Source of the DNA: Comamonas sp. BIGb0152
Lineage (GTDB): Bacteria; Pseudomonadota; Gammaproteobacteria; Burkholderiales; Burkholderiaceae_C
Length of the DNA: 64,000 bases
Direction of reading: 5' to 3'
Assembly (NCBI RefSeq): GCF_024809975.1
Contig: NZ_JANUDY010000003.1
Coordinates: 248,001-312,000 of the forward strand
Shown here: in pieces, positions 1 to 64,000 of the stretch
Numbering within the stretch: the first letter of the stretch is position 1
Layout: each line of letters starts with the position of its first letter
Notes under the pieces: model-generated
Databases searched by the model: none
The model's input: the letters and a program-made list of their open reading frames with translations, nothing else
Told to the model about the DNA's origin: nothing
Made by a program: the position numbers and the translations under genes

Positions 1-725
1 AGCTGCGCCAACGTGGCCTCGATAAAGGCATTGAGCACCGGCATGGCCTGGCCATGCTCGGACTCCTTGGCCGCGCGCTTGACCACCAGCAGCGCCGCAA
101 TGGCGTCGAGCACGGCCGGGTCACTGACGGTGCCATCGACCAGATCCTGAAAGCGCATGGGCGCCACGCCCTTGCCCTCCGACACCCACAGGCAGGCCAG
201 CAAGGGGCGCAGCACATACAAGTATTTCTTGAGTCGCACCGTCTCGCACTGCAGGTACTCGCGGTAGTTTTTGCGCGCCATGTGCAGGTAGTGGTAGTGC
301 GTGCGCTCGGGCAGGTGTACGCGCTCAATGGCGGCGCGCATGTCGGCCACAAACAGCGGATCGGCCTGGTAGACGACTGGCGAATCAAACCATTCGATCA
401 AGGTGGCATTGCCTTTTTTGAGCAGGCCCAGCGCCTTGCGCAGCTCCCAGCCGTTGACATCGAACACATCCGAGATAGGCAGCTCGATCACATCGCGCTG
501 CTCGCTCACGCTCAGGTACCAAGGCAGGCGCGGCGCATAGACAAAGCGCACATCGTAGTCACTGTCGGGCGATGCAAAACCCCAGCCCCGGCTGCCGGAT
601 TCGCAGGCAAACAGGATGCGCACCTGGTGCTCGATCTCGATCTGTGCGAGCTTGGCTTCGATGTCGGCGCGCACGGCAGGGTCGATGGGGTGTACCTGCT
701 CTTGCCAGGCTTCGGAATGGTTCAC
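1..725 (-). CDS. Predicted nucleotidyltransferase, DNA polymerase beta superfamily (3' end outside window)
   Basis: At least 241 codons are visible, and the reading frame runs off the left edge of the window, so the C-terminus is missing. The nucleotidyltransferase signature is clear: G44-S45-R46-G47-W48 followed by D56-x-D58, which are the nucleotide-binding GS motif and two metal-binding aspartates. This resembles the COG3541 group (YcgL-like), whose substrate is not established. The start is taken as GTG at 725 because an AGGGAG Shine-Dalgarno sits about 7 nt upstream and residues 2-40 read as normal coding sequence. It is transcribed away from the bacterioferritin gene. The family is secure; the substrate is unknown. 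Confidence 0.75.
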   Translation of the reverse strand, partial: MNHSEAWQEQVHPIDPAVRADIEAKLAQIEIEHQVRILFACESGSRGWGFASPDSDYDVRFVYAPRLPWYLSVSEQRDVIELPISDVFDVNGWELRKALGLLKKGNATLIEWFDSPVVYQADPLFVADMRAAIERVHLPERTHYHYLHMARKNYREYLQCETVRLKKYLYVLRPLLACLWVSEGKGVAPMRFQDLVDGTVSDPAVLDAIAALLVVKRAAKESEHGQAMPVLNAFIEATLAQ

Positions 726-932
726 GCTCGCTCCCTTCAAAACCCCTGATATTGCCAGAACCCCAGGCACCTCCCCTTCCCTGCGCCGTGCAGGCTGCGC
801 AGGCAATGCGAATGCATCTGCTTACAGCCCGCATCCAGAGCGGTGGTACGTGGGCATTGGGCTGCCTTCGCAACCAGCAGCGCGCAGACACGCGATACTG
901 CAGGCTTCGCAAACTTTACCGAAAACAAGAAC

Positions 933-1397
933 ATGCAAGGCCATCCTGACGTCGTCGACTACCTCAAGGACCTGCTGCAGGGCGAGCTGGCGGCTCGCGA
1001 CCAGTATTTTGCCCATTCGCGCATTTACGAAGACCAAGGCTTCAGCAAGCTGTTCACCCGCCTGGACCATGAGATGCAGGAAGAAACCCAGCACGCCGAC
1101 GCGCTGCTGCGCCGCATTCTGATGCTGGGCGGCCGCCCCGATATGCGCCCCAAGGAGTTCACGCCCGGCGCCACCGTGCCCGAGATGCTGCAAAAGGACC
1201 TGGATACCGAATACGAAGTGCGTGCCGGCCTGCGCCAGGGCATGGAGCTGTGCGAAAAGCACAGCGACTATGTGAGCCGCGATATTCTGCTGGCACAGCT
1301 GCGCGACACCGAAGAAGACCATGCCTACTGGCTGGAAAAGCAGCTGGGCCTGATCAAGATGATGGGCCTGCCCAACTACCTGCAAAGCCAGACCTGA
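933..1397 (+). CDS. bfr: Bacterioferritin-like ferroxidase, lacking the usual haem-ligand Met52
   Basis: This 154-residue protein has the four-helix bacterioferritin fold and begins MQGHPD like its family. Ferroxidase ligands are visible at E18, E51, H54, E93, E127 and H130. It would oxidise Fe(II) with O2 or peroxide and store the mineral in a 24-subunit cytoplasmic shell. Residue 52, the methionine that ligates haem between two subunits in E. coli Bfr, is threonine here. The protein may therefore be a haem-free homopolymer or may need a haem-binding partner subunit. The start at 933 is chosen from the family N-terminus; the frame is open further upstream to 843 but that part does not look like bacterioferritin. 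The upstream ribosome binding site is weak. Confidence 0.9.
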
Positions 1398-1410
1398 TCT
1401 GCGCTCGCCC

Positions 1411-1447
1411 ATGCAAAAGGCCGCCATCGTCTGGCGGCCTTTTGCAT
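1411..1447. terminator. Bidirectional terminator between bfr and yhhQ
   Basis: A perfect 15-bp inverted repeat (1411-1425 with 1433-1447) has a 7-nt loop. Its outer ends are A4 on one side and T4 on the other, so it can end transcription from both convergent genes. Confidence 0.8.
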
Positions 1448-1494
1448 GGCGAAGACTGCTGCAGCCCCCTCGGACCTGGCAGTGTTGAACCCGG

Positions 1495-2172
1495 TCAGGG
1501 TGCAGCGGTGGCTACCGTTGGCATACGCATCGAGCGCACCAGCGCCGCTAGCACCACGCCATAGGCAGGCACAAACAGCAGCAGGCTCACGGCCAGTTTG
1601 ATGACATAGTCCACCAGTGCGATCTCCACCCAGTTGGCGGCCATGAAGGGGTCCGCGCTGCGCCAGAAGGCGATGGAGAAAAAGGCGGCGGTATCGAGCG
1701 CCTGGCCAAACACCGAGGCGGCAGCGGGCGCCATCCACCAGGCATGGCTCTTTTGGCGGATGCGGTCAAACACCTGGATGTCGAGCAGCTGGCCCAGCAC
1801 ATAGGCGGCAAAGCTGGCCAGCGCAATGCGGAACACAAAGCTGTTGAAGCTCTGCAAGGCCTCCCAGCCGTTGAAGCGCCCTTCATGGAAGATGACGCCC
1901 ACGACATAGGACACCAGCAGCGCCGGCAGCATGGCCCGGGTGATGACGCGGCGCGCCTCGACCTTGCCGATCAGACGCACGGTCAGATCAGTGGCCAAAA
2001 AGATAAACGGAAAGCTGAAGGCCCCCCAGGTGCTGTGAAAGCCAAACAACGAGATGGGCAGCTGCACCAGGTAGTTGCTGGCAATGACGATGGCGACGTG
2101 GAAGGCCACCAGCAAGGAGAGATAGAGAGGCACGCGCGACACAGGGGTCTGCACGGCATGAGCGGAGTTCAT
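1495..2172 (-). CDS. yhhQ: Queuosine precursor transporter YhhQ
   Basis: This 225-residue integral membrane protein has about six hydrophobic segments and the family's charged loop after the third segment (LIGKVEARRVI). YhhQ (COG1738) imports preQ0 or preQ1, the deazaguanine precursors of queuosine in tRNA. The assignment is strongly supported by a class I preQ1 riboswitch immediately upstream whose 3' end overlaps the ribosome binding site. The start at 2172 is the first ATG after that GGA element. The gene is convergent with bfr and diverges from the small LexA-boxed gene at 2436. Confidence 0.92.
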   Translation of the reverse strand: MNSAHAVQTPVSRVPLYLSLLVAFHVAIVIASNYLVQLPISLFGFHSTWGAFSFPFIFLATDLTVRLIGKVEARRVITRAMLPALLVSYVVGVIFHEGRFNGWEALQSFNSFVFRIALASFAAYVLGQLLDIQVFDRIRQKSHAWWMAPAAASVFGQALDTAAFFSIAFWRSADPFMAANWVEIALVDYVIKLAVSLLLFVPAYGVVLAALVRSMRMPTVATAAP

Positions 2173-2176
2173 GACA

Positions 2177-2210
2177 TTCCTTTTTGGTCAATGGGGGCGA
2201 GGGAACCCAT
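2177..2210 (-). promoter_or_regulatory. Class I preQ1 riboswitch controlling yhhQ
   Basis: Read on the minus strand from 2210, the sequence matches the class I preQ1 aptamer position by position. P1 is AUGGG paired with CCCAU (2210-2206 with 2195-2191). The ligand-sensing C15 lies at 2196, directly before the P1 3' strand. The A-rich tail has A5 at 2185-2181, and loop bases C8-C9 (2203-2202) can form the P2 pseudoknot with G31-G32 (2180-2179). G31-G32 belong to the GGA Shine-Dalgarno of yhhQ, 6 nt before the ATG, so preQ1 binding should block translation. A TACAAT -10-like hexamer lies upstream at 2267-2262. The class and the target gene agree with known preQ1 regulation. Confidence 0.88.
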
Positions 2211-2373
2211 GGCTACGAAAGAGTCCCGAGAACAGGGTTGTTCTGGGGCATAAGGGGCCATATTGTATACGCGCTGCCTAAAACCAGTAGCGCCAAGCGC
2301 CCCTCTCACAGGCCACTGCTGCGGGCTGCGTCCGCCACAAACCACAGGCTCAGCATTGAGTCACCATAAAAAG

Positions 2374-2389
2374 CTGTACAAATAAACAG
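2374..2389 (+). promoter_or_regulatory. LexA (SOS) box 1 upstream of the 2436 gene
   Basis: The sequence fits CTGT-N8-ACAG exactly, with an AT-rich centre. It overlaps the -35 region of a plausible promoter (TGTACA at 2375-2380, GATACT at 2398-2403, 17-bp spacer). Confidence 0.7.
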
Positions 2390-2408
2390 TTAGCCAGGAT
2401 ACTTGTCA

Positions 2409-2424
2409 CTGTTTATTTAAACAG
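2409..2424 (+). promoter_or_regulatory. LexA (SOS) box 2 upstream of the 2436 gene
   Basis: A second exact CTGT-N8-ACAG site; the wider 18 bp (2408-2425) form 8-bp arms around a central TT. It would cover the predicted transcription start and ends 11 nt before the ATG at 2436. Its start lies 35 bp from the start of box 1. Confidence 0.78.
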
Positions 2425-2435
2425 TCATTCAATCT

Positions 2436-2729
2436 ATGGAAGTCTCTCCCCCAATCGCCATCAGCCTGCAGGATTGCCACGGCATTGATCCTGCCCTCAA
2501 ACACCGCGCAGAAATGCGCTTTGCCCGAGAGATCGGCAAGTTTTTCCCCGACGAGCAGAACATGCTGGAATCCTTGAGCGCTTATACCGATGCAGCCGAA
2601 GGCGGTGAGATCTCTGCCCAGCAAGAGGTGCTGGCCCGCGCCTGGCTCAAGGCCTTTGACAAGGCCCGGCAGGCGGGTTTTCAGGGGATTGGTGTGGAAG
2701 AGGCGTACTTTGATGTGCGGCGGGGCTAG
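2436..2729 (+). CDS. Uncharacterised 97-residue protein, predicted SOS-induced
   Basis: I do not recognise this protein. It is a soluble, charged 97-residue protein with no signal peptide or membrane segment. Residues from about 25 to 80 look helical, with a Glu/Gln/Ala/Lys-rich stretch around 58-78. It sits behind two exact LexA-type boxes and a good candidate promoter, and a hairpin terminator follows, so it appears to be a single-gene SOS unit. No Shine-Dalgarno is evident between box 2 and the ATG; the leader would be short or nearly absent. Possible roles for such small SOS proteins include a division inhibitor, a DNA-repair accessory factor or a toxin, but nothing in the sequence decides between them. 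Confidence 0.75.
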   Translation: MEVSPPIAISLQDCHGIDPALKHRAEMRFAREIGKFFPDEQNMLESLSAYTDAAEGGEISAQQEVLARAWLKAFDKARQAGFQGIGVEEAYFDVRRG

Positions 2730-2771
2730 GCGACGCCGACGGCCAGACCGCCTGAGCAGCACCACCCCAAC

Positions 2772-2805
2772 GCCTGGCTGATTGGCTGCCAGGCTGCAGT
2801 TTTTT
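2772..2805 (+). terminator. Probable terminator of the 2436 gene
   Basis: GCCTGGC (2772-2778) pairs with GCCAGGC (2788-2794). A TGCAG spacer and six T residues (2800-2805) follow. Confidence 0.5.
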
Positions 2806-2861
2806 GCAGGTTCAACAAGGACTGGGCGCTGGTACTGCCGCGCCCTGTCCGCCGCCTTGTA

Positions 2862-3317
2862 TCAGCGCGCGCAGCTCAGCGATTCGCGCCAGCTGGGCTC
2901 GCTCACCATGCGCTTTTGCGACTGCAAGGTGTCGCGGCAAAGGTTTTCCAGGGTGCTGCGGTTGCCTGGGTCATTCCAATCCCAGGGGCTGGTGCCCGCC
3001 AGGTTCAGCGCCTGCAGCGCACGTGGGCTCTGGCTGCGCACATCTTGCGCAATGCCTGGGTGGGCGGCCAAAAAGTCGGCGCTGCTCTGGGTCATCTCAC
3101 CGGGCAGTAAAAAGCCCGATTGCTCGCAGCGCTGCACCTGGTACCAGTTGTCCAGCGCATACATCACGGCGCCGTCGCAGGGTTGGGCCTCGGCGGCCTC
3201 GGCCGTCACCTGGGCATTGTCTTGTGCGCTATTTTGCGTCTGCGCCCAGCTGGCGCTGGCCATCACTCCGGGCACCAGCAGCGCCACCACATATTTCCAC
3301 ATCTTCATCTGACGCAT
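2862..3317 (-). CDS. Secreted hypothetical protein
   Basis: This 151-residue protein has an N-terminal signal peptide with a hydrophobic core near residues 8-22 and a likely cleavage after Ala-Ser-Trp-Ala, giving a mature protein starting near Gln26. Four cysteines in the mature part could form disulfides. I do not recognise a domain. Two starts are possible: ATG at 3317, only 2 nt from a GGAG, or ATG at 3308 (MKMWKY), 11 nt from it. The second gives a more typical signal peptide. The gene lies downstream of acnB in the same direction but after acnB's terminator. Confidence 0.65.
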   Translation of the reverse strand: MRQMKMWKYVVALLVPGVMASASWAQTQNSAQDNAQVTAEAAEAQPCDGAVMYALDNWYQVQRCEQSGFLLPGEMTQSSADFLAAHPGIAQDVRSQSPRALQALNLAGTSPWDWNDPGNRSTLENLCRDTLQSQKRMVSEPSWRESLSCAR

Positions 3318-3460
3318 TTCTCCGATCGACTATTTCAAAAATTTCGCGGCATAGGATTGGGCGGGACAGCCATCGCTGCCCGCCCAAAGACCAGCGAACA
3401 TTGTGCATACACCCATGCTTCTTGCACGCTACCCGCGTTAAACCCCTGGGTACGGGCATG

Positions 3461-3482
3461 AAAAAACCCGCCGCAGCGGGTT
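3461..3482 (-). terminator. Terminator of acnB
   Basis: On the minus strand AACCCGC (3482-3476) and GCGGGTT (3471-3465) form a 7-bp stem around a TGCG loop, followed by a run of T. Confidence 0.75.
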
Positions 3483-3527
3483 GTGGGTGACAGGGGCGCC
3501 AAGGCCCCTGCACAGCAGCTGTGACGC

Positions 3528-6113
3528 TTAGATCTTCTCTGCCACTTCGGCGTATTCCGCAATTTCGTTGAAGTTCATGTAGCGATAGACGGAGGCCTTG
3601 TCGGCATCGATCACGCCCATTTCCTTCAGGTACTCTTCCTTGCTGGGCAAGTAACCCAGGCGCGAGGCAATCGCCGCCAGTTCGGCCGAGCCCAGGTACA
3701 CATTGGTGTTCTTGCCCAGACGGTTGGGGAAGTTGCGGGTCGAGGTCGAGATCACCGTGGCGCCTTCGCGCACCTGGGCCTGGTTGCCCATGCACAGCGA
3801 GCAGCCGGGCATTTCGGTACGCGCACCGGCGGTGCCAAAGGCGGCGTAATGGCCTTCCTTGATCAGCTCGCTCTGGTCCATCTTGGTGGGCGGTGCCACC
3901 CACAGCTTGACAGGGATGTCACGCTGGCCGCCCAGCAGCTTGGCTGCAGCGCGGAAGTGGCCGATATTGGTCATGCACGAACCGATGAAGGCTTCATCGA
4001 TCTTGGTGCCGGCCACATCGGACAGGAACTTGGCATCGTCCGGGTCGTTCGGGCAGCAGACGATAGGCTCCTTGATGTCGGCCAGATCGATCTCGATGAC
4101 GTGTGCGTATTCGGCGTCCTTGTCGGCTTCGAGCAGGTCGGGCTTGGCCAGCCAGGCTTCGACCTTCTCGATGCGGCGTTGCAGGGTCTTGGCGTCGGCA
4201 TAACCGTCGGCGATCATGTTCTTCATCAGAACGATGTTCGAGGTCAGGTATTCGCGCACGGGCTCAGGGTTGAGCTTGATCGTGCAGCCAGCGGCCGAGC
4301 GCTCGGCGGAGGCATCGGACAGCTCGAACGCTTGCTCGACCTTCAGGTCTGGCAGGCCTTCGATTTCCAGAATGCGGCCGGAGAACTCGTTGATCTTGCC
4401 GGCCTTGGCAACGGTCAGCAGACCGGCCTTGATCGCATACAGCGGGATCGCATGCACCAGATCGCGCAAAGTCACGCCAGGCTGCATTTCGCCCTTGAAG
4501 CGCACCAGCACCGATTCAGGCATGTCCAGCGGCATCACGCCAGTCGCAGCACCGAAGGCCACCAGGCCCGAGCCTGCGGGGAAGGAAATACCGATGGGGA
4601 AACGGGTGTGCGAGTCACCGCCGGTGCCCACGGTGTCCGGCAGCAGCAGGCGGTTGAGCCAGCTGTGGATCACGCCATCGCCCGGGCGCAGGGCCACGCC
4701 GCCACGGTTGCTGATGAACTGGGGCAGCTCACGGTGGGTCTTGACGTCCACCGACTTGGGGTACGCAGCGGTGTGGCAGAAGGACTGCATCACCATGTCG
4801 GCCGAGAAGCCCAGGCAAGCCAGGTCCTTCAGCTCGTCACGGGTCATCGGGCCGGTGGTGTCTTGCGAGCCCACGGTGGTCATGCGGGGTTCGCAGTAGG
4901 TACCGGGGCGCACGCCCTGGCCTTCTGCCAGACCGACGGCACGGCCGACCATCTTTTGCGCCAAGGTAAAGCCAGCCTTGGTTTCCGCAGGTGCCTGGGG
5001 CAGACGGAACACGGTGGATGCGGGCAGGCCCAGCGCTTCGCGGGCCTTGGCGGTCAGCGAGCGGCCGATGATCAGGTTGATACGGCCGCCGGCGCGCACT
5101 TCGTCAAACAGCACATCGCTCTTGAGTTGGAACTCGGTGACGGTCTCGCCGTTCTTGAGGATCTTGCCGTCGTAGGGCAGCACGTCGATGACATCGCCCA
5201 TCTCCAGCTTGGAGACGTCCACTTCGATCGGCAGCGAGCCCGAATCTTCTTGCGTGTTGAAGAAGATGGGGGCGATCTTGCCGCCCAGGGTCACGCCACC
5301 AAAGCGCTTGTTGGGCACAAAGGGAATGTCCTGGCCGGTAGCCCAGACGATGGAGTTGGTCGCGGACTTGCGCGAAGAACCGGTGCCGACCACGTCGCCC
5401 ACGTAGGCCACCAGGTGGCCCTTTTTCTTCAGGTCGTCGATGAACTGCATCGGACCGCGCTTGCCGTCTTCTTCGGGCTTGAAGGCCGCGTCGGGACGCG
5501 TGTTCTTCAGCATGGCCAGGTAGTGCAGAGGAATGTCGGGGCGGCTCCAGGCGTCTGGTGCAGGCGACAGGTCATCGGTGTTGGTCTCGCCGGGCACCTT
5601 GAAGACGGTGACGGTGATCTTTTTCTCGACTTCGGGACGCGAGGTGAACCACTCGGCATCCGCCCAGCTTTGCATCACTTCCTTGGCCTTGGCATTGCCG
5701 GCCTTGGCCTTGTCGGCCACGTCGTTGAAGAAGTCGAACATCAGCAAGGTCTTCTTCAGCGCCTCGGCTGCCACAGCGGCCACTTCGGTGTCGTCCAGCA
5801 GTTCGATCAGCGGATGCACGTTGTAGCCACCCACCATGGTGCCGAGCAGCTCGGTGGCCTTGGCCTTGGAGATTAGCGCCACTTTCAGGTCGCCATGTGC
5901 AACGGCAGCCAGGAAGGAAGCCTTGACCTTGGCGGCATCGTCCACGCCTGGGGGCACGCGGTGGGTCAGCAGATCGAGCAGAAATGCGTCTTCACCGGCA
6001 GGTGGGTTCTTGATCAGCTCGATCAAGTCAGCGACCTGCTTGGCATCCAGCGGCAGTGGGGGGATGCCCAGAGCGGCACGCTCACTCACATGGTCGCGGT
6101 AGGCTTTCAACAT
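3528..6113 (-). CDS. acnB: Aconitate hydratase B
   Basis: This 861-residue protein has the length and domain order typical of AcnB: HEAT-like N-terminal domain, swivel domain, then the catalytic domains. The three [4Fe-4S] cysteines are visible at about residue 712 (GSCMTNIGH) and at 771 and 774 (CSLC). It interconverts citrate and isocitrate in the TCA cycle, and family members can also hydrate 2-methyl-cis-aconitate. It is followed by its own terminator. The minus-strand genes upstream (secreted protein, CitE-like, tam, mdh) share its orientation, which groups it with malate dehydrogenase and with the trans-aconitate detoxifying enzyme. Confidence 0.97.
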
Positions 6114-6183
6114 ACGTTCTCCGGTTCTCTATTTCAATGGTGGGGCGCTCGCAAGGCGTCGGGCTTCCGCGCCGCTGTTCTTA

Positions 6184-6777
6184 TCAGCGGCCGTTGCCTT
6201 CAAACAGTGCGGCAGGTGGGTTTTTCTTGATAGCTTCGGCTACCTGGTTTTGCTCGGGGCTCATGCATTCATCGGCCAGGCGTTGGCCCAGCTTGCGATT
6301 GATCAGCATGGATTTGTTGGCAACTTGCAGCCACATGGCGCCAGCGTGCTGGTCTTCCAGGCGGACGGTGCCGGTGGAGGTCGACACCGGAGCCATGTGG
6401 TACTTGAAGCCCTTGCCTTCAACGAAGAAGTAGCCCGGGTTGACGGAATCCTTGGCGATATTGACCGACGCGCCCAATTCGCAGCTGATGCGGCCTTGGT
6501 AGACCTGCTCGGCAATGGCCAATTCGGCGGGGGTCAAGGTCTGCTGGGCAGGGATGGCTGCAACAGCGGCGGCCGCACCGGCGCCAGCGGCCACCGCTGC
6601 GCCCTTTTTGGCGGTGGAGGCACGCTTGGCGGGGGCTTTTTTGGCCGGTGCCTTCTTGGCAGCGGTGGTCTTGGCGGCCGCTGGCTTGGCCGCCTTCTTG
6701 TCTTGCGCCTGCACACTGCCCATAGCCAGAGTCAGCGCAGGAACCAAGACCAACAAAGAAATCACGCGATTTTTCAT
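6184..6777 (-). CDS. Secreted Ala/Lys-rich protein with conserved C-terminal domain
   Basis: This 197-residue protein has a signal peptide (MKNRVISLLVLVPALTLAMG, cleavage near AQA/AQD). A low-complexity region with repeated AAKKAPAKKAPAKRA-like units follows from about residue 25 to 65. The C-terminal domain, about 95-197, contains two cysteines (near CELG and DECM) and does not match a family I can name. The start at 6777 is chosen for its GGGAG ribosome binding site and signal peptide; the longer open frame to 7119 overlaps the CitE-like gene and is not credible. The cationic tail resembles histone H1 or PhaP-like linkers, but here it would be outside the cytoplasm. A role in binding envelope polyanions is only a guess. 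Confidence 0.75.
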   Translation of the reverse strand: MKNRVISLLVLVPALTLAMGSVQAQDKKAAKPAAAKTTAAKKAPAKKAPAKRASTAKKGAAVAAGAGAAAAVAAIPAQQTLTPAELAIAEQVYQGRISCELGASVNIAKDSVNPGYFFVEGKGFKYHMAPVSTSTGTVRLEDQHAGAMWLQVANKSMLINRKLGQRLADECMSPEQNQVAEAIKKNPPAALFEGNGR

Positions 6778-6829
6778 AACAACTCCCGCGATACAACGCA
6801 AGAAACAGGAAAAGGGCTGCCCGGAATGG

Positions 6830-7816
6830 TTACAGCCACTCCCGAACTGTACCCGGCAACGGACAACCCGTCTGCGCAGCACGCTCCAAAATTTGCCAAA
6901 AGTAACGATAACTTGCACGGTCATGCAAGACCCCATCGACGCTGATAGGGGCCCATTGCGCGTCTGCCGCTGCCCGCACGATACGGGCCGCTTCATCGAC
7001 CTGGCTCTGCGTGGGCGCGAAGGCCTGCAGGATGGGACGGATCTGCGCGGGGTGGATGCTCCACATGCGGGTATAGCCCAGCTCGCCATAGGCGCGGCGT
7101 GCGGCCTGCTCCATCGCATCGGGGTTCTTGAACTCGGTCACCACGCAGTGCGATGGCACCTTGCCATAGGCATGGCAGGCCGCAGCGATCTCCAGCTTGG
7201 CGCGCAGCACCAGCGGATGCGTAAACTGGCCTTGCACGCCCATTGCACTGGACGGAATCGCGCCACCATGGGCTGATACAAAATCCATCAAACCAAAGCT
7301 GATGCTTTGCACCCGGGGGTCGGCGGCAATCTCGAAAGCGCGGTGCACCGCCTGGGGTGATTCAATCAGCGCATGCAGCGGCACCGGGGTATCCGTGGCG
7401 CGCTGCAGCAGGCGGTCGACCTGGTCAATATCGTCCACCGATTCCACCTTGGGCACCATGATGTGGCAGAGCCTGTCGCCCGCCTCGCCCGCGATGGTGG
7501 CGATATCTTCGGCCAGCGCTGCGTGGTCTGCCGCATGCACACGGGCCGCTACCCGGGCGCCGGGTGCGGCGTTCTTGGCAAGCGAGGCCACCAGCTGGGC
7601 ATGGGCCTTTTCCTGGCCAACGGCCGCGCCGTCTTCGCAGTCCAGGGTCACATCGAACACGCAGCGGCCAAACTCTTGCGTCATCTGCGCCTGCAAAGCC
7701 AGGCTCTTGCGCATGCGGTCTTCAACACCGCTGTAGTGGTCGCAGACCGGCAAGGCCAGCGCCCCAGACTGGGCGCCGAGCAGAACCTGTGCGGGATGGA
7801 TGGCGGAAATACTCAT
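6830..7816 (-). CDS. CitE-like lyase (HpcH/HpaI aldolase / citrate lyase beta family)
   Basis: This 328-residue protein has the CitE TIM-barrel pattern: a metal/substrate Glu in DVTLDCEDG, an Arg in RVHAAD, a second acidic residue in IESPQAV, and the C-terminal WSIHPAQ motif. Standalone members without citrate lyase alpha or gamma subunits cleave or hydrolyse CoA thioesters such as L-malyl-CoA, (S)-citramalyl-CoA or beta-methylmalyl-CoA. Which one applies here is not decidable from sequence. The ATG at 7816 is preferred over the TTG at 7822. It lies 9 nt after the tam stop, so tam and this gene are very probably one transcript. It is placed among TCA genes but is not itself a TCA step. Confidence 0.85.
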   Translation of the reverse strand: MSISAIHPAQVLLGAQSGALALPVCDHYSGVEDRMRKSLALQAQMTQEFGRCVFDVTLDCEDGAAVGQEKAHAQLVASLAKNAAPGARVAARVHAADHAALAEDIATIAGEAGDRLCHIMVPKVESVDDIDQVDRLLQRATDTPVPLHALIESPQAVHRAFEIAADPRVQSISFGLMDFVSAHGGAIPSSAMGVQGQFTHPLVLRAKLEIAAACHAYGKVPSHCVVTEFKNPDAMEQAARRAYGELGYTRMWSIHPAQIRPILQAFAPTQSQVDEAARIVRAAADAQWAPISVDGVLHDRASYRYFWQILERAAQTGCPLPGTVREWL

Positions 7817-7825
7817 GGTCAAGGC

Positions 7826-8614
7826 TTAGATGGGGCGGCGGGCCACCAAAAACAAGCGGGGGAAGGCCAGCAGGCGCCGGCCATCGCTGCGCGGGCTGTA
7901 GGCGGCATCGATGCGGCGGGTGTATTCGGCGACAAAACTGGTTTGCAACTCGGCAGGCAGAGGCTGGAGAAAAGGCCGCAGCCCGGTGCCGCTCACCCAT
8001 TGGACAATCGCCTCGGCACTGTCCATCGGGTGCTGGTACGCCGTACGCCAGGCATCCACCTGGGCATCAAGGGCCAGCACATCGTAGTAATCATTCAGGG
8101 TCAGCAAATCCGTGCGCAAGGCCTGCGGATCGCCGATGTCTGCAGCCCAGGGCTGCAGCGCTGCCACTTCGCGCATCAGGCGGTGGCTGGGCTCGTCGCG
8201 GTTGTCTGGCATCTGTACGGCCAGCACACCACCGGGCGCCAACATGCCCATCAATCGGGGCAGCAGCTGGATGTGGTCCGGCACCCATTGCAGGGCCGCA
8301 TTGGCAAAAATCAAATCGGGCAAACGCCCCTTGTGCGGTGGAGCCTGCCAGTGGGCGATATCGCACTGCTCAAAATGCACTTGCGCAAGACGCTGGCGCG
8401 CAGCGGCCAGCATGTCTTGCGACTGGTCAACGCCCAGCACCCGTGCATGCACAAAGCGCCGGGCCAGCAGCTCGGTGGAATTACCCGGCCCGCAGCCCAG
8501 ATCCACCACATAGGCGGCATCGTCGGGCAGGGCCACGCGCGCCAGCAGGTCGGCGGCCGGGCGCGTGCGCTCGTCCTCGAACCGGCTGTAGAGCTGGGCA
8601 TTCCATTCGAGCAT
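7826..8614 (-). CDS. tam: Trans-aconitate 2-methyltransferase
   Basis: This 262-residue class I SAM-dependent methyltransferase has motif I VDLGCGPGNS near residues 42-51, the acidic residue of motif II in GVDQS, and ANAALQWV, typical of Tam. The enzyme methylates trans-aconitate, a spontaneous isomerisation product of cis-aconitate that inhibits aconitase. Its position between mdh and the acnB segment fits a damage-control role for the TCA cycle. It starts 18 nt after the mdh stop and is probably co-transcribed with mdh and the CitE-like gene. Confidence 0.92.
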   Translation of the reverse strand: MLEWNAQLYSRFEDERTRPAADLLARVALPDDAAYVVDLGCGPGNSTELLARRFVHARVLGVDQSQDMLAAARQRLAQVHFEQCDIAHWQAPPHKGRLPDLIFANAALQWVPDHIQLLPRLMGMLAPGGVLAVQMPDNRDEPSHRLMREVAALQPWAADIGDPQALRTDLLTLNDYYDVLALDAQVDAWRTAYQHPMDSAEAIVQWVSGTGLRPFLQPLPAELQTSFVAEYTRRIDAAYSPRSDGRRLLAFPRLFLVARRPI

Positions 8615-8632
8615 GCTGGTCAGCGCGTTGGA

Positions 8633-9619
8633 TTACAGCAGGTGCTTGACGCCGTCTTGCTCGCCTTGCAGCTCAGCCAGCGTCTTGTCGATGCATTCTT
8701 GCGAGAACGCGTCGATCTCCAGACCTTGGACGATCTTGTATTCGCCGTTTTCGGTGGTCACGGGGAAGCCGAAGATGATGCCCGCTGGGATGCCGTATTC
8801 GCCGTTCGAAGGCACGCCCATGGTCACCCATTCGCCGGCCGAGCCCAGGGCCCAGTCACGCATGTGGTCGATGGCGGCGTTGGCAGCCGATGCTGCCGAC
8901 GACAGGCCGCGCGCTGCAATGATGGCGGCGCCACGCTTGCCAACGGTAGGCAGGAACACGTCCTTGTTCCAGGCCTGGTCGTTGATCGCTTCCTTGATGG
9001 ACTTGCCATCCACCGTCGCGAAACGGTAGTCGGCGTACATGGTGGGCGAGTGGTTGCCCCAGACGGTCAGCTTGCGGATGTCGCCCACCTTGAAGCCGCC
9101 CTTGGCAGCCAGTTGGGACGCAGCGCGGTTGTGGTCCAGGCGCAGCATGGCGGTGAAGTTCTTCGCTGGCAGGTCGGGAGCCGACTTCATCGCGATGTAG
9201 GCATTGGTGTTGGCTGGGTTGCCGACCACCAGCACCTTGACGTTGCGCGAAGCGACAGCGTTCAGGGCCTTGCCTTGGGCGGTGAAGATCTGGGCGTTGG
9301 CAGCCAGCAGGTCAGCACGTTCCATGCCTGGGCCACGAGGACGGGCGCCCACCAGCAGTGCGTAGTCGGTGTCTTTGAAGGCTTGCAGCGGATCGCTGTG
9401 GGCTTCGATACCGGCCACCAGCGGGAAAGCGCAGTCTTCCAGCTCCATGATCACGCCCTTGAGCGCGTTTTGGGCCTTCTCGTCAGGAATTTCCAGCAGT
9501 TGCAGGATGACAGGCTGATCCTTGCCCAGCATTTCGCCCGAAGCGATGCGGAACAACAGGGCATAACCGATTTGACCAGCGGCACCGGTAACGGCGACAC
9601 GTACGGGCTTCTTGCTCAT
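8633..9619 (-). CDS. mdh: Malate dehydrogenase
   Basis: This 328-residue protein is the NAD-dependent beta/gamma-proteobacterial type, like cytosolic MDH. The Rossmann motif GAAGQIGY is at residues 11-18, and the catalytic His lies in WGNHSP. It oxidises malate to oxaloacetate. The start at 9619 (MSKKPVRV) fits family length and is preceded by GGAG 7 nt upstream; the longer open frame to 9760 runs into the promoter. A strong-looking promoter lies at 9768-9739. The gene diverges from the GntR regulator, and a palindrome between them may control both. Confidence 0.97.
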
Positions 9620-9738
9620 GGGAAAACTCCAGAAAATAGAAATGAGGTGTCCAAGCAGGCCAGCATCGGAGAGTGTGTCAAAACCACTGGAATCAGCGAC
9701 CGGGATGCCCCCGATGGCAGGTCTGTAAACAGCGTGCA

Positions 9739-9768
9739 AGTGTACTCTTGAACAGTTCACTCAGTCAA
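9739..9768 (-). promoter_or_regulatory. Predicted sigma70 promoter of mdh
   Basis: On the minus strand TTGACT (9768-9763) and TACACT (9744-9739) are separated by 18 bp. The site is 120 nt upstream of the mdh ATG. Confidence 0.55.
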
Positions 9769-9769
9769 T

Positions 9770-9797
9770 TTGTCTTATGTCTTATATAAGATATGAT
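9770..9797 (+). promoter_or_regulatory. Predicted promoter of the GntR gene with a palindromic operator in its spacer
   Basis: TTGTCT (9770-9775) and TATGAT (9792-9797) are separated by 16 bp. The last 12 bp of that spacer and its edge form the perfect palindrome TCTTATATAAGA (9780-9791). This AT-centred dyad is the sort of site GntR/HutC proteins bind, so autoregulation is likely. It also lies 12 bp upstream of the mdh -35 hexamer. Confidence 0.55.
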
Positions 9798-9898
9798 TGA
9801 CCCCGGTTGCGCTATACAATGCGCGCTGAGAATTTGAACCGATTGCTGCCACCTTCACGGTGGCACCCGAGAGATTGAATCTCTCCCAAGACAAGCGC

Positions 9899-10693
9899 AT
9901 GACATCTTCCACCCCGAATGCAAACGACACCGGAATCACGTCCGCTGGCGACAGCGTGGGTGGCGCGACCCCTGCTTTCAGCCCGCTGTACCAGCAAATC
10001 AAGGGTTTGATCCTGCAAAGCCTGCAAGCAGGTGCCTGGAAACCGGGCGAGATGATCCCTAGCGAGATGGAGCTGGCCGCGCGCTACCGCGTGAGCCAGG
10101 GCACGGTGCGCAAGGCCATCGACGAGCTGGCCGCCGAAAACCTGCTGCTGCGCCGCCAGGGCAAGGGCACCTTTGTGGCAACGCATGCCGAGCGCAATGT
10201 GCAGTACCGCTTCTTGCGCCTGCTGCCCGACAGCGGCGACCTCAACGAAGAGGGTCCGGCGCAGCGCAACATCATCTCCTGCCGCAGCATGAAGGGCCAG
10301 AGCGAAATCTGCAAACTGCTGCAGGTGCCGACGGGCGAATCGCTGATCCATGTGCGCCGCGTGCTGGTGTTTGCCGGCATTCCCACCATTTTGGAAGATA
10401 TCTGGCTGCCCAGCAGCAGCTTCAAAGGCCTGTCAGCCGAGCAAATGCGCGACTACCCCGGCGCCACCTACGCGATGTTCGAGGTGGAATACGGCGTGCG
10501 CATGGTGCGCGCGCAAGAGAAATTGCGTGCCGTTTTACCCGACCCCGCACAGGGCGATTTGTTACACATCGATGGCCACACTCCGCTGCTCAGCGTCGAG
10601 CGTGTGGCCTACACCTACAACGATGTTCCCATGGAATTACGACGAGGCCTCTACCGCACGGACACCCACCACTACAGCAATACCCTGAGCTAG
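9899..10693 (+). CDS. GntR-family (HutC subfamily, UTRA domain) transcriptional regulator
   Basis: This 264-residue protein has a winged helix from about 25 to 95 (PLYQQIKGLILQSLQ, then PGEMIPSEMELAARYRVSQG with the HTH) and a UTRA effector-binding domain from about 110 to 260. It diverges from mdh and lies just upstream of sdhCDAB-sdhE-gltA, so control of TCA genes is the obvious hypothesis. I recall an SdhR-type GntR regulator predicted for this locus in Comamonadaceae, but cannot verify it here. The start at 9899 is chosen because the frame upstream lies in the promoter leader. No clear Shine-Dalgarno precedes it. Confidence 0.88.
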   Translation: MTSSTPNANDTGITSAGDSVGGATPAFSPLYQQIKGLILQSLQAGAWKPGEMIPSEMELAARYRVSQGTVRKAIDELAAENLLLRRQGKGTFVATHAERNVQYRFLRLLPDSGDLNEEGPAQRNIISCRSMKGQSEICKLLQVPTGESLIHVRRVLVFAGIPTILEDIWLPSSSFKGLSAEQMRDYPGATYAMFEVEYGVRMVRAQEKLRAVLPDPAQGDLLHIDGHTPLLSVERVAYTYNDVPMELRRGLYRTDTHHYSNTLS

Positions 10694-10828
10694 TGCAGCG
10701 GTCAAGTCAGAGTAGTCACCACGGGGTTAAAGAGAAACCCTTAGACCTGCGCGCTGCATTGCAATAAAATTTTGCAGGTTTGAGGCAAGCGATTACATAG
10801 CAGTTACATCCACGAAAGATTTCACACC

Positions 10829-11263
10829 ATGACAGATACCACAAAGAAGCGGCCCGAGTTTCGCAATATCAACCCCATTTCGGACCTCACCACCTACCGC
10901 TTGCCGGTAGCAGCCAAGCTCTCGATCCTGCACCGCGCCAGCGGCCTGGTCATGTTCTTCCTGCTGCCTTTTGTGATCTGGCTGCTCGATACCTCGATCT
11001 CCTCCGAATTCTCCTACGCCCGCTTCACCGCCGCCTTCAACACCGGCGCCGGCATCTTCCCCGGCTGGTTCATCAAGCTGGCCGTGTTGGCCCTGATCTG
11101 GTCCTACCTGCACCACTTCTGCGCTGGCCTGCGCCACATCTGGATGGACGTGTCGCACAAGTCGGTCAACAAAGAGTTTGGCAAGAACTCGGCCCTGGCC
11201 TGCTTTGCCATCAGCCTGCTGCTGACCGCCATCCTGGGCGCCAAGCTGTTCGGCCTGTACTGA
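10829..11263 (+). CDS. sdhC: Succinate dehydrogenase cytochrome b556 subunit
   Basis: This 144-residue membrane anchor has three transmembrane helices (about 42-62, 75-97 and 118-140). HRASGLVMF near residue 30 is the quinone-site signature, and YLHHFCAGLRHIW carries the haem b ligand region. With SdhD it holds the SdhAB head on the cytoplasmic membrane and passes electrons to ubiquinone. It is the first gene of the sdhCDAB-sdhE-gltA run, 135 bp after the regulator. Confidence 0.95.
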   Translation: MTDTTKKRPEFRNINPISDLTTYRLPVAAKLSILHRASGLVMFFLLPFVIWLLDTSISSEFSYARFTAAFNTGAGIFPGWFIKLAVLALIWSYLHHFCAGLRHIWMDVSHKSVNKEFGKNSALACFAISLLLTAILGAKLFGLY

Positions 11264-11306
11264 TCGCCCGCGACTGCATTCACTGATAAATAAGAAAGGA
11301 TTCCCC

Positions 11307-11672
11307 ATGTCCGTCAATTACGGCTCCAAACGTGTCGTGACCGGTGCCCACTACGGCTTGCGCGACTGGCTGGCCCAGCGTGTGACCGGTCTGCTGATGG
11401 CCCTGTTCACCGTGGCCCTGCTGGCCCAGGTGCTGCTTATCAAAGGCCCCATCGGCTACGAGCAGTGGGCAGGCATCTTCGCCCAGCAATGGATGAAGTT
11501 CATCACCGTCGGCACCCTGGTGGCCCTGGCCTACCACGCCTGGGTGGGCATGCGTGAAATCTTCATGGACTACGTCCAGCCCGTCGGCCTGCGTCTGGTG
11601 CTGCAGATTTTTGTGTTGGTCTGGCTGGTCGGCTGCCTCGGCTGGGGCCTCCAGGTTCTGTGGCGTCTGTGA
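11307..11672 (+). CDS. sdhD: Succinate dehydrogenase hydrophobic membrane anchor subunit
   Basis: This 121-residue protein has three transmembrane helices. The conserved segment HAWVGMREIFMDYV near residues 78-91 carries a haem/quinone-site histidine. AGAAAGGA lies upstream of the ATG as a ribosome binding site. It partners SdhC, and its position 43 bp after sdhC and 22 bp before sdhA shows operon membership. Confidence 0.94.
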   Translation: MSVNYGSKRVVTGAHYGLRDWLAQRVTGLLMALFTVALLAQVLLIKGPIGYEQWAGIFAQQWMKFITVGTLVALAYHAWVGMREIFMDYVQPVGLRLVLQIFVLVWLVGCLGWGLQVLWRL

Positions 11673-11694
11673 TCCCCGCGATTGAAAGAGAACA

Positions 11695-13500
11695 ATGAGC
11701 TATACAAAAGAGAACATCACAAAGCGCAAGTTTGATGTAATCATCATCGGCGCTGGCGGATCCGGCCTGCGCGCTGCGCTGGAACTGTCCAAGGCAGGCC
11801 TGTCCGTGGCCGCCTTGTCCAAGGTTTTCCCCACCCGCTCGCACACCGTGGCAGCGCAAGGGGGCGTGTCCGCTTCGCTGGGCAATATGTCGCCCGACAA
11901 CTGGGAATGGCACTTCTACGACACCATCAAGGGCTCGGACTGGCTCGGTGACCAGGATGCCATCGAGTTCATGTGCCGCGAAGCACCCAAGGTGGTGTAT
12001 GAGCTGGAACACTTTGGCATGCCTTTTGACCGCAACCCGGACGGCACCATTTACCAGCGCCCGTTTGGTGGCCACACCGCCAACCACGGCGAAAAGCCCG
12101 TGCAACGCGCTTGCGCAGCCGCTGACCGTACCGGCCACGCGATGCTGCACACGCTGTACCAGCAGAACGTCAAGTCCAAGACCAACTTCTTCGTGGAGTG
12201 GATGGCACTCGACCTGATCCGCGACGAATCCGGCGATGTGATCGGCGTGACCGCCATTGAACTGGAAACCGGCGACCTGTACGAGCTGCACGCCAAGGCC
12301 GTGCTGCTGGCCACCGGCGGCGCAGGCCGCATCTTCCAGGCATCGACCAATGCCTTCATCAACACCGGCGACGGCCTGGGCATGGCAGCGCGCGCTGGCA
12401 TCCCGCTGCAGGACATGGAGTTCTGGCAGTTCCACCCCACCGGCGTGGCTGGCGCGGGCGTGCTGCTGACCGAAGGGTGTCGCGGTGAAGGCGCCATTTT
12501 GCGCAACAGCGATGGCGAGCGTTTCATGGAGCGCTATGCGCCTACCTTGAAGGACCTGGCACCGCGTGACTTCGTCTCGCGCTCGATGGACCAGGAAATC
12601 AAGGAAGGCCGTGGCTGCGGTCCGAACAAGGACTACATCCTGCTGGACATGACCCACCTGGGTGCAGAAACCATCCGCAAGCGCCTGCCTTCGGTGGAAG
12701 AAATCGGCCACAACTTCGCCAACGTGGACATCACCAAGGAACCGATTCCCGTGGTGCCCACCATCCACTACCAGATGGGCGGTATCCCCACCAACATCAA
12801 CGGCCAGGTCGTTGTTTGGGATGGTGAAGAGAACAAGGTCGTCAACGGCCTCTACGCTGTGGGCGAATGCTCCTGCGTGTCGGTGCACGGCGCCAACCGC
12901 CTGGGCACCAACTCGCTGCTCGATTTGCTGGTGTTCGGCAAGTCCGCTGGCAAGCACATCGTCAACTACGTTAACGGCTACGGCGAATTCAAGCCCATGC
13001 CGGACAACGCATCGGACTTCTCGCTGTCGCGTCTGAACAAGCTCGACGACTCCAGCAGCGGCGAGTACGCGCAGGACGTGGCCAACGACATCCGCTCTTG
13101 CATGCAGCAGCACGCCGGTGTGTTCCGCACGCAAAAGAGCATGGACGAAGGCGTCAAGAAGATTGCCGAGATCCGCGCCCGCGTCGGTGGCGTGACCTTG
13201 AAGGACAAGTCCAAGGTCTGGAACACCGCCCGCATGGAAGCGCTGGAAGTAGCCAACCTGATCGAAGTGGCACAAGCCACGATGGTCTCGGCCGCCGCCC
13301 GCACCGAGTGCCGTGGCGCCCACACCGTGGACGACTACGAGCACCCTGCAGACGATCCCAAGTACCCACTGGGCCGCAATGACATCGACTGGCTCAAGCA
13401 CACGCTGTGGTACAGCGCTGCCAACAGCCTGGAGTACAAGCCAGTGCAACTCAAGCCGCTGACCGTGCCGTCGGTACCGCCCAAGGTCCGTACCTTCTAA
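11695..13500 (+). CDS. sdhA: Succinate dehydrogenase flavoprotein subunit
   Basis: This 601-residue protein has the dinucleotide-binding GAGGSG at residues 19-24 and the covalent FAD attachment His50 in [10 protein letters not shown]. Substrate and active-site residues are visible in HPTG and in the Arg-rich capping region ([13 protein letters not shown] near 400). It oxidises succinate to fumarate on the cytoplasmic face of the membrane and passes electrons to SdhB. Length and motifs are full. The long open frame on the opposite strand is a GC-bias shadow. Confidence 0.98.
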
Positions 13501-13531
13501 ATCCACGCAGCCCACGAAAGAACATCCCAAA

Positions 13532-14236
13532 ATGAAGCGTACTTTCAAAATCTATCGCTACGATCCCGATAAAGATGCCAAGCCCTACATGCAGTCCGTG
13601 GAGGTAGAGCTCGACGGTCAGGAACGCATGCTGCTGGACGCGCTGGTCAAGCTCAAGGAACTCGACCCCTCGATCTCCTTCCGCCGCTCCTGCCGCGAAG
13701 GCGTCTGCGGCTCGGATGCGATGAACATCAACGGCAAGAACGGCCTGGCCTGCCTGACGAACATGAACACCCTCAAGGGCGACATCGTCTTGAAGCCCCT
13801 GCCCGGTCTGCCCGTCATCCGCGATCTGATCGTGGACATGACCCAGTTCTTCAAGCAATACCACTCGATCAAGCCCTATCTGATGGCCGACAGCTTTGTC
13901 GCCAACGAGAAGGAGCGCCTGCAGTCGCCCGAAGAGCGTGAAGAGCTCAACGGCCTGTACGAGTGCATTCTGTGCGCGAGCTGCTCGACCAGCTGCCCCT
14001 CGTTCTGGTGGAACCCCGACAAGTTCGTGGGCCCGGCTGGTCTGCTGCAAGCCTACCGCTTCATCGCCGACAGCCGCGATGACCACACCAGCGAGCGCCT
14101 GGACAACCTGGAAGACCCCTACCGTCTGTTCCGTTGCCACACCATCATGAATTGCGTGGACGTGTGCCCCAAGCACCTGAACCCCACTAAGGCGATTGGC
14201 AAGATCAAGGAACTGATGGTTCGCCGTGCGGTGTAA
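13532..14236 (+). CDS. sdhB: Succinate dehydrogenase iron-sulfur subunit
   Basis: This 234-residue protein carries three cluster motifs: [2Fe-2S] with C54, C59 and C74; [4Fe-4S] in [12 protein letters not shown] (about 147-158); and [3Fe-4S] in [12 protein letters not shown] (about 204-215). It carries electrons from FAD in SdhA to the quinone site in SdhCD. It starts 31 bp after sdhA. Confidence 0.98.
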
Positions 14237-14251
14237 GAACCTGATAGAGCA

Positions 14252-14545
14252 ATGATGGAAAACGAACTGCTGGATGAACGTGCGCGCGATCTGCTGCGCT
14301 GGCGTAGTCGCCGAGGCCTGGTGGAGAACGACATCTTCGTCGAGCAGTTCTTCCGGACTTACGGAGCAAGCCTGAATGTCCGCCAGGCGCATGGGCTGAC
14401 CACTTTGATGAACCTGGCCGACAACGACCTGTTGGACTTGCTGCTCAAGCGCAAGGAACTGACAGGCGACCTCGACACGCCAGATGTTCACGAAGTGCTG
14501 GAGATGCTGCGCAGCCGAAAACAACGCGCATCTCTTGCGGACTAA
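14252..14545 (+). CDS. sdhE: Succinate dehydrogenase assembly factor SdhE
   Basis: This 97-residue protein contains the SdhE/Sdh5 signature around [18 protein letters not shown] (the RGxxE motif near residues 23-27). The family promotes covalent flavinylation of SdhA. Its position 15 bp after sdhB, inside the operon, agrees with that job. Confidence 0.92.
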
Positions 14546-14565
14546 CTCGAGAAGGAACCAGTTTT

Positions 14566-15876
14566 ATGAAACTAGCAGACAACAAAGCCACGCTATCGTT
14601 TAGCAACGGCGCAGCAAGTGTAGACCTTCCCGTCTACCAGGGCTCGATCGGCCCGGATGTCATCGATATCCGCAAGCTGTACGCGCAGACCGGCATGTTC
14701 ACCTACGATCCCGGTTTCCTCTCGACGGCGGCCTGCCAGTCGGCCATCACCTATATCGATGGTGACAAGGGCGAGCTGCTGTACCGTGGCTACCCCATCG
14801 AGCAGCTGGCCAAGAACTGCAACTACCTCGAAACCTGCTACCTGCTGCTGTACGGCGAGCTGCCCAACGAAGCGCAAAAGGCCGAGTTCGAAAACACGGT
14901 GACCCAGCACACCATGGTCAACGAGCAGATGCAGTTCTTCCTGCGTGGTTTCCGCCGCGATGCACACCCCATGGCCGTCTTGACGGGCCTGGTGGGCGGC
15001 ATGTCGGCCTTCTACCATGACAGTACGGACATCACCAACCCCGAGCACCGCAACATTGCAGCGATCCGCCTGATCGCCAAGCTGCCGACCCTGGTGGCCA
15101 TGTCGTACAAGTACGGCACGGGCCAGCCTTACATGTACCCGAAGAACGACCTGTCCTACGCAGGCAACTTCCTGCGCATGATGTTCGGCAACCCTTGCGA
15201 AGAGTATGTGGTGAATCCGGTGGTGGAGCGCGCGCTCGACCGCATCTTCATCCTGCACGCAGACCACGAGCAAAACGCGTCGACCTCGACCGTGCGCCTG
15301 TGCGGTTCGTCGGGCACCAACCCGTTTGCAGCCATCTCCGCGGGCGTTGCTTGCCTGTGGGGCCCTGCCCACGGCGGCGCCAACGAAGCCTGTCTGAACA
15401 TGCTGGAGCACATCCAGGCCAACGGCGGCATCGCCAAGGTTGGTGAGTTCATGGAGCAGGTCAAGGACAAGTCCAGCGGCGTCAAGCTGATGGGCTTTGG
15501 CCACCGCGTGTACAAGAACTACGACCCCCGCGCCAAGCTGATGCAGGAAACCTGCAACGAGATCCTGGCCGAGTTGGGCCTGGAAAACGATCCGCTGTTC
15601 GCGCTGGCCAAGCAAGTCGAGAAGATTGCACTGGAAGACGACTACTTCGTGTCGCGCAAGCTGTACCCGAACGTCGACTTCTACTCCGGCATCGTGCAAC
15701 GCGCCATCGGCATCCCTGTGAAGCTGTTCACCGGCGTCTTCGCGCTGGCCCGCACCGTGGGCTGGATCGCCCAGCTCAACGAGCAAATGGCCGATCCCGA
15801 GTACAAGATTGGCCGTCCACGCCAGCTGTACACCGGCTCGGTGGCACGCGACGTGCAAGCCATCGCCAAGCGCTGA
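14566..15876 (+). CDS. gltA: Citrate synthase (type II, hexameric form)
   Basis: This 436-residue protein has the three catalytic residues in place: the histidines in [11 protein letters not shown] (about 240) and in [12 protein letters not shown] (about 312), and an aspartate further on near 367. It condenses oxaloacetate and acetyl-CoA. The roughly 430-residue length is that of the NADH-sensitive type II enzyme of Gram-negative bacteria. It is the last gene of the sdh run, 20 bp after sdhE with GAGAAGGA upstream of the start, and is followed by a strong terminator. Confidence 0.97.
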
Positions 15877-15930
15877 TCGCGCCGTCCAGGCAGCGCCTGC
15901 GCTGCCTGGCACCGCGTCCCAACCGCTTCC

Positions 15931-15953
15931 AAACCCGCTTTTGCGGGTTTTTT
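15931..15953 (+). terminator. Terminator of the sdh-gltA operon
   Basis: AACCCGC (15932-15938) and GCGGGTT (15943-15949) form a 7-bp stem with a T4 loop, followed by T residues. Confidence 0.85.
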
Positions 15954-16007
15954 CATGCCCGCTCGCGCATTAATCGCTTGTTAAGCTGCTCCGCCGACCA
16001 TGGCGGG

Positions 16008-17921
16008 ATGACATTCTTTGCCCGGTTTATCACCCCCTCTGGCAAGGCCGCAGCACAGCGCGACGCAGCCATTGCGCCCGCAGACGCGGCGGCGTTCCCT
16101 CCCCACCCGGATGGCCTGCCCTTCAGCGCCGACCTGGCCACCACCGCCCGCAACCCTGCGCGGCCTGTGTGGCAGTGGAGCCTGTTCATCAGCCTGTGGC
16201 TGGCCAGCGTCGGCAACCTCGCCTTGTGGAAGACCATTGCCCACACGGAGGGCTTGAGCAGCACCCAGCAGTGGACCTTGGGCCTGAGTCTGGGCCTGGC
16301 CATTGCCTGCGCCTGTTGGGCACTGTTGACCCTGCTGAGCTGGGGCCGCGCGGCCAAGCCCGTCCTGGTCGCCATGTGCTGGATTGCCGCCTTTGCGGCC
16401 TGCTTTATGCTGAACTACGGCATTGCCATCGATGCATCCATGCTGGTCAATGTGCTGCAGACCGATGCCCAGGAAGCGGCCGATCTGCTGCACTGGAGCC
16501 TGGTCGTCACCGTAGGCGCCATCGCCATCCCCCCTACCTGGTGGCTCTACCGCCAGGTGCTGCCCCAGCACAAGGGCTGGCGCCCGGTGCTGCGGCAGCT
16601 GGCCATGGTGCTCGTCGCCGTGCTGGCCCTGGTGCTGGTGGTGATGGCAGGGTTTCGGCCCATTTCATCGGCCATGCGCAACCACACCTCGCTGCGCTAC
16701 ATGATGAATCCGCTGTCCACCGTCTATGCCGCCGGCAACCTGGTGGCCCAGCAAATCCGCCACCGGGACACCACCCTGTACCCGATTGGCGAAGACGCCA
16801 AGCTGGGCGCCAGCTACGCGGCCCAAGCCAGCTTCCCCATCTATGCGCTGGTGGTGGGCGAGACCGGCCGCGCCGGCAACTTTGCCACCAATGGCTATGA
16901 GCTCGCCACCACACCGCTGCTGTCCGCCCGCCGGGATCTGGCCGTGGCCACCAATGCCTGGTCCTGCGGCACCAGCACCGCTGTGTCGCTGCCCTGCATG
17001 TTCTCCCACCTGGGGCGCAGCAGCCAGGACAGCAGCAAGTCCTATGAGAACCTGCTCGATGTCTTGCAGCGCGCCGGCCTGGCCGTTCTGTGGGTAGAGA
17101 ACCAATCAGGCTGCAAAGGCGTTTGCGCCCGGGTACACAACGCCAACACCAAGGACGACCTGCCCGCCGCCGCGCGCCAGGCCCTGTGCCAGGAGGGCGA
17201 GTGTGTGGACATGGCCTTGCTCGAAGGCCTGGACGAGCGCATCAGCGCCCTGCCCGCCGAGCAGCGCAGCAAGGGCGTGGTGCTGGTGCTGCACCAGATG
17301 GGCAGCCACGGCCCGGCCTATTTCAAGCGCTCACTCAGCCAGGACAAAGCCTTCAGCCCCGAGTGCAACAGCGTCAACCTGCAGTCCTGCGACCGCGCAT
17401 CCTTGGTCAACGCCTATGACAACAGCGTGGTCGCCACCGACCGCATGCTCGGCGGCCTGATCGACTGGCTGGCCCGCAAAGGCCAGCGCCAGCCCACGGC
17501 CATGATGTATGTGGCCGACCACGGCGAATCGCTGGGCGAGAACAACATCTACCTGCATGGCCTGCCCTACTCCGTCGCGCCCGATGTGCAAAAGCGCGTG
17601 CCCTGGATCACCTGGCTGTCGCCGGCCATGCAGCAGCGCATGGGCCTGAGCACCAGCTGCCTGCAGCAAGCGGTGGACACCGCCCGCATCAGCCACGACA
17701 ACCTGTTCCATTCGGTGCTGGGCCTGACCGATGTGCAGACTGCGCTGCACCAGCCGGAGCTGGACATTTTTGCCAGCTGCAAGGGTCGCTCTGTGCCGCC
17801 GTTAGCGCTTGCCCCGGCTAGCCCGATGGCCCATGTAGCAGCGGCCTCCATCGCCACGTCGCCATCCTCGCCTTGGATAGCACCTGCCAGCAATGGCCGC
17901 AACCCGGCTAAGCGCGGCTAA
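16008..17921 (+). CDS. eptA: Phosphoethanolamine transferase (EptA/MCR family)
   Basis: This 637-residue inner-membrane enzyme has five transmembrane helices within about residues 45-220, then a periplasmic alkaline-phosphatase-type domain. Active-site motifs are present: GETGRAGNF, the nucleophile Thr in SCGTSTAVSLPCMFS, and ADHGE with HG further on. It transfers phosphoethanolamine from phosphatidylethanolamine to lipid A, which lowers the envelope's negative charge and can raise polymyxin tolerance. The last roughly 50 residues form an Ala/Pro/Ser-rich tail beyond the catalytic domain, an unusual run-on. The stop codon overlaps that of the convergent radical SAM gene. The start at 16008 is likely but lacks a good Shine-Dalgarno; TTG at 15978 is an alternative. 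Confidence 0.9.
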   Translation: MTFFARFITPSGKAAAQRDAAIAPADAAAFPPHPDGLPFSADLATTARNPARPVWQWSLFISLWLASVGNLALWKTIAHTEGLSSTQQWTLGLSLGLAIACACWALLTLLSWGRAAKPVLVAMCWIAAFAACFMLNYGIAIDASMLVNVLQTDAQEAADLLHWSLVVTVGAIAIPPTWWLYRQVLPQHKGWRPVLRQLAMVLVAVLALVLVVMAGFRPISSAMRNHTSLRYMMNPLSTVYAAGNLVAQQIRHRDTTLYPIGEDAKLGASYAAQASFPIYALVVGETGRAGNFATNGYELATTPLLSARRDLAVATNAWSCGTSTAVSLPCMFSHLGRSSQDSSKSYENLLDVLQRAGLAVLWVENQSGCKGVCARVHNANTKDDLPAAARQALCQEGECVDMALLEGLDERISALPAEQRSKGVVLVLHQMGSHGPAYFKRSLSQDKAFSPECNSVNLQSCDRASLVNAYDNSVVATDRMLGGLIDWLARKGQRQPTAMMYVADHGESLGENNIYLHGLPYSVAPDVQKRVPWITWLSPAMQQRMGLSTSCLQQAVDTARISHDNLFHSVLGLTDVQTALHQPELDIFASCKGRSVPPLALAPASPMAHVAAASIATSPSSPWIAPASNGRNPAKRG

Positions 17922-19240
17922 AACAGGCTGCCCTGGCCAGGCTGCGGTGCTGCACTGGCAGTGCCCTGGCGGGCTGTCTGCACCTGCCGGGCCTGCCAGA
18001 GCGCAAAGCCGCGCCAGTCCATCTCGATCCGCTCGCGGCCATAGCCCAGCTGCGCGCAAGCCCGCCTAAAGCGCTGGCGCACCAGGTCAGCCCACAGCCC
18101 CTGGCCCTTCATGCGCGCAAAGGACTGGCTGTCATAGCTTTTGCCGCGCAGCCGGTCTGCCTCGCTGATCTGGTGCAGATCGCGCACCCGCTCCATCACC
18201 CGGGCTGCGCGCTGCGGGTAATGGGCCTGCAGCCACTGCTGGAACACGGCATTCAGCTCCCAAGGCAGGCGCAACACGGTGTAGAAGGCGGTGGTGGCAC
18301 CGGCCTCGCGTGCGGCGGCCAGCACCTCTTCCATGTCTTCGGTCAAAAACGGAATATGCGGCGCCACACTCACCCCCACCGGAATGCCCGCCTCTGCCAG
18401 CCGGCGTATCGTGCGCAGCCGCCGGTGCGGTGCGGCCGCCCGGGGTTCGAGCAGGCGGGTGAGTTGCGGATCGAGGCTGGTGATGGTGATGTAGACGGCC
18501 GCCGCATTCTTGCGCGCCGCAGCGGCCAGCAGGTCGATATCGCGCTCCACCGCGCTGCTCTTGGTGATCAGCGAAAAAGGATGCTCGGCCTCGCACAGCA
18601 CCTCGATCAGCTGCCGCGTCAGGCCCAGTTCACGCTCAATGGGTTGGTAGCAATCGGTGGCTGACCCGATATTGAGCGAGGCCCGCTGGTAGCGCGGGCG
18701 GCTGATTTCGGCCCTCAGCACCTGGGCAATATTGGTCTTGGCAAACAGCTGGGTTTCAAAATCGAGGCCTGGCGATAGGTTCAGGTAGCTGTGGTACGGC
18801 CGGGCATAGCAGTAGATGCATCCGTGCTCGCAACCCCGGTAAGGGTTGACCGAGTGATCGAAAAAGATGTCGGGCGAGTCGTTTTTCTGGATGGCGCTGC
18901 GCGCCCGCTCTTCGTGGACCTGCGTGGCCACACTCTGCGGCGCTTGCTGCCACCAAGCGGCATCCTCGGCATCCGCATCCTTGTGCGCAGCTGGGCTGCC
19001 ACCCTCTAGCGCATCGGGCACCGCAGCGGTCCAGCCATCGTCGGCCCATTCCCGGGTATCGCTGGCAAAGCGGTGCTGGGGCGCACCCACAGCACCACGC
19101 CCCTTCAGCGCAGTCGGCATCGGGGCGCGCAGCGGCACTGGCTCGTCTGCCCCTTCTGCACAACGCTGCAGTGGCGGGCGCGCATCGGAGGCAGGCAAGA
19201 CAGGTGCTGGCGGCAAAAAGTGCAGAGGTGAATGGCGCAT
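17918..19240 (-). CDS. Radical SAM protein of the PA0069 (SplB-related) family, LexA-boxed
   Basis: This protein of up to 440 residues has the radical SAM cluster motif in GCEHGCIYCYARP (near residues 135-147), whose cysteines bind a [4Fe-4S] cluster. The region is similar to spore photoproduct lyase-like proteins. The P. aeruginosa homologue PA0069 belongs, as I recall, to that species' LexA regulon. Here a near-consensus LexA box ends only 5 nt before the ATG at 19240, which supports an SOS role, possibly in nucleic-acid repair or modification. No Shine-Dalgarno precedes that ATG. A later ATG at 19120, just before KGRGAVGAPQHRF where family similarity seems to begin, is a possible alternative start. 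The reaction is not known. Confidence 0.85.
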   Translation of the reverse strand: MRHSPLHFLPPAPVLPASDARPPLQRCAEGADEPVPLRAPMPTALKGRGAVGAPQHRFASDTREWADDGWTAAVPDALEGGSPAAHKDADAEDAAWWQQAPQSVATQVHEERARSAIQKNDSPDIFFDHSVNPYRGCEHGCIYCYARPYHSYLNLSPGLDFETQLFAKTNIAQVLRAEISRPRYQRASLNIGSATDCYQPIERELGLTRQLIEVLCEAEHPFSLITKSSAVERDIDLLAAAARKNAAAVYITITSLDPQLTRLLEPRAAAPHRRLRTIRRLAEAGIPVGVSVAPHIPFLTEDMEEVLAAAREAGATTAFYTVLRLPWELNAVFQQWLQAHYPQRAARVMERVRDLHQISEADRLRGKSYDSQSFARMKGQGLWADLVRQRFRRACAQLGYGRERIEMDWRGFALWQARQVQTARQGTASAAPQPGQGSLF

Positions 19241-19245
19241 GATAA

Positions 19246-19261
19246 CTGTTTATAAATACAG
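19246..19261 (-). promoter_or_regulatory. LexA (SOS) box of the radical SAM gene
   Basis: An exact CTGT-N8-ACAG site. On the minus strand the surrounding sequence is close to the E. coli consensus. A TATACT -10-like hexamer overlaps its upstream edge (19264-19259), so a bound repressor would cover the promoter and start codon. Confidence 0.78.
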
Positions 19262-19322
19262 TATATTCTGGCATTGTGCGCCCACCCAGGCCCGGCTGCA
19301 AGCGTGGAAAATCGCAGGGCTA

Positions 19323-19343
19323 TTCGCACCCTTTTGGTGCGAA
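19323..19343. repeat. Inverted repeat upstream of rnk
   Basis: TTCGCACC and GGTGCGAA are perfect 8-bp arms around CTTTT, 50 nt upstream of the rnk start. It could be an operator or a leader hairpin; it lacks a following T run in either direction. Confidence 0.45.
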
Positions 19344-19392
19344 ATGAGGCTTGGCCTACATTCAGGGATTACATACTCCGAAGGGAATTTTC

Positions 19393-19806
19393 ATGTCTCG
19401 CAAACCCCAACTCATCCTGTCGTCCCTGGATGTGGACCGGCTGGAGGCGCTGCTGGAGGCCATGCCTGCCAGCGCCTTCCCCGGCAAGGCGGATCTGGAG
19501 GCGGAGATTGCCCGTGCCGATATCGTCGAGCCCGCAGATATTCCGCCGGATGTGGTGACGATGAACTCCACCGTCAACTTTGACATTGCCGAGTCGGGCA
19601 AGCAGTTCCAGCTGACCTTGGTCTACCCCAAGGACCTGGACGACAGCAGCAGCAAGATTTCGGTATTTGCGCCAGTGGGCAGCGCGCTGCTAGGCCTGTC
19701 GATTGGCGATGCGCTGGCCTGGCCATCGGTGGGCGGCAAGACGATGACCGTGAAAGTCACCGGCATCAGCTACCAACCCGAGCGGGCCGGCGACCTGCAC
19801 CGCTGA
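19393..19806 (+). CDS. rnk: Regulator of nucleoside diphosphate kinase (GreA/GreB-fold protein)
   Basis: This 137-residue protein has a short N-terminal coiled part and a GreA/GreB-type FKBP-like C-terminal domain (about 50-135, with VTMNSTVNF and FAPVGSALLGLSIGDAL). Rnk binds RNA polymerase near the secondary channel in E. coli and affects nucleoside diphosphate kinase levels. The start at 19393 has AAGGGAA 6 nt upstream; the open frame before it lies in the promoter region. It is divergent from the LexA-boxed radical SAM gene. Confidence 0.88.
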   Translation: MSRKPQLILSSLDVDRLEALLEAMPASAFPGKADLEAEIARADIVEPADIPPDVVTMNSTVNFDIAESGKQFQLTLVYPKDLDDSSSKISVFAPVGSALLGLSIGDALAWPSVGGKTMTVKVTGISYQPERAGDLHR

Positions 19807-19838
19807 GACGGCACCAAGCGCTTATTGACAGCGCTTAT

Positions 19839-20984
19839 TTACAGCGCAAAACGGGCGCCGAGCAAGCTCACCAGCAAGCCCGCGCCCACCAGGCCCAGCT
19901 CCCAGCGGGCCACGGAGCGAATGCTGGGGGTGCGCGCTTCCACCCCCCGATAAAGTACACGGCCTGCCAACAGCGACAGCGCAAAGGCCAGACACATGCC
20001 CAGCCAGTTGAGCCAGGGCTGGGTGGGCCAGAGGTGCGAGACCACCGCGTTGCACAGCACCACGATGGAGAAGTGCACCAAAAACACCGAGTACGCCATC
20101 TGGCCCAGCGACTGCAGCCAACGCGCAGGCGCTTGGCGGCCCAGCCAGTCGGCCAGGCGGCTATCGGACGGCAGGCGCATCAGCCACAGCAACGCCACGG
20201 CACCGCACAGTGCCACCGCAATGCGCAGGCGGAAATCCAGCTCCAACGAGACAAGGCCAAGCGCCAGCAACAGCGCAGTCCAGGACCAGGGCTTGGCGCT
20301 TTGGCTGCCCCAATAGGCCAGCATGCCCATGCCATAGGCGCCGACAAAGTAGATAAACCACATGTCCAACTCGCTGTGGCGGTTGAACACCAAGAGCGAC
20401 AAGGCGGTAAGCGCCATCACCACCAGCTGGCCGATCTGCAGACCCAGCCACTGGCGGGCCCAGCGGCGGCTGGCCGCAAACAGCAAGGTGACGGCGGCAA
20501 ACAGCTGAAAATCAATGGCCACATACCAGACGCCTGCCGAAAGCGCGTCTTCCCCGCTGATGTCCTGCAGCATCAGTGCATTGGCGATCAATTGCTGCCA
20601 GGTAGGCTCGGCCGGTACGGAATCATGGGCAAACCAGGGCCGCACCAGCGCAGCGATGAGCACGGCCAGCAGCAGCGCGACCGAATACGGCGCCAACAGG
20701 CGCAGTGCGCGCTGGCCAATCTTGGACAAGGGGCTGCCAAAGCGGGCCAGGCCTTGCGGCGCCAGGCTGGCGGCCGACAGAAAGCCGCCCATGACCAGGA
20801 AAATCTGCACGGCAATGCGTGCATATTCCGTCAGCCAGGCAATGATGCCGGGGGTGGCTTGCGCGGCGACATCCGACATCGGGCCGTAGAAAGCCAGGTG
20901 GTGCCAGACGATGGCAGCACAGCAAGCCCCTTTGGTCATGTCCAGCCACAGATTTCGGTTGTTATGGGTTGTGGTGGTAGGCAA
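19839..20984 (-). CDS. Acyltransferase-3 family membrane protein
   Basis: This protein of about 381 residues has some ten hydrophobic segments and the family's early motif WLDMTKGACCAAIVWHHL, whose HH corresponds to the conserved histidine of acyltransferase-3/OpgC/OafA proteins. These enzymes transfer acyl or succinyl groups onto envelope glycans, with the substrate varying widely. The start is uncertain. TTG at 20984 has AGGGA at good spacing and keeps the conserved N-terminus; the frame stays open to 21083, but that part overlaps a large hairpin. It is convergent with rnk and divergent from the GbsR/MarR regulator. Confidence 0.75.
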   Translation of the reverse strand: MPTTTTHNNRNLWLDMTKGACCAAIVWHHLAFYGPMSDVAAQATPGIIAWLTEYARIAVQIFLVMGGFLSAASLAPQGLARFGSPLSKIGQRALRLLAPYSVALLLAVLIAALVRPWFAHDSVPAEPTWQQLIANALMLQDISGEDALSAGVWYVAIDFQLFAAVTLLFAASRRWARQWLGLQIGQLVVMALTALSLLVFNRHSELDMWFIYFVGAYGMGMLAYWGSQSAKPWSWTALLLALGLVSLELDFRLRIAVALCGAVALLWLMRLPSDSRLADWLGRQAPARWLQSLGQMAYSVFLVHFSIVVLCNAVVSHLWPTQPWLNWLGMCLAFALSLLAGRVLYRGVEARTPSIRSVARWELGLVGAGLLVSLLGARFAL

Positions 20985-21053
20985 GATAGTCCCTGGCTGG
21001 CATGCGCCTTGGCCCTGGCACAAGCCCGGGCGGCGCAAACCCGCAATATTCTG

Positions 21054-21090
21054 ACAAGGGATTGGCACCGCAGGCGGTGCCAATCCTTGT
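21054..21090. repeat. Long near-perfect hairpin in the divergent intergenic region
   Basis: Arms ACAAGG/CCTTGT and ATTGGCACCGC/GCGGTGCCAAT are separated only by one unpaired G (21060), and the loop is 2 nt (AG). That gives 17 paired bases. No T run follows on either strand, so it does not look like a simple terminator. Confidence 0.8.
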
Positions 21091-21234
21091 GTAACGCCTT
21101 GGTATCTGTAGACGTTGACGGGGCCGCCCGCCAGACCCGCCGAAATGCAGCGTCTTTACAGAGCGCGGGGCAGCAGCCCGGGCCATGGCAGCCGGGCATT
21201 TCAGCTTTTCCAGAAAAAACCGATAATTGCGCCC

Positions 21235-21819
21235 ATGAAACAAGCCCAAACGCCGCTGCCCGAACTCACCCGCCAATTCGTGTCACATTTTGGCGAAATG
21301 GGCAGCCGCTGGGGCATCAACCGCACGGTGGGCCAGATCTACGCGCTGATCTTTCTCTCGCCCCAGCCCATCAATGCCGATGAGATTGCCGAGGGCCTGT
21401 CGTTCTCGCGCTCCAATGTCAGCATGGGCTTGAAGGAATTGCAGTCCTGGCGGCTGGTGCATATGCGCCACCAGCCCGGCGACCGGCGCGAATACTTCGA
21501 GGCACCGGCCGATGTCTGGGAGATCTTTCGCACCTTGGCCGAAGAACGCCGCCGCCGCGAGATCGAGCCTACCCAGTCGATGCTGCGCTCCGCCTTGCTG
21601 CAAGAAACCCATTCCACCGACGAGCAGTATGCCCAGCAACGCATGCAGGAGATGTACGAGCTGATCGACAAGCTGATGACCTGGTTTGACGATGTGCAGC
21701 GCCTTAACCCCGACACCGCCATGCAGCTGATGGGCATGGGCAGCGCCGTCACCCGGGTGCTGAGCCTCAAGGACCGGCTGACCGGCAAGATGCCCGCCAA
21801 AAAAGAAAACAACGACTGA
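21235..21819 (+). CDS. GbsR/MarR-family transcriptional regulator
   Basis: This 194-residue protein has a winged helix-turn-helix at about residues 25-90 (INADEIAEGLSFSRSNVSMGLKEL, then wing residues around HMRHQPGDRREYF) and a helical C-terminal dimerisation region. It resembles the GbsR branch, some members of which respond to choline or osmotic signals. The ligand here is unknown. The adjacent long hairpin and the divergent acyltransferase are candidate regulatory targets. Confidence 0.82.
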   Translation: MKQAQTPLPELTRQFVSHFGEMGSRWGINRTVGQIYALIFLSPQPINADEIAEGLSFSRSNVSMGLKELQSWRLVHMRHQPGDRREYFEAPADVWEIFRTLAEERRRREIEPTQSMLRSALLQETHSTDEQYAQQRMQEMYELIDKLMTWFDDVQRLNPDTAMQLMGMGSAVTRVLSLKDRLTGKMPAKKENND

Positions 21820-21862
21820 GCCCCAGGCCCAGCTGGGTGTTACCGGCCGGCAACCATGGGTA

Positions 21863-22504
21863 TCAAGGGGCGGCTGACTTGGCCGCGCTTTTCGGTGCCA
21901 GCACAATGCGCAGGCCTTGCTCCTGCACCTCCATGCGCTCCACCGTGTAGCCCAGGCCCTGCAGCAGCATGCGCTGGCTGGCGGGCAGCTCATACACCAG
22001 CAAGCCTTGCAGCACTTGTTCGGCCAAGCGTGGCGCATAGGTTTGGAACACCGGTTGGTAAGCCGTTGGCACGCCTTGCATCTGTAGCTGCTGCACGCGC
22101 ACGTTGTGAAGCCGGATGCTGGCGTCCGCATCCTGGAAGGCCAGGCCAAAGTCCAGGGCCATCTGGCCCGGGTGTTCGTTGCCCATCAGCTTCTCAGTCA
22201 CCCAGATATCGAAGGCAGCACGCAGGCTGTTGCTTTGTGCCAGCAGCTGCACGCTGGGTTTTTGCAGCTGGATCACCACCATGCCCTGCCAGGAGCGGGC
22301 CAGCGGAAACTTGGCCGCCACCGCCTGCTGCAGCTGCGCTTGGCTGATGCTGATGCTGCGCGCACCGGCCGGCAAACTGGCATCCGCCGCCTGGGCCAGG
22401 TTTGCCACACCGGCGCCGCAGGCCAACGCTGCTGCAGCCCAGGCCAGGCAGCGGCGGCGCTGCACCGGCGGGGCGGCTCCATCGGCAAAAATCAGATTGT
22501 CCAT
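21863..22504 (-). CDS. DUF1439 (YceB-like) exported protein
   Basis: This 213-residue protein has an N-terminal export signal beginning with a cluster of arginines (QRRRCLAW near residues 15-22) and a hydrophobic run ending near AQA. The rest matches the DUF1439 pattern (ISISQAQLQQAVAAKFPL at the start of the mature domain, then alternating beta strands). YceB-type proteins are envelope proteins of unknown role with a lipid-binding-like fold. The RRR plus hydrophobic pattern might allow Tat export, but it is not a textbook Tat motif. Confidence 0.72.
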   Translation of the reverse strand: MDNLIFADGAAPPVQRRRCLAWAAAALACGAGVANLAQAADASLPAGARSISISQAQLQQAVAAKFPLARSWQGMVVIQLQKPSVQLLAQSNSLRAAFDIWVTEKLMGNEHPGQMALDFGLAFQDADASIRLHNVRVQQLQMQGVPTAYQPVFQTYAPRLAEQVLQGLLVYELPASQRMLLQGLGYTVERMEVQEQGLRIVLAPKSAAKSAAP

Positions 22505-22590
22505 CGCATCACACCATCGTCGTTAAGCGCGGTTGGACAGCGGCCAGCGGGCAAAGTTCAGCCCTGTCCGATGGTGTTGGTATCTGCGCG

Positions 22591-23589
22591 TTACGCCGCT
22601 TGTGCGGCCACTGCGGCCACAGCGTCGCGGCGGGGGCCGCCAGCCAGCAGCGCATCGCGGGCCTCAAAGTACTCGCGCTTGAGCCGTGCCACCAGCTCGG
22701 CAGCGGGCACCACCTGCTTGATGGCGCCAATGCCTTGGCCACTGCCCCAGATGTCTTTCCAGGCCTTGCGCTCCTTGCCAAAGCTCATCGAGCTGGGGTC
22801 GGAGACGGGCAGGTTGTCCGGATCCATGCCCGCCGCGCGGATCGAGGGGCTCAGGTAGTTGCCATGCACGCCGGTGAACAGGTTGCTGTAGATGATGTCG
22901 TCCGAGTTGGAGCTGACAATCATCTGCTTGTACTCCTCCACCGCGCGTGCCTCGTCGGTGGCAATAAAGGCCGAACCGATATAGGCAAAATCGGCGCCCA
23001 TGGCCTGCGCAGCCAACACGGCGCGGCCATGCGCAATGCTGCCCGACAAGGCCAGCGGGCCGTCAAACCATTCGCGGATTTCCTGCACCAGCGCAAACGG
23101 GCTCTTGATGCCTGCATGGCCACCGGCACCAGCGGCAACAGCAATCAGGCCATCAGCGCCTTTGTCGATGGCCTTGTGCGCAAAGCTGTTGTTGATGATG
23201 TCATGCATCACCACGCCACCCCAGCCATGGGCGGCCTGAAACACGTCTTCGCGCGCACCCAGCGAGGTGATCAAGATGGGCACCTTGTACTTCTCGCACA
23301 GCGCCATGTCATGCTCCAGGCGCTCATTGGTCCGGTGCACGATCTGGTTGATCGCAAAGGGCGCGGCGGGCTGGTCGGGGTGGGCCCGGTTGTGCGCCGC
23401 CAAGGTCTCGGTAATTTCAGCCAGCCAGTCATCGAGCTGCTCGGCAGGCCGGGCATTGAGTGCCGGCATGGAGCCGACGATGCCGGCCTTGCACTGCGCA
23501 ATCAGCAGTTGCGGGTTGCTGACGATGAACAGCGGCGAACCAATGACCGGGAAAGGCACGTTCTGCAACGCGCCGGGAAGTTTGGACAT
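22591..23589 (-). CDS. Nitronate monooxygenase (2-nitropropane dioxygenase family)
   Basis: This 332-residue FMN-dependent TIM-barrel enzyme has the phosphate-binding stretch around AAGAGGHAG (about 180-188) and the GADFAYIGSAFIATDEA segment near 220-237. Family members oxidise nitronates such as propionate 3-nitronate. In Burkholderiales many paralogues sit beside acyl-CoA dehydrogenases, as here, and their substrate is uncertain. It follows the acyl-CoA dehydrogenase in the same direction, 103 bp downstream. Confidence 0.88.
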   Translation of the reverse strand: MSKLPGALQNVPFPVIGSPLFIVSNPQLLIAQCKAGIVGSMPALNARPAEQLDDWLAEITETLAAHNRAHPDQPAAPFAINQIVHRTNERLEHDMALCEKYKVPILITSLGAREDVFQAAHGWGGVVMHDIINNSFAHKAIDKGADGLIAVAAGAGGHAGIKSPFALVQEIREWFDGPLALSGSIAHGRAVLAAQAMGADFAYIGSAFIATDEARAVEEYKQMIVSSNSDDIIYSNLFTGVHGNYLSPSIRAAGMDPDNLPVSDPSSMSFGKERKAWKDIWGSGQGIGAIKQVVPAAELVARLKREYFEARDALLAGGPRRDAVAAVAAQAA

Positions 23590-23692
23590 ACAAGGTCTCC
23601 TTCAAAGGGGTAAAGCCGTCTGCGCCAGGTGGGTGGCGCAGACTGCGGGTGCCTGTGCAACGGCACCCCTGGGCCTCAGCGGTGGCCTGCGC

Positions 23693-25486
23693 TCAGAAGC
23701 TGTCTTGCGGCAACGCCATCACCGAGGCGGCGCCATGCAGGATTTCTTCGCGCAATGCCGAGGTTTTTACCAAAATATGCGTGGCATAGAAATGCGCGGT
23801 TGTCACCTTGGCTTCGAGAAACGCCTGGTCGCCCGCGCCCAGGCTCAGCTGCTGCTCGGCCGCCAGCAAAGCCCGGCCCATTTGCCAGCCGGCCACCAGA
23901 TTGCCAGCCAGCATCAGATAAGGCACGCTGCCCGCAAACACCTCGTTGGGCGCCGCCTTGCTGCCGGCCACCACAAAGGCGACCGCCGCCAAAAAATCCT
24001 GGCGGGCATGGGCCAAACGCTGCGCGAAGGCCTTCACCGCCTCCGAGCCACTGGCGGCCAGCGCCGCTTCGGTCGCCTCGATCTGGCTGGCAATGCCGCG
24101 TGCGGCCTGGCCACCATCACGCGCTGTCTTGCGCCCTACCAGGTCATTGGCCTGGATGGCCGTGGTGCCTTCGTAGATCGTCAGGATCTTGGCATCGCGG
24201 TAATGCTGGGCCGCGCCCGTTTCTTCGATAAAGCCCATGCCGCCGTGTACCTGCACGCCCAGGCTCGTGACCTCCTGGCTCATCTCGGTGCTGTAGCCCT
24301 TGATGAGTGGCACCATGAATTCGTAAAACGTTTGGTTGTCCTGGCGCACCTGGGCATCGGGGTGGGCATGGGCGGCATCAAAGGCCGCTGCTGCCGTCAG
24401 GGCCATCGCGCGGCAGCCTTGGGTGTAGGCGCGCATGGTCATCAGCATGCGGCGCACATCCGGGTGGTGGATGATGGTGGCACTGCCCGCCACGCTGCCA
24501 TCGACCGGGCGGCTTTGCACGCGCTCCTTGGCAAAGGCGGCGGCCTGCTGGTAGGCCCGCTCGGCAATGGCCACGCCTTGTACGCCCACCGCATAGCGGG
24601 CGGCGTTCATCATGATGAACATGTACTCCAAACCGCGGTTCTCCTCGCCCACCAGAAAGCCAGTGGCGCCGCCGTGGTCGCCAAACTGCAGCACGCAGGT
24701 GGGCGATGCTTTGATGCCCAGCTTGTGCTCGATGCTCACGCAGTGCACATCATTGCGTGCGCCCAGCGCGCCATCGGCGGTGACCAGAAACTTGGGCACT
24801 ACAAACAGGCTGATGCCCTTGACGCCTTCGGGCGCACCCGCCACCCGGGCCAGCACCAGGTGCACGATGTTCTCGGCCATGTCGTGCTCACCATAGGTGA
24901 TAAAGATCTTGGTGCCAAAGACCTGGTAGCTGCCATCGCCCTGCCGTTCGGCCCGCGTACGCACCAGCGCCAGGTCAGATCCGGCCTGCGGCTCGGTCAG
25001 GTTCATGGTGCCAGTCCACTGGCCGGAGACCAGCTTGTCCAGGTAGATATTCTTCAGCTCATCGCTGCCAGCGGTGAGCAAGGCCTCAATGGCGCCATCG
25101 GTCAGCAAGGGGCAGAGCGCAAAGCTCATGTTGGCGCTGTTGAGCATCTCGACACAGGCCGCGCCAATGGTCTTGGGCAGGCCCTGGCCACCGGCATCCA
25201 CCGGGTGCTGCAGGCCCTGCCAGCCGCCTTGCACGTACTGCGCAAAGGCTTCTTTGAATCCCGCCGTCGTGCGGACCTGGCCGTCCTTCCAGCTAGAGGG
25301 CTGCAGATCGCCCACGACATTCAGCGGCGCCACCACCTCTTCGTTAAAGCGCGCGCACTCTTCCAAAACGGCCTGTGCCGTGTCCAGCCCGGATTCTTCA
25401 AACCCGGGGATCTGTGCCACCTGGTCGATGCGGGCCAGGTGCTCCATCGCAAACAGCAGGTCCTTGACAGGTGCCTTGTAGCTCAT
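23693..25486 (-). CDS. Acyl-CoA dehydrogenase (about 60 kDa class)
   Basis: This 597-residue FAD enzyme has N-terminal helical, middle beta and C-terminal helical domains, plus the extra C-terminal region typical of the long DmdC/FadE5-like class. Visible motifs are MNLTEPQAGSDLALV (substrate/FAD loop near 155-170) and HGGMGFIEETGAAQHYRD with the flavin-binding IYEGTTAIQANDL near 435-447. It introduces an alpha-beta double bond into an acyl-CoA or a sulfur-containing analogue. Electrons would pass to EtfAB, encoded just upstream. The ETF terminator separates the two transcripts. Confidence 0.9.
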   Translation of the reverse strand: MSYKAPVKDLLFAMEHLARIDQVAQIPGFEESGLDTAQAVLEECARFNEEVVAPLNVVGDLQPSSWKDGQVRTTAGFKEAFAQYVQGGWQGLQHPVDAGGQGLPKTIGAACVEMLNSANMSFALCPLLTDGAIEALLTAGSDELKNIYLDKLVSGQWTGTMNLTEPQAGSDLALVRTRAERQGDGSYQVFGTKIFITYGEHDMAENIVHLVLARVAGAPEGVKGISLFVVPKFLVTADGALGARNDVHCVSIEHKLGIKASPTCVLQFGDHGGATGFLVGEENRGLEYMFIMMNAARYAVGVQGVAIAERAYQQAAAFAKERVQSRPVDGSVAGSATIIHHPDVRRMLMTMRAYTQGCRAMALTAAAAFDAAHAHPDAQVRQDNQTFYEFMVPLIKGYSTEMSQEVTSLGVQVHGGMGFIEETGAAQHYRDAKILTIYEGTTAIQANDLVGRKTARDGGQAARGIASQIEATEAALAASGSEAVKAFAQRLAHARQDFLAAVAFVVAGSKAAPNEVFAGSVPYLMLAGNLVAGWQMGRALLAAEQQLSLGAGDQAFLEAKVTTAHFYATHILVKTSALREEILHGAASVMALPQDSF

Positions 25487-25544
25487 CGTTGTCTCCTCGT
25501 CTTATCGTCTTGTCATTGCGTGTGGTTGGGGATGCGCCGCGCAT

Positions 25545-25575
25545 AAAAAAAGGCATCCCCCAAGGGATGCCTTTT
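25545..25575 (-). terminator. Terminator of etfBA
   Basis: On the minus strand a 12-bp stem (AAAAGGCATCCC with GGGATGCCTTTT) has a TTGG loop and is followed by a T run. Confidence 0.85.
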
Positions 25576-25661
25576 AGATGCGTTTGACGACCACCACGCT
25601 AGCCATCACATCCAACGTCAGCGGGATGCTGTTGCGGCGTGGGGTGGTTGCGGGCACGTTT

Positions 25662-26594
25662 TTACAGCTTGCTGGCCATCTCAGGCACGGCCTCAAACAG
25701 ATCGGCCACCAGGCCATAGTCGGCCACGCTGAAGATCGGCGCTTCTTCGTCCTTGTTGATCGCCACGATCACCTTGGAGTCCTTCATACCCGCCAAATGC
25801 TGGATGGCGCCCGAGATGCCGGCGGCCACATACAGCTGGGGCGCGACGATCTTGCCCGTCTGGCCCACTTGCAGGTCGTTGGGCGCGTAGCCCGCGTCCA
25901 CCGCAGCGCGGCTCGCGCCAATGGCGGCGCCCAGCTTGTCGGCCAGCGGGGTGATGACTTCGTTGAACTTCTCGGCGCTGCCCAGCGCGCGGCCACCGGA
26001 GACGATGATCTTGGCGGCCGTCAGCTCGGGGCGGTCGTTCTTGGTCACTTCGCGGCCCACAAAGCTGCTTTTGCCGCTGTCTGCGGCGGCGGCGATGCTT
26101 TCGACGGCGGCCGAGCCACCGGTGGTAGCAGCGGCATCAAAGCCGGTGCCGCGCACGGTGATGACCTTGGTGGCGTCGATCGATTGCACGGTGGCAATGG
26201 CGTTGCCCGCGTAGATGGGGCGCTCGAAGGTGTCGGCGCTGACCACCTTGGTGATGTCGCTGATCTGGGCGACGTCGAGCTTGGCTGCTACGCGCGGGGC
26301 CACGTTTTTGCCCGATGCCGTGGCTGGCGCCAGGATGTGGCTGTAGTTGCCAGCGATGGCCAGCACTTGCGCGGCCAGGTTCTCGGCCAGGCCATCTTTG
26401 AGCGAGGGGCCTTCGGCGAGGATGACTTTGGCAACGCCTGCGATCTGGGCTGCGGCCTGGGCTGCAGCTGCTGCGCCTTCACCGGCGACCAGCACATGCA
26501 CATCACCACCGCAAGCCAGGGCTGCGGTGACGGTGTTGAGCGTGGCGGTCTTGATGCTTTGGTTGTCGTGTTCTGCAATAACGAGAGCGGTCAT
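25662..26594 (-). CDS. etfA: Electron transfer flavoprotein alpha subunit
   Basis: This 310-residue protein has the C-terminal FAD-binding signature [21 protein letters not shown] (about 250-270), preceded by the SGGRALGS segment. With EtfB it accepts electrons from acyl-CoA and glutaryl-CoA dehydrogenases and passes them to ETF:quinone oxidoreductase. It starts 26 nt after etfB and ends before a strong terminator. Confidence 0.96.
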
Positions 26595-26620
26595 TTTGGT
26601 ATTCCTTTTAAGCAGCTGCG

Positions 26621-27370
26621 TTAGATGACTTTGGCTTCGTTCTTGAGCTTGTCGATCAAGGTGGCCACATCGGGCACCTTCACGCCTGCGCCGCGCTTGG
26701 CGGGCTCTTGCACCTTCAAGGTCTTCAGGCGCGGGCTCACGTCCACACCCAGGTCCTCTGGCTTGACGGTGTCGAGCTGCTTTTTCTTGGCCTTCATGAT
26801 GTTGGGCAAGGTGACGTAGCGCGGCTCGTTGAGGCGCAGGTCGGTGGTGATAACGGCGGGCATGGACAGCTGCAGGGTCTCCAGACCACCGTCCACTTCG
26901 CGCGTGACGCTGACTTTGTCGCCAGCGACTTCGACCTTGGAGGCGAAGGTGGCCTGGGGCAGGTCGGCTAGCGCGGCCAGCATCTGGCCGGTCTGGTTGG
27001 CGTCGTCGTCAATGGCTTGCTTGCCGCAGATCACCAGACCTGGTTGCTCTTTGTCGACCAGGGCTTTCAAGAGCTTGGCCACGGCCAGGGGCTGCAGCTC
27101 TTCGGCGGTTTCGACCAGGATGGCGCGGTCGGCGCCAATGGCCATTGCGGTGCGCAGGGTTTCCTGGCACTGGGTCACGCCGCAGCTCACGGCGATGATC
27201 TCGGTGACGATGCCCTTTTCCTTCAAACGCACGGCCTCTTCCACCGCGATCTCGTCGAAGGGGTTCATCGACATCTTCACGTTGGCAATGTCCACTCCCG
27301 AGCCATCGCTCTTGACGCGCACCTTGACGTTGTAGTCCACCACGCGTTTGACGGGTACCAGTACTTTCAT
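26621..27370 (-). CDS. etfB: Electron transfer flavoprotein beta subunit
   Basis: This 249-residue protein has the family's AMP-binding N-terminal domain ([32 protein letters not shown]) and the signature region around residues 160-185 ([21 protein letters not shown]). It pairs with EtfA. The 203 bp upstream holds the promoter region; no clear repeat or operator was seen there. Confidence 0.96.
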
Positions 27371-27573
27371 AAACCTCGACTCCTGAGTTGTTCAATAGGT
27401 TTGCGCCAGCAGCGGCGCGTTGGCGCGGCCACTCAGCCATGGGCATGGATCAAGCCATCATCGCACAAAAAACAGCACGACCGTGCTTTTTTGTGTCCGA
27501 GCGGCTTATGCCGCCTGATTATCGGCGCATCCCCGCGCACCAGCCTCTATTTTCCGCACAAGTTGGCGGTTCA

Positions 27574-28848
27574 TCAGCCCTGGCTGGCAGGTATTGCACC
27601 ACCGCTATTGTTCTGGATATGCAAAACACGTTGCGGGAACGGAATGTCGATCTTGGCAGCGCGCAGCCCTTCCAGCACGGCAATGTTCACCGCCGACTTC
27701 ACATTGGCCTGGCCATTCATCGGATCGTTGATAAAGAAGCTCAGGCTGAACTCCAGCCCATCGGCAGCAAAATTCACCAAAAAGACCGAGGGCTCGGGCT
27801 TTTGCAGCACCCGGTCCTGCGCCAGCGCGGCGTTCTTCAAGACCTCGCGCACCTGCGCGATATCGCTGTCTGCGCCCACGACGATCTGGGTGGTCAGGTT
27901 GAACTTCTGGTCGGCGTCGGTGAGGTTTTCCACCCGCTGGGTGATCAAGGTCTCGTTGGGCACGATGGACTCGCGGCCATTGGATGCGCGAATCACGGTG
28001 TAGCGCGTGCGGATGTCGGTGATGCGGCCTTCAAAGCCGTCGACGCGCACGTTGTCGCCAATGCGCAAGGCGCGCTCGATCAGCACCAAAAATCCGCTGA
28101 CATAGTTGGAGGCGATCTTCTGCATGCCAAAGCCCAGGCCGACACCAAAGGCCCCGCCCAGCACGGACAGCGCCGTCAGATCGACCCCCACCAACGACAG
28201 CGCCACCAGCAAGCCAATGGTGATCAGCAGCATGCGCGTCAGGTTGACGGCCATCTTGCGCATCGACAAGTCCTTGACCAGGTCGTCGATCACGCGCTGC
28301 TCGAAGGTGGTTGAAATCCAGAGCACCACCAGCATCACCATGCCGACCGATATCGCCCCCTGGAACAGCTCCAGCACCGATATCGAGGTCTTGCCAAAGG
28401 CGAACTGCACACTGTCGAGCTGGGCCATCACCTGCGGCAGCACGCCCAGGATGCCCAGCACCGCCACGCCCCAGGCCAGCCACGAGAAAATCCGCTCGAC
28501 CAGGCGCACCAAGGTGGAGTTGGGAAAGGTCTTGGCCAGTACCCGGGCCACCAGGCGGATCACCGCGAGCGACAGCAAAATCTGCACTGCCAGCCGCAGC
28601 AAAAACACCGGCTGGTAGTGCTCCACCACCATGCGGGCAGCGGCCGTCAGCAGCAATGCCAGCAAGGGGAACAGCGCCCCGCCCCAGGCCGTTTTGCCAA
28701 ACCATACCGAGGGCTTGCCATCATCGCGGTGGCGGTAGAAGCTGCGCGTGAGCAGCCAGGCCAGGCCAATGCAAATCACCAAAACAGCCAGCTCCTGCAA
28801 GGTGCTCGACTGCTCAAAGTCCTGTATCAAACGATCAAAGATATCCAT
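27574..28848 (-). CDS. MscS-family mechanosensitive ion channel
   Basis: This 424-residue membrane protein has several N-terminal helices, then the MscS pore helix (AFGVGLGFGMQKIASNYVSG, near 240-260, with Gly/Ala spacing) and the beta domain (LRIGDNVRVDGFEGRITDI). Such channels open under membrane tension to release solutes on hypo-osmotic shock. It ends 203 bp before etfB in the same direction and is probably a separate unit. Confidence 0.9.
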   Translation of the reverse strand: MDIFDRLIQDFEQSSTLQELAVLVICIGLAWLLTRSFYRHRDDGKPSVWFGKTAWGGALFPLLALLLTAAARMVVEHYQPVFLLRLAVQILLSLAVIRLVARVLAKTFPNSTLVRLVERIFSWLAWGVAVLGILGVLPQVMAQLDSVQFAFGKTSISVLELFQGAISVGMVMLVVLWISTTFEQRVIDDLVKDLSMRKMAVNLTRMLLITIGLLVALSLVGVDLTALSVLGGAFGVGLGFGMQKIASNYVSGFLVLIERALRIGDNVRVDGFEGRITDIRTRYTVIRASNGRESIVPNETLITQRVENLTDADQKFNLTTQIVVGADSDIAQVREVLKNAALAQDRVLQKPEPSVFLVNFAADGLEFSLSFFINDPMNGQANVKSAVNIAVLEGLRAAKIDIPFPQRVLHIQNNSGGAIPASQG

Positions 28849-28986
28849 GCGCCGGTCTCATTGGGTCAAAAAAAGCACAGGCCTGAGCATATGCTGACGC
28901 CGTACCCTATCACCAATGGCACAGCGGGGTTTGTAGGACCGGCTGACGTCCTCACCAACCCCGCTGCTGACGGAGCTTCAGCAGCG

Positions 28987-29766
28987 CTATGACCACACCG
29001 GCTTGCGCTTTTGCGCAAAGGCCTGCGCGCCTTCTTGCGCATTGCTGTCCATCATGTTGGAGGCCATGCACTGGCTGGCAAGCTGGTAGGCCGCTTCAAT
29101 GCCCAACTCGCGCTGCTGGTAGACCAGGGCCTTGCCCATGCGCACGGCAGCAGCGGGCTTGCTGACAATGGCCGCCACCAGCGTTTCCAGCGCTGCATCG
29201 AGCTGGTCGGGCGCGGCCACCCGGTTGACCAAGCCCTGCGCCAGGGCTTGCTCGGCGCTGATGAACTCGCCGGTCAACAGCATCTCCATGGCCTGTTTGA
29301 TGGGCATATTGCGCACCAGGGGCACGCTGGGCGTGGCGCAGAACAGGCCGTACTGGATACCGCTGGTCGCAAAGCTCGCCTCGCTGCTGGCCACAGCCAG
29401 GTCGCACTGCGCCACCAGCTGGCAGCCTGCGGCGGTCGCCATGCCTTGCACGCGGGCAATCACGGGCACGGGCAGTTTCTGAATCGCCAGCATCACCTGG
29501 CTGCAGCGGTTGAACAGGTCCTGGTACCAGGCCCGGTCGGGGTGGGAGGCCATGTCCTTGAGGTTGTGGCCCGCGCAAAAGGCCCGGCCCTGGGCGGCCA
29601 AGACCACCACACGCACCGACGCATCCTGCGCAATCGCCGCCAAGGCGGCACGCAAGGCAGCCAGCATCTCATCGCCCAGCGCATTGAAGCGCGCTGCATC
29701 ATTCATGCACAAGGTCACCACGCCGCGCGCATCGCGGGTCTGCATCAGCAGCTTGCTGTCCGTCAT
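28987..29766 (-). CDS. Enoyl-CoA hydratase/isomerase family protein
   Basis: This 259-residue crotonase-fold protein has oxyanion-hole segments around AFCAGHNLKDM (about 62-72) and AAGCQLVAQCDLAVAS (about 110-125). The usual second catalytic glutamate region reads GIQYGLFCATPSVPL. It most likely hydrates a 2-enoyl-CoA; some relatives (ECHDC3-like) lack the usual glutamates, and the Glu in the second position is not obvious here. It starts 21 nt after the amidohydrolase stop and is probably co-transcribed with it. Confidence 0.85.
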   Translation of the reverse strand: MTDSKLLMQTRDARGVVTLCMNDAARFNALGDEMLAALRAALAAIAQDASVRVVVLAAQGRAFCAGHNLKDMASHPDRAWYQDLFNRCSQVMLAIQKLPVPVIARVQGMATAAGCQLVAQCDLAVASSEASFATSGIQYGLFCATPSVPLVRNMPIKQAMEMLLTGEFISAEQALAQGLVNRVAAPDQLDAALETLVAAIVSKPAAAVRMGKALVYQQRELGIEAAYQLASQCMASNMMDSNAQEGAQAFAQKRKPVWS

Positions 29767-29787
29767 TGCCAGGTCCTCAAAATGTGT

Positions 29788-30741
29788 TTACAGATCGGCG
29801 AGCACGCGGATATGGGCTTCCACACTGGCCGCCAGCGGCGTCATCACATAGCCGCCTTCGAGGCAAGAGACGATGCGGCCCTTGCTAAAGCGCCGCGCAA
29901 TGTCCTTGATACGGTGGGTGATCCAGGCGTAGTCGGCCTCAACCATGCCCAGCTGGCCCATGTCGTCTTCGCGGTGGGCATCAAAGCCGGCGCTGATGAA
30001 GACCATCTCGGGCTTGAATTCCTCCAAGCGCGGGATCCAGTAGGTCTCGACAATCTCGCGGATGTCCATGCCCTTGGTGTAAGCCGGCACCGGCACATTG
30101 AGCATGTTGGCCGCCGGGTCCTTGTCGCCCGAATGGGGGTAGAAGGGGTGCTGGAAAATGCCCACCATCAGAATGTGCGGATCACCCGCGCAGATGTCTT
30201 CGGTGCCATTGCCGTGGTGCACATCAAAGTCGACAATCGCCACGCGTTTGAGCTGGTGGCGCATCAGCGCATACTTGGCCGCCACGGCCACGTTGTTGAA
30301 AAAGCAAAAGCCCATGGCCTGCTTGCGGGTGGCATGGTGGCCGGGTGGCCGCACGGCGCAAAAGGCGTTCTCCATCTCGCCGCTGATGACCGCATCGGTG
30401 GCGGCCAGCGCAGCGCCGCAGGCGCGCAACGCCGCATTCCAGGTGGCGCCATTGACGGCGGTGTCGGTGTCCAGCATCAAGGTTGCCGGGCCGCCAATGG
30501 CCTGGTTGTCAGCGGCCATCTCCGACAGTCCGCGTATCGATGCAATGTGCAAACGCTCATGGCCCAGCTCCAGATCGGACATGCTGGCCTTGGGGGCGTC
30601 ACGCCGCTCCAGCGCATCTCCCACTCCGGTGATCAGCAGGCGGTCTTCTATCGCATCCAGGCGTGCAGCGCATTCCGGGTGGGCAGGCCCCATGTCGTGC
30701 AACCAACAGTCGCGATGGCTGAAATAACCTGTCTTGGACAC
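29788..30741 (-). CDS. Histone deacetylase-like amidohydrolase
   Basis: This 317-residue class II HDAC-like zinc enzyme has RPPGHHA (tandem active-site histidines near 140) and IVDFDVHHGNGTED (zinc ligands Asp and His near 175-188), with a later Asp in SAGFDAH and a Gly-Gly-Tyr loop (LEGGYV). Bacterial members deacetylate acetyl-lysine, polyamines or small amides. The neighbouring enoyl-CoA hydratase gives no clear substrate. It diverges from moxR with only 43 bp between the start codons. Confidence 0.92.
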   Translation of the reverse strand: MSKTGYFSHRDCWLHDMGPAHPECAARLDAIEDRLLITGVGDALERRDAPKASMSDLELGHERLHIASIRGLSEMAADNQAIGGPATLMLDTDTAVNGATWNAALRACGAALAATDAVISGEMENAFCAVRPPGHHATRKQAMGFCFFNNVAVAAKYALMRHQLKRVAIVDFDVHHGNGTEDICAGDPHILMVGIFQHPFYPHSGDKDPAANMLNVPVPAYTKGMDIREIVETYWIPRLEEFKPEMVFISAGFDAHREDDMGQLGMVEADYAWITHRIKDIARRFSKGRIVSCLEGGYVMTPLAASVEAHIRVLADL

Positions 30742-30784
30742 AGTTTTCGTCTCCTTAACTGTTTTTGTCGTTTATTGTGATGGT

Positions 30785-31705
30785 ATGCAGACACAGCACA
30801 CCATACTAAAATTATTGACTCAGCTTAACACGGTGATTGTGGGGAAACCGGCGCAGGTTCAGGATTGCCTGACTTGTTTGCTGGCGGGAGGACACCTGCT
30901 GATTGAAGACGTACCGGGGGTGGGTAAAACCACGCTTTCGCATGCATTGGCCCGCACCTTGGGCCTGCAATTTTCCCGGGTGCAATTCACCGCAGACCTG
31001 ATGCCCAGCGACCTGACCGGCGTATCGGTCTATGAGCGCGAGCAGCAGGCTTTTGTGTTTCATCCCGGCCCCGTTTTCACCCAGGTTTTGCTGGCCGATG
31101 AGATCAACCGCGCCAGCCCCAAGACGCAAAGCGCGCTCCTGGAGGCCATGGAAGAAAAGCAGGTGACGGTCGAGGGCGCTACCCGCCCGCTGCCCCAGCC
31201 TTTCTTTGTCATCGCCACCCAAAATCCGCTCGACCAGCTGGGCACCTATGCGCTGCCCGAGAGCCAGCTCGACCGCTTCTTGATGCGCATCTCGCTGGGC
31301 TACCCGGACCAGGCGGCCGAGTTCCAGTTGCTGGCCGGCCAGGGCCACCGCGATATCGCCAACCAGTTGCCGGCACTCACCTCCGCAGTGGAGCTGAAGT
31401 TCCTGCAACAAGAAGTCAGCAGCGTGCGTGCCAGCGATGCGCTGATCCACTATGTGCAGGCGCTGATTGCCGCCACCCGCTCGGGCAAATGGTTTGTGCA
31501 GGGCCTGTCCCCGCGCGCAGGCATTGGCCTCATCCGCGCCGCCAAGGCCCAGGCCTTGATCCAGGGCCGCGACTATGTGGCGCCCGACGATGTGCAGGCC
31601 ATCTTGCCGCAGACCACCGCCCACCGGATGGTGCCCGTCAGCACATCGGGGCGCAGTGCCGTGGAGCAGGTGCGCGCGATGATGGACAGCGTTCCGCTGC
31701 AGTAG
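30785..31705 (+). CDS. MoxR-family AAA+ ATPase
   Basis: This 306-residue protein has Walker A in IEDVPGVGKTTLSHA (about 38-52), Walker B around VLLADEINRASPKTQSALLEAMEE, and sensor 1 in FFVIATQNPLDQLG. MoxR ATPases act as chaperones, typically with DUF58/VWA proteins encoded beside them, and that is the case here: the DUF58 gene starts 1 nt after the stop. The start at 30785 is chosen because it aligns with family N-termini; the frame is open back to 30734. Confidence 0.92.
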   Translation: MQTQHTILKLLTQLNTVIVGKPAQVQDCLTCLLAGGHLLIEDVPGVGKTTLSHALARTLGLQFSRVQFTADLMPSDLTGVSVYEREQQAFVFHPGPVFTQVLLADEINRASPKTQSALLEAMEEKQVTVEGATRPLPQPFFVIATQNPLDQLGTYALPESQLDRFLMRISLGYPDQAAEFQLLAGQGHRDIANQLPALTSAVELKFLQQEVSSVRASDALIHYVQALIAATRSGKWFVQGLSPRAGIGLIRAAKAQALIQGRDYVAPDDVQAILPQTTAHRMVPVSTSGRSAVEQVRAMMDSVPLQ

Positions 31706-31706
31706 C

Positions 31707-32720
31707 GTGAACCTGCCCTCTGCGGCCTCAGGGCCGCCCCGCACAAGCCCCATGCAGCGGCTGCGCCAGCGCATGCGCCAATGGTGGCTGGCGCATTTGC
31801 CCAGCGCCAGCAGCCATGCCGTCAGCCGCCGCAACCTGTACCTGCTGCCCACCCGCGCCGGCTGGATGCTGGCGCTCACCTTGCTGGTGTTGCTGGTGAC
31901 CAGCATCAACTTTCAGCTCAACCTGGGCTTTTTGCTGACCTTTATGCTGACCGGTGCCGCACTGGTGTCCGTGGGCATTGGCTACCGCAACCTGCTGGGC
32001 CTGCAGTTGGAGCTGCATGCGCCTGAGGCCCAGTTTGCCGGCCAGCCGTTGCGCCTCGACCTGCGGCTGGACAACCCCAGCCGCCGCGCCCGCTATGCGC
32101 TGGGCATCCGCCACTACCAAGGCACGGCGCTGAGCCTAACCGACGTAGCCGCCCAGGCCACCGCCCGCATGCAACTGAGCACAGCGGCTGAGCGGCGCGG
32201 CTACCAGAGCCTGCCAGCGGTGCTGGTCGAGACGCGCTTTCCGCTAGGGGTGTTCCGCATGTGGACCGTTTTTAGAACCACCGAAAAAGCCCTGGTCTAC
32301 CCCAGCCCCGAGGCCAACCCCCCCCCCTTGCCCTTGGGCATGGCTGATGCCGGCACCGGCAGCAGTGCCAGCCTGCGGGCCAGCAGCGGTGAGTTCGATG
32401 GCGTGCGCAGCTACCGGCGTGGCGATCCGCTCAAGCTCGTGGTCTGGAAGAAAGCCGCCACTGCGATGGCCACAGGCAATGGCCATTTTGTGGTGCGCGA
32501 CAACCAGCACCAGGCCCAGCAAGATCTTTGGCTGGATGCGCAGCATTGCGGCCTGGCCGAGCGCGAGGCCCAGCTCTCGCGCCTGACCGCCTGGGTGCTG
32601 GTGGCCGACCAGCAAGGCCTGCGCTACGGGCTGCGGCTGGGACAGGCGAATGCCGATCAGCCTGCCGACAGCGGGCCCGAGCACCGCCTGGCCTGCCTGC
32701 GCGCGCTGGCACTGGCCTAG
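31707..32720 (+). CDS. DUF58 domain membrane protein
   Basis: This 337-residue protein has two adjacent transmembrane helices near 52-92, an Ig-like middle portion, and the DUF58 signature EFDGVRSYRRGDPLKLVVWKK (about 231-251). It starts at GTG, 1 nt after the moxR stop, which indicates tight coupling. With MoxR and the transglutaminase it forms the common moxR-DUF58-TgpA cassette. Confidence 0.9.
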   Translation: MNLPSAASGPPRTSPMQRLRQRMRQWWLAHLPSASSHAVSRRNLYLLPTRAGWMLALTLLVLLVTSINFQLNLGFLLTFMLTGAALVSVGIGYRNLLGLQLELHAPEAQFAGQPLRLDLRLDNPSRRARYALGIRHYQGTALSLTDVAAQATARMQLSTAAERRGYQSLPAVLVETRFPLGVFRMWTVFRTTEKALVYPSPEANPPPLPLGMADAGTGSSASLRASSGEFDGVRSYRRGDPLKLVVWKKAATAMATGNGHFVVRDNQHQAQQDLWLDAQHCGLAEREAQLSRLTAWVLVADQQGLRYGLRLGQANADQPADSGPEHRLACLRALALA

Positions 32721-32733
32721 AAGGAGCACAGAC

Positions 32734-34818
32734 ATGTCCTCTGTTTTCTCTCCCAGCCGGCCTGCGGGCGCCTTCCGCTGGAGCACGCTGCCTCGCGAGG
32801 CGCGCGATACCGTCTTTGTGCTGGCCGTCGTCGGCTGGATCTTGCTGCCCCTCACCGCCACCTTGCCGATCTGGGCCTCTGCGCTGGCGTATGCCTTGCT
32901 GGCCTGGCGCGCCAGTATGGCGCTGCGCCAAAAGCCCTTGCCCGGCCGCTGGCAGCTGCTGGCCTTGCTGGTGCTGGTCGTCGGCCTGACCTTGCTGAGC
33001 TACCGCACCATCCTGGGCGCCGATGCCGGCGTCACCCTGGTCTGCATGCTGCTCACCCTCAAGACCATGGAGATGCGCGCCAAGCGCGATGCCATGGTCG
33101 TGTTCTTCCTGGGTTTTTTCGCACTGATTGCCAACTTTCTGCACTCCCAGTCGCTAGTGACGGCGATGGCCATCGCCATTGGTCTGGTGGGATTGCTGAC
33201 GGCCCTGGTGCATGCGCATATGCCCGTGGGGCAGCCGTCGATCAAGTTTGCGGCTGGTCTGTCGCTGAAGATGGTGGCCATTGGCGCGCCCCTCACCTTG
33301 GCGCTGTTCGTGCTGTTTCCGCGCATGGCGCCGCTCTGGGGGGTGCCCCAAAACCCGAGCGCCAAAACCGGCCTGTCCGAGGAAATGACCGTGGGCTCGG
33401 TGGCATCGCTGGCGCAGGATGAAGGCATTGCCTTCCGCGTCAAGTTCGACACCCCGCAAAACCGGCCGCCTGCCGCCAACCAGCTCTACTGGCGCGGGCC
33501 GGTGCTGTCCGATTTTGATGGCACCACTTGGCGCGCCACACCCAGCTTTCGCAATGCCGATGACAAGCTCTTTAGCGACATCGTCACCGAAGGCGAGCCG
33601 CTGCGCTATGAGCTGACCCTGGAGCCCCACCACAAGCCCTGGCTGCTGACCTTGGACCTCACCCGCAAGCCACCCGAGCTGCCGCGTGGCCGCGCCTACA
33701 GCACGGGAGATCTGCAGTGGCTGAGCAACCGCCCGATTACCGAAGTGAGCCGCATCACGGTGGAAAGCCACACGCGCTACCGGTTTGGCATGCAGGCGGG
33801 CAAGCGCGAGCTGGCCTTCAACCGCCGCCTGCCGGCCACCAGCAACCCGCGCACCCAGGCCTGGGTGGCGCAGCTGGCGGCCGAGATTGGCGAGCGCCCC
33901 GACCGCAGCGAGCAGCTGGTGCGGCGCCTGCAGCAGCAGCTGCGCAGCGGCGGCTATACCTATACGCTGGATCCTGGCGTCTACACCGGCCAGGCGGCCG
34001 ACCAGTTCTGGTTTGATCGCAAAGAGGGCTTTTGTGAGCATATCTCGGCCGCCTTTGTGATCGCACTGCGCAGCGCCGGTGTGCCAGCGCGCATTGTGAC
34101 TGGCTACCAAGGCGGCGAAGCCAACAGCGTTGACGGTTACTGGACCGTGCGCCAGGCCGATGCCCATGCCTGGGCCGAAGTCTGGCTCAGCGAGGAACAA
34201 GGCTGGGTGCGCTTTGACCCCACCGGCTCGGTCAGCCCGGGCCGCATTGGCGCCGCACAGCGCCTCAACACCCCCAACTTCATGGGCATCAGTGTCAGCA
34301 ACGCCGCCACCATCAACGGCCTGCAGCGCATGCGTGCAGTCTGGGAGGCCGTCAACAACAGCTGGAACCAGTGGGTGCTGAACTACACCCAGCGCGAGCA
34401 GATGGACATGCTCAGCAAGCTGGGCCTGTCCAGCCCCAACTGGATGGACCTGGTCCGCATTCTGGGCGGGCTGGTGCTGGCGGCAGCCCTCATTGTGGTG
34501 GCAGCCTTGCAGTACCGGCGCAGACGCAGCGATCCCTGGCTGGCCTTGCTGGGCCAGGCGCGCAAACGCCTGCGGCAAGCGGGGGTGACAGATGCGGCCC
34601 TCAGCAGCGCCTCCACACCACGTGCGCTGACCCGCATGGTGCAGAGCCAGGCGCCCGATGTAGCCCTCGCGTTTGGGCAATGGCTCAAGGCCATGGAGCG
34701 GCAACGTTACGCACACGCCACGGGCCAGGCAGCGCCCAAGGCCGAGCTGGCAGCGCTTCGCAAACAATTACGACTCCTGCCCTGGTCCCGCCTGCGGGCC
34801 CTGGCAAACAAGGTATAA
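32734..34818 (+). CDS. tgpA: TgpA-type transglutaminase-like membrane protein
   Basis: This 694-residue protein has about six N-terminal transmembrane helices, a periplasmic transglutaminase-like domain and a C-terminal helix with a DUF4129-like cytoplasmic tail. The catalytic triad is visible: Cys in DRKEGFCEHISAAF (about 432), His in QADAHAWAEVW (about 474) and Asp in GWVRFDPTGS (about 489). TgpA is essential in P. aeruginosa, where its substrate is unresolved. AAGGAG lies 8 nt before the ATG, and the open frame upstream is discarded. Confidence 0.9.
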   Translation: MSSVFSPSRPAGAFRWSTLPREARDTVFVLAVVGWILLPLTATLPIWASALAYALLAWRASMALRQKPLPGRWQLLALLVLVVGLTLLSYRTILGADAGVTLVCMLLTLKTMEMRAKRDAMVVFFLGFFALIANFLHSQSLVTAMAIAIGLVGLLTALVHAHMPVGQPSIKFAAGLSLKMVAIGAPLTLALFVLFPRMAPLWGVPQNPSAKTGLSEEMTVGSVASLAQDEGIAFRVKFDTPQNRPPAANQLYWRGPVLSDFDGTTWRATPSFRNADDKLFSDIVTEGEPLRYELTLEPHHKPWLLTLDLTRKPPELPRGRAYSTGDLQWLSNRPITEVSRITVESHTRYRFGMQAGKRELAFNRRLPATSNPRTQAWVAQLAAEIGERPDRSEQLVRRLQQQLRSGGYTYTLDPGVYTGQAADQFWFDRKEGFCEHISAAFVIALRSAGVPARIVTGYQGGEANSVDGYWTVRQADAHAWAEVWLSEEQGWVRFDPTGSVSPGRIGAAQRLNTPNFMGISVSNAATINGLQRMRAVWEAVNNSWNQWVLNYTQREQMDMLSKLGLSSPNWMDLVRILGGLVLAAALIVVAALQYRRRRSDPWLALLGQARKRLRQAGVTDAALSSASTPRALTRMVQSQAPDVALAFGQWLKAMERQRYAHATGQAAPKAELAALRKQLRLLPWSRLRALANKV

Positions 34819-34824
34819 AACCCC

Positions 34825-36051
34825 ATGCACCGAATTCTTCAGACCACCCTGGCTGTGCTCTGCGCCGGCCTGTGCGCCACGGGCGCCTACGCCCAAAAAG
34901 GCAGTGCCAAAGCCCGCAGCCCCGAATCCGCCACCACTTCGTCCAGCTATGGCAACCGCCCCGAGGCCGAGGCCTTTGTCCGCGAAGTCGCCGAGCGCCG
35001 CCATATCGATGAGGCCTGGCTGCGCGCCAGCATCCAGCAAGCCCGCTTCAATGCCACTGTGCAGCGCCTGATGACGCCGCGCACGGGGCCCGCTGGCGTC
35101 AAGAACTGGCGCGGCTACCGCGGCCGCTTTGTTGAGCCGATCCGCATCCGCGCCGGCCTGCGTTTTTGGAACGAGAACGCCGCCACCTTGGCCCGCGCCG
35201 AGCAGACCTATGGCGTGCCCGCCGAGTACATCGTGGGCATCATCGGGGTCGAGACCATCTACGGCCAGCAAATGGGCAACTTCACCGTCGTCGATTCTTT
35301 GGCCACGCTGGCTTTTGACTACCCCGCCAGCCACCCACGCGCGGCCGATCGGGCCAAGTACTTCCGCGGCGAGCTCGAGCAGTTTCTGGCCACCGCCTAC
35401 CTGACGGGCAGCAACCCTTTCGACACGGTGGGCAGCTACGCTGGCGCCATGGGCATGCCGCAGTTCATGCCCACGAGCTGGTCCAATTTTGCGGTGGATT
35501 TTGATGGCGACGGCAAGATCAACCTGTTTGGCAGCACCGCTGACGCGATTGGCTCGGTGGCCAATTACTTTGTGGCGCATGGCTGGCAGCGTGGCATGCC
35601 CGCTTACTACGATGTGCAGGTGGACAGCAGCCCCGCCCAGCTGGAGACCTTGCTGGCACCCGATATCAAGCCCAGCTTTAGCGCCGCCGAAATGGCCGCA
35701 CTGGGCCTGCGCATCCAGCCGCCCGGCAACCAGCACACAGGCCCGCTGGCACTGATCGAGCTGCCCAATGCCAGCGCCGCGACCCAGTACGTGGTCGGCA
35801 CGCCGAACTTCTACACCATCACGCGCTACAACCTGTCGAGCTTCTACGCCATGTCCGTGGTCGAGCTGGGCCAGGCGATTGCACGTGCGCGCAATGGCGC
35901 AGCAGCGGCATCGGACAGCGAACCCGCCGTGCCCGACCCAGCCAGCGAAACCAGCAACTCCCCCAGCGCCGAGGCCGCTGCCAAAGCCTATTTGCGCAGC
36001 AAGGCGCGCCAGCAGCGCACGCCGGATGCGGGGAATTTCAGCGCGCCCTGA
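34825..36051 (+). CDS. mltB: Membrane-bound lytic murein transglycosylase B
   Basis: This 408-residue protein has an N-terminal signal peptide (cleavage near AYA/QKG). The GH103 catalytic glutamate lies in GIIGVETIYGQQMG (about residue 145), followed by the substrate groove motif GAMGMPQFMPTSW. It cleaves peptidoglycan between MurNAc and GlcNAc with 1,6-anhydro product formation. No lipobox is obvious, so it may be soluble in the periplasm like Slt35. It follows tgpA by 6 nt, linking peptidoglycan turnover to the moxR cassette. Confidence 0.92.
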   Translation: MHRILQTTLAVLCAGLCATGAYAQKGSAKARSPESATTSSSYGNRPEAEAFVREVAERRHIDEAWLRASIQQARFNATVQRLMTPRTGPAGVKNWRGYRGRFVEPIRIRAGLRFWNENAATLARAEQTYGVPAEYIVGIIGVETIYGQQMGNFTVVDSLATLAFDYPASHPRAADRAKYFRGELEQFLATAYLTGSNPFDTVGSYAGAMGMPQFMPTSWSNFAVDFDGDGKINLFGSTADAIGSVANYFVAHGWQRGMPAYYDVQVDSSPAQLETLLAPDIKPSFSAAEMAALGLRIQPPGNQHTGPLALIELPNASAATQYVVGTPNFYTITRYNLSSFYAMSVVELGQAIARARNGAAAASDSEPAVPDPASETSNSPSAEAAAKAYLRSKARQQRTPDAGNFSAP

Positions 36052-36208
36052 ACCGATTCAGCCGCGCCATATGGTCGTGATCTGCAGGCTTTCAAGGGTG
36101 CTGCTGCAAAAATAAAAGCCCGCAATTTTCTCTTGAAATCGCTGCATCTTCATCCAACTAACAGTCATCGAGCAGCAAACCCGCTGCCCTGTTTCACAAG
36201 GATTGAAG

Positions 36209-36580
36209 ATGATCATGACCCCTCTGATGCACCGCTCGGCCTACGCTGTCTCCCCTTCCGCGATGGACGCGGCCCTGCAGCGTTTTCTGCAAGCCACCAC
36301 CACCACGACTACGACGCCGGACACCGTGCAGCAAGACGGCCAGGTGTTCAGCATCAGCATCGATGTCCCCGGCCTGTCGCGCGAACAGCTGCACATCGAG
36401 CTGCAAGACAAGACCGTGCGCCTGTCCAGCATTGAAGGCGCGCCGCGAAGCGTGCAGCGCGCTTGGAAGCTGCCTGCCAGCATCGATGCCACGGCATCCA
36501 AAGCCAGCCTGGAAAACGGTGTGCTGACCCTGGTGCTGAGCACCACCCAACCGGCAACCCAAACCTTGGCCATTGCATAA
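36209..36580 (+). CDS. Small heat-shock protein (Hsp20/alpha-crystallin domain)
   Basis: This 123-residue protein has an alpha-crystallin domain from about 42 to 118. The conserved SIDVPGLSREQLHIEL and the hallmark ENGVLTLVL close the domain. A run of seven threonines precedes the domain. Such ATP-independent holdases bind unfolding proteins. The start at 36209 follows AAGGA by 6 nt; TTG at 36203 is too close to it. A terminator follows. Confidence 0.85.
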   Translation: MIMTPLMHRSAYAVSPSAMDAALQRFLQATTTTTTTPDTVQQDGQVFSISIDVPGLSREQLHIELQDKTVRLSSIEGAPRSVQRAWKLPASIDATASKASLENGVLTLVLSTTQPATQTLAIA

Positions 36581-36605
36581 GGCCAGCGCAAGCACTTGCA
36601 CCATG

Positions 36606-36645
36606 CAGAAGGGGCCTTGAAAAAGGCCCCTTCTGTTTGTCTTTT
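36606..36645 (+). terminator. Terminator of the hsp20 gene
   Basis: CAGAAGGGGCC (36606-36616) and GGCCCCTTCTG (36625-36635) form an 11-bp perfect stem, followed by a T-rich tail. Confidence 0.85.
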
Positions 36646-36682
36646 GTTGGGTTTGCTGCTTCCTAAGCAGCGCGCCTACCGC

Positions 36683-37753
36683 CTATACCGCAGTGACAGT
36701 CGCCGCCGGCGGCTGCACGATGGCATCGAGCGGCCAGCGGGGTTTGACATCAAAGGCATAGACCTTCTCGGCCTGTTGCTGCCCGGCCTCGATGCGCATG
36801 GCAGCGGCCATCGCAATCATCGCGCCGTTGTCGGTGCACAGGTGCAGCTCGGGGTAGTGCACGCGGATGCCGCGCTTGTGGCAGGCCTCATTGAGCTGCT
36901 CGCGCAGCAGCCGGTTGGCACCCACGCCGCCGGCGACCACCACGCGCTTCATGCCGGTTTCCTTCAAGGCGCTCAGGGTTTTTTTCACCAGCACATCCAC
37001 GATCGCCGCCTGGGTGGACGCTGCCAAATCGGCCTTGCGCGCTTCCAGCGCATCGCCCAGCTTTTTGGCTTGGGTCAGCACCGCCGTCTTCAGCCCGGCA
37101 AAGGAGAAATCCAGATCGCCGCTGTGCAGCAAGGGGCGCGGCAGCTTGAAGGCCTCTGGGTCACCATCCTGCGCCAAGCGGGCCAGCTCCGGCCCACCGG
37201 GATAGGGCAGGCCCATCAGCTTGGCCGATTTGTCAAAGGCTTCACCCGCCGCGTCATCGATGGTTTCGCCCAAAATCTGGTAGCGGCCGACGCCATCCAC
37301 CCGCATCAGCTGCGTGTGGCCGCCAGATACCAAGAGCGCGACAAACGGAAACTGCGGTGGGTCTTCGCTCAGGAAGGGCGACAGCAGGTGGCCTTCCAAG
37401 TGGTGCACGCCCAGCACGGGCTTGTCCAGTGCGGCACCCATCGCACAGGCCACACCCGCGCCCACCAGCAGCGCACCGGCCAGTCCCGGCCCGCGGGTAA
37501 AGGCAATGGCATCGATCTGCGCGAGCGTGCAGCCCGCGTCATCCAGCACTTTTTGGGTCAGTGGCAGCACGCGGCGGATATGGTCGCGGCTGGCCAGCTC
37601 GGGCACTACACCGCCATAGGCGCGGTGCATCTCGATCTGGCTGTAGAGCGCATGGCTCAGCAGCTCGGGCACGGTGCCTGGGCCACGGGTGCGCACCAGG
37701 GCCACGCCAGTTTCATCACAAGAGGATTCGATCCCCAATATCAACTCACTCAT
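36683..37753 (-). CDS. tsaD: tRNA N6-adenosine threonylcarbamoyltransferase
   Basis: This 356-residue protein has the ASKHA fold. The N-terminal [14 protein letters not shown] and the metal site [10 protein letters not shown] (about 115-124) are diagnostic of TsaD/Kae1, and the ATP-site loops VSGGHTQL and GGVGANR are present. With TsaB and TsaE it transfers the threonylcarbamoyl group to A37 of ANN-decoding tRNAs. It is convergent with the small heat-shock gene. Confidence 0.97.
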
Positions 37754-37847
37754 AGGGCGAAAGTGTAGGCGCTCTGGGCCGCTTTCGCCCTATGGGGCGG
37801 GGCTACCCTGGCGGGCTGCCAGGGTTTGCCAGCCCAGCCCAGGGCGA

Positions 37848-38576
37848 TTAGCGCTTGCCGCCCAGCAGCGAGCCGCCGATTTTCATCAGGTCGCTGACAT
37901 CGAGTTTGCCATCGCCATTCTGGTCCAGCAGCGAGCCCAGCAGGCCGCCGCCCAAGCCGCCTTGCTGCTGCACTTGGGCTTTTTCCTCGCCCAGCGCATT
38001 GCCCAGCTGCGAGGAATTGAGGCCACCCGACATCACGCGCTGCGCCAGGAAGGACATCACCAGCGGGGCCAGCATCTTGAGCAAGTTGCCGGCATTGGAG
38101 CCCAAGCCCGTGGCCTGGCCGAGGTTGGCCGTGGCCTGGTCCTGCTGGCCACCAAAGATATGGCCCAGAATGCTGGCGCCGTCCAGCGCAGCAGGCGCGG
38201 ATGCGGGTCCACCCGCTGCAGCACCACCACCCAAAGCACCACCCAGCACGCTACCGAGCATGCCGCCCAGGCCACCAGCCTGTGCACCGCCACCACCGCC
38301 ACCCAATAGCGAGCCCAGCAGCCCGCCCAGGTCAGGCCCGGCACCAGCGCCAGCGCCCGCACCGGCGTGGTCGCGCTGCAGGGCTTCAAACAAAGCGCTG
38401 GCACCGCCTGCGCTTTGTGCGTTGTTGCCCAACGCGCCCAGCATCATCGGCACCGCTGCCTGCACGGCCTGCTGGGTCTGGGCCTCGCTCTGGCCCAGGT
38501 TTTGGGCCATCTGCTGGATAGGAGCACCTTGGAGTTGCGCGAGGAGCTCGTCAACCATGGAGGGAGATGCGGACAT
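37848..38576 (-). CDS. DUF937 protein with Gly-rich middle and EF-hand-like C-terminus
   Basis: This 242-residue protein has an N-terminal DUF937 domain (about 1-75, AQNLGQSEAQTQQAVQAAVP), a long Gly/Ala-rich low-complexity segment from about 75 to 135, and a second helical portion. Near the end it has a calcium-binding-like loop DQNGDGKLDVSD. It resembles YidB-like or dockerin-repeat-bearing DUF937 proteins of unknown role. The start at 38576 has AAGGAA upstream and avoids the non-conserved extension to 38639. No signal peptide is visible. Confidence 0.82.
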   Translation of the reverse strand: MSASPSMVDELLAQLQGAPIQQMAQNLGQSEAQTQQAVQAAVPMMLGALGNNAQSAGGASALFEALQRDHAGAGAGAGAGPDLGGLLGSLLGGGGGGAQAGGLGGMLGSVLGGALGGGAAAGGPASAPAALDGASILGHIFGGQQDQATANLGQATGLGSNAGNLLKMLAPLVMSFLAQRVMSGGLNSSQLGNALGEEKAQVQQQGGLGGGLLGSLLDQNGDGKLDVSDLMKIGGSLLGGKR

Positions 38577-38793
38577 GTTGTTTCCTTTCAAAAGCCCAGG
38601 CGGGCGTGGCACAGAATGCAGATAGTAGACCTTCAGCATGGCAGCGCAATACAGAGGGGCGCAAATCTTCGTTAACCGCTAAAAATAGCCTGCTGAGGGT
38701 TGCACATACCCGAGATGCCATATGGGCTGATTTTTCTTATTACTTCCGTATCTATAAAACCTAAAATAATAGGCAAACGCATTTTTTACCACC

Positions 38794-39765
38794 ATGGCCA
38801 TACAGCACTACATCAAGGAAATCGGGCGCGGCGCACGCGGCGCCAAGGCCCTCAGCCGCATCGAGGCCAGTGATGTGATGGCGCAGATACTCGATGGCCA
38901 GGTCAGCGATTATGAAATCGGCGCCTTTTGCATTGCCATGCGCATCAAAGGAGAGACCGCCGAAGAGATGTGCGGCCTGTGGGATGCCGTGCATGCGCGC
39001 ATCGCCCGCTTCCACAGCGCAGCAGCCCTGCCTACCGTGGTGGTGCCCAGCTACAACGGCGCGCGCCGCCTGCCCACCTTGACGCCGCTGCTGGCCCTGC
39101 TGCTGGCGCGCGAAGGTCTGCCCGTGCTGGTGCATGGCATGCAGACCGAGACGAGCCGGGTATCGGCCTTTGCGGTGTTTGAACGCCTGGGTATCACCCC
39201 CCGCCTGCAAGCCGGCGCGATTGCGGCAGCTGAAGTGGCCTTGGTGCATACCGCCACCTTGCTGCCTGCGCTGGCCAAGCTGCTGGCCGTGCGCCAGATC
39301 ATCGGCCTGCGCAACCCGGGCCACAGCATTGCCAAGCTGCTGCAGCCGGTGCAAGGCCCAGCCATCTTGCTGGGCAGCTACACCCACCCCGAATACCTGC
39401 CGATGCTGCAAGCCACGCTGGCGCAATTGCAAACCCATGCCCTGCTCTCGCGCGGGCTCGAAGGCGAGGTCTGCGCCGACCCCCGCCGCACGCCCCAGTA
39501 CGACGGCTTTTTCGCAGGCCAGCAGCTGCTGCTGCAAGCGCGCAGCAGTGGCACCGATAGCCAGGTGCCAGGGCTGCCCAGCGAGCGCGACGCGGACACC
39601 ACAGCGCGCTACACCGAGGCCGTGCTGGCCGGCCAATTGCCTGTGCCGAGCGCTTTGGCCCAGCAGGTGGCGCATGTGCTGGCCATTGCCCACAAAACCC
39701 TGCCAGCGCCTGCGCTTTCCGTTGCACAATCAGCGCCACCTTTCCAAGCCGCCCACCATGACTGA
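38794..39765 (+). CDS. ybiB: DNA-binding protein YbiB (TrpD2 family)
   Basis: This 323-residue protein has the anthranilate phosphoribosyltransferase fold, but its glycine-rich phosphoribosyl-pyrophosphate loop has diverged, as in YbiB. E. coli YbiB binds nucleic acids non-specifically and is part of the SOS-inducible dinG-ybiB operon. Here it is not next to dinG, and no CTGT-N8-ACAG box lies in the 150 bp upstream. Its last 8 nt overlap the cobA start, so the two genes are translationally coupled. Confidence 0.88.
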   Translation: MAIQHYIKEIGRGARGAKALSRIEASDVMAQILDGQVSDYEIGAFCIAMRIKGETAEEMCGLWDAVHARIARFHSAAALPTVVVPSYNGARRLPTLTPLLALLLAREGLPVLVHGMQTETSRVSAFAVFERLGITPRLQAGAIAAAEVALVHTATLLPALAKLLAVRQIIGLRNPGHSIAKLLQPVQGPAILLGSYTHPEYLPMLQATLAQLQTHALLSRGLEGEVCADPRRTPQYDGFFAGQQLLLQARSSGTDSQVPGLPSERDADTTARYTEAVLAGQLPVPSALAQQVAHVLAIAHKTLPAPALSVAQSAPPFQAAHHD

Positions 39766-40654
39766 CAGCCGCCTGCCCTCCTTTCCTGTGCCCCCCCCGA
39801 TGGAGCACCCATCGCCAGGCCAGGGCCAGTGCACCCTGGTCGGAGCCGGCCCGGGCGACCCGGATTTGCTGACCCTTGCCGCTGTCAAGGCTTTGCAGCG
39901 CGCCAGCGTGCTGCTGGTGGATGACCTAGTCAACGAAGCCGTGCTGCAATGGGCGCCTGACAGCGCGCGCATTGTGCATGTGGGCAAGCGCGGCGGCTGC
40001 CAGAGCACGCCCCAGGCCTTTATCCAGCGCCTGATGCTGCAGGAAGTGCAGGCAGGCGAGAACGTGGTGCGGCTCAAAGGGGGCGATCCATTCATCTTTG
40101 GCCGAGGCGGCGAAGAGGTGGAGTTTCTGCGCAGCCATGGCATCGAGCCGCGCATCATCAATGGCGTGACTGCCGGGCTTGCAGCCCTCACCGGCTTGGG
40201 AGCCCCGCTCACCCACCGCGACCATGCCCGGGGTGTCGTCTTTATCACCGGCCATGCCAAACCCGGCGGCCAGGGCCCCGACTGGGCCCAGCTCGCCAGC
40301 ACGGCCCACCATGCGCGCCTGACCCTGGTGATCTACATGGGGGTCGCCAGTGCAGAGGCCATCAGCCAGGGTTTGCGCAATGGCTTGCCGGCGGACACGC
40401 CAGTGGCCATCGTGCAGCATGCCAGCCTGCCCCAGCAGCGCCACGCCATCACTGACCTGGCCCAGTTGCCAGCCACCATGGCCCGCGAGCAGCTGGGCAG
40501 CCCGAGCATCATCGTGGTGGGCGACGTGGTGCATTGCGTGGCCTTGGCCGCGCAAGCCAGCTGTGCCTCGGGGTCCACAGACCAACGAGATTTCTCCGAG
40601 ATTTGCGGATACGATAGCCATTCATCCGTGGAAAACCGGGCCTCCATAGCGTAA
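39758..40654 (+). CDS. cobA: Uroporphyrinogen-III C-methyltransferase
   Basis: This 298-residue SAM-dependent enzyme has VGAGPGDPDLLTL (about 23-35), the active-site region RLKGGDPFIFGRGGEE near 103-118, and NGVTAGLAA. It makes precorrin-2 from uroporphyrinogen III, the branch point to sirohaem and cobalamin. It lacks the CysG oxidase/chelatase domain, so another gene must finish sirohaem. The start at 39758 overlaps the ybiB stop. The last roughly 25 residues (after ALAAQASCASG) look unconserved. Confidence 0.93.
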   Translation: MTDSRLPSFPVPPPMEHPSPGQGQCTLVGAGPGDPDLLTLAAVKALQRASVLLVDDLVNEAVLQWAPDSARIVHVGKRGGCQSTPQAFIQRLMLQEVQAGENVVRLKGGDPFIFGRGGEEVEFLRSHGIEPRIINGVTAGLAALTGLGAPLTHRDHARGVVFITGHAKPGGQGPDWAQLASTAHHARLTLVIYMGVASAEAISQGLRNGLPADTPVAIVQHASLPQQRHAITDLAQLPATMAREQLGSPSIIVVGDVVHCVALAAQASCASGSTDQRDFSEICGYDSHSSVENRASIA

Positions 40655-40725
40655 AGCGATTAATCTTTACATATGCAAAGTTTGTGTCTCCACGTTCAAA
40701 CGATACAACGAGGAGCACTGACAAT

Positions 40726-41910
40726 ATGCAAAAACAACGCACCTGGCGCCTGTGTGCCGCCGCACTGGCGATCACCGCGCTGACCGCCTGCAAAACAGAA
40801 CTCGGTCCGGGCGACGGTGGCGGCGGCACCGATCCCAACAAGCCCTACCCCACCCTCGACGGCAAGCCACCACAAAGCTTTTCCCTCAGCAGCATCGACA
40901 ACAAACCCGCCAATACGGCAGAGAGTTTCGATGCGGCCGTCGCACAGGACGCCAACTTCATCGCCGTCGATCTGGTCATGAGCAAGGACGGCGAGCTGGT
41001 CGCACTGGCATCGCCGGACATCACCGGCATCACCGACGTCGCCACCCGCAGCATCTACGCCAACCGCAAGACCCTGCGCCTGATTGACGGGCAGACGCAC
41101 GAGGGCTGGTTTGCGAACGACTTCACCCTGGCCGAGCTGCAAAGCCTGCGCGCCAAACTGCCCGGCTCCAACACGCCACCGGTCGGCGCCAACAATGGCC
41201 GCATTCTGTCGCTCAATGATGTGATCGCCTACATCAAGCGCCAGCGCAAGACGGTCGGCCTCTATTTGCAGACGCTGAACCCCACCTACCACAGCCAGCA
41301 AGGTCTGGCGATGGAAGACAAGCTGATTGCCGCGCTTACCACGGCGGGCTACACCCAGGAAAGCGCCCCCGTGTTGGTGCGCTCCTTTGAGGTCGCCCAC
41401 CTCAAAGCCTTGCGTGCCAAAACCCAGGTCCGGTTGGTGCAGATGATCAACGGCAATCCCGCGCTGGGCCCCGCCGGACAGATTCTCCTTACTGCCCCCT
41501 ATGGCCAGCCCTATGACTTCACCGTCGCCGGCGTGTCCACCACCTATGCCCAGATGGTGACCGCCGACGGCCTGACCCAGATCAAGACCTATGCCAATGG
41601 CATCTCGCCCTGGAAGCCCTATGTCATCTCCGCCCGCTACCTGGACAAGAATGGCGATGGCCAGCCCGATGACCTGAACAACGATGGCAAGTGGGACTAC
41701 CGCGACCGCGAAATGATGCCGCCCACCAACCTGGTCACCCTTGCCCATGCGGCCAAGCTCTTTGTCCACCCCTGGACCTTCAGCAACGATGTCAGTACCC
41801 TGGCCAGCGACTTCAAGGGCCGCGTCGCAGCCGAGTACAAGCTGTTCTATGAGGTCGGTGTGGATGGCGTGTTCAGCGACAGCCCCAGCGACGCCAACAG
41901 GGCGCGCTGA
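40726..41910 (+). CDS. GlpQ-like lipoprotein with degenerate active site (probable pseudoenzyme)
   Basis: This 394-residue protein has a lipoprotein signal peptide with lipobox LTAC (Cys22) and a Gly-rich linker. The domain that follows is similar to periplasmic glycerophosphodiester phosphodiesterase (VDLVMSKDGELVAL, DFTLAELQSL). The catalytic and metal residues of GlpQ are mostly lost. The HRG motif reads SID, the Glu of the ExD pair is Ala, the metal His after VMTKD is Ala, and the Glu of the YPEIK strand is Gln. Near residues 308-330 there is a calcium-binding-like repeat (DKNGDGQPDDLNNDGKWD). It probably binds rather than cleaves a ligand. The gene is intact and followed by a terminator. 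Confidence 0.85.
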   Translation: MQKQRTWRLCAAALAITALTACKTELGPGDGGGGTDPNKPYPTLDGKPPQSFSLSSIDNKPANTAESFDAAVAQDANFIAVDLVMSKDGELVALASPDITGITDVATRSIYANRKTLRLIDGQTHEGWFANDFTLAELQSLRAKLPGSNTPPVGANNGRILSLNDVIAYIKRQRKTVGLYLQTLNPTYHSQQGLAMEDKLIAALTTAGYTQESAPVLVRSFEVAHLKALRAKTQVRLVQMINGNPALGPAGQILLTAPYGQPYDFTVAGVSTTYAQMVTADGLTQIKTYANGISPWKPYVISARYLDKNGDGQPDDLNNDGKWDYRDREMMPPTNLVTLAHAAKLFVHPWTFSNDVSTLASDFKGRVAAEYKLFYEVGVDGVFSDSPSDANRAR

Positions 41911-41980
41911 GCACGGACGCGATAGCCCTGGCGGCGGCAGCAGAGCAATGAGCGCTTGCAGTCAGCCCTGAACGCTCCCG

Positions 41981-42017
41981 CAAAAAAGGCAAGGTCTCTG
42001 CACCTTGCCTTTCTTTT
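41981..42017. terminator. Bidirectional terminator between the GlpQ-like gene and the thioesterase
   Basis: AAAGGCAAGGT (41985-41995) pairs with ACCTTGCCTTT (42002-42012) around a 6-nt loop, with A and T runs on the two sides. Confidence 0.85.
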
Positions 42018-42058
42018 GCCTGCCTGCTACAGCCCTATCCAGGCGGATAAAAGCAGAG

Positions 42059-42544
42059 TCAAGCCGGCTGGCGAGTCGTCTGCGCAAAACGGCGCGCCAG
42101 TTCCTTGCGCAATTCCTTGCGTGTCAGCGCCGCTTCCCAGCGGCGCTTTTCATCCTCCGTCTCGGGCACCAATGGCGGCACAGGCACCGGCTTGCGCTGG
42201 TCATCCACGGCCACCATCGTGAAAAAGCAGCTGTTGACATGGCGCACGCTGCGCTCGCGGATGTTCTCGGCCACCACCTTGATGCCAATTTCCATCGACG
42301 AGGTACCTGTGTAGTTGACGCTGGCGTAGAACGACACCAGCTCCCCCACATGGATGGGCTCCAGAAACATGACCTGGTCAACGCTCAAGGTGACCACATA
42401 ACGCCCGGCATAACGGCTTGCGCAGGAGTAGGCCACATTGTCGAGTTCGCGCAGAATGGCGCCGCCATGCACATTGCCAGAAAAATTTGCCATGTCCGGA
42501 GACATCAGCACCGTCATCGTGAGTTGGTGGTGAGGTAAACGCAT
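42059..42544 (-). CDS. Acyl-CoA thioesterase (hotdog fold, YciA/ACOT type)
   Basis: This 161-residue protein has the active-site motif NFSGNVHGGAILRELD near residues 17-32 (Asn and acidic residue of the HotDog ACOT family) and the strands typical of YciA. It hydrolyses acyl-CoA esters. The start at 42544 (MRLPHHQL) matches the family N-terminus; the same frame is open much further upstream but overlaps the FHA gene. The C-terminal 30 residues are Arg/Lys-rich. Confidence 0.9.
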   Translation of the reverse strand: MRLPHHQLTMTVLMSPDMANFSGNVHGGAILRELDNVAYSCASRYAGRYVVTLSVDQVMFLEPIHVGELVSFYASVNYTGTSSMEIGIKVVAENIRERSVRHVNSCFFTMVAVDDQRKPVPVPPLVPETEDEKRRWEAALTRKELRKELARRFAQTTRQPA

Positions 42545-42704
42545 GGGCCCGATTGTAGGCATCGCTTCGCGCAGGCGACGGCGCTGCAGGCAAGCCCCTG
42601 AAGCCGCTCGGAAATGCGGCAGTCCGCCCCTCGAAGCGGTGATCGTGCTCCGGAGCGAGCGCCCCATCGCTGCCAAAAGCCCCGCCCGCGTTCGCCAACC
42701 CTGG

Positions 42705-43028
42705 TCAGCCCGCATAGACATTGCGCGGATGCTCCGAGCCAAGTTTGACGAACACCTTGAAACCGCCCAGGGACACATAGTCACCGGTATAGAGCACCTT
42801 GCGCCGCACCCGCATGCCGTTGACAAAGATGCCGTTCTTGCTGCGGTGGTCCTCAATGGACAGCACCCCGGCACGGTAGTAGAACGCGCCATGGTCACGG
42901 CTGACAGCGGGGTCATCCAGGCAGATCGCATTGTCCGCGCCCCGCCCGATCGTGGTAAATCCCTGCTCCAGAATGCGGGAATGAAGCACCACCCCTGGCT
43001 TGATGAAAATAAGGACTTCCGGCAGCAT
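42705..43028 (-). CDS. FHA-domain protein
   Basis: This 107-residue protein is essentially a single forkhead-associated domain. The phosphothreonine-binding residues lie in TIGRGADN, VSRDHG and SKNGIFVNG. FHA domains recognise phosphothreonine peptides; no kinase or secretion system gene is nearby. The start at 43028 has an excellent AGGAGGT at 6-nt spacing, so the longer frame to 43067 is rejected. Its upstream region holds an AT-rich inverted repeat. Confidence 0.88.
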   Translation of the reverse strand: MLPEVLIFIKPGVVLHSRILEQGFTTIGRGADNAICLDDPAVSRDHGAFYYRAGVLSIEDHRSKNGIFVNGMRVRRKVLYTGDYVSLGGFKVFVKLGSEHPRNVYAG

Positions 43029-43094
43029 TTTCCACCTCCTTCGCCCGACCAGACCCCTGGCCTGCACTGCAATCCCGACATGCAGCTAGAACAA

Positions 43095-43128
43095 ATTATC
43101 AATCGATTAATAAGATTAGATTGATAAT
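43095..43128. repeat. AT-rich inverted repeat upstream of the FHA gene
   Basis: ATTATCAATC (43095-43104) and GATTGATAAT (43119-43128) are perfect 10-bp arms separated by 14 bp. A third GATTGAT follows at 43142-43148. The rest of the 394-bp gap (43029-43422) shows no convincing gene; it holds this dyad and the terminator at 43334-43358. Confidence 0.7.
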
Positions 43129-43333
43129 AAATTACAACTCCGATTGATAGACAAAGGCGCTAGGGGATATACGGGGTTGTTGGTTTTTTCTATCGAGAGG
43201 GAAATCCTCCAACGGCCTGCTTCAAGGGGTAGCTCGCACCCAGGCGCACAGATACATTGCATGACACAAAGCAGTGTTGGCGGGGCGGGGATCGTGGCCT
43301 ATAAATTAGGCCCACGCGAATGCATGCGCCCAT

Positions 43334-43358
43334 GAAAAAGGCCCGCCGAAGCGAGCCT
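43334..43358 (-). terminator. Terminator of the 43423 gene
   Basis: On the minus strand AGGCTCGC and GCGGGCCT pair (one G-T) around a TTCG tetraloop, followed by a short T run. Confidence 0.7.
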
Positions 43359-43422
43359 GAAAACACAAACCAGCCGACGCGTAGTGCGGCCAGGTAGACG
43401 CCTGTTGCTCAAGCGTCAAGCA

Positions 43423-43908
43423 TCACTCCATGGCAATTTCAAGTTTTGCTGTTGCGCGATCAACTGCACGCTTCGCATCGCCAATCTTTTGCAGGTAGAC
43501 GCGTTCAATGTCGCCGATCTGAGGTAGCGCCGCGTCAAACGCAGCCGCCCATTCCACTCGCCAATCAATCAACTCGTCTGGAGGTTTTTTCTTGCCGAAC
43601 TCTTTACGCACCTCATCGAAAGCAGATTTGACGACCTCTTTCCCCTTGTTAACGCATTCTTGAGTTTGCACGCCTGGCGGCGTGCCGTTGCGCATCTCTT
43701 GGAAGTCCGCGCGACCGCCATACATGCACGCCTGAAGATTTGTACTCAACAAGTTGTTGTGGTACTTCACAACGCCAAAGTCGGGCTTGGCCTGCGGCTC
43801 CTCAGCCACTGGCTGGGATTTCTGGCTTTTCTTTGGCTGCGCCTGAGAGGCTGACAGTGAAAAGACTGCCACCAGAGCGACGGCAGCGATGATGCTAGGT
43901 TTATTCAT
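43423..43908 (-). CDS. Secreted hypothetical protein
   Basis: This 161-residue protein has a signal peptide (MNKPSIIAAVALVAVFSLSA, cleavage near SQA/QPK), a Lys/Gln/Pro-rich linker, then a helical domain with two cysteines (QACMYGG and QECVNKG). I do not recognise a family. The start at 43908 has GGAGGGG upstream. Its base composition is less GC-biased than the core genes, and it borders the accessory segment that ends at tRNA-His. Confidence 0.72.
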   Translation of the reverse strand: MNKPSIIAAVALVAVFSLSASQAQPKKSQKSQPVAEEPQAKPDFGVVKYHNNLLSTNLQACMYGGRADFQEMRNGTPPGVQTQECVNKGKEVVKSAFDEVRKEFGKKKPPDELIDWRVEWAAAFDAALPQIGDIERVYLQKIGDAKRAVDRATAKLEIAME

Positions 43909-43938
43909 GACCCCTCCTGTTACGAGGGGCCATGTTAG

Positions 43939-44121
43939 CAAAGCTTAGCGAGGCGTGCGGTAGCGGTGATGCACCTGGTCCAGTCAGCCCCTATGCATGG
44001 GCTCGACCCTTATGCCTACCTCAAGGACCTACTGATTCGGCGGCCCATGCACCGGACCAACCAGATCAAGGAATTGCTGCCCCATCGCTGGCACAGCGGC
44101 GCTGCGATACTTGGTGGATGA
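43939..44121 (+). pseudogene. IS66-type transposase C-terminal remnant
   Basis: Read in the frame ending at TGA 44119-44121, this gives about 60 residues that match the C-terminal end of IS66 transposases: a RRAVAVMHLVQSA segment, then LDPYAYLKDLL and IKELLPHRW. An in-frame TAG lies just upstream at 43936. No other part of an IS66 element (orf1, orf2, catalytic core, terminal repeats) was seen, so it is a fragment. Confidence 0.75.
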
Positions 44122-44699
44122 GCACCAAGCACCAACCTCCCCTAGCCAAGCGCGTGTACCAGCTACGCGTTGAGCTTCAGCATATCGCCCCTCCTGTGTG
44201 GCGGCGTATCCTCGTACCTGGCAGCATCAAACTGGCGAAGCTCAACCGCATCGTGCAGGCTGCCATGGGCTGGACCAACAGCCATCTACATGACTGGAAC
44301 ATAGAGCAGCGACGCTACGGAATCCCTGACAAGGAATGGGGTGGCGGCGACGGCATGCTTGATGAAAGAAAGTTCAGCATTGGCGCCGTCCTCGGTGAAC
44401 AGGTTCAGACCTTCGGCTACCACTACGACTTCGGTGATGGGTGGGAACACATCATCACCGTCGAGGAGTGCCTGCCTGCGCAGGAGGGCCGTAACGACTG
44501 GCCGATGTGCCTGGCCGGCGAAAATGCTTGCCCGCCGGAAGATGTGGGCGGTCCGCCCGGCTACCTGGACTTCCTGGAAGCTATGCACAACCCCACCCAT
44601 GAACAGCACGCCGACTATTGGTGCTGGTGGGGCGGGCCCTTCGATGCCAAGGCCTTCAGCATTAACATCGCCAACCTCGCCATGCGTAAGCTACGCTAA
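44118..44699 (+). CDS. Plasmid pRiA4b ORF-3-like protein
   Basis: This 193-residue protein matches the pRiA4b ORF-3 family: YQLRVELQHIAPPVWRRI at the N-terminus, LHDWNI, then FGYHYDFGDGWEHIITVE and CPPEDVGGPPGYLDFLEAM. The family is common on plasmids and mobile elements and has no established function. The ATG overlaps the stop of the IS66 remnant (ATGA), and the longer frame back to 43932 is not family-like. Its position beside transposase and integrase debris fits horizontal origin. Confidence 0.85.
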   Translation: MSTKHQPPLAKRVYQLRVELQHIAPPVWRRILVPGSIKLAKLNRIVQAAMGWTNSHLHDWNIEQRRYGIPDKEWGGGDGMLDERKFSIGAVLGEQVQTFGYHYDFGDGWEHIITVEECLPAQEGRNDWPMCLAGENACPPEDVGGPPGYLDFLEAMHNPTHEQHADYWCWWGGPFDAKAFSINIANLAMRKLR

Positions 44700-45021
44700 C
44701 CCTCGCGCTCACATCAGCATGGGGCGGCAGGACGCTTACTTTCCTTGGCGTCCCTGCCACAGTACGGTGGCCGATTCATCAGCGGGACGCCCTGCTCCAG
44801 CTCCTTGTTCTGGGCATGACAAAGCCCGCCAGGCTTGCACCGGGCGGACTCGAAAAAACCACGGTGGGGTGGCTTGTTTGGTCCTTTGTTCATCTCGCGA
44901 CATGGACAGTCTTGCCAATCAGCTTACTTGTTAGGCCAAAGCCAAACCAGCGCAGACGCTTCGAATCAAGTAAATTCTCGCAACTACAATGCTGCGCTCA
45001 GCACACTATAAAAATCACCTC
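44700..45021. other. Intergenic stretch without a recognisable gene
   Basis: This 322-bp gap holds the promoter region of the zinc-ribbon gene. I see no conserved coding frame, tRNA or strong hairpin in it. Confidence 0.5.
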
Positions 45022-45366
45022 ATGTCTTCTAGCTTGCCTCTGTGCCCAATGTGCAAATCCGATCTCACTTATGCAGATGGCTCGGTCTATATCTGTCCAG
45101 AATGCGCGCACGAGTGGTCTTCAGAATCTGCGCAGGATTTGGATGAGTCTGTCGCTCTCGTCAAAGATGCTGTTGGGAACGTGCTGCAAGACGGTGACAC
45201 CGTGACCGTTGTCAAAGATCTGAAAATCAAAGGTTCCTCCCAGGTTGTGAAGGTTGGCACCAAAGTTCGCAACATCAAGATTACTGGCGGAGACCATGAC
45301 ATCGATTGCCGGATAGACGGTATTGGAAGCATGCAGCTCAAATCCGCTTTTGTGAAAAAGGCCTGA
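45022..45366 (+). CDS. yjdM: Zinc-ribbon protein YjdM (PhnA family)
   Basis: This 114-residue protein has an N-terminal zinc ribbon with CPMC (about 9-12) and CPEC (about 26-29), followed by the PhnA C-terminal barrel ([25 protein letters not shown], and a final KSAFVKKA). Despite the name phnA, the family is not phosphonoacetate hydrolase and its role is uncertain. The start at 45022 matches family length; ATG 44989 gives a non-conserved extension. Confidence 0.9.
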
Positions 45367-45424
45367 GCCTCAGCCAAACAATCTCTCATCCAGATTTGCT
45401 CATTTCGGCTTTGATTTCCCAGGC

Positions 45425-45591
45425 CTAGGGACCCTCTGCAAAACTCCCTGCCGTGGTCTGAACGCGGGCTCGGGCGATCCGCTGCGTTGTCTTCCTTGTC
45501 AATAGCTACAGCTCGACTGCAAAAGACGCCTTACGTCTCATCCCGATCCGCGTCCATCCCGCTTGGCGAGGGTTATGCAGAGGATCCCTAG
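45425..45591. mobile_element. MITE-like element, copy 1 (167 bp)
   Basis: The ends are inverted repeats: CTAGGGACCCTCTGCA at the left and, read from the right, CTAGGGATCCTCTGCA, one mismatch in 16 bp. The similarity continues loosely for about 24 bp. A second element of exactly the same length and roughly 80% identity lies at 48882-49048. There is no coding frame. The palindromic CTAG at both ends could be a duplicated target site, as in IS5-type insertions, in which case the mobile unit is 4 bp shorter. Confidence 0.75.
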
Positions 45592-46087
45592 ATTCCTTCG
45601 CGATCCACATCACGGGGGACCATGTCTACCGTGATTCCCTGCTTGCAGCAAGGCGGGCAGCTGCACTTCTCCATCAATGTGCCAGCAGGGAGGGCCGTGT
45701 TTCGCCATCCCGGCGAACAAGCATCGCGAGTGCGTTGCTGCCATCGGCGGCGCTGGCGGCGCAGTCGAATGGTGCGAGGGCTCCGAGCGTGACCTCACCG
45801 CCGTCAGCAATCAGTTGTTCAATATGCTTCATGCGCGCACATTGTGTGCCGCATCAGACCGGCTGCCAGCGGTGTGGCAGCAGTTCACTTATCTGGCTGG
45901 CGCGCTGCAGGGCAGGCGTGCCATCACATCGCATAGCTATGCGTAGGGGCCTCATGCCCGTTCATGCGCGCTGACTGGATCTAGCGCCTGACGGTGGCCG
46001 CCCGTTGCCCCGCGCGCAGGCTGCCAGCAAAGAGGCAGTTGTTGCGCCCCATGGCAATGGGCCGGATCTGGTCAGGTCGACAGCGGC
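45592..46087. other. Degenerate stretch without a recognisable gene
   Basis: About 500 bp between the MITE-like repeat and the integrase remnant. Open frames such as 45677-45946 give no familiar protein. It is probably decayed mobile-element sequence. Confidence 0.45.
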
Positions 46088-46417
46088 ATGACTTTCCTGG
46101 AACCACGGTATGGCACCCCGTGGGTCGATGAGCGGGCTTTCCGCCCGTCCTTCTGGACACCAGCGCTCAAAGCCTTGGGAATCCAATACAGGTCACCCAA
46201 CAATGCCCGGCATACCTTTGCGGCCATGCGGCTAATGGCAAGTGCCACTCCAGCCTATGCGGCCAAACAGAGAGGGCATGCTGTGGAGGTGTCCCTCTCT
46301 GTCTATTCCAAGTGGATCGACGACGTTCACGGGGACCTAGAGCAGGCCAAACTCGAACGCTTTATTAGTCAACGCTCCCCTGCAACTCCCCCGGAGCAGA
46401 AGAAAGGCACGGCCTGA
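46088..46417 (+). pseudogene. Tyrosine recombinase (phage-type integrase) C-terminal remnant
   Basis: The 109 residues correspond to the end of a tyrosine recombinase. The second active-site arginine lies in NARHTFAAM, the His/Gly region in KQRGHAVEV, and the nucleophilic tyrosine in SVYSKWID. The N-terminal arm and the first catalytic arginine are missing, and the frame upstream is not integrase-like. It lies 45 bp from the 3' end of tRNA-His, the classic place for an integrase of an element inserted at a tRNA. Confidence 0.75.
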
Positions 46418-46424
46418 AATTGAA

Positions 46425-46457
46425 AAACCCTTGCAGGTTATAAACTTGCAAGGGTTT
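46425..46457 (-). terminator. Terminator of tRNA-His
   Basis: On the minus strand AAACCCTTGCA (46457-46447) and TGCAAGGGTTT (46435-46425) form an 11-bp stem with T residues after it. Confidence 0.8.
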
Positions 46458-46462
46458 CAATT

Positions 46463-46538
46463 TGGGGTGGCTGATGGGGCTCGAACCCACGACAACAGGA
46501 ATCACAATCCTGGACTCTACCAACTGAGCTACAGCCAC
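46463..46538 (-). tRNA. tRNA-His (GTG)
   Basis: A 76-nt cloverleaf on the minus strand has a GTGGCTG acceptor arm, D arm TAGCTCAGTTGGTAGA, anticodon loop TTGTGAT (GTG) and T loop TTCGAGC, and an encoded CCA. A further G at 46539 (position -1) can pair with C73, as required for tRNA-His. Confidence 0.95.
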
Positions 46539-46598
46539 CGTGTTGGGGAAGACATGATTATAGCCAGAAATTTGGCCCCTCTCATGAAATCGCCGTTT

Positions 46599-48512
46599 TT
46601 ATGAAGTTTTTGTTTCTGCGGGGCGTGGAACCTTGATCTGGACCTTGAAGCGCTCCTTGAGCAACTCGTAGTACGCCAGGGTTTCCGCATTGGCCTGGTA
46701 GCGCTCAAACTCCTGCTTCTGGCGCAAGCGCAGCTCGGCAGAGTCCTCAGCACGCGGCACGACCTTGTTGACGCGCACAACGGTGTAGCCCTCGTTGCCC
46801 AAGTCCACGCCCACCCACGCTGCGGCATCACCGATCTTGGCGTGCATGGCGGCATTCAACACCTCAGGCACCTGGCCCTTGGCATCTTGGCGAGATACGA
46901 CGATAGGAGCAGCCAGCTTGGCACCCGAGGCATCGGCCTTCCAGGCTTCCATCTTGGCCTGGGCTTGCTGGCGTGCCAGCTCGGCGGCTTTCTGGGCCAC
47001 ATACAAGTCGTGGGCCTTGGCCTTGACTTCTTCAAACGGCAGGATGCGTGCGTCGAAATGCTCCACCACGCGGCCCGATGCCAAGGTGCTAGGCGCCACT
47101 TCGATGGCTTCGGTGTTGCGCTTGTTTTGCAGCGCATCGCTGGAGAAAAGTGCTTCCAAGAAGGTCGGATTGGCCAAGGCACCGGTGGCACCTGGCGCTG
47201 CAGAGCGGGTGATGTGCTCGGCCTTCTGGATCTTCAGGCCCAGCTTGTCCGCCACCGGCTGCAGGCTGTCGGATTGCTCGAACACCATGTTCGAGAAGCT
47301 CTCGGCCACTTCGGCATATTTGCGCTGCACCTGCTGGGCCAGCACTTCGGTCTCGATCTTGGCACGCAGCTCTTCAAAGCTGGGGGTGCGTGGCGTCTTG
47401 ATCTCGCCCATCTTGATGATGTGAAAACCGTACTCGGTGCTCACCAGATCGCTGATCTCGCCGGTCTTCATCGCAAAGGCTGCATCCTCAAATGGCTTGA
47501 CCATGTCACCTTGCTTGACCAGGCCCAAATCGCCGCCGCTGTTGCGCGAGCCGGTGTCTTGCGAGTTCTTCTTGGCGATCTCGGCGAACTGTGCAGGGTT
47601 GGCCTTGACTTCGGCGAGCAGCTGCTCGGCACGCTGCTTGGCTTTTTCACGATCCGCAGCGGACATGGAGGCGGGCGCGTCAATCAGAATGTGGCTGATG
47701 TAGCGCTGGTCCTTGTCCATGAAGCGGCTCAGGTTTTCCTTGTAATAGGTACGCAGGTCGTCTTCGCTGGGCTTGATCATGCTTTTGACAGCATCGGCGT
47801 TCAGCACCACATACTCAATCGTGGACTGCTCCTTCTGGCGGAACAATTCCTGGTTGCTTTTATAGAAAGCTTCCACATCGGCATCCGTGGTCTTGACCTG
47901 GGAAGCGAAGTCCTTGGCAGCGAACTGGGCCAATTGAATTTCACGCTGCTGGTAGAGAGCGTCGACAGCCAGCTTGGTCTGCTCGTCGGTGGCAAAGGCC
48001 GTGTTGGCTACACCGCCCAGCACCTGGCGCGAAGCGATATCGCGGCGCATGCCTGCCTCAAAACCTTCGGGCGTCATGCCCTGGGCACCCACCAGCGCGC
48101 GGTAGGCATCTACATCCAGCGAGCCATCCGGCTTTTTCAGCGCAGCGATCTGCGGAATCTCCTGCAGCGCGCGCACCAGCGAGGCGTTGTCCACCGTCAG
48201 GTGCATTTTCTGCACGGCTGCATCAATCACCTGGTCGCGCACCATGCGCTCCAAGGTCAGATAGCGGGCCTCCGGGCCATCCATCCACTTGGAATCCATG
48301 TTCGGGTCTTGCTGGCGCATACGGTCGGAAGCCACGCGGTGTGCGTTGTCCCAATCCATTTGCGTAATGTCTTTGCCATTGACTTTGGCGACTACCGGGC
48401 TCTTTTCGGTGAAGTAGTTCTGGTTCACTCCCACCAAAACAAAAGACAGAATGATCAGCAAGAACAGCGGATACATCAGCACCTTGGAGTACTTGCGGAT
48501 GGTTTCAAACAT
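46599..48512 (-). CDS. ppiD: Periplasmic folding chaperone PpiD (SurA_N / PpiC-type)
   Basis: This 637-residue protein has a single N-terminal transmembrane anchor (YPLFLLIILSFVLVGV, about 14-29), a SurA-like N-terminal chaperone region and a parvulin PPIC domain at about 265-360 (ISHILIDAP, then TGSRNSGGDLGLV and YGFHIIKM). It helps fold proteins emerging from the Sec translocon. AGGAAA precedes the ATG. A strong hairpin with a T run lies only 20 nt upstream of the start, so expression may depend on read-through or attenuation. Confidence 0.93.
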   Translation of the reverse strand: MFETIRKYSKVLMYPLFLLIILSFVLVGVNQNYFTEKSPVVAKVNGKDITQMDWDNAHRVASDRMRQQDPNMDSKWMDGPEARYLTLERMVRDQVIDAAVQKMHLTVDNASLVRALQEIPQIAALKKPDGSLDVDAYRALVGAQGMTPEGFEAGMRRDIASRQVLGGVANTAFATDEQTKLAVDALYQQREIQLAQFAAKDFASQVKTTDADVEAFYKSNQELFRQKEQSTIEYVVLNADAVKSMIKPSEDDLRTYYKENLSRFMDKDQRYISHILIDAPASMSAADREKAKQRAEQLLAEVKANPAQFAEIAKKNSQDTGSRNSGGDLGLVKQGDMVKPFEDAAFAMKTGEISDLVSTEYGFHIIKMGEIKTPRTPSFEELRAKIETEVLAQQVQRKYAEVAESFSNMVFEQSDSLQPVADKLGLKIQKAEHITRSAAPGATGALANPTFLEALFSSDALQNKRNTEAIEVAPSTLASGRVVEHFDARILPFEEVKAKAHDLYVAQKAAELARQQAQAKMEAWKADASGAKLAAPIVVSRQDAKGQVPEVLNAAMHAKIGDAAAWVGVDLGNEGYTVVRVNKVVPRAEDSAELRLRQKQEFERYQANAETLAYYELLKERFKVQIKVPRPAETKTS

Positions 48513-48532
48513 CGTCTAACTTTCCTGAGGAC

Positions 48533-48562
48533 AAAAAAAAAGGCGAACCCTCATTCGCCTTT
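48533..48562 (-). terminator. Terminator-like hairpin directly upstream of ppiD
   Basis: On the minus strand AAAGGCGAA and TTCGCCTTT form a 9-bp stem with a 6-nt loop, followed by a nine-T run (48541-48533). It follows the decayed tRNA-like sequence and precedes the ppiD ATG by 20 nt. Confidence 0.8.
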
Positions 48563-48576
48563 ATTCGGTTTTCATT

Positions 48577-48666
48577 AGGTGGTGCTGGTTACCGATGGAA
48601 TCAAAGCGCCGACCCATGCACTGCGGGGAGTGCATTCTCCCTTGCAGATCAATAAGATACAGCATC
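48577..48666 (-). pseudogene. Decayed tRNA-like sequence
   Basis: On the minus strand GATGCTG (from 48666) can pair with CAGCACC (48587-48581) as an acceptor stem with one mismatch. GGGAGAATGC resembles a D-arm end, TGCACTCCCCGCAGTGCA an anticodon arm, and GGTCGGCGCTTTGATTCC a damaged T arm. ACCT stands where NCCA would be. Spacing is wrong in several places. A terminator follows, as with the two intact tRNAs nearby. Confidence 0.42.
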
Positions 48667-48881
48667 AACCAACTATGGCAACCCACCGCCTGACAAATAG
48701 GGCGTGCTACGCGCGCCTTGACAGCGCACGAACGTCGAAACAGCAAGTGTACAGCGAAAGAGTTTTTGATCTCTATGAGGCCTACAGGCAGCTTAGGGAA
48801 TACGGGAATTTTAGGCCCCCTCAACGCACAGGCCTCCTATATACACAGTGATTGCCCGCATTTTTGCTTGCTCCTAAGCGC

Positions 48882-49048
48882 CTAAGGATCCTCGGCAAAA
48901 CTCCCTGCCGTGGTCTGAACGCTGACTCGGGCGATCCGCTGCGTTGCCTTTCTTGTCAATAGCTGGCTATTGGCCGCACAAGACGCCTTGCGGCTCAACC
49001 CAATTCGTGTCCACCCCTTTTGGCGAGGGTTTTGAAGAGCCTCCCTAG
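48882..49048. mobile_element. MITE-like element, copy 2 (167 bp)
   Basis: Same length and orientation as the copy at 45425. A long run is shared almost unchanged (GCAAAACTCCCTGCCGTGGT and on through the CGGGCGATCCGCTGCG segment). Its terminal repeats are more diverged (CTAAGGATCCTC versus CTAGGGAGGCTC). No open frame of interest. Confidence 0.72.
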
Positions 49049-49364
49049 TGGCCCATCCTGTGCGGTGACCGCATTCGGTGACCCGGGCCTGACACAGCAG
49101 CTTTGGCCAACGCGTTTTGGCGAGTGCCAGCACCCCGACACCGTTGGGCCAGTTTGGCGGCCTGGAGGGAGCGGCCAACTACAGCTCCAGCAAGCCCTGC
49201 CGCGTGCATACTGTCCGCGCCAAGAGGCTTAGCTTAAACACAAACGGTGGTGCATGGGCATGGAAGTACCACTGCACCAGCCGGATTCAGTTAGCGCCCA
49301 TTCACCAAGCGGTGAAACTTCCATCCTCACCACACCCCTGGACGGGAAGTGCAGTTAGGCAAAG
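49049..49364. other. Intergenic stretch without a recognisable gene
   Basis: About 315 bp between the repeat and the tRNA-Val terminator. Short open frames here show no familiar features. No further repeat copy was found. Confidence 0.45.
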
Positions 49365-49368
49365 AAAA

Positions 49369-49394
49369 AACCCCTTAGATCGCTCTAAGGGGTT
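49369..49394 (-). terminator. Terminator of tRNA-Val
   Basis: On the minus strand AACCCCTTAGA and TCTAAGGGGTT form an 11-bp perfect stem with a GCGA loop, followed by T residues. Confidence 0.85.
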
Positions 49395-49413
49395 GATTTT
49401 CTTGGTTATTGTT

Positions 49414-49489
49414 TGGTGGGTGCTGACGGGGTCGAACCGCCGACCTACGCCTTGTAAGGGCGCCGCTCTACCAACTGAGCTAAGCACCC
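49414..49489 (-). tRNA. tRNA-Val (TAC)
   Basis: A 76-nt cloverleaf on the minus strand: acceptor GGGTGCT/AGCACCC, D arm TAGCTCAGTTGGTAGA, anticodon loop CTTACAA (TAC), T loop TTCGACC, encoded CCA. It lies downstream of hupB in the same direction. Confidence 0.95.
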
Positions 49490-49505
49490 CACCTGATAAC
49501 CGAAA

Positions 49506-49778
49506 TTAGTTCAGCGCATCTTTCAATGCTTTGCCTGGACGGAACTTAGGCACCTTGGCGGCCTTGATCTTGATGGCATCGCCGGTACGTGGATTACGAC
49601 CGGTGCGTGCTGCACGCTTGCCAACAGCAAAGGTACCAAAACCTACCAGAGAGACTGTACCACCTTTTTTCAAGGTTTTCTTCACTGCATCAATGGTGGA
49701 CTCCAGCGCGCGAGCGGCAGCAGCCTTGGAAATATCAGCATTGTTAGCAATGTGCTCAATGAGTTCAGTTTTATTCAC
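49506..49778 (-). CDS. hupB: DNA-binding protein HU-beta
   Basis: This 90-residue protein has the HU signature [18 protein letters not shown] (about 46-63), forming the DNA-gripping beta arms, and the dimer helices before it. It bends and packages DNA in the nucleoid. The start is GTG at 49778 ([11 protein letters not shown]), with GAGG upstream. About 300 bp upstream is gene-free and contains a 36-bp nested hairpin. Confidence 0.96.
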
Positions 49779-49893
49779 AAGCAGCCTCTATTCATCAAGA
49801 GAGTTAAGGAAGTATATGTTTCGTCTCATTATGAGCAGTTTGTACTCAGTACAACTGTCACAGATTCAAAAACAACACCACTGGCACGAAATT

Positions 49894-49929
49894 TTCATCT
49901 CGCATCCAGTGCCTCTGGAACGAGATGAA
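49894..49929. repeat. Nested hairpin upstream of hupB
   Basis: TTCATCTCG (49894-49902) and CGAGATGAA (49921-49929) are perfect arms, and inside them CCAG/CTGG form a second short stem. No T run follows. It lies 116 bp upstream of the hupB start and could be a leader structure, a protein site, or the end of the pgsA-upstream region. Confidence 0.6.
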
Positions 49930-50084
49930 TTCTAGACGGTATTTCAGGACACGCCAGCAAAAAAATCACATTTTTTCACTGACCAGCCTGTACTTTTCTG
50001 GACAAAAGCCAAGCAAGACGGGCTTTGCAGCCCTTTTTGCAGGTACAGACGCGATGAAGTCTAGCGCAAAGTCCGCGCCATGGA

Positions 50085-50651
50085 CTAGGAATCAACCCTA
50101 GCCCGGATCTCTGGCAGCGCTTTTTGCAGGTAGTAGACCATGGACCAAACGGTAAGCACCGCCGCACCCCAAATCAGCCAGGTGCCCCAGATGCCGGTAT
50201 CGATTCCGGCGACCTTGCCGTCGTAAAGCAAAAACGGAATGGCCACCATTTGCACGGTGGTTTTCAGCTTGCCCACCATGTGCACCGCCACGCTTTTGCT
50301 GGCCCCAATGCGGGCCATCCACTCGCGCAGTGCCGAGATGGCGATCTCGCGGCCAATGATGATCAGCGCGACAAACACATCGGCGCGTTGCAGGTACACC
50401 AGCACCAGCAGCGACGCGCAGACCAGGAACTTGTCAGCGACGGGATCGAGAAAAGCGCCAAAGGACGAGGTTTGGTTGAGCTTACGCGCCAAAAAACCAT
50501 CGAGCCAATCGGTGAAGGCGAACACCACGAACATGACGGTGGCCCACAGGTTTTTGGTGGCCATATCAAGAGGCGAGTAGTACACGCCGATGATGAGCGG
50601 GATCGCGACGATGCGCGTCCAGGTCATGATGGTGGGGATCGTAAAGAACAT
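50085..50651 (-). CDS. pgsA: CDP-diacylglycerol-glycerol-3-phosphate 3-phosphatidyltransferase
   Basis: This 188-residue membrane enzyme has the CDP-alcohol phosphatidyltransferase motif with all its acidic residues: DWLDGFLAR, then G and D in SSFGAFLDPVADK (about 47-72). It makes phosphatidylglycerophosphate, the first committed step to phosphatidylglycerol and cardiolipin. It follows uvrC in the same direction, an arrangement common in proteobacteria. Confidence 0.95.
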   Translation of the reverse strand: MFFTIPTIMTWTRIVAIPLIIGVYYSPLDMATKNLWATVMFVVFAFTDWLDGFLARKLNQTSSFGAFLDPVADKFLVCASLLVLVYLQRADVFVALIIIGREIAISALREWMARIGASKSVAVHMVGKLKTTVQMVAIPFLLYDGKVAGIDTGIWGTWLIWGAAVLTVWSMVYYLQKALPEIRARVDS

Positions 50652-50737
50652 GGGGCTATTGTGGCACGCAACCGTGCAAATTCAGTGAACCGCACTATTG
50701 CCTGCGCGACCATTGCGGCATGGCCGTTACCACTCCA

Positions 50738-52723
50738 TCAATGCAGGGCCTTGTAGATGTCCTGCGCCAATGCGGCAGAGATGCCGTCCACGGTCATCAG
50801 GTCGTCGACCCCGGCATCTTCGACGCCGCGCACACCACCAAAACGCTGCAACAGGCGCGCACGTTTTTTGGGCCCCACGCCGGGAATGTCTTCGAGCCGA
50901 CTGCCACCCACGCGCACCTTGGCCCGCGCAGCACGCATGCCAGTGATGGCAAAGCGGTGCGCCTCATCGCGAATCTGCGCCACCAGCATCAGCGCGGCCG
51001 AGTCCCGGCCTAAGTAGACCTTGTCGCGACCGTCGCAGAACACCAGCTCTTCCAGCCCCACCTTGCGGCCCTCACCTTTTTCCACGCCCACAATGCGTGA
51101 CAGGTCCAGCCCCAGCGCCGTGAACACCTCACGGGCCACACCCACCTGGCCTTTGCCGCCATCAATCAGCACGATATCGGGCAGCCGGGCTGCGCCCTTG
51201 CCCAGCTCGGCGCCACCAGCATCGCGCTGGGCCTCGGCCACTTTGCTGTAGCGCCGCGTGAGCACCTGGCGCATGGCGGCATAGTCGTCGCCGCCGGTAA
51301 TGCCCTCGATCTTGTAGCGCCGGTATTCGCTGCTCTGCATCTTGTGGTGGTGGAACACGACGCAAGACGCCTGGGTGTTCTCCCCGGCGGTGTGCGAGAT
51401 GTCGAAGCACTCGATGGTCAGCTGGTCGATATCATCTTGCGGCAAATCCAGCGCCTCCACCAAGGCGCGCGTACGCGCCTGCTGCGAGCCCTCTTCGGCC
51501 AGCAGGCGGGCCAGCTGCAATTGGGCATTCTTTTGCGCCATCTCCAGCCACACGCGGCGCTCCTCGCGCGGCTGCGACACGGCTGCAATGCGTGTGCCGG
51601 TCTGCTGCGACAAAGCCTCCAGCAAGGCGGGCTCCAACGCCACGCTCACGACCAGTACCGGCGGGGGCGCCACCTGCAAATAGTGCTGAGCCACAAAGGC
51701 CTCCAGCACGCGCTGCTCCACCGTTTTGGCGGGCAGCACCGTACCGGGCTGGCCTGCCTCCTGGTCCGCGGCATCTTCGGCTTCTTCCATGCTGGCAATG
51801 GCGGCACTGTCTTCCACATGCACCGGGAAATAGGCGCGGTCCCCCAGATGCCGCCCGCCCCGCACCATGGCCAGGTTGACGCAGGCCTTGCCGCCTTGCA
51901 CCTGCACGGCAAGCATGTCCACATCGCGGTCATCGATGGTCTCGATGCTCTGCTGGTGCAGCATGCTCGCCAGCGCCTTGATCTGGTTGCGGATGTCGGC
52001 CGCCTGCTCAAACTCCAGCTTGTCCGAGTGCGCCATCATGCGCGACTCCAGCGCTTTGAGCAGGGTGTCGGTCTCGCCGCGCAGCATGGCTTCGGCATGG
52101 GCGACATCGGCGGCATAGTCTTCCGGGCTGATGTGGTCCACACAGGGGCCGCTACAGCGCTTGATTTGGTACAGCAGGCAAGGCCTGGTGCGGTTGCTGA
52201 AGATGCTATCCTCGCAGGTACGCAGGCGAAACACCTTTTGCAGCAGTTGGATGGTCTCTTTGACCGCCCAGGCATTCGGGTAGGGCCCGAAATAGCGCTG
52301 GCGCTTGTCGGTTGCGCCCCGGTAATAGGCCACGCGCGGGTAGCACTGGCTGGGCGGCGTGCGCAGGTCGCCATCGTGGATGGCCATGCCACTGATCTTC
52401 AGGTACGGATAGCTCTTGTCATCCCGAAAAAGAATGTTGTATTTCGGGTGCTGGGTCTTGATGAGGTTGTTTTCCAGCAGCAGGGCCTCGGCCTCGGAGC
52501 GCACCACCGTGGTTTCCATGCGCACGATCTTGCCCACCATGTGGCCAATGCGGGTGCCGCCATGGTCTTTTTGGAAATAGCTCGACACCCGGCGCTTGAG
52601 GTTGATGGCCTTGCCCACATACAGCAAGGCGTCGCTGGCATCGAAGTAGCGGTAGACCCCAGGCATGGCTGGCAAGCCAGCCACCTGGGCAAGGAGTTCG
52701 GGAGAGTGCACGTGCGTGGCCAT
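50738..52723 (-). CDS. uvrC: Excinuclease ABC subunit C
   Basis: This 661-residue protein has an N-terminal GIY-YIG nuclease ([21 protein letters not shown]; about 18-50), a UVR motif region near 215-250, the UvrC RNase H-like domain with VLIDGGKGQ near 525, and C-terminal helix-hairpin-helix motifs ([18 protein letters not shown]). It makes both incisions flanking a lesion after UvrAB loading. Cysteines near residues 175-195 ([17 protein letters not shown]) could bind an iron-sulfur cluster, as in recent UvrC work. No LexA box was found upstream. Confidence 0.97.
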
Positions 52724-52784
52724 GGCGCTATTGTCTTATGCGTTCGCCCCGCCCACAGCGAACTGGCCTATCCGCCGCAGTCCA

Positions 52785-53999
52785 TCACTGCACAATGCCG
52801 CGTTCACGCAACGCCGCAATCTGCGTGGCGCTCAGCCCCAGGCCCTGCAGCACCGTATCGGTGTCGTCGCCCAGGTGGGGCGCGCTGCTGCGGATCGTGC
52901 CTGGGGTGGCCGACAGCTTGGGCACGATGCCCGGCACCTCCAGCGTATGGCCATCGCGCGTGGTTTGCGGCACGATCATCTGGCGCGCGCGGTAGTGCGG
53001 GTCCTCGCTGATGTCCTTGGCCGTGTAGACCTTGCCAGCCGGCACCCTGGCAGCAGCCAGCGCATCCATCACCTGCGCAATGGCGCGCGGCTGCGTCCAG
53101 GCGCTGATGGCCGCATCGATCTCTTCAATACGCGCCACCCGGCCGGCATTGCCCGCCAGGTCCGGCGCCTGGCCCAGGTCCGGCCGGCCAATGGTGTCCA
53201 TCAAGCGTTTGAAGATGCTGTCGCCATTGCCGGCCACCAGCACCCAGCCATCCTGGCAGGCATAGGCGTTCGATGGGGCAATGCCCGGCAAGGCGCTACC
53301 GGCGGCCTCGCGCACCACGCCAAAGGCGCTGTACTCGGGGATCAGGCTTTCCATCACATTGAAGACCGCTTCATGCAAGGCCACATCGATGACCTGGCCC
53401 GTGCCGCCATTCACCTTGCGGTGGTAAAGCGCCATCATCACGCCAATCACGCCATGCAGTGCCGCCAAGGTGTCGCCAATCGACACCCCCACGCGCACCG
53501 GCACCCGCCCGGGCTCGGCCGTCAAATGGCGCAGGCCGCCCATGGCCTCGCCAATCACGCCAAAGCCTGGCAGATCGCGGTAAGGGCCGGTTTGCCCGTA
53601 GCCTGAGATACGCAGCATCACCAGACCCGGGTTGATCGCATGCAGCTCTTCAGGCGACATGCCCCAGCCCTCCAGGGTGCCGGGGCGGAAGTTCTCCACC
53701 AGCACATCGGCCTGGGCAATCAACTGGCGGGCAATGTCCTGCGCCTCTTTTTGGCGCAGATCCAGCGCCAGCGATTGTTTGTTGCGCGACTGCACCTGCC
53801 ACCACACCGAGGTGCCGTCTTTCAGCAGTCGCCAGTTGCGCAGCGGGTCACCGCTGACCGTGGCTTCGATCTTCAGCACCTCGGCACCAAACTCGCCCAG
53901 GGTCTTGCCACAAAACGGCCCGGCAATCAGCTGGCCCATCTCGACCACCTTGACGCCTTGCAAAGCCATGGGCCCGGGGGTTGCAGTGTTGGGATTCAT
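52785..53999 (-). CDS. CaiB/BaiF family CoA-transferase (class III)
   Basis: This 404-residue protein has the class III CoA-transferase pattern: GVKVVEMGQLIAGPFCGKTLGEFGAEV at the N-terminus, LDLRQKEAQ, and the catalytic Asp region in VDVALHEAVFNVMESLIP (near residue 210). Members move CoA between a thioester and a free acid, often succinate, glutarate or aromatic acids. A link to glutarate catabolism via gcdH, 9 kb away, is possible but unproven. The start at 53999 follows GGAG by 6 nt; the ATG at 54011 is too close to its AAGG. Confidence 0.9.
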   Translation of the reverse strand: MNPNTATPGPMALQGVKVVEMGQLIAGPFCGKTLGEFGAEVLKIEATVSGDPLRNWRLLKDGTSVWWQVQSRNKQSLALDLRQKEAQDIARQLIAQADVLVENFRPGTLEGWGMSPEELHAINPGLVMLRISGYGQTGPYRDLPGFGVIGEAMGGLRHLTAEPGRVPVRVGVSIGDTLAALHGVIGVMMALYHRKVNGGTGQVIDVALHEAVFNVMESLIPEYSAFGVVREAAGSALPGIAPSNAYACQDGWVLVAGNGDSIFKRLMDTIGRPDLGQAPDLAGNAGRVARIEEIDAAISAWTQPRAIAQVMDALAAARVPAGKVYTAKDISEDPHYRARQMIVPQTTRDGHTLEVPGIVPKLSATPGTIRSSAPHLGDDTDTVLQGLGLSATQIAALRERGIVQ

Positions 54000-54093
54000 G
54001 TCTGTCTCCATCCTTCATCGACTGAAAGCTATTGTGGCCCAGTACAGCCGCCCATGCGGTGACGCCCGGGACTGCACTATCATCGCCCCCGTG

Positions 54094-55197
54094 ATGACCC
54101 ACTCCCCCACCCCGCCCTCCGCCACGCCTTCGCCTCCCCCCCAGGTCTGGGATATTTTTTGCCAGGTGATCGACAATTTTGGCGATATCGGCGTGTGCTG
54201 GCGCCTGGCTGCGGACTTGGCCCAGCGCGGCTGCCAGGTGCGCCTGTGGGTGGACGATGGCCAAGCGCTGACTTGGATGGCGCCGCAAGGAGCGCTCGGC
54301 GTAACGCTGCACGCCTGGCCCACCCAAGCGCCTGCCGGTGGCGTGGGCGATGTGGTCATCGAAGCCTTTGGCTGCGAGATTCCGGCCGCTTTTCAGCAAG
54401 CGCTGGCCGAACGCGCGCACCACCAGCGCCCCAGCGTCTGGATCAATCTGGAATACCTGTCGGCCGAAGACTATGTGGCGCGCTGCCACCGCCTGCCATC
54501 GCGGCTGATGAGTGGCCCCGCAGCAGGGCTGACGCGCTGGTTTTTCTACCCCGGCTTCAGCAGCGACACGGGCGGCCTGCTGCGCGAGGCCGATCTACCC
54601 CAGCGCCAGGCAAGCTTTAGCCGCAATGCCTGGCGCGCGCGGCATGGCCTGCAAAACAGCGACCAGGTCTTCTCGCTCTTTTGCTACGAGCCACCAGCGT
54701 TTTTGCAAGCCTTTGCCAGCGCCGGCCCGGGTACGCAATGGCTGGTCACCCCTGGCCGCGCCACCGCCTTGGTGCAGCAACTGCTGCCGCAGCCCATGCC
54801 CACCCATGTGCATCTGCTGGGCACCTGCAGCCAGCCGGCATTTGACGAGATGCTCTGGGCCAGCGACCTCAATTTTGTGCGCGGCGAGGATTCGCTGGTG
54901 CGCGCCCTCTGGGCCGGCCAGCCCTTTGTCTGGCACATCTACCCGCAGGACGACAACGCCCACCATGCCAAGCTAGAAGCCTTTTTGGACTGGCTGAATG
55001 CACCCGCCAGCCTGCGCCAAGCCCATGCAGCCTGGAATGGCATTCCCAGGCCTGATGGCAGCGCAGTAGCATGGCCTGCAGTTACAGCGACCGAGTTGCA
55101 GCAATGGGCCCAGTGCGTGCGGGCCGCGCGCAACACTCTGCTTGCCCAGCCCAGCCTTGCCGAACAGCTGATGGCATTTGCGGGCGAAAAAGGTTAG
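54094..55197 (+). CDS. earP: EF-P arginine rhamnosyltransferase EarP
   Basis: This 367-residue GT104-type inverting glycosyltransferase starts its conserved region with WDIFCQVIDNFGDIGVCWRLA, including the catalytic Asp in DNFGD. The C-terminal nucleotide-sugar site is at LNFVRGEDSLVRALWAGQPFVWHIYPQ. It transfers rhamnose from dTDP-rhamnose to Arg32 of EF-P. The efp gene lies 166 bp downstream, as expected, and its product has arginine at 32. ATG 54094 is preferred over GTG 54091. Confidence 0.93.
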   Translation: MTHSPTPPSATPSPPPQVWDIFCQVIDNFGDIGVCWRLAADLAQRGCQVRLWVDDGQALTWMAPQGALGVTLHAWPTQAPAGGVGDVVIEAFGCEIPAAFQQALAERAHHQRPSVWINLEYLSAEDYVARCHRLPSRLMSGPAAGLTRWFFYPGFSSDTGGLLREADLPQRQASFSRNAWRARHGLQNSDQVFSLFCYEPPAFLQAFASAGPGTQWLVTPGRATALVQQLLPQPMPTHVHLLGTCSQPAFDEMLWASDLNFVRGEDSLVRALWAGQPFVWHIYPQDDNAHHAKLEAFLDWLNAPASLRQAHAAWNGIPRPDGSAVAWPAVTATELQQWAQCVRAARNTLLAQPSLAEQLMAFAGEKG

Positions 55198-55363
55198 AAT
55201 AGTAGTCTTTGCGCTTATCCGCGCACCTTGCGCCGCCAGGCAGCAGTTGACGGATGCGCACAACGCCGCGGAACATGCTACGGCGCAGCACAGCCAGTCA
55301 AACAACGACACTTGCGCGCCGCCCGTAGTAGTTTGAGCGGCCCCAACACAGGCACTTACTGCT

Positions 55364-55918
55364 ATGAAAATCGCTCAAGAAATCCGCGCTGGCAACGTGA
55401 TCATGTTCGGCAAAGACCCGATGATCGTTCTGAAGACCGAATACGCACGTGGCGGCCGTGGCGCTGCTACCGTCCGCATGAAGCTCAAGAGCCTGATCGG
55501 CAACTTCGGCACGGAAAACGTGTTCAAGGCCGACGACAAGATCGACAACGTGATCCTGGAAAAGAAGGACTGCACGTACTCCTACTTCGCAGACCCCATG
55601 TACGTGTGGATGGACCCCGAATTCAACCAGTACGAAGTGGAAGCCGAAAACATGGCTGACGCACTGAACTACCTCGAAGACGGCATGACCGCTGAAGTGG
55701 TGTTCTATGACGGCAAGGCCATCTCGGTCGAACTGCCCACCACCATCGTGCGCGAAATCACCTGGACCGAGCCAGCCGTCAAGGGTGACACCTCCGGCAA
55801 GGTGCTCAAGCCCGCCAAGATCGCTACCGGTTTTGAAATCTCTGTGCCCCTGTTTGTGAGCCAGGAAGACAAGATCGAAATCGACACCCGCACTGCTGAA
55901 TACCGCAAGCGCGTGTAA
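55364..55918 (+). CDS. efp: Elongation factor P (Arg32 type)
   Basis: This 184-residue three-domain protein has arginine at position 32 in RGGRGAATV, the site rhamnosylated by EarP, where E. coli has lysine. It relieves ribosome stalling at polyproline stretches. The 166-bp gap after earP probably carries its own promoter, and a clear terminator follows. Confidence 0.97.
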
Positions 55919-55945
55919 TGCCAGGGCAACCCGCCCAACGCAAGC

Positions 55946-55977
55946 AAACCTCCATGCCCCGCGCTGGAGGTTTTTTT
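55946..55977 (+). terminator. Terminator of efp
   Basis: AAACCTCCA (55946-55954) and TGGAGGTTT (55965-55973) form the stem, followed by a T run. Confidence 0.85.
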
Positions 55978-56123
55978 GTGGTCAGCGCGCCCAGCCATGA
56001 CAAGGCCGCCAGGCCCTCTCCCGCCCCGCAGCCGCTGAAACATATTTTTACCCATTAAAAATAGCCTTTTATTTTTGCCCCGGTAAAATGCCAGGATCGC
56101 TATAAAACCAGCCATGCCTGACC

Positions 56124-56756
56124 ATGAGTACCGAGACATTGACCAGCCGCTTGACCATTTTTCAGGGACCCCAGCGCCTGCTGCAAGCCGACCGTTTGAC
56201 GGTGCTGCGCTACCTGCAAAACCACGATGAGCTGCACCCCACTGGCAGTCACACCCCGCTGTGGGTGTTTGACGACCTCTCCGGCCTGCGCCTGGACCTG
56301 AACTGGCGCGCGGAATTGCCCGCCGCGCCGCTGCCGCCCCACACGCCGGGCACCGCCCCCGAGGAAACGGCTGCAGCGCTGCCCGAATCGCCCTCGCGCA
56401 GCCGCAGCACCCGCGCGGTAGGACGCCCCAAATTGGGGGTGGTGTCGCGCGAAGTCACCTTGCTGCCGCGCCATTGGGATTGGCTCAACCGCCAGCCCGG
56501 CGGGGCCTCCGCTGCGCTGCGCCGGCTCATCGATGATGCCCGCAATGCGCATGCCCAGCAAGACTCGCAACGTGCCGCCACCGAGGCCACCTACCAGTTC
56601 ATGCAGGCCATGGCCGGCGATCTGCCTGGTTTCGACGAAGCCTGCCGCGCCTTGTTTGCCCACAAGCAATCGGCCTTCTTGCTGCAAACCCAGGCCTGGC
56701 CTGACGATGTGCAAGCCTATCTGCACCAGCTCAGCCGCCCGATCTGGGCCGCTTGA
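56124..56756 (+). CDS. DUF2239 family protein
   Basis: This 210-residue protein resembles DUF2239. It has FVFD/VFDDLSGLRLDLNW near residues 48-60, then GRPKLGVVSREVTLLPRHWDWLNRQPGGASAALRRLIDDAR at 99-140, which carries the domain's most conserved block. A Pro/Ala/Ser-rich linker separates the halves. The function is unknown. No signal peptide is visible. It precedes the MATE gene by 44 bp. Confidence 0.82.
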   Translation: MSTETLTSRLTIFQGPQRLLQADRLTVLRYLQNHDELHPTGSHTPLWVFDDLSGLRLDLNWRAELPAAPLPPHTPGTAPEETAAALPESPSRSRSTRAVGRPKLGVVSREVTLLPRHWDWLNRQPGGASAALRRLIDDARNAHAQQDSQRAATEATYQFMQAMAGDLPGFDEACRALFAHKQSAFLLQTQAWPDDVQAYLHQLSRPIWAA

Positions 56757-56800
56757 TCCCACCCGACTGCCGGCCCAGCGCACCACCACCTCCTCTTGCC

Positions 56801-58189
56801 ATGTCATCGCCACCTCTCTCCACCCAGGCCGCACACCCGGCCAGCGCGGCTCGCCCTTTGTGGCAGGTCTTCATGGTGTTTCTGGGCCCCATGCTGCTGT
56901 CCAATATCCTGCAGTCGCTCTCAGGCACGCTCAACAGCATGTTTCTGGGCCAGATGATGGGGGTCAAGGCCCTGGCCGCCGTGGCCGCCTTCTTTCCGGT
57001 GATGTTTGTCTTCATCGCCTTTGTCATTGGCCTGGGTGCGGGCGCCTCGGTGCTCATCGGCCAGGCCTGGGGCGCGGGCCAGCCCGACAAGGTGCGGGCC
57101 ATCGCCGGCACCACCTTGCTGGCTGGCCTGGTCATGGGCACAGCGGTGGCATTGTTTGGCGGGCTGTTTACCCAGCCCATCATGCGCATGCTGGGCACAC
57201 CGGCCGACATTCTGGAGCAAGCCACGGTGTACTCGCGCATCGTGCTGCTGGGCATGCCGGGGCTGTTTATCTTCTTGCTCGCCACCTCGCTGCTGCGCGG
57301 GGTGGGTGACACCCTCACGCCCATGTGGTCGCTGATTGTGTCCACCGGCATCGGCCTGGTCAGCACCCCGGCGCTGATTGCTGGCTGGGGCGGCCTGCCG
57401 CGCCTGGGCGTGGCCAGCGCCGGGGTGTCGATGATCCTTGGTTTTAGCATCGCCCTCACCTGGCTGGGCCTGCAGCTGCGCCGCAAGCGCAGCGTGCTGG
57501 CACCCAACCGCGCCTTGCTGCGCGCCATGCGACCGGACTGGGCCCTGCTGCGCGCCGTGCTGCGCGTGGGCATCCCCACGGGCGTGCTGATGATTGCCAC
57601 CTCGCTGGCCGGCTTGGTAGTGCTGTCGCTGATCAACGGCTTTGGCTCGGACGCCACGGCGGCCTACGGTGCCGTCAACCAGATCAATGCCTTTGCACAG
57701 TTTCCGCTGATCTCGGTGGCCATCACCGCCTCCATCCTGGCCGCCCAATCGATTGGTGCCGGCCGCAGCGAGCGCCTGCCCGCCATTGCCCGCACCGCCT
57801 TGCAGATCAACATGGTCATCGGTGGCGCCACTGCCTTGCTGGGCAGTATTTTTGCCCAGCCGCTGCTGTCCATCTTTATCACCGAGCCCGAGGTGCTGCA
57901 TGTGGCCGTGGAGCTGCTGCGCATTGTGCTGTGGAGCGGCCTGCTGTTTGGCGCCTTTGCCTCGCTCGCCGCGCTGATGCGGGCCAGCGGCGATGTGCTG
58001 GTCCCCACCTTGATCACCATTGGCGTGATTGCCATCTTGGAGCTGCCGCTGGCCTGGCTGTTCAGCCGCCACTTCGGCCTGGTGGGCATCTGGATGGCCT
58101 TCCCCGTCTCCTACGGCCTGACCTTGGCGCTGCAGACCTGGTACTACCAGGCCATCTGGAAGAAGCGCCCCATCCGCAAAATGGTCTGA
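56801..58189 (+). CDS. MATE family multidrug efflux protein
   Basis: This 462-residue membrane protein has twelve predicted helices in two homologous halves. Motifs such as FLGPMLLSNILQSLSG and GLGAGASVLIGQAWGAG mark the N-half, and the repeat occurs near residues 270-330. MATE proteins export cationic drugs or metabolites in exchange for H+ or Na+. The substrate is unknown. The start at 56801 is taken after the DUF2239 gene. Confidence 0.9.
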   Translation: MSSPPLSTQAAHPASAARPLWQVFMVFLGPMLLSNILQSLSGTLNSMFLGQMMGVKALAAVAAFFPVMFVFIAFVIGLGAGASVLIGQAWGAGQPDKVRAIAGTTLLAGLVMGTAVALFGGLFTQPIMRMLGTPADILEQATVYSRIVLLGMPGLFIFLLATSLLRGVGDTLTPMWSLIVSTGIGLVSTPALIAGWGGLPRLGVASAGVSMILGFSIALTWLGLQLRRKRSVLAPNRALLRAMRPDWALLRAVLRVGIPTGVLMIATSLAGLVVLSLINGFGSDATAAYGAVNQINAFAQFPLISVAITASILAAQSIGAGRSERLPAIARTALQINMVIGGATALLGSIFAQPLLSIFITEPEVLHVAVELLRIVLWSGLLFGAFASLAALMRASGDVLVPTLITIGVIAILELPLAWLFSRHFGLVGIWMAFPVSYGLTLALQTWYYQAIWKKRPIRKMV

Positions 58190-58297
58190 ATAAACAGCGA
58201 AGGAATCCCTTAAAGACGCCGCGACAAGGTGACAAGCCCGCCAAAAGCTGAAATCATGGCCTGCGCTTCGCTTGCATGTCCATCCACATCGCCATTT

Positions 58298-59110
58298 ATG
58301 CCCAATCCCCAGAACTACCGCGTGCCCATCAAAGGCGCTGTCCATCTGGCCGACTACGACCCGGCCGCCACCCCCTTTACGCACGGCAGCATCAAGGCCC
58401 AGGAAAAAGACCTGAAGATGCTCAACAAACAGCTGGCCCAGCTGCTGCGCCCGCTGCAAGGCGAGAACAAGCGCTCGGTACTGCTGGTGCTGCAGGGCAC
58501 GGACACCAGCGGCAAGGACGGCACCGTGCGCGGCGTTTTCAAAAGCACCAGTCCCCAGGGCGTGCGCATGGCCACGTTCAAAAGCCCCAGCAAGGAAGAG
58601 CTTTCGCACGACTACCTCTGGCGTTGCCATGCAGTCGTGCCAGCCAAGGGCGAGGTCGGCGTCTGGAACCGCAGCCACTACGAGGATGTGCTGGTGCCGC
58701 TGGTCAATGGCTGGATCACCCGCCAGGTGGCCAAGCAGCGCTATGCGCAGATCAATGATTTCGAGCGCCTGCTGACCGAGAACGGCACCACCGTCCTCAA
58801 GTGCATGCTGCACATCAGCAAGGACGAGCAGCGCACGCGCCTGCAAGAGCGCATCGATGTACCGGAAAAACGCTGGAAGTTCAGCATGGACGACCTGGCC
58901 GTGCGCCAGCAGTGGGATGCCTACCAGCAGGCCTACGAAGACCTGCTGGAAGCCACCTCCACCACGCATGCGCCCTGGTATGTGGTGCCATCGGACAACA
59001 AACTGCACCGCAACCTGATGGTCAACACCTTGCTCAACCACTGCCTGCTGGACATGCAGCCGCAGTACCCGGTGGATTTCCCCGAGCTGGTCGGCCTGCA
59101 GGTCGAGTAG
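58298..59110 (+). CDS. Polyphosphate kinase 2 family protein
   Basis: This 270-residue protein has the PPK2 Walker A-like GTDTSGKDG (about 64-72), the lid/Walker B region VWNRSHYEDVLV and the family length of class I or III. It moves phosphate between polyphosphate and nucleoside mono- or diphosphates; the subclass cannot be fixed by eye. Polyphosphate metabolism fits with the nearby PhaR, since both storage polymers are common in this family. The start at 58298 gives MPNPQNYRVPIKG, the usual N-terminus. Confidence 0.9.
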   Translation: MPNPQNYRVPIKGAVHLADYDPAATPFTHGSIKAQEKDLKMLNKQLAQLLRPLQGENKRSVLLVLQGTDTSGKDGTVRGVFKSTSPQGVRMATFKSPSKEELSHDYLWRCHAVVPAKGEVGVWNRSHYEDVLVPLVNGWITRQVAKQRYAQINDFERLLTENGTTVLKCMLHISKDEQRTRLQERIDVPEKRWKFSMDDLAVRQQWDAYQQAYEDLLEATSTTHAPWYVVPSDNKLHRNLMVNTLLNHCLLDMQPQYPVDFPELVGLQVE

Positions 59111-59140
59111 GCGCGCACAGCAAAAGCGCGCAGACCACAG

Positions 59141-59177
59141 AAAAGGGGCCTGCTGATCCAGCAAGGCCCCTTTGTTT
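59141..59177. terminator. Bidirectional terminator between the PPK2 gene and rimO
   Basis: AAAGGGGCC and GGCCCCTTT flank an inner TGCTG/CAGCA stem, with A and T runs on the two sides. Confidence 0.8.
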
Positions 59178-59194
59178 TGGATAAGGTTGAGCGT

Positions 59195-60607
59195 TTAAAC
59201 GGGCACGCCCACCAGGTCATGGCCCTGGCTGCGCACAATGCGCACCTTGATCAGCTCGCCAACCTTGTAGGTCTTGCTGAGCTTCTCGGGCGGCAGCAGG
59301 TGCACAACGCCATCAATCTCGGGCGCATCGGCATAGGTGCGGGCAATGCCGCCCTTCTTGCCCAGGCCGATCGCCTTGTCCACCAGCACCTGCATGGTCT
59401 GGCCCACACGGCGCTCCAGGCGCTTGGCGGAGACCTCTTCGGCCACCTCCATAAAGCGGGCACGGCGCGCTTCGCGCACATCCGCGGGCAGCATGCCGGG
59501 CAGTTCGTTGGCGGTGGCGCCTTCGACCGGGCTATAGGCAAAGCAGCCGGCGCGGTCAATCTCCGCCTCGCGGATAAAGTCCAGCAGGTGGGCAAATTCT
59601 TCTTCGGTCTCGCCAGGGAAGCCCGCAATAAAGGTCGAGCGGATCACCAGCTCAGGGCAGATCGCGCGCCATTCGCGGATGCGCTCCAGATTGCGCTCAC
59701 CGCTGGCCGGGCGCTTCATGCGCTTGAGCACATCGGGGTGGCTGTGCTGCAGGGGCACATCCAGGTACGGCAACACCAGGCCCTGGGCCATCAGCGGCAA
59801 AATGGCGTCAACGGTTGGGTAAGGGTAGACATAGTGCAAACGCACCCAGGCGCCATAAGGCTTGGCCAGCTCGCCCAGAGCCTCGACCAGCTCCAGCATG
59901 CGGGTCTTCACCGGCTTGCCGTCCCAAAAGCCCGTGCGGTATTTCACATCCACGCCATAGGCGGAGGTGTCCTGGCTGATCACCAGCAGCTCTTTGACGC
60001 CACCAGCAAACAGCGCCTTGGCTTCCTTGAGCACATCGCCAATCGGGCGGCTGACCAGGTCACCGCGCATCGAGGGGATGATGCAGAAGGTGCAGCGGTG
60101 GTTGCAGCCTTCCGAAATCTTCAGGTAGGCATAGTGCTTGGGGGTGAGCTTGATGCCCGCCTCGCCAAAGCTGCCGGGCACCAGGTCGATAAACGGGTCA
60201 TGCGGCTTGGGCAGGTTGGTGTGGACCGCGTCCATCACCTCTTGCGTGGCGTGGGGGCCCGTCACCGCCAGCACACTGGGGTGCATCTGCTTGACCATAT
60301 TGCCGCCGTCGGCACCCGTCTTGGCACCCAGACAACCGGTCACGATCACCTTGCCGTTCTCGGCCAGCGCCTCACCAATCGTGTCCAGGCTTTCGCGCAC
60401 GGCATCGTCAATAAAGCCGCAGGTGTTGACGATCACCAGGTCAGCGCCTTCAAAGGTCTTGGAGGTCTGGTAGCCCTCGGCGCTCAGCTGCGTCAGGATC
60501 AGCTCGCTATCGGTCAAAGCCTTCGGGCAGCCCAAACTGACAAAGCCCACCTTGGGGACTTTGTTGGCAGGGGACGTGGCAATGGCGGCGTGGGTATCGG
60601 TATTCAT
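59195..60607 (-). CDS. rimO: Ribosomal protein S12 methylthiotransferase
   Basis: This 470-residue protein has an N-terminal MTTase domain ([16 protein letters not shown]), a radical SAM core with [11 protein letters not shown] (about 158-168) and a C-terminal TRAM domain. It adds a methylthio group to Asp88 of ribosomal protein S12, using two [4Fe-4S] clusters. Length is normal and the gene is complete. Confidence 0.96.
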
Positions 60608-60819
60608 TTTTTTGCAGGAGAGCCTGGCAACTAATCTGGGCGGTATTTTAAAGCAGGCGCTCCCGACGCCTCGCCCCCTGGGATATAGACCTGTGCCAAC
60701 TCTCCAGCACCGCGCTGCAAGCCAAGCGCAGCGCGGGCCCGCTATTCCGTGCCAGGCCAGGTATCAGACGACAAAAAGGCGCCGGCTTTTGCAAGCCTGG
60801 CGCCTTGGCACCGTGCAAG

Positions 60820-61356
60820 TCAGGGCCGCTTGATCCCAAAGGCCGTCAGCATCTGCTCGGTCTGCTTTTGCATCTGCTCTTGCATTTGCTGGAAGAACTG
60901 CTGCGACTGGGCCTGGTAGTTGCCACCGGAGATATCGGGCATGCCGGGAACGCCGCCCAGGAAGTTGCGCCACATTTCGGGCGTGGCGCCCTTCATCTGG
61001 TCGGCAAAGCGGCCCTGCATCTCCGTAAACATCTGCACATTGCGCTCCAGGTAGGAGCCCATAAAGCCCTGCATGGCATGGCCGTAGAAGCGGATGATGT
61101 TGACCAGCATGGCCTCGGTGAACATCGGCGCGCCGCCTGCCTCCTCGTCCAGGATGATTTGCAGCAGGATGCTGCGCGTCAGATCCTCGCCGGTTTTGGC
61201 ATCCTTGACGACGATGGGCTCGTTTTGCATCACCAAGGCCTTGACCTCGGCCAGGGTGATGTAGGCGGAGGTCTGGGTGTCGTACAGACGGCGGTTGGGG
61301 TATTTCTTGACGACGCGCTCGGAAGCGGTGGTTGTTCCTGGGGTCTTTTCCGGCAC
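60820..61356 (-). CDS. phaR: Polyhydroxyalkanoate synthesis regulator PhaR
   Basis: This 178-residue protein has the PHB/PHA accumulation DNA-binding domain VVKKYPNRRLYDTQTSAYITL (about 15-35), a PHB-accumulation domain to about 110, and a Gln/Met-rich tail (FFQQMQEQMQKQTEQM). PhaR represses phasin and its own gene and is released by PHA granules. The start is GTG at 61356, preceded by AGGAG 7 nt upstream; the longer frame to 61515 overlaps the LysR gene's end. Confidence 0.92.
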   Translation of the reverse strand: MPEKTPGTTTASERVVKKYPNRRLYDTQTSAYITLAEVKALVMQNEPIVVKDAKTGEDLTRSILLQIILDEEAGGAPMFTEAMLVNIIRFYGHAMQGFMGSYLERNVQMFTEMQGRFADQMKGATPEMWRNFLGGVPGMPDISGGNYQAQSQQFFQQMQEQMQKQTEQMLTAFGIKRP

Positions 61357-61465
61357 GCGGATCTCCTGTGTCTCTCGCCAACGGCTGGCGTTATGGGTTT
61401 TTACCGCAAAGGTAATTTTTAGATTGTAGTGATGCCCAGGGCCTGTTGCAGTGCAGCACTTACCC

Positions 61466-62416
61466 TTATGCGGTAACGGCTGAGCCTGCTGCCCGGCCCT
61501 TGAGCCAGTTGCCAAAGGCCTGCAGTGCCGGCTGGGCGGGCATGGGCTCGGTCGCCAGCGGGGTCATCCAGTAGTAGGCGCGGCTGCCTTTCAAAGGCTG
61601 GTCGCAGGCAACCACCAGTTCGCCCCGGGCCAGTTCGTCCTGGATCAGCATCGGCGGGATCAGCGCCACGCCCATGCCTGCAGCGGCAGCCACCGCCAGC
61701 ATGGAGAACAGCTCATAGCGCGGCCCGTCGAGTGCATGGGGCGCCTCCACACCCGCCGCATCAAACCATTTGCGCCAGCCATCAGGGCGGGTGCTTTGCT
61801 GCAGTAGCGGCAGCTGGGCCAGCACCGGGGGCGATACCGTCAGGTAAGCGCGGCCGCGCCCGCGCTGGGTGGCGCCCTCCAGCAGGCGGGGGCTGCAGAC
61901 GGGCACGATCAGCTCGTCCATCAACCAGGTGGCCTGGGTGCCCGGCCACTGGCGTGCCTGCTCGGCCGTGCCGGCATAGATGGCGGCATCCACCAGGCGC
62001 TCGGCAAAGGCAAAGGGCCGGGTTTGCACATCGATATGCACCACCACCCCCGGGTGCTGCTGCAAAAACTGCGGCAGGCGCGGCAGCAACCAGCGGGTAG
62101 CAAAGGTCGGCACCGCCGCAATGCTGATCGCGCCGCCCGCACCCTGGTGGGCCATGATGTCCAGCGTGCCACGCTCAATGCCCTGCAGCCATTGCGCCAC
62201 CTGCTGGCTGTACTGGTGGCCCGCCACGGTCAGCACCATGCCGTGGCGCGAGCGCTTGAACAGCTGCACGCCCAACTGCTCTTCCAACGCAATGATCTGG
62301 CGCGAGACGGCGCTTTGCGTTAGCGCCAGCTCCTGGGCGGCGCGGGTATAGCTCTCGTGGCGGGCGGCGGCCTCAAAGCAGGCCAGGGCTTGGGTGGACG
62401 GAATCATTCGGCGCAT
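61466..62416 (-). CDS. LysR-family regulator, probably of glutaryl-CoA dehydrogenase
   Basis: This 316-residue protein has an N-terminal winged HTH (YTRAAQELALTQSAVSRQI, about 22-40) and a periplasmic-binding-protein-like effector domain. It resembles the GcvA/GcdR branch. It diverges from gcdH with 216 bp between the start codons, and a 9-bp inverted repeat lies just upstream of its ATG. This suggests that it controls gcdH and itself. The inducer is likely glutarate, glutaryl-CoA or a related acid, which is inference. Confidence 0.87.
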   Translation of the reverse strand: MRRMIPSTQALACFEAAARHESYTRAAQELALTQSAVSRQIIALEEQLGVQLFKRSRHGMVLTVAGHQYSQQVAQWLQGIERGTLDIMAHQGAGGAISIAAVPTFATRWLLPRLPQFLQQHPGVVVHIDVQTRPFAFAERLVDAAIYAGTAEQARQWPGTQATWLMDELIVPVCSPRLLEGATQRGRGRAYLTVSPPVLAQLPLLQQSTRPDGWRKWFDAAGVEAPHALDGPRYELFSMLAVAAAAGMGVALIPPMLIQDELARGELVVACDQPLKGSRAYYWMTPLATEPMPAQPALQAFGNWLKGRAAGSAVTA

Positions 62417-62427
62417 ATCTTGTCTCC

Positions 62428-62450
62428 CAGGTGACGCATGCCGTCACCTG
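62428..62450. promoter_or_regulatory. Inverted repeat between the LysR gene and gcdH
   Basis: CAGGTGACG (62428-62436) and CGTCACCTG (62442-62450) are perfect 9-bp arms with a 5-bp spacer, starting 12 bp upstream of the LysR start codon. It is a candidate recognition site. Confidence 0.5.
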
Positions 62451-62632
62451 CAACTTCTAGGGGAAGGCAGGTCGACAAACAGCTTATAAATGCGTAATGA
62501 GCATATCTGGATGATAAACAATCGTTTGCCCCTGTGCCGCCGCCGGCCTACCATGGCGGCTGTTTAGGCAGGGCTTCGCGCATCCGCGTCAGCCTGCCTT
62601 CCAATCAGCGAGCAAAGATCCAAGGAGCAGAC

Positions 62633-63823
62633 ATGGCCCAATTCACCTGGGAAGATCCCTTCCACCTCGACGAGCAACTGAGCGAAGACGAGCGCATGAT
62701 CCGCGACGCGTCGCGCGCCTACTGCCGCGACAAGCTCGCACCCCGCGTGCAAGAGATGTTCCGCAAGGAGTCGGTGGACACCAGCATCTTCCGTGAGATG
62801 GGCGAGCTGGGCCTGCTGGGCCCCACCATCCCCACCGAATACGGCGGCGCCGGCCTGAACTACGTGAGCTACGGCCTGGTGGCGCGCGAGATCGAGTACA
62901 TCGATTCTGGCTACCGCTCGATGGCCTCGGTGCAGTCCTCCTTGGTGATGGTGCCGATCAATGAGTTCGGCACCGAAGCGCAAAAGCAAAAGTACCTGCC
63001 CAAGCTGGCGTCGGGCGAGTTCATTGGCTGCTTTGGCCTGACCGAGCCTGACCACGGCTCTGACCCTGGCAGCATGGCCACCCGCGCTTACAAGGTGGAC
63101 GGCGGCTACAAGCTCAAGGGCAGCAAGATGTGGATCACCAACAGCCCCATCGCCGATGTGTTTGTGGTCTGGGCCAAAGAGGTGTCAGAAGGCGGCGCCG
63201 TCGGCCAGATTCGCGGCTTTGTGCTGGAAAAGGGCATGAAGGGCCTTTCGGCCCCCGCCATCCACGGCAAGGTGGGCCTGCGCGCCTCGATCACCGGCGA
63301 AATCGTCATGGACGATGTGTTTGTGCCGGAAGAAAACGCTTTCCCCGAAGTGCGTGGTTTGAAGGGCCCCTTCACCTGCCTGAACAGCGCCCGCTTTGGC
63401 ATTGCCTGGGGCGCGATGGGTGCGGCCGAGTTCTGCTGGCACACCGCCCGCCAGTACACGATGGACCGCAAGCAGTTTGGCCGCCCACTGGCTGCCAACC
63501 AGCTGATCCAGAAAAAGCTGGCCGATATGCAGACCGAGATCACCTTGGGCCTGCAAGCGGCACTGCGCGTGGGCCGCATGAAGGACGAGCACCAGAACGT
63601 GATCGAGATCACCTCGCTGATCAAGCGCAACAACTGCGGCAAGTCGCTGGACATTGCCCGCCTGGCGCGCGACATGATGGGCGGCAACGGCATCAGCGAC
63701 GAGTTTGGTGTGGCACGCCACCTGGTGAACCTGGAAGTGGTGAACACCTACGAAGGCACGCACGATGTGCATGCGCTGATCCTGGGCCGCGCCCAGACCG
63801 GCATCGCCGCGTTCGCTAACTAA
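62633..63823 (+). CDS. gcdH: Glutaryl-CoA dehydrogenase
   Basis: This 396-residue FAD enzyme has the acyl-CoA dehydrogenase fold. It has [14 protein letters not shown] (about 141-154), WITNSP, and the catalytic Glu in [18 protein letters not shown] at the C-terminal end. It oxidises and decarboxylates glutaryl-CoA to crotonyl-CoA in lysine, tryptophan and aromatic-acid breakdown. AAGGAG precedes the ATG at 62633. Electrons would flow to EtfAB. Confidence 0.96.
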
Positions 63824-63869
63824 AAGGCAAGCTGCCTCTACGGCCTGCAGCGCCCGCTGCATGCCCCCC

Positions 63870-63920
63870 CACAACCCACTTCACCGCAGACGCTGCGTGG
63901 GTGGGTTGTGGTGTTTTGTG
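63870..63920 (+). terminator. Probable terminator of gcdH
   Basis: CACAACCCAC (63870-63879) pairs with GTGGGTTGTG (63901-63910) across a 21-nt loop, with a short T run after it. Confidence 0.55.
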
Positions 63921-63925
63921 ATCGC

Positions 63926-64000
63926 TTAACCACCCCCTTGCCGGATGCGAATGGCGCCACCATAAGGCGGCACGTACCATCGGCGAGTTTTGCAGAAATT
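63926..64000 (-). CDS. Possible C-terminal end of a minus-strand gene (5' end outside window)
   Basis: An open frame runs from the window edge for 24 residues (ending YGGAIRIRQGGG) to a TAA at 63926. Its position behind a terminator-like hairpin convergent with gcdH suits a real gene end, but it is too short to identify. Confidence 0.3.
   Translation of the reverse strand, partial: NFCKTRRWYVPPYGGAIRIRQGGG

Follow-up and report, generated by a model that had tools for sequence, protein, structure and literature searches.

A LexA-boxed family of small acidic proteins in the Comamonadaceae, with clamp-type peptides in some lineages

What would a gene without a recognised domain do behind a pair of LexA-type operators? 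The question arises from one locus in the window, by which we mean the whole 64-kb stretch of Comamonas sp. BIGb0152 DNA (G000:C3:248001-312000) that was analysed. The features of the locus are as follows.

2374..2389: LexA box 1, CTGTACAAATAAACAG, an exact CTGT-N8-ACAG match over the probable -35
2375..2403, plus strand: probable promoter TGTACA-17 bp-GATACT, from a reading of the sequence
2409..2424: LexA box 2, CTGTTTATTTAAACAG, an exact CTGT-N8-ACAG match over the expected transcription start
2436..2729, plus strand: open reading frame for an acidic 97-residue protein of an undescribed family, without transmembrane segment
2772..2805, plus strand: possible weak terminator hairpin GCCTGGC/GCCAGGC followed by a spaced T run, from a reading of the sequence

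The boxes, the gene and its protein

The first-pass annotation had described two exact CTGT-N8-ACAG sites 35 bp apart, and their starts at 2374 and 2409 were confirmed. It had also placed the boxes over a plausible -35 and the expected transcription start. A plausible promoter can be placed in this way, with the putative -35 TGTACA (2375-2380) inside box 1 and GATACT (2398-2403) at a spacing of 17 bp, but it matches 8 of the 12 consensus bases and falls under the cut-off of the consensus scan, which found no promoter at this locus. The position of GATACT is unchanged in the alignment with L062 and with the nearest relatives compared, C. koreensis KCTC 12005 and two Comamonas sp. (L031-L033), whose proteins are 94-95% identical to that of the window. 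Both boxes and GATACT are letter-identical in these three Comamonas, and the upstream flank from ~2225 to 2370 has widely diverged in the alignment that holds the conserved boxes. The L065 row of the upstream-region alignment (A4) covers the wrong stretch and was not used. No Shine-Dalgarno sequence is visible in 2425-2435, as had been noted before.

The window contains three exact sites where 0.90 would be expected, and three or more occurred in 6 of 100 shuffles; taken alone, this count is weak evidence. What makes the two boxes strongly supported is their conservation in relatives. In our view it is almost certain, judging from the sequence comparisons, that the observed boxes and the gene are real and that the gene is under LexA control. 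The third exact box, CTGTTTATAAATACAG at 19246-19261, immediately precedes the start of a minus-strand radical-SAM gene (17918-19240, PA0069-type by eye), an arrangement recalling splB of beta-Proteobacteria, for which LexA control was predicted (PMC3323433).

Across the whole genome, 39 exact sites were counted versus 16 for the backward-read pattern. The gene named by eye as recA has the exact box CTGTTTGCATATACAG, and lexA has CTGGTTAAAAATACAG and CTGGATTGATGTACAG upstream, a pair of one-mismatch CTGG-N8-ACAG boxes; read on the complementary strand, they correspond to the CCAG variant, which is the best box ahead of 11 genes of the family described below. AT-cored boxes also occur at ParE-like, radical-SAM and nuclease-like genes (named by eye). 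By its letters, the window gene uses the same box motif as recA and lexA of its own genome, where a single copy of the family gene was found.

The absence of a recognised domain, claimed earlier, holds: searches of Pfam and NCBIfam with the 97-residue protein gave nothing at E<=10. An AlphaFold2 model predicts with confidence a beta-alpha-alpha-alpha-beta fold (pLDDT 92.5, pTM 0.83), for which the structure comparison against the PDB gave no clear relative among the folds listed. Sequence search of the PDB returned weak, scattered matches (best E 0.073), and single family members likewise gave weak and scattered matches in Pfam, NCBIfam and PHROG. The gene had also been credited with its own terminator, which is unconfirmed: the scan found none on the plus strand, the T run stands 5 nt off the hairpin (2772-2794), and the fold of the region does not stand out from its shuffles (z -0.68).

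Extent of the family and distribution of its boxes

A search with the single sequence matched 30 of 299 Comamonadaceae genomes, one match (L028) being false and dropped. With the profile A2, matches were obtained in 83 of 399 Comamonadaceae genomes and 35 of 141 genera, covering both branches of the family, with up to four matches in one genome and a weakest E value of about 4e-4. An order-wide draw gave matches in 9 of 399 genomes, seven of them in Comamonadaceae and two in another family. Alignments A1 and A2 hold 30 and 61 members, and the L030 row is cut N-terminally in both. We read 112 loci, leaving out the seven weakest profile matches; one match with internal stops and the weak matches L045 and L047 also lie outside these rows. 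Where a source names the matches, the entry is mostly 'hypothetical' or 'uncharacterized protein' and once, for P0080, a stray enzyme name. Among the open-licence papers listed by the literature searches, none describes the family in its title or the opening of its abstract. As far as searched, this is an undescribed family of soluble acidic proteins of ~100 residues, mainly of the Comamonadaceae, in agreement with the earlier reading of an operator pair before a gene of no recognised function.

The family was divided by a 58-bit line, chosen after the data had been seen, into an SOS branch (62 loci from 44 genomes) and a sister branch. L101, L123 and L130, which have a longer form, were treated as a separate third group, and L114 and L116, which fall below the line but cluster with SOS-branch rows in the tree, are both boxed. 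The sister branch (L103-L151 except L110, L114, L116, L117, L123 and L130) comprises undescribed proteins of ~100 residues with the motif ..GDASLVAPVY..EQWQAAESAA..RYMGDAQFEI; two of its genes, L129 and L136, adjoin serB-mfd-like genes (by eye). Comparison of the sister-branch profile (A5, 20 of the 44 rows) with the SOS-branch profile yields a probability of 99.2%. The SOS-branch proteins are acidic, with a median pI of 4.75 over the 62 rows. By the Kyte-Doolittle scale (19 residues), the maximum mean hydropathy is 0.57 in the window protein and 1.46 within the SOS branch, and no transmembrane segment was found in either.

The frame recurs in relatives, and so do the boxes; the refuting condition named in the first-pass annotation, a lack of such conservation, does not hold. 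A LexA-type box lies just upstream in 57 of the 62 SOS-branch loci versus 16 of 2377 stretches drawn at random from these loci, 6 of which contain an exact one. No more than 150 bp from the start, 43 SOS-branch loci have an exact box, 11 only the CTGT-N8-CCAG variant, 3 another one-mismatch form and 5 none; L090 is counted among the five, though an exact box sits inside its over-long frame. A chance origin of the boxes was rejected on their identity in L031-L033 together with this association. Among the 47 lower-scoring rows, 45 are boxless, the two boxed ones being L114 and L116, and no box stands before any gene in the 43 rows of the sister clade. The sister branch is boxless yet related by profile; therefore, the domain is tolerated without LexA control. 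The scan detected no box within 150 bp in the third group, where exact boxes occur farther upstream at 422 nt (L123) and 465 nt (L130) and a CCAG variant at 959 nt (L101). In L123 and L130 a similar stretch of ~420-460 nt, coding-looking by eye, separates the box from the C-terminally tagged gene.

Two boxes, exact or CCAG, are present in 12 loci including that of the window, 34 or 35 bp apart in all. Only 11 of the 62 SOS-branch members have two and most have one, so double repression was rejected as a rule of the family. The inference drawn in the first-pass annotation, that two operators suggest a toxic or division-stopping product, is not supported: most members have one box, the sister branch is boxless, and the protein has no transmembrane segment and no detected relation to SulA, DinI or YebG. 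A toxin or growth-arrest protein silenced by double operators would account for the 12 two-box loci. We regard it as very improbable, given the single box of most SOS-branch members, the boxless sister branch and the lack of any Pfam match. Its neighbours argue the same way: at most 12 of 58 loci share a neighbour cluster, so that no constant antitoxin-like partner was apparent.

Gene neighbourhoods and clamp-type peptides

No constant operon partner was detected, with no neighbour cluster above 12 of 58 SOS-branch or 9 of 44 sister-branch loci; the clustering used naive ORFs, over 7.0-12.3 kb at SOS-branch loci and ~4 kb at sister-branch loci. Matches to umuD occur in 3 of 58 loci, none of them in the window's group. 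At L202 one box, CTGTATGCTTAACCAG, stands ahead of family gene-umuD-umuC, and no other box interrupts the three genes; L215 has the same order of box, family gene, umuD and umuC with a small ORF interposed. L214 has a partial umuD match, and pieces of umuC lie ~1.5 kb off at L227. Relatives of SRAP (yedK) are found near 4 of 58 loci, all in genus g21, and a Variovorax paradoxus copy, with no exact box within 300 bp, has an SRAP gene ~0.9 kb away. On the Polaromonas plasmid pH6NP1, trfA comes first and overlaps the family gene by 4 nt; a separate exact box follows, and then umuD and umuC. The TrfA of this Polaromonas plasmid (L180 463-1248) itself begins with MVLPLQLPLW, a clamp-type motif, on which the open-licence literature searched held nothing. 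The umuDC, trfA and SRAP neighbourhoods are few loci, mostly of one genus.

The plasmid copy with trfA and umuDC, a further copy bordering a predicted provirus and the presence of up to four matches per genome would fit a cargo gene carried chiefly by mobile elements, which aids plasmids or prophages during SOS. We consider such a role very improbable, as acnB lies within about 3 kb in 7 of the 61 loci searched, all in the window's group, a search of 50,697 phage records with the window protein gave no match, and two queries gave 2 and 3 matches in 72,556 plasmid records. Four single-protein scans of viral contigs found a single locus, L241, which is the copy at the provirus border and does not differ from that of G020. 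Its arrangement (L241 1-5312, as in L202) is family gene, umuD and umuC, then an AAA ATPase and a RloB-like gene (by eye). A phage gene was rejected on the lack of a match in the phage records and on the viral-contig scans, which gave L241 only.

A clamp-type motif near a terminus was found in 10 of the 112 rows, in three lineages, and additionally in L047; the window protein has no such peptide. In genus g70 a proline-rich linker follows the N-terminal QLCLDL, QLSLDM or QLSFDL, and related proteins have QLCLDM, QLSLNI, QLPLDI or QLELPI at the N-terminus. The letters between the key positions vary, with Q, L, L/F and L/I/M constant. L079 (g123) starts with MTQAELFF, the motif being QAELFF. In genus g21 the motif is C-terminal: QGELF in L101, QINLF in L123 and L047, and QIDLF in L130. 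These tags fit the peptide consensus of the bacterial sliding clamp. The N-terminal form occurs in 8 of 116 proteins (114 search matches plus E. coli YebG and DinI) and past residue 15 in none of them. Shuffling the N-termini of the 8 tagged proteins produced the motif in 7 of 16000 cases, and naive background ORFs have it in 2 of 580 N-termini and 2 of 580 C-termini. Inside the domain, the sister-branch proteins L109 and L111 have QRELF, which was taken as chance.

Three changes are needed for the three tagged groups on a tree of 115 rows and few columns, whose forks are weak close to the root and whose long branches come together; the two tagged groups with more than one row have starred support. 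L110 (40 residues) was dropped from the tree, and the P proteins included are four tagged ones and no untagged one. The most economical reading of this tree is that the tag arose three separate times.

Tags of this kind have known counterparts. Mycobacterial ImuB has the clamp-binding motif QLPLWG (PMC10421592). The clamp peptide of Hda is QLSLPL. The family resembles both in its clamp-type peptide, which lies close to one end of the protein in three lineages, and differs in that no sequence relation was seen and most members, that of the window included, lack the peptide.

Candidate roles in the SOS response

We tentatively favour, at somewhat less than even confidence, a LexA-repressed effector that acts on the clamp or on polymerase traffic during SOS. 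Upon DNA damage, RecA-driven cleavage of LexA would free both operators, and the family protein would then be produced in a burst. Its target at the replication fork might be the sliding clamp or a clamp-bound polymerase, and this action would alter polymerase exchange or slow replication during repair. In tagged lineages, the clamp-binding peptide on the tail would tether the domain to the clamp, whereas untagged proteins such as that of the window would need to reach the same partner unaided, with the bare domain. We infer this action on the clamp for a window protein that has no tag itself. Against it stand this missing tag, the minority of tagged rows (10 of 112) and the Y-family polymerase complement of the genome: a search gave one match, DinB-like by eye (L244), with no exact LexA-type box in its locus. 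A wider proposal is possible but rather unlikely: that the family forms a new class of SOS effectors working on the sliding clamp, in which a domain induced through LexA slows or redirects the replisome, was tagged three times at either end, and works through its core in untagged members.

Small size, acidity (the median pI noted above), upstream LexA-type boxes and a few adjoining umuD genes would also suit a modulator that binds the RecA filament, a UmuD-like or a LexA-like protein and tunes the timing of the response. DinI is such a protein, a small LexA-controlled SOS modulator of RecA with an N-terminal beta strand, and the family proteins are likewise small and LexA-controlled, with a predicted fold that begins with a beta strand. 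However, the relation to E. coli DinI was rejected (hhalign probability 0.8%, no match to Pfam PF06183), and the order of strands and helices differs from that of DinI. YebG, an SOS protein of E. coli with 96 residues that is annotated as DNA-damage-inducible, was rejected too (hhalign probability 0.3%, no match to Pfam PF07130); its profile matched none of 100 Comamonadaceae genomes with a positive E. coli control. DdrR, whose gene lies beside umuDAb, offers a second precedent, being described as a small co-repressor in the damage response that partners a UmuD homologue. By the available description it is set apart as restricted to Acinetobacter, a host without LexA. A role of this modulator type is unlikely in our estimate, as the clamp-type motifs indicate the clamp instead and umuD is confined to the 3 of 58 loci noted above.

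Division inhibitors are typically stand-alone LexA-controlled genes, and SulA, like the window gene, is a single gene under LexA control. The SulA profile (PF03846) has no match in the window genome (G000); it matched in 21 of 299 family genomes, and in 19 of these 21 in frames of 250-390 residues, an ImuA-like size that we take to be ImuA. The family might then replace a SulA that is seemingly missing in these bacteria. The window protein, however, has no PF03846 match (Pfam, E<=10), and it lacks the transmembrane helix that the membrane SOS division inhibitors SidA, YneA and SosA each have (maximum hydropathy 0.57). The clamp-type tags and the few umuDC and trfA neighbours point to replication, and the profile was found in only 83 of 399 family genomes; therefore, most would still be without an inhibitor. 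We judge this replacement quite unlikely.

Among hypothetical genes predicted to be LexA-controlled in beta-Proteobacteria are hypA and hypB, the former with homologues only in multi-chromosome members of that group and the latter confined to Burkholderia (PMC3323433). The present family shares their hypothetical status, predicted control and beta-proteobacterial hosts but is mainly of the Comamonadaceae, and the descriptions given there set it apart; its identity with hypA is unlikely.

With an action on the clamp or its polymerases as the preferred reading, the boxed family, some members of which are apparently clamp-tagged, offers a concrete set of genes and a candidate partner, DnaN. The boxed branch and its boxless sister branch provide a natural contrast inside one family. 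The window genome, without a SulA-profile match and with a lone DinB-like match among Y-family polymerases, is the context of this damage response. The finding bears on how, once DNA is damaged, replication and division may be stopped or diverted in these bacteria.
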